12,829 bases of DNA from Desulfurobacterium sp. (lineage in GTDB: Bacteria > Aquificota > Aquificia > Desulfurobacteriales > Desulfurobacteriaceae): the NCBI GenBank assembly GCA_003978805.1, contig QNYI01000061.1, positions 1 through 12,829 on the forward strand, given 5' to 3'. The notes below the pieces were generated by a model. It was given only the letters and a program-made list of their open reading frames with translations. It was not told the origin of the DNA and did no database searches. Positions within the stretch are counted from its first letter, which is position 1. The number at the start of each line of letters is the position of its first letter. Made by a program: the position numbers and the translations under genes. Shown one piece after another: positions 1 to 12,829 of the stretch.

Positions 1-35
1 AAAAAGTAAAAAGCCCGCCGAAATCAGCGGGCTTT
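1..35 (-). terminator. Intrinsic terminator of the mnmA-atp operon, overlapping the end of atpC
   Basis: On the minus strand a 9-bp perfect stem (AAAGCCCGC with GCGGGCTTT, positions 27-35 and 10-18) encloses an 8-nt loop and is followed by a T-rich tail with five Ts at positions 5-1. The atpC stop codon (TGA, 24-26) lies in the loop, so the 5' arm of the hairpin is also the last codons of atpC (Ala-Arg and part of the Lys before them). This is the only terminator seen after eight tightly spaced genes, so it should end the whole operon. The stem and U-tract are directly visible. That it works is inferred. Confidence 0.85.
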
Positions 36-446
36 CTTTATCAGTGTTTCCCTCGCTTTAATTTCTGACTCAATGTGTTGACGGGTTTCAACCTCCTCTT
101 CACTGAGGGAGGCCAGCTTCTCTTTAAGCTCCTCAACCTCTTTCTCAAGGGATGAAACGTCAACGTCTCCCGGCTCGTAAATCTCCTGAACGCCTATCCT
201 GACTACCTCAGGCTCTATCTGAACGAAACCGTTAAAAAGTAACTTAGTAACCTCGTTACCCTCTTTATCCTTAAACTTGACAAAGCCGGCACCGACAGAG
301 TAGAACTCGGGCTGGTGACCGGGGAGAACCCCCAAGTCACCGTCATCGGTCTCTATATAAACCTCCTTAGCTTCAACCTCTAAATGCTTCCCGGTTGAAG
401 AGGCTATAAAAAGCTTCATCTCAGAGGGTATACCCTTTACAGCCAT
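24..446 (-). CDS. atpC: F-type ATP synthase epsilon subunit
   Basis: This 140-residue protein is the epsilon subunit of F1, part of the central rotor stalk that joins gamma to the c-ring and can inhibit ATP hydrolysis. The N-terminal beta-sandwich is recognisable from the VLPGHQPEF segment (about residues 40-48) and the following GFV...EPEVVRI strand region. The C-terminal 45 residues are Glu/Lys-rich and predicted to form the two-helix hairpin. It is last in the atp operon, 11 nt after the atpD stop. The ATG at 446 is preferred because GGGAG lies 6 nt upstream; a second Met at codon 10 (MKLF) has no good ribosome-binding site, although many family members begin near there. The final codons form part of the transcription terminator. 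Confidence 0.95.
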   Translation of the reverse strand: MAVKGIPSEMKLFIASSTGKHLEVEAKEVYIETDDGDLGVLPGHQPEFYSVGAGFVKFKDKEGNEVTKLLFNGFVQIEPEVVRIGVQEIYEPGDVDVSSLEKEVEELKEKLASLSEEEVETRQHIESEIKARETLIKKAR

Positions 447-457
447 CCCTATCTCCC

Positions 458-2775
<2,318 letters not shown>

Positions 2776-2788
2776 CTTCTACCTCTCT

Positions 2789-4297
2789 TTAAGCGGTAAA
2801 CGTAGCCTTAAACTCCCTGATGGCGGAGTGGAGCTTGTTCGTTAAATCGTCATCAAGCTGCTTCTTGTCAAGGATCTCCTTGAGGATCTCAGGGTGCTTA
2901 GCGTCCATAAAGGCGTAGAGCTCCCTCTCAAACTTTGTAACGGCCTCAACGGGGATATCGTCAAGGTAACCGTTAATTGCCGCAAAGAAGGCTACAATCT
3001 GCTTCTCAACGGGAATCGGGCTGTAAGGAGGCTGTTTGAGGAGCTCCATAAGCCTCCTACCCCTTTCAAGCTGTGCTCTCGTTGCGGGGTCAAGGTCGGA
3101 AGCAAACTGAGCAAAGGCCTCAAGCTCCCTGTACCTTGCAAGCTCAAGCCTGAGCTTTCCAGCAACCTGCTTCATAGCCTTAATCTGGGCTGCACCCCCG
3201 ACCCTTGAAACGGAAAGACCTACGTTAATAGCCGGCCTCTGTCCCTTGTAGAAGAGGTCTGTCTCAAGGAAGATCTGTCCGTCGGTAATGGAGATAACGT
3301 TGGTTGGAATATAAGCAGAGATATCACCGGCCTTTGTCTCAATAATTGGAAGAGCCGTCAGTGAACCGGCACCGAGCTCATCGTTAAGCTTAGCGGCCCT
3401 TTCAAGGAGCCTTGAGTGGAGGTAGAAGATATCACCGGGGTAAGCTTCACGTCCCGGTGGACGCCTGAGGAGGAGGGACATCTCCCTGTAAGCTACAGCC
3501 TGCTTAGAGAGGTCGTCGTAAACGATGAGAGCTGCTCTTCCCGTATCCCTGAAGTATTCGGCAACTGTAACGGCAGAGTAAGGAGCGAGGTACTGAAGGG
3601 CAGCTGGATCGGAAGCCGTAGCAGAGATAACTATGGTGTAGTCCATAGCTCCCCGCTCTTTGAGGAGCTGAATCGTCTGTGCCACGGTAGAGCGCTTCTG
3701 ACCGATAGCACAGTAGATACAGATAACTCCTTCTCTCTTTTGGTTGAGGATAGTGTCTATTGCTATGGTCGTCTTACCCGTCTGCCTGTCACCGATAATG
3801 AGCTCCCTCTGTCCCCTTCCGATGGGGATGAGGGCGTCAATGGCCTTAATACCGGTCTGGAGGGGCTCGTGAACGGGTTTCCTCGTTACGATACCGGGAG
3901 CGATACGCTCAACAGCTCTCCTCTCCACGTATTCAACATCTCCCTTGCCGTCAAGGGGCCTTCCAAGTGGATCAAGAACCCTTCCTATAAGCCCCTCTCC
4001 TACGGGCATGTCAAGTATCCTTCCGGTTCTCTTTGCCTTACTGCCTTCAACGATACCCCTACCCTCTCCGAGGAGAACGACACCTACGTTGTCCTCCTCC
4101 AAGTTAAAAGCGACACCTTCGGTTCCGTCCTCAAACTCTACAACCTCACCGTATTCTACGTTTTCAAGGCCGTAAACCCTTGCAACACCGTCACCAACCT
4201 TGATGACGATACCGGTTTCATCAAGCTTTACAGAGGCCTCAAACTCTTCAATCTGCTTTCTTATCAGTTCTGAAATCTCTTCCGCCCTGATCTGCAT
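2789..4297 (-). CDS. atpA: F-type ATP synthase alpha subunit
   Basis: This 502-residue protein is the regulatory, nucleotide-binding but non-catalytic subunit of F1, present in three copies. Motifs seen are the P-loop GDRQTGKT (169-176), the Walker B region ALIVYDD (256-262), the [20 protein letters not shown] block (278-297) and SVSRVGG (362-368), whose Arg366 is the arginine finger reaching the beta catalytic site. The N-terminal helix (about 1-25) is the part that binds delta. Length is normal. The ATG at 4297 has a GAGGTG element upstream. The 29-nt gap to atpH is the longest within the atp genes. A long plus-strand open frame inside this gene is a by-product of its codon use and not a gene. 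Confidence 0.99.
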
Positions 4298-4326
4298 CCC
4301 TTCACCTCGCCTTAAGAGTTTTTATG

Positions 4327-4860
4327 TTAATCAGCTATAGCTTTCTTCAAGTTTTCAAGCTGGGTCTTTATAGAAGCGTCAAGGACTTTATCTGCCACCC
4401 TTACAACAAATCCGCCGATTAGGGAGGGATCAAGCTTTACAGATACCTCAGCCTTCTTACCGAAAACTTCCTCTATTTTTGACCTAATCTTCTCAACTGT
4501 CTCTTCATCAATTTCTGTAGCAGTAGTTATCTCTGCCTTAATAACTCCTAACCTGTAATCAACAAACCTCTCAAACTCAGAAGCAAACTCCCTGAGAGTT
4601 CCCAGCCTATCCTTTTGAGCCATAAGGAGAACAACCTTCCTCAGTTCCTCAGAAGCTCCGATCTTTTCAAGAACCTGCTCTATGAGGCTCCTCTTCTTCT
4701 CAAGGGGAACCACCGGGCTCCTAAAGTATTTAATCACTTTGTCGTCAAGGAAAGAACTTACCGTCCTTACCTCTTCCAGAACTCTCTCCAGCCTGTCGTC
4801 CGGCAGGACATCGGCTAAGGCTTTAGCGTACCTCCTCGCAACTCTTACTTCCGGTCTCAA
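4327..4860 (-). CDS. atpH: F-type ATP synthase delta subunit (OSCP)
   Basis: This 177-residue protein is the delta subunit that ties the peripheral b/b' stalk to the top of F1. The N-terminal helical domain begins VARRYAKALADV (7-18), the classic delta opening. The C-terminal part has the pattern EITTATEIDEETVEKI and then PSLIGGFVVRVADKVLDASIKTQLENL (about 145-171), matching the family signature. The start codon is TTG at 4858-4860. It is chosen because AGGAGGGA lies 5 nt upstream, there is no ATG or GTG in a sensible place, and the family start is exactly here. The stop codon of atpF (TAG, 4872-4874) shares its last bases with this ribosome-binding site, which suggests translational coupling. 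Confidence 0.95.
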   Translation of the reverse strand: MRPEVRVARRYAKALADVLPDDRLERVLEEVRTVSSFLDDKVIKYFRSPVVPLEKKRSLIEQVLEKIGASEELRKVVLLMAQKDRLGTLREFASEFERFVDYRLGVIKAEITTATEIDEETVEKIRSKIEEVFGKKAEVSVKLDPSLIGGFVVRVADKVLDASIKTQLENLKKAIAD

Positions 4861-4865
4861 TTTGA

Positions 4866-4873
4866 TCCCTCCT
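4866..4873 (-). promoter_or_regulatory. Shine-Dalgarno site that fixes the TTG start of atpH
   Basis: AGGAGGGA lies 5 nt before TTG and overlaps the TAG stop of atpF, so ribosomes finishing atpF sit on it. The same 8 bases are fully complementary to a stretch of the C-rich segment at 6902-6909 upstream of mnmA. The pairing is visible in sequence; any regulatory meaning is inference, because purine-rich SD sites match C-rich tracts easily. Confidence 0.8.
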
Positions 4874-5348
4874 AAAGCTTTTGAAGGGTAGACTCAATGA
4901 GTCTCTTGTTTATTTCAGGATTGGTTGCCGCCCTCAGCTTCGCCTCGGCTATCTCCACAGCCCTGCGAGCAGCAAACCTCTTAAGCTCCTCCTTGGCCTT
5001 GTAGACCTCCTTCTCTATCTCTTCATCGGCCATTCTGATTATCCTTTCGGCGGTCTGTTTCGCCTCCGCTATTATCTGCTCTTTCTCTTTAACGGCCAGT
5101 TCCTCTGAATACTTGAGTATCCTTTCGGCCTCTAACTTGGCCTCCTCAGATTTCTTCTCTGCCTCCTTGAGGAGCCTCAGAACTTCCTCCTTCTCCTGCT
5201 TTGCCCTTTCAAACCTACTAACAACGGCGTTAATTCCGTCGGAGATGAACTTTGCAACGGGTTTCTTGAGAAGCCAGTAGAGGATAGCTATGAGAATTAC
5301 CGTATTTACCGTCTTCCAGAACAATAGATGCTGAATTCCCTGCTCCAT
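4872..5348 (-). CDS. atpF: F-type ATP synthase b subunit
   Basis: This 158-residue protein is one of two b-type peripheral stalk subunits. It has a single N-terminal membrane helix (about residues 8-27, FWKTVNTVILIAILYWLL) followed by a long charged, Ala/Glu/Lys-rich coiled coil, the normal b architecture. It follows atpF' by 9 nt, with GGGGG just before the ATG at 5348. A pair of different b subunits is the rule in cyanobacteria, in photosynthetic alphaproteobacteria and in Aquificota, where a b/b' heterodimer is expected instead of the b2 homodimer of Escherichia coli. Which of the two should be called b and which b' is assigned by position and is less certain than the family. Confidence 0.92.
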   Translation of the reverse strand: MEQGIQHLLFWKTVNTVILIAILYWLLKKPVAKFISDGINAVVSRFERAKQEKEEVLRLLKEAEKKSEEAKLEAERILKYSEELAVKEKEQIIAEAKQTAERIIRMADEEIEKEVYKAKEELKRFAARRAVEIAEAKLRAATNPEINKRLIESTLQKL

Positions 5349-5357
5349 CTTACCCCC

Positions 5358-5795
5358 TTATGCCACTTTCCCGAGTATTTTCTTAACAATCTCTTCAGCC
5401 ATCCTTTCAGCTTCGGCTTCAAGCTTTGCCTTCTCTGCCTCAAAAGAGTTCCAAATTTCCCTCTTTGCGCTTCCCAACTTGGCAGCAGCTTCCTCGTGGG
5501 CACGACGGAGAATCTCCTCCCTCTCGGCTCTGGCCTCCTTAACGGCCTCGTCAATGAGGGCTTTAGCCTTTGCTTTTGCCTCGTCCAGTACTTTATCCAC
5601 CTCCTTTAGCAGGCCTTCAGCTTTTGACCTAAGGGCCTCAATCTCAGAGTACTGGGCTTCAAGTTCCTTCTCCCTCTCCTCCATCAGGCTAAGGAGGGGT
5701 TGGAAGAGAAACTTGTTGAGGAGAACCATAAAGATTAAGAAGTTAACAGCCTGAACCACTAACGTTCCGTCTATTCCTACGATGCTCCCCGCCAT
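5358..5795 (-). CDS. atpF': F-type ATP synthase b' subunit
   Basis: This 145-residue protein is the first of the two b-type stalk subunits. The N terminus (VQAVNFLIFMVLLNKFLFQPL, about 14-34) is the characteristic single membrane helix with the conserved NF...NKFLF.P pattern. The rest is an uninterrupted Ala/Glu/Lys/Arg coiled coil ending IVKKILGKVA. Its ATG (5793-5795) overlaps the TAA stop of mnmA by one base (TAATG), and its ribosome-binding site (GGAG) lies within the last codons of mnmA, so its translation is probably coupled to mnmA. The a and c subunit genes that often precede b genes are not present upstream; mnmA takes that place. Confidence 0.93.
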   Translation of the reverse strand: MAGSIVGIDGTLVVQAVNFLIFMVLLNKFLFQPLLSLMEEREKELEAQYSEIEALRSKAEGLLKEVDKVLDEAKAKAKALIDEAVKEARAEREEILRRAHEEAAAKLGSAKREIWNSFEAEKAKLEAEAERMAEEIVKKILGKVA

Positions 5796-6829
5796 TACCC
5801 TTCTCCTTGCTTTGTGATTTCCCCGCCCCCAAGGAGGAGGTCACCGCTGTAAAAGGCACACACCTGCCCCGGAGCGGGGGCGTCAACTTTCGCCGCTAAT
5901 TTTACATAATAAAAACCGTTTTTTAAATACTCCACGGCACAAACCGGCACGGGACGAGAGCGGTACCTAACCTGAACCTGAAGGTTCTTAAGTTCCTTAA
6001 CTTCCTCGTACTCAACGTGCCAGTTTACCTTCCAAAGGTACAACGTATCTTTTAAAACATCTTCTTTCTCGCCGAGAACTACCCTGTTTTTCTCAGCATC
6101 TATCTCAACTACGTAGAGAGGTCTACCGTAAGAAATCCCAAGCCCTCTCCTCTGGCCAACGGTATAGCGATGATACCCTTTATGCCTACCGATAACCGTT
6201 CCGTCTTTCAGGACGAAAAACCCTTCCGAAGACCTTATAAACCGTTCCAAAAAGGATACGTAATCCCCATCTATAAAGCATATATCCTGACTCTCACTTT
6301 CAAAGTGAAACCCTAAAGCCTTGGCCTTCTCAACAACTTCTTCCTTAGTTAGCTCTCCCAGAGGAAGTAACAATCTTTCAAAGACGGACTGCTCAACGAG
6401 GGAAAGGAAGTAGGACTGCTCCTTCTTCCTGTCTTTTCCCCTGAAGATTAAACGCTTCTCCCATTTTTTTGAAAAATCAACACGGGCGTAGTGGCCGGTA
6501 GCTATGAAGTCAGCCTTTAGCTCTTTCATTAGAAGGAAGAGGTATTTAAGCTTTATCTCCCTGTTGCATACTGCACAGGGGTTAGGGGTGAGACCCCTTT
6601 TATAGTAACGGATAAAGTAGTCAACTACCTCCCGCTGAAAGGTGTTTGTAAGGTCAATAACGGAAAGTTTAAGTCCTAAGAGCTCTGCCGCTCTACGAGC
6701 TCTTTCGGCCGACGATTTCGGAGTAAGACGGAAGAATACGGGTATAACCTCGTATCCTTCTTCCTTTAGAAGGTGTGCCGTATAGAAACTGTCCACTCCT
6801 CCACTGAAACCGACAACGACCCTCTCCAT
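5795..6829 (-). CDS. mnmA: tRNA-specific 2-thiouridylase MnmA
   Basis: MnmA activates U34 of Glu, Gln and Lys tRNAs with ATP and replaces the 2-oxygen by sulfur. The 344-residue protein shows the PP-loop SGGVDS (9-14), TPNPCAVCN with the catalytic Cys85, the TGHYAR motif (111-116), EQSYFLSL (137-144), PLGELTKEE (156-164) and the second active-site cysteine in SQDICFI (Cys184). The C-terminal beta-barrel is present (RYRSRPVPV, APGQVCAFYSGD.LLGGG). It is slightly short: the segment between the first beta strand and AERARRAAELLG lacks the Cys-Cys stretch found in many homologues. The ATG at 6829 is the only plausible start, since an in-frame TAA lies five codons upstream, yet no Shine-Dalgarno sequence precedes it. 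It heads the atp operon and overlaps atpF' by one base. Confidence 0.95.
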   Translation of the reverse strand: MERVVVGFSGGVDSFYTAHLLKEEGYEVIPVFFRLTPKSSAERARRAAELLGLKLSVIDLTNTFQREVVDYFIRYYKRGLTPNPCAVCNREIKLKYLFLLMKELKADFIATGHYARVDFSKKWEKRLIFRGKDRKKEQSYFLSLVEQSVFERLLLPLGELTKEEVVEKAKALGFHFESESQDICFIDGDYVSFLERFIRSSEGFFVLKDGTVIGRHKGYHRYTVGQRRGLGISYGRPLYVVEIDAEKNRVVLGEKEDVLKDTLYLWKVNWHVEYEEVKELKNLQVQVRYRSRPVPVCAVEYLKNGFYYVKLAAKVDAPAPGQVCAFYSGDLLLGGGEITKQGEG

Positions 6830-6857
6830 GACAACAAAAGTTTAATCTAAGGGAAGG

Positions 6858-6888
6858 AAAAAAAGAAGGGCGCCGGGATGGCGCCCTT
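6858..6888 (-). terminator. Strong intrinsic terminator upstream of mnmA
   Basis: On the minus strand AAGGGCGCC and GGCGCCCTT form a perfect 9-bp stem around the 5-nt loop ATCCC, followed by C and seven Ts (6864-6858). It has the full form of a Rho-independent terminator on this strand. On the plus strand the hairpin is followed only by TTTAAATC, so it is much weaker there. It lies 49 nt downstream of a promoter-like element and 29 nt before the mnmA start. It therefore either ends a short RNA or acts as an attenuator of the mnmA-atp operon. Confidence 0.88.
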
Positions 6889-6894
6889 TAAATC

Positions 6895-6929
6895 TGTGGG
6901 GAGGAGGGAGGGGGATAGGGGGGGTGTCT
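6895..6929 (+). other. G-tract cluster with G-quadruplex pattern on the plus strand
   Basis: The plus strand holds runs of 4, 3, 5 and 7 Gs (6898-6901, 6906-6908, 6910-6914, 6918-6924) with short loops of 1-4 nt, fitting the simple G-quadruplex rule of four runs of at least three Gs. For minus-strand transcription this is the template strand, so a folded quadruplex could slow RNA polymerase just after the putative start site; the RNA itself would be C-rich. The pattern is visible; folding in the cell is inference. Confidence 0.6.
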
Positions 6930-6936
6930 GCTATTA

Positions 6937-6964
6937 ATAATAGTTCTCATTCTCAGGTTGTCAA
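6937..6964 (-). promoter_or_regulatory. Sigma70-type promoter upstream of the C-rich element and mnmA
   Basis: The minus strand carries a perfect -35 box TTGACA (6964-6959), a 16-nt spacer and a -10 like TATTAT (6942-6937; ATTATT with a 17-nt spacer is an alternative). Transcription would begin near 6929. It is the best promoter match in the window and the only clear candidate to drive the eight-gene mnmA-atp operon, although the terminator at 6858-6888 lies between. Confidence 0.65.
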
Positions 6965-7036
6965 GGGGTAAAACCAAACTTCATGAGTAATACCAACACC
7001 AAGTTTTTTATCACTAAAGGTGCAGTGGATAATATA

Positions 7037-7459
7037 TTAAGATGCACCCCTTGACGCAAGCCAGTCCCGTAAAAAAAGGGCTGCCGCTATGTCGTCCAAC
7101 TCTTCCCTCTTTTTACCGAGTTCCCTACAGAGGTTCTTGGCCTCTAAGGTTGAGTAGGACTCATCAACGAAGATGAACTCAAGCTCTATCCCCCTCTCCT
7201 TTAAAAAGGAGCGGAACTTTGATGAAAACTTTCTTATCTTCTCCCCTATCTTTGTTTCCTTACCCTCCAAATTTATAGGGACACCTATAAGAACCGTGCC
7301 GACGTTCTTCTCCTTAACGACCTTAAGGAGCTCCTCAAAGGTTTCCCTGTTACTCTTCCTGTAAATAACTCTGTAAGGGTAGGCCGTTAACCTTAAAGGG
7401 TCTGAAAGGGCAACCCCTATTCTCTTAAAACCGACGTCAAGAGCCATTACCCTCTTCAA
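7037..7459 (-). CDS. ruvX: RuvX/YqgF-family putative Holliday junction resolvase (pre-16S rRNA nuclease)
   Basis: This 140-residue protein belongs to the RNase H-fold YqgF family, annotated as a Holliday junction resolvase and shown in E. coli to act in 5' processing of 16S rRNA. Motifs are ALDVGFKRIGVALSDP (6-21, with the first acidic residue Asp8), LIGVPINLEGKE (57-68), FVDESYSTLEAKNL (about 96-109, second acidic site) and ELDDIAAALFLRDWL (about 120-134, third acidic site). Length is typical. The start used is TTG at 7457-7459, 3 nt after the upstream stop, because AAAGGGG lies 6 nt before it; the ATG four codons in has only a 2-nt gap to its purine run and would trim the conserved N-terminal strand. 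Confidence 0.93.
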   Translation of the reverse strand: MKRVMALDVGFKRIGVALSDPLRLTAYPYRVIYRKSNRETFEELLKVVKEKNVGTVLIGVPINLEGKETKIGEKIRKFSSKFRSFLKERGIELEFIFVDESYSTLEAKNLCRELGKKREELDDIAAALFLRDWLASRGAS

Positions 7460-7462
7460 CCG

Positions 7463-7669
7463 CTACCCCTTTGAAGTGGCTACAACCACTTTCACGCGGT
7501 CTCCGTCAGACAGTCTCTCGTCGTCACAGAGGAGTTTACCCCCTTTCACAACAACGGCAGTTTCAGGGTAAAGGCCAAGGAGCTCCAGCAACCTATCCAC
7601 CCTAATGCTCCTTCCCTTTATCTCTACTTCCCTTTCCTTTCCGTCCATTTCTACTAAAATTCTGCCCAA
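7463..7669 (-). CDS. ThiS/MoaD/TtuB-like ubiquitin-fold protein ending in Lys-Gly
   Basis: This 68-residue protein has the pattern of the beta-grasp sulfur carriers ThiS, MoaD and TtuB: an N-terminal two-strand hairpin, a helix (RVDRLLELLGLYPETAVVVKGGKLL, 24-48), then LSDGDRVKVVVATS (53-66). The core block resembles TtuB of Thermus, which carries sulfur for 2-thioribothymidine at position 54 of thermophile tRNAs; this comparison is from memory. The oddity is the C terminus: it ends Ser-Lys-Gly and not the Gly-Gly needed for adenylation and thiocarboxylate formation in the known carriers. The start is TTG at 7667-7669, set by GGAGGT 5 nt upstream; the next ATG would remove the first strand. 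It lies 3 nt before ruvX and one gene away from mnmA. Confidence 0.75.
   Translation of the reverse strand: MGRILVEMDGKEREVEIKGRSIRVDRLLELLGLYPETAVVVKGGKLLCDDERLSDGDRVKVVVATSKG
7466..7472 (-). promoter_or_regulatory. Shine-Dalgarno of ruvX inside the last codons of the ubiquitin-fold gene
   Basis: AAAGGGG, 6 nt before the TTG start of ruvX, is built from the last Ser-Lys-Gly codons (TCA AAG GGG) of the upstream gene. It decides the ruvX start and couples the two genes. Confidence 0.7.
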
Positions 7670-7674
7670 AGCAC

Positions 7675-7680
7675 ACCTCC
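7675..7680 (-). promoter_or_regulatory. Shine-Dalgarno that fixes the TTG start of the ubiquitin-fold gene
   Basis: GGAGGT lies 5 nt before TTG (7667-7669) on the minus strand. It supports the longer, TTG-started form over the internal ATG at codon 8. Confidence 0.75.
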
Positions 7681-7696
7681 AAAGGGGAGACTAAGG

Positions 7697-8017
7697 ATGA
7701 AAATATACCTTGACGACCGGAGAAAGCCACCTCCCGGCTACGTGCTGGTCAAAACTGTAAATGAGCTCAAAAAACTCGTGAAAGAGCACGGAAAGGAAAT
7801 TGAGGTGCTTGACCTTGACAACTACCTTGAAGAATACTCCGCCTTCGGAGGAAACGGTATTGATTTTATAAGGTGGCTGGAAGAGGCCGTCTACACGGGG
7901 GAAGTAGAGCTTAACCCTAATGTTAAAATTGTATCCCATTCTTCAGACCCGGTTATGGCAGAGAAGATTGAAGAGATCGGAGAGAACATAAAAGCTTTTC
8001 TGAGGAGTAAGAGATGA
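7697..8017 (+). CDS. cREC-type (cyclic-phosphate processing) receiver-like domain protein
   Basis: This 106-residue protein fits a small receiver-like family that I know as the cREC domain, proposed from comparative genomics to act in RNA end processing. Matching parts are the N-terminal IYLDDRRKPPPGYVLVKTVNE (Asp6, Asp7), an acidic strand LDLDNYL (38-44), a helix GIDFIRWLEE (54-63) and IVSHSSDPVMAEKI (78-91). In the relatives I recall, the middle motif reads SLDHDLG or LDNDLGE; here the second Asp is Tyr43, so one acidic position may be lost. The function is unproven. The start ATG follows GGGGAG. Its TGA stop overlaps the gatC ATG (ATGA), so it is the first gene of the gatCA operon, and it is divergent from the ubiquitin-fold gene with 27 nt between the starts. 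Confidence 0.7.
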   Translation: MKIYLDDRRKPPPGYVLVKTVNELKKLVKEHGKEIEVLDLDNYLEEYSAFGGNGIDFIRWLEEAVYTGEVELNPNVKIVSHSSDPVMAEKIEEIGENIKAFLRSKR

Positions 8018-8304
8018 AACTAAGCAGGGAAGAAGTAAAACACATCGCAATGCTCTCAAGGCTTGAGCTAAAGGAGGAGGAGATAGAAAAGTTTCAGGAG
8101 CAGCTCAGCAAGATTTTAGACTTCGTAGAGAAGCTAAACGAACTAAACACCGACGGAATTGACCCGAAGTTTCAGATTATTCCTCCTCAGAAGGTTTTAA
8201 GGGAAGACATTCCCGGCCTAAGCTTGCCGTCTGAAAAAACCTTTAAGAATGCGCCTGAAACGGACGGTAAGTTCTTCATCGTTCCTAAGGTTGTTAAAAA
8301 ATAA
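8014..8304 (+). CDS. gatC: Glu-tRNA(Gln)/Asp-tRNA(Asn) amidotransferase subunit C
   Basis: GatC is the small subunit that wraps around and stabilises GatA and GatB in the amidotransferase that converts Glu-tRNA(Gln) to Gln-tRNA(Gln), and in many bacteria Asp-tRNA(Asn) to Asn-tRNA(Asn). The 96 residues show the whole family pattern: EEVKHIAMLSRLELKEEEIEKF (6-27), the helix QLSKILDFVEKLNELNTDGIDP (29-50), then LREDIP and a C-terminal FIVPKVV. Length is typical. It starts at an ATGA overlap with the cREC gene and is followed 21 nt later by a small Cys-rich gene, then by gatA, so the two subunit genes are split by one small gene. Confidence 0.95.
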   Translation: MKLSREEVKHIAMLSRLELKEEEIEKFQEQLSKILDFVEKLNELNTDGIDPKFQIIPPQKVLREDIPGLSLPSEKTFKNAPETDGKFFIVPKVVKK

Positions 8305-8325
8305 CCCTAAAAGGGGGCCCTTAAG

Positions 8326-8550
8326 ATGGAGTGCAGGAGAGAGGAAAACTTGAAGGACTGCGGCTGCACATACACAGCTTGTTCTAAAAGGGGTATATGC
8401 TGTCTGTGTATTAGAAGCCACAGGAGAAAGGGAGAGGTTCCGGCCTGTCTGTTCCCGCCAGAGGCAGAGAGAACCTACAACCGTTCGGTAGAGTTCTTCC
8501 TTAAAGTGTGGGCAGAAAAACTCGGCTACAAACTGGTCAAAGAAGTGTAA
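8326..8550 (+). CDS. Small Cys-rich DUF6485-type protein
   Basis: This 74-residue protein has eight cysteines, all in the first 41 residues (3, 12, 14, 19, 25, 26, 28, 41), in the pattern [22 protein letters not shown] (12-33) followed by [23 protein letters not shown] (36-58). This matches my memory of the DUF6485 family of short bacterial and archaeal proteins, which has no known function; the cysteines suggest a bound metal (zinc or iron-sulfur), which is inference. The C-terminal half is predicted helical. It lies between gatC and gatA, with GGGGG about 9 nt before the ATG, and is likely cotranscribed with them. Nothing in the sequence ties it directly to the amidotransferase beyond position. 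Confidence 0.8.
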
Positions 8551-8560
8551 GGAGGAAACT

Positions 8561-10024
8561 ATGGAGCTCTTAAATAAACCACTAAGGGAACTTAGCAGGT
8601 TAATCAGGGAAAAGGAGATCAAACCCTCTGAGCTCTTAGAGGAGCTCCTTGATAGGGTAAAGTCCACAGAACCTAAGCTAAACGCCTACATAACCGTGTG
8701 TGAAGAGGAAGCAGTAAAGAGGGCAGAAATTGCCGACAGGGAGATTGAAAAGCTATCTGAAGATGAAGTGCCGGAGCTCTTCGGAATACCCATCTCAATA
8801 AAGGACAACATCAACGTAGAAAACGTCAGGATGACCTGTGCATCTAAGATGCTGGAAAACTTCATCTCCCCCTACGATGCAACGGTTGTAAAGAAGTTAA
8901 AGGAAAAAGGAGCTATCGTTGTCGGCAAAAACAACCTTGACGAGTTCGCAATGGGCTCTTCAACAGAGACCTCTTACTTTGGGCCTACGAGGAACCCCTG
9001 GGACTTAGAGAGAGTTCCCGGAGGTTCTTCCGGGGGTTCTGCAGCGGCAGTTGCAGCAAGGTCGGCAATTGCATCTCTTGGCTCTGACACCGGAGGCTCC
9101 ATAAGACAACCTGCAGCTCTGTGTGGGGTAGTCGGCTTAAAACCTACCTACGGAAGGGTCTCAAGGTTCGGACTAACGGCCTTTGCCTCATCCCTTGACC
9201 AGATAGGGCCCATCACAAAGAACGTTGAGGACGCAGCATACCTTCTCAACGTAATCTCTGGACAGGACGCAAAGGACGCAACGAGCGCAAGGGTTCCGGT
9301 TCCCGACTTCCTCGCCGGTTTGAATAACGAGGTAAAAGGACTAAGAGCCGGTCTCCCGAAGGAGTACTTCGTAGAGGGAATAGAACCGGAGGTAAAGGAA
9401 AAGGTTCTTGAGGCAGTTAAAAAGCTTGAAAGCTTAGGTGTCAAAGTAGAGGAAATTTCCCTTCCACACACAGAGTACGCCGTAGAAACCTACTACATCA
9501 TCGCTCCCGCTGAAGCCTCCTCTAACCTCGGAAGGTTTGACGGCGTAAGGTATACCTACAGGGCAAAGGACTATAAGGGATTGGTTGATATGTTCTGCAA
9601 GACAAGATCAGAAGGCTTTGGTGATGAGGTAAAGAGAAGAATTATGATAGGAACTTACACGCTAAGTGCCGGCTACTACGACGCCTACTACCTTAAAGCT
9701 CAAAAGGTCAGAACTTTAATCTATCAGGACTTTGAGAGAGCTTTTGAAAGCGTAGATTTTATAGTGACTCCGACGTCACCTACAACGGCCTTTAAACTCG
9801 GTGAAAAGACGGCCGACCCGATAAAGATGTACCTTTCCGATATCTTTACAATTGCCGTAAACCTTGCAGGCCTACCGGCAATCTCTATCCCCTGCGGTTT
9901 TGACGAAAAAGGACTCCCTATAGGCCTTCAGATAATAGGAAAAGCCTTTGATGAGGGAACGATCCTGAACGTTGCAAACGTATTAGAGAAAGAGTTAAAC
10001 GTAAACAACCTCCCTAAGCTTTAA
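8561..10024 (+). CDS. gatA: Glu-tRNA(Gln)/Asp-tRNA(Asn) amidotransferase subunit A
   Basis: GatA is the amidase subunit that frees ammonia from glutamine for transamidation of mischarged tRNA. The 487-residue protein shows the amidase-signature Ser-Ser-Lys triad: Lys81 in PISIKDNI, Ser156 in PGGSSGGSA and Ser180 in [11 protein letters not shown], with the same 75- and 99-residue spacings as Lys79-Ser154-Ser178 of the Staphylococcus aureus enzyme. Other family blocks are [15 protein letters not shown] (122-136) and [13 protein letters not shown]. The C-terminal region PAISIPCGF...[14 protein letters not shown] is complete. Start ATG follows AAGGAGG. gatB is not in the window. The TAA stop is immediately adjacent to the 3' end of the convergent tRNA-Sec gene, and no classical terminator is seen after gatA. 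Confidence 0.98.
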
Positions 10025-10119
10025 TGGCGGAGGCGGATGGGAATCGAACCCACCGTCCCGCCCTTGACGGGACCACCGGATTTGAAGTCCGGGGGGGACA
10101 CCAGCCCCCTTCCGCCTCC
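10025..10119 (-). tRNA. selC: tRNA-Sec (anticodon TCA), CCA encoded
   Basis: This 95-nt gene folds as selenocysteine tRNA. It has a perfect 8-bp acceptor (GGAGGCGG with CCGCCTCC), G73 and an encoded CCA (10027-10025). The D arm has a 6-bp stem (GGGGGC with GTCCCC) and a 4-nt loop. The anticodon arm is CCGGA-CTTCAAA-TCCGG with anticodon TCA (10085-10083). A long variable arm has a 6-bp stem (GTCCCG with CGGGAC), and the T arm has the loop TTCGATT. The 8+5 acceptor/T arrangement, 6-bp D stem and long extra arm are the bacterial tRNA-Sec features and separate it from tRNA-Ser or a suppressor. It implies SelA, SelB, SelD and selenoproteins elsewhere in the genome. It lies 45 nt downstream of the PHP gene on the same strand and touches the gatA stop. 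Confidence 0.97.
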
Positions 10120-10164
10120 GGAAAGGTTAACGCTTTAATAAGTTAGGTAGCACAAAAGAACTTA

Positions 10165-10839
10165 TCAAGTTCCGAGAAACTCCCTTAGCCTGTCCCTTCC
10201 ACGGCTCACAAGCTCCTCACTGTTTCCGAAGCACTCCTCAACTTCCGGAACCGTTAAACCGGCACCGATTCCCACCTTTAAAGCAAAACTCCTACTTATT
10301 AAGTCTCCGGGAGCGTGGGCATCGGTGTTAATGACGAGGGGAGCTCCCACCCTCTTGGCAAGCCTTACAACGTGGCCGTTTGTGATGTTGTGTCCTTTCC
10401 TTGCCGTTACCTCTAAGAAGATCCCATTCTCTAAAGCAAGTTCTACCTCCGCTTCGGTTATAAGGCCGGGATGGGCAAGGATATCAGCCTTTCCCTCTAT
10501 AGCCGCTCTGTTAGTCCCGGGGGGGACAGGCTCAACTACCGTCTCGCCGTGAACAACAACAACAGTAGCTCCGGCCTCCCTACATAGGGAAATGAGCTCC
10601 GGTATCTTGACAGGTGGAACGTGTGTAATCTCAACGCCGGGAAGGACATCTAAGGAGGTATACCCGTTTAGAACTTCAACAACCTCGTAGAGCCTTTCAA
10701 GAACGAACTTGTAGTTTGAATAGTCAACGTGGTCGGTAATGGCAATAGCTCTATAGCCGATACTCTCTGCCCGCCTTACAAGTTCGCTCGGAATTAAAAC
10801 CCCATCGCTAAAAATCGTGTGGGTATGAAGGTCTACCAC
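10165..10839 (-). CDS. PHP-domain metal-dependent phosphoesterase
   Basis: This 224-residue protein has the PHP metal site: DLHTHT (His5, His7), ITDH (Asp36, His37), GVEI (Glu70), VVHGE (His97), AHPG (His123) and NTDAH (Asp173, His175). These ligands usually hold three metal ions in a 7-stranded barrel that hydrolyses phosphate esters. It resembles stand-alone histidinol-phosphatase-like PHP proteins; the substrate cannot be read from the sequence, and no histidine genes are near. The start is GTG at 10837-10839, where the conserved DLHTHT begins at residue 3, with AGAGG about 8 nt upstream. It ends in two in-frame stops in a row (TGA TAA) shortly before selC, with which it may be cotranscribed. 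It is divergent from the DNA glycosylase gene by 32 nt. Confidence 0.9.
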   Translation of the reverse strand: MVDLHTHTIFSDGVLIPSELVRRAESIGYRAIAITDHVDYSNYKFVLERLYEVVEVLNGYTSLDVLPGVEITHVPPVKIPELISLCREAGATVVVVHGETVVEPVPPGTNRAAIEGKADILAHPGLITEAEVELALENGIFLEVTARKGHNITNGHVVRLAKRVGAPLVINTDAHAPGDLISRSFALKVGIGAGLTVPEVEECFGNSEELVSRGRDRLREFLGT

Positions 10840-10853
10840 CTTTAGAACCTCTC

Positions 10854-10861
10854 AGTATATT
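10854..10861. promoter_or_regulatory. Overlapping divergent -10-like boxes between the PHP gene and the glycosylase gene
   Basis: The 32-nt gap holds TATACT on the minus strand (10859-10854) and TATATT on the plus strand (10856-10861), which overlap within a small AGTA...TACT inverted repeat. Transcripts would start about 8 nt before the PHP GTG and about 4 nt before the glycosylase ATG. No convincing -35 boxes are seen, so this is a modest call. Confidence 0.35.
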
Positions 10862-10871
10862 TTTACTGCTG

Positions 10872-11522
10872 ATGGTCAGAAAAGTTTACCAAATACTCTT
10901 AGAAAGGTACGGTGAACAGAACTGGTGGCCTGCAGAAACGCCTTTTGAGGTATGCGTTGGTGCCCTCTTGACACAAAATACTTCTTGGAAGAACGTTGAA
11001 AAGGCCATAAGCAACCTGAAACGACACGAGTTACTTACACCTGAGAAAATCCTTGAGTGCCGAAAGGAACTCTTAGAGGAGCTAATAAGACCCGCAGGCT
11101 TTTACCGCCGAAAAGCTGAATACCTGAAGAACTTCTGCAAATTTATTGTAGAGACCGGGGGTCTTGAAGAACTTAAAAGGAGAAAATTAAAGAGAGTAAG
11201 AGAAGAGCTCCTTAAATTAAAAGGCATCGGGAAAGAAACCGCCGACTCCATCCTCTTATACGCCCTTGAGAAACCAATATTCGTGGTTGATGCCTACACG
11301 AAAAGGCTTTTCTACCGCCTCGGGATTTTAGCGAAGGAGAAAGAGAACTACGAGAAAGTAAGAGAAAGGGTAGAAACTTCCTTCTCTCACGTTTTGGAAA
11401 AGCTGAAAATATTTAAGGAATTTCATGCCCTAATAGTTGAACACTGTAAAACCACCTGCCGAAGGAGACCGCTGTGCAATCACTGCTGTCTATTGGGATT
11501 CTGCAGGTATGCTAAAATTTAG
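10872..11522 (+). CDS. Endonuclease III-family DNA glycosylase, probably monofunctional
   Basis: This 216-residue protein is an HhH-GPD base-excision glycosylase of the endonuclease III superfamily. Seen are WWPAETPFEVCVGALLTQNTSWKNVEKA (17-44), the helix-hairpin-helix LKGIGKETADSILLYAL (116-132) and the catalytic Asp in FVVDAYTKR. The residue aligned with the endonuclease III Schiff-base Lys (GVGRKTA) is Glu here (GIGKETA), so AP-lyase activity should be missing and the enzyme should only remove bases; the target base is unknown. The C terminus carries a C-x5-C-x2-C-x5-C array (CRRRPLCNHCCLLGFC), a likely 4Fe-4S loop, one residue shorter in the first gap than in E. coli Nth. No Shine-Dalgarno precedes the ATG, so a near-leaderless mRNA is possible. 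The following PilZ gene is 30 nt away. Confidence 0.88.
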   Translation: MVRKVYQILLERYGEQNWWPAETPFEVCVGALLTQNTSWKNVEKAISNLKRHELLTPEKILECRKELLEELIRPAGFYRRKAEYLKNFCKFIVETGGLEELKRRKLKRVREELLKLKGIGKETADSILLYALEKPIFVVDAYTKRLFYRLGILAKEKENYEKVRERVETSFSHVLEKLKIFKEFHALIVEHCKTTCRRRPLCNHCCLLGFCRYAKI

Positions 11523-11552
11523 GTTAAGCCAATTTCAAGGACAGGGGAAAGG

Positions 11553-12578
11553 ATGCAGAAACTAAGTTTCCTCAAGTTCCCCACTGCCGGCGTAAGCACT
11601 CTACTGGCCTTTATTTTTTTCATCGTCGCCTTTCTCCTGTTCCTTGCCCTTGCCGGTTTCATAAGGGAGTACTTAAAGGAAAAAAAACTCAAACTTTCCT
11701 TCTTTAAAGAGGCCTCAGAAAAAGGGTTGACCGAAGAAGAAGCTACGATACTCTGGACGTACTCGCGGAAGTTCGGTAGGGATCCCTTTCTCTCCTTAGA
11801 ATTCAAAGCTCCCTTTGAAAGGGTCGTAGACTTCTACCTAAGAACTGCCCCCAACCCGAAAGAAGAGCTCGTACAAGATATGAGGATGAAACTGGGCTTT
11901 GATTACGTTCCCTACTTTGTCCCCTTAACGAGCACAAAAGATATAGAACTTTTCCAAACGGCCAAGCTATACCTAACGGACAGGAAACGTTACGAAATTG
12001 CCCTATTTGACAAAGATGAACGCTTTATGTACTGGACGCTCCTTGAGTCACAATCAGTAAAACACGACCTAACGGGAATTGAAGTCAAGATATCCTTCAT
12101 AAGGAAGGGAGACGGTATTTACACCTTTAAGGAAACTATAAGGAAGACCTCCCGAGAGGGAGGAAAGCTCATACTCCACATCCCCCATACCTTTGAGCTA
12201 ACGAGGTATCAGAGGAGGGAGTACCCGAGGGTTGAGGTGGAGTTACCGGTCTCTGTAGGAGTCTACGATGGGAAGACGGGTAAGGTGAACTGGATCTCGG
12301 GAGAAATCGTTGACATTAGCGCAGGAGGAGCAAAAGTCTGCATTCCAGTAGAGGAATCCAAGATAGACCTCTCGGGAGCTACAGACGTTACATTAAGGTT
12401 TAAGTTGAATGGACACGAGTTTAACCTTAGGGCAATCGTCGTGAACACGTATCGCCGACTGCATACAACGTGTTACGGGGTAAAGTTTGAGAACATACTA
12501 CCCGAAGACCAGAAAGTTATCCACGATTTCGTTAAGCGAGAACAGCAGAGAATAGCCCAACTCGTCATTAAGAAGTAA
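11553..12578 (+). CDS. Membrane-anchored PilZ-domain (c-di-GMP) protein, YcgR-like
   Basis: This 341-residue protein has one N-terminal membrane helix (about 15-37) followed by a basic, cytoplasmic stretch and a linker helix region (40-110). A YcgR-like beta domain (about 120-215) precedes a C-terminal PilZ domain (about 220-335). The PilZ domain has both c-di-GMP binding motifs: RxxxR as RREYPR (Arg222, Arg226) and DxSxxG as DISAGG (Asp254, Ser256, Gly259). It is therefore expected to bind c-di-GMP at the inner membrane and, by analogy with YcgR and from the FliJ-like gene 2 nt downstream, to adjust flagellar function; that role is inferred. The ATG is preceded by AGGGGAAAGG. Soluble YcgR proteins lack such an anchor, which is the unusual part. 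Confidence 0.85.
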   Translation: MQKLSFLKFPTAGVSTLLAFIFFIVAFLLFLALAGFIREYLKEKKLKLSFFKEASEKGLTEEEATILWTYSRKFGRDPFLSLEFKAPFERVVDFYLRTAPNPKEELVQDMRMKLGFDYVPYFVPLTSTKDIELFQTAKLYLTDRKRYEIALFDKDERFMYWTLLESQSVKHDLTGIEVKISFIRKGDGIYTFKETIRKTSREGGKLILHIPHTFELTRYQRREYPRVEVELPVSVGVYDGKTGKVNWISGEIVDISAGGAKVCIPVEESKIDLSGATDVTLRFKLNGHEFNLRAIVVNTYRRLHTTCYGVKFENILPEDQKVIHDFVKREQQRIAQLVIKK

Positions 12579-12580
12579 AG

Positions 12581-12829
12581 ATGAAACTCTTAAACCTTCT
12601 CATTAAACTGAAGAAGAGGGAGCTCCGAGAGGAGGAAAAAACGCTATCGCGGCTCCTGAAAACCCTTGAAGATTTGGAGGAAAAACGGAGCTCCCTGCTA
12701 AGAGCTCTAAGAGAAACCTCCGACCTGAAACTACAAGATGCAAACTTGCTGTCCTACAAGAACTCTTACCAACACTACCTACTAAAGGAGATAGAAGTCG
12801 TTGAAAAAGAAATGGAAAACCTAAAGGAG
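12581..12829 (+). CDS. fliJ: FliJ-like coiled-coil protein, 3' end cut by the window
   Basis: The frame starts at ATG 12581, 2 nt after the PilZ gene stop, and stays open for 83 codons to the window edge. The product begins MKLLNLLIKLKKRELREEEK and is almost entirely charged and Leu-rich, with no Gly or Pro in the visible part, which means a long coiled coil. This size, start and composition suit FliJ, the chaperone-escort and central-stalk protein of the flagellar export ATPase FliI, and the neighbouring PilZ gene supports a flagellar context. Coiled coils are poor evidence of identity, so other flagellar or stalk proteins are possible. FliJ is interestingly a structural relative of the F1 gamma subunit. 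Confidence 0.55.
   Translation, partial: MKLLNLLIKLKKRELREEEKTLSRLLKTLEDLEEKRSSLLRALRETSDLKLQDANLLSYKNSYQHYLLKEIEVVEKEMENLKE

Follow-up and report, generated by a model that had tools for sequence, protein, structure and literature searches.

A predicted small RNA gene of the Desulfurobacteriaceae with an invariant C-rich core and a FUR-type operator-like promoter

FUR-controlled and C-rich small RNAs

Small RNAs (sRNAs) under the control of Fur occur in both Gram-negative and Gram-positive model bacteria. In the RyhB, PrrF and NrrF class, the sRNA is encoded by a stand-alone gene, a FUR-family operator is found at its promoter and the genome encodes Hfq. In another group, formed by the alphaproteobacterial CCUCCUCCC anti-Shine-Dalgarno sRNAs and RepG of Helicobacter, a C/U-rich region displayed in hairpin loops targets G-rich leaders. 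Trans-acting sRNAs normally drift fast during evolution. The RNAs that most resemble the one presented here come from Gram-positive bacteria and are described in passages of a single paper. FsrA of Bacillus subtilis is a Fur-repressed sRNA whose C-rich motif binds Shine-Dalgarno sequences and which uses the proteins FbpA, FbpB and FbpC; IsrR of Staphylococcus, an iron-sparing RNA of 174 nt found genus-wide, has Fur boxes in its promoter, three C-rich regions predicted to be single-stranded and three stem-loops besides the terminator (PMC9410917). The same passages deal with sRNAs controlled by Fur or Fur-like proteins in model bacteria, and state that most sRNAs are poorly conserved (PMC9410917).

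The locus described below was found in a stretch of 12,829 nt of Desulfurobacterium DNA, analysed as a whole and called here the window. The Desulfurobacteriaceae, to which this organism belongs, are deep-sea, heat-loving bacteria. Several features of the FsrA/IsrR class were found in the sequence of the locus: an operator-like site over the -10 hexamer, a C-rich region predicted to be unpaired, a terminator, and a stand-alone gene without a reading frame. With FsrA, going by its description, the locus shares the FUR-type operator-like site and the C-rich motif, with no match in Rfam; where FsrA uses the three Fbp proteins (PMC9410917), the Desulfurobacteriaceae encode Hfq as a candidate helper. 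With IsrR, as characterized in those same passages, it shares the FUR-type promoter site, the predicted single-stranded C-rich region and the conservation, and it differs in that the predicted RNA is only about 72 nt long, with a single C-rich tract and with the terminator hairpin as the only structure of the window copy. With RyhB, PrrF and NrrF the locus also shares a stand-alone gene, a promoter with an operator-like site and, in the family, genomes that encode Hfq; unlike these RNAs, it has a C-rich, anti-Shine-Dalgarno-like pairing region, and it lacks a match in Rfam. As compared with the alphaproteobacterial sRNAs and RepG, the C-rich motif is here a 5' single strand rather than a hairpin loop, and the type of operator differs. 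We class the locus as a new predicted sRNA of the FUR-controlled, C-rich and probably Shine-Dalgarno-blocking kind.

No Rfam family matches positions 6858-6964. When hits with E values up to 1 are admitted, the only ones in the window are a tRNA-Sec and, below threshold, a Leu_leader at 1-38. Lechner et al. (2014) catalogued the non-coding RNAs of the Aquificales with two Desulfurobacteriaceae in their genome set, and proposed novel candidates for Aquifex aeolicus; word searches of its main text yield no mention of the present RNA (PMC4227106). The open-licence full-text literature returned no sRNA of Thermovibrio or Desulfurobacterium and no Fur-linked sRNA in the Aquificota, the match obtained on the latter terms being concerned with cyclic di-GMP. 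If the assignment made here is right, C-rich sRNAs would seem to have come under FUR-type control more than once.

We propose from the sequence, with a probability of roughly 70%, that the locus encodes a trans-acting sRNA repressed by a FUR-family protein and pairing through its C-rich core with Shine-Dalgarno sequences. A FUR-family repressor, sensing either iron or peroxide, would bind the operator over the -10 hexamer and keep the gene off; upon loss of iron or oxidation of the sensor by peroxide, it would leave and the sRNA would be made at the same time as a peroxiredoxin and the products of the iron-sulfur assembly operon of the SufC type, joined in some genomes by one of the two FUR-family regulators. 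The unpaired core would then pair with the G-rich Shine-Dalgarno regions of target mRNAs, probably with the assistance of Hfq, and block their translation. This suggests an RNA that lowers protein synthesis when the cell meets metal or oxidative stress.

Anatomy and conservation of the unit

The whole unit, a promoter followed by a C-rich tract predicted to be unpaired and by a terminator, extends from 6964 to 6858 on the minus strand. It lies between two genes of the same strand, ruvX/yqgF upstream (7037..7459; 70.9 bits with TIGR00250, cut-off 43.25) and mnmA downstream (5795..6829; 342 bits with NF001138, cut-off 284). The -35 hexamer TTGACA (6959..6964) is separated by 16 nt from the -10 hexamer TATTAT (6937..6942), and the two, which hold 11 of the 12 consensus letters, make up the top promoter-like site of the window. 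The predicted sRNA of about 72 nt (6858..6929, minus strand), the start of which we infer from the -10 hexamer and the end of which is placed at the last T, carries near its 5' extremity the 24-nt C-rich core CCCCTATCCCCCTCCCTCCTCCCC (6898..6921, minus strand) and finishes with an intrinsic terminator (6858..6888, minus strand), in which a 9-bp hairpin with a 5-nt loop (6888-6866) is followed by a C and seven Ts. ATG, GTG and TTG were looked for as start codons in the predicted window RNA and none is present, so a coding function was rejected. All these elements had been recognized in the sequence-only reading, which spoke of a TTGACA with a -10-like TATTAT, a 9-bp hairpin with seven Ts, a transcript devoid of reading frame and a C-rich single-stranded segment; the last of these is borne out as a prediction, the mean unpaired probability of the core being 0.99 in the window copy. 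One detail of that reading needs amendment. The terminator does stand immediately before mnmA, but 28 bases, and not 29, separate the T-run from the ATG at 6829. The downstream mnmA-atp operon is secure as far as MnmA is concerned, since the profile score exceeds its cut-off, whereas the gene that follows matches models of the F0 b'/b subunits with scores below their cut-offs.

Folding of the predicted RNA (74 nt given) produces the terminator hairpin and nothing else, with a free energy of -18.1 kcal/mol (z -4.28) that none of 200 shuffled sequences equalled. Among the 21 copies found in the family (see below), the mean unpaired probability of the core ranges from 0.75 to 1.00, and the terminator, the sole helix common to the copies, is predicted in 20; the contig carrying the remaining one (L043) ends inside the hairpin. 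By eye, a C-G pair occupies in the hairpins of L051-L053 the place of a G-C pair in the remaining copies, and the T-run of L054 is short (TTT). A short closing stem, AGAC with GUCU, is possible in some copies and absent from that of the window.

The core was searched for, with up to two mismatches, in 136 genomes obtained from a search of the phylum. The sequence-only reading had named a lack of conservation in close relatives as a refutation, and the outcome was the opposite: of the 22 genomes of the family to which the window belongs, 21, representing all seven genera, each have a single, exact copy of the core. None of the 114 Aquificota genomes outside the family has it at that threshold, and a reversed control pattern gave no match in the 136 genomes. 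The family genome without the core (G015) is 83% complete and split into about 300 contigs. A collection of named sequences returned 10 records with the exact core, all of them titled Desulfurobacteriaceae, Desulfurobacterium or Thermovibrio; judged by their length, at least 8 of the 10 are contigs already present in the genome search, and the records served to name taxa and were not added as cases. In the alignment of 20 copies (L043 left out), 25 consecutive columns are invariant between variable flanks. The same block was met upstream of mnmA in relatives when that sequence was read. For comparison, the MnmA proteins of these relatives are 52-70% identical to that of the window, and 83% in a genome of the same genus. 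It is uncommon for a trans-acting sRNA to keep 24 nt unchanged over seven genera, and owing to this identity a single Northern probe should serve all 21 genomes. TTGACA lies upstream of the core in every one of the 21 copies.

Wider homologues were sought with a looser pattern (TATTAT, a gap, then CCCTCCTCCC), which matched in 14 genomes outside the family as against 10 for its reversed control, i.e. without clear excess. They were rejected. Of two matches that were read, one (L234) resembles coding sequence by eye and the other (L235) is unexplained. The latter, in a genome of another family (about 540-620 of L235; G082:C34:3237-3267), shows after TATTAT a different C-rich stretch, CTCCCTCCCCTCCTCCCCCTACCCC, facing a G-rich segment able to fold back on it; this could be chance or an unrelated analogue.

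The operator-like site and its counterparts

A feature that escaped the sequence-only reading is the conservation of the promoter beyond its hexamers. The -10 hexamer is embedded in an operator-like block, ATGAGAACTATTATTAATAG (6931..6950, minus strand), delimited by column conservation in 20 of the 21 copies (L050, whose row is one base short, was omitted from the column counts, and for L042, which has two operator copies, the second served as anchor). In these 20 copies, the 3' half of the spacer, ATGAGAAC, and the adjoining TATTATTAATA are nearly fixed, with some variation inside TGAG, while the eight letters that follow TTGACA are much less conserved than the hexamers. The distance between the -35 and -10 hexamers is 16 nt in 18 copies and 17 nt in two, and it is longer in L042 because of a tandem copy. 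Since the sigma factor does not read the spacer in this way, and the TG of the conserved block lies off the extended -10 position, the conserved half of the spacer needs another explanation.

The FUR family recognizes a 7-1-7 palindrome with the consensus TGATAATnATTATCA. A site of this type, TGAGAACTATTATTA, covers the -10 hexamer of the window copy together with the 3' half of its spacer (6949-6935, minus strand), with 11 of the 14 letters of the consensus (shuffle p 0.012). Sixteen of the 21 copies hold 11-12 of the 14 letters, with shuffle p values of at most 0.026 when both hexamers are held fixed; in the other five (L050-L053 and L059) 9-10 letters match, which does not rise above shuffles (p 0.06-0.35). 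As the copies belong to related organisms, these p values are not independent of each other. The promoter block thus resembles a FUR-family operator, and control of the sRNA by a protein of this family appears very probable from the sequence.

Candidate regulators are present. FUR-family genes were found in all 22 genomes of the family, and 21 of these have two. One protein of each paralogue was inspected (in G000 and G017): the NCBIfam models for PerR and Fur both match them, always below cut-off, and both proteins have an aspartate at the tested position of the peroxide operon regulator in PDB 2fe3. We take this position to be D104 of PerR, needed for peroxide sensing. Hfq is encoded in 21 of the 22 genomes; it was not found in the window's own genome, which is 62% complete.

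Similar sites precede other genes. The sufC locus was located by tblastn in all 21 genomes (its best NCBIfam match is SufC, below cut-off), and in 19 of them the best FUR-like site upstream of the gene falls at -88 to -94, with p values of 0.05 or less in 13 of the 21. In the window's own genome the site is TGAGAATCATTTTCG at -90 (L292, p 0.025); that of G016, TGATAACTATTATTA, does not differ in any letter from the sRNA sites of G001, G014, G019 and G021. Upstream of the cysteine peroxiredoxin gene, 11 of 14 loci have a site with p of 0.05 or less, eight of which lie at about -48 to -56 and three, of a somewhat different palindrome, at -26. The genes for the FUR proteins themselves were read at 16 of 20 loci: in raw letter counts, the box upstream of the second paralogue has 9-13 of 14 letters in eight loci (at least 11 in three), and that upstream of the first has 8-11 in the eight others. 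The sites shared by the sRNA, sufC and the peroxiredoxin may therefore mark a small regulon, although the same sites can also be read otherwise, as discussed below. Because of the aspartate and of the sufC and peroxiredoxin sites, a PerR-like or mixed signal and a signal of iron alone seem, on this sequence-based view, equally likely.

In 19 of the 22 genomes, a peroxiredoxin gene with one in-frame TGA (L311-L320 among them), whose product is 78-84% identical to the cysteine query, is a selenoprotein candidate. In 4 of 10 such loci that were read, TGAAAATTATTTTCA or a variant differing in one letter scores best among the upstream sites, at 25-31 nt before the start. The window carries a tRNA-Sec gene (10029-10119, minus strand; 84 bits, also called by ARAGORN), and the organism therefore probably reads some UGA codons as selenocysteine. 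FUR-like boxes were also noticed directly upstream of gpmI, the gene for phosphoglycerate mutase, in three genomes (L103, L097 and G009:C1:586290-586320), with two boxes in tandem in G009, a possible metal control of glycolysis. In G006, a strong FUR-like box, TGAGAACTATTATCA, precedes by about 20 nt the gene for a B12-binding radical SAM protein (L109 1-1482; TIGR03960-like, below cut-off), and a weaker one stands before a similar gene in G002 (L096).

The promoter site can be looked at differently, by supposing that the sRNA is genuine and that the conserved spacer is bound by a regulator outside the FUR family, responding to neither iron nor peroxide. This would agree with the weak match to the consensus in five copies, beside the 11-12 of 14 letters in 16, and with the situation at feoA, where the best upstream match among 21 parsed loci has only 7-10 of 14 letters and no box is discernible (several feoA starts were misread). 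It would also agree with the genome-wide counts of box-like sites, which are hardly raised over the reversed control in G009 (97 versus 86) or in 800 kb of G018 (13 versus 10). Over the family the hits sum to 225 versus 145 for the reversed control, the first number being inflated because palindromic sites count on both strands. What makes such a regulator quite unlikely is the company that the site keeps: it has an almost fixed place before sufC in 19 of 21 genomes, is found upstream of the peroxiredoxin gene in most, and is a clear box before one FUR paralogue in some, a distribution typical of a FUR/PerR regulon.

The core, its targets and its gene neighbours

Within the core of the proposed FUR-repressed, Shine-Dalgarno-pairing sRNA lies CCUCCUCCCC, the complement of strong ribosome-binding sites. 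Pairing of the core with Shine-Dalgarno sequences is, on this basis, probable. Predicted targets were analysed in G009 (1501 genes) and in 800 kb of G018 (810 genes), with starts taken from a simple ORF caller. When the 7- and 8-mer complements of the core were counted near start codons, only Shine-Dalgarno-like words stood out, and not those of the CUAUCCCCC part. The strength of pairing is correlated across 430 orthologue pairs (r 0.400), a value reached by none of the altered cores in three sets (0/60, 0/60 and 0/80). The correlation stems from the Shine-Dalgarno-like 3' part of the core, which alone gives 0.407, and the tail of 16S rRNA alone comes close with 0.373; it is therefore to be read as a reflection of conserved ribosome-binding sites, and not as pointing to named targets. 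The 20 best conserved pairs are not specially strong, 25/60, 12/60 and 6/80 altered cores reaching the same. Proteins with iron-sulfur, radical-SAM or haem motifs, a crude proxy for iron-dependent targets, are not enriched among the best-pairing starts of G009 and G018, and the radical-SAM proteins of G018 pair nominally worse (p 0.033), opposite to what is expected of iron targets. An iron-sparing role in the narrow sense is considered less likely than not.

A bolder version of the proposal would see in the core a constant mimic of the anti-Shine-Dalgarno sequence, competing with the 16S tail for ribosome-binding sites at large and acting as a global brake on translation in these thermophiles under metal or peroxide stress. 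Such a role would account for the freezing of 24 letters over seven genera, for the way in which the core's 3' part follows ribosome-binding sites conserved between two genera, and for the lack of any prominent functional class among the targets. We regard it as speculative and, on balance, unlikely.

C-rich unpaired RNA is a classical ligand of Rho, and the core, being long, predicted to be unpaired and unusually constant, could be imagined to act on a protein instead, the sRNA serving as a sponge that holds Rho, a KH/S1-type or some other C-binding protein. Proteins that bind C-rich RNA generally accept an altered spacing and changes of single U or A letters, a latitude hard to reconcile with 24 letters invariant in 21 genomes, and the presence of the complement of strong ribosome-binding sites within the core likewise argues for pairing with mRNA. 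A protein sponge is accordingly judged very unlikely.

The sequence-only reading had left a choice between an independent C-rich sRNA and a terminator that every transcript of the downstream operon must pass, and the gene neighbourhood supports the former. In the second case, transcripts starting at the TTGACA promoter would read through the terminator, which would set the levels of MnmA and ATP synthase. The arrangement seen in the window is indeed frequent: in 13 of the 21 genomes, mnmA follows the unit within 210 nt and on the same strand, and an ORF resembling the b'-type subunit of ATP synthase follows mnmA, by eye, in most of the loci read there. The position is not fixed, though. The unit is 0.86-2.0 kb from mnmA in three genomes (G018, G020 and G021) and elsewhere in four (G010-G013), one further copy (G002), at a contig end, being left undecided; in the seven genomes where the unit is not beside mnmA, the core, the promoter and the terminator are nevertheless kept. 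Downstream sequence is available for 20 copies, and in seven of these (L051-L054, L059, L061 and L062, the last counted by treating as spurious a forward ORF that overlaps the sRNA) the gene that comes next runs in the other direction. The upstream neighbours vary between genera. Moreover, the window copy has no predicted hairpin that would compete with the terminator. Where mnmA adjoins, words resembling a separate -10 hexamer for this gene (TAGAAT, TAAAAT, TAAACT) can often be seen by eye beyond the T-run. Relocation of this kind would not leave an attenuator in function, and we reject a leader of the mnmA-atp genes as highly improbable. A MnmA reading frame suspected in G011 of containing an internal TGA proved to stop only at the gene end.

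Promoter, core and terminator, by contrast, are kept together in 21 of the 22 family genomes (in one of these copies the contig ends inside the hairpin). As the unit is intact, single-copy and set in several different gene neighbourhoods, it is almost certainly a free-standing sRNA gene. Taken alone, the window would be weak evidence for it, since promoter-like sites (6, shuffle mean 7.5) and terminator-like sites (15, shuffle mean 16.8) are no more numerous there than in shuffled sequence; that a promoter and a terminator merely happen to flank a C-rich stretch can nonetheless be dismissed, because the exact core in 21 of 22 genomes, with its conserved promoter and hairpin, raises the unit well above chance. 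In G001, the promoter of the unit (L042) carries a tandem duplication of 21 bp comprising the operator and the -10 hexamer, near what appears by eye to be a transposase fragment.
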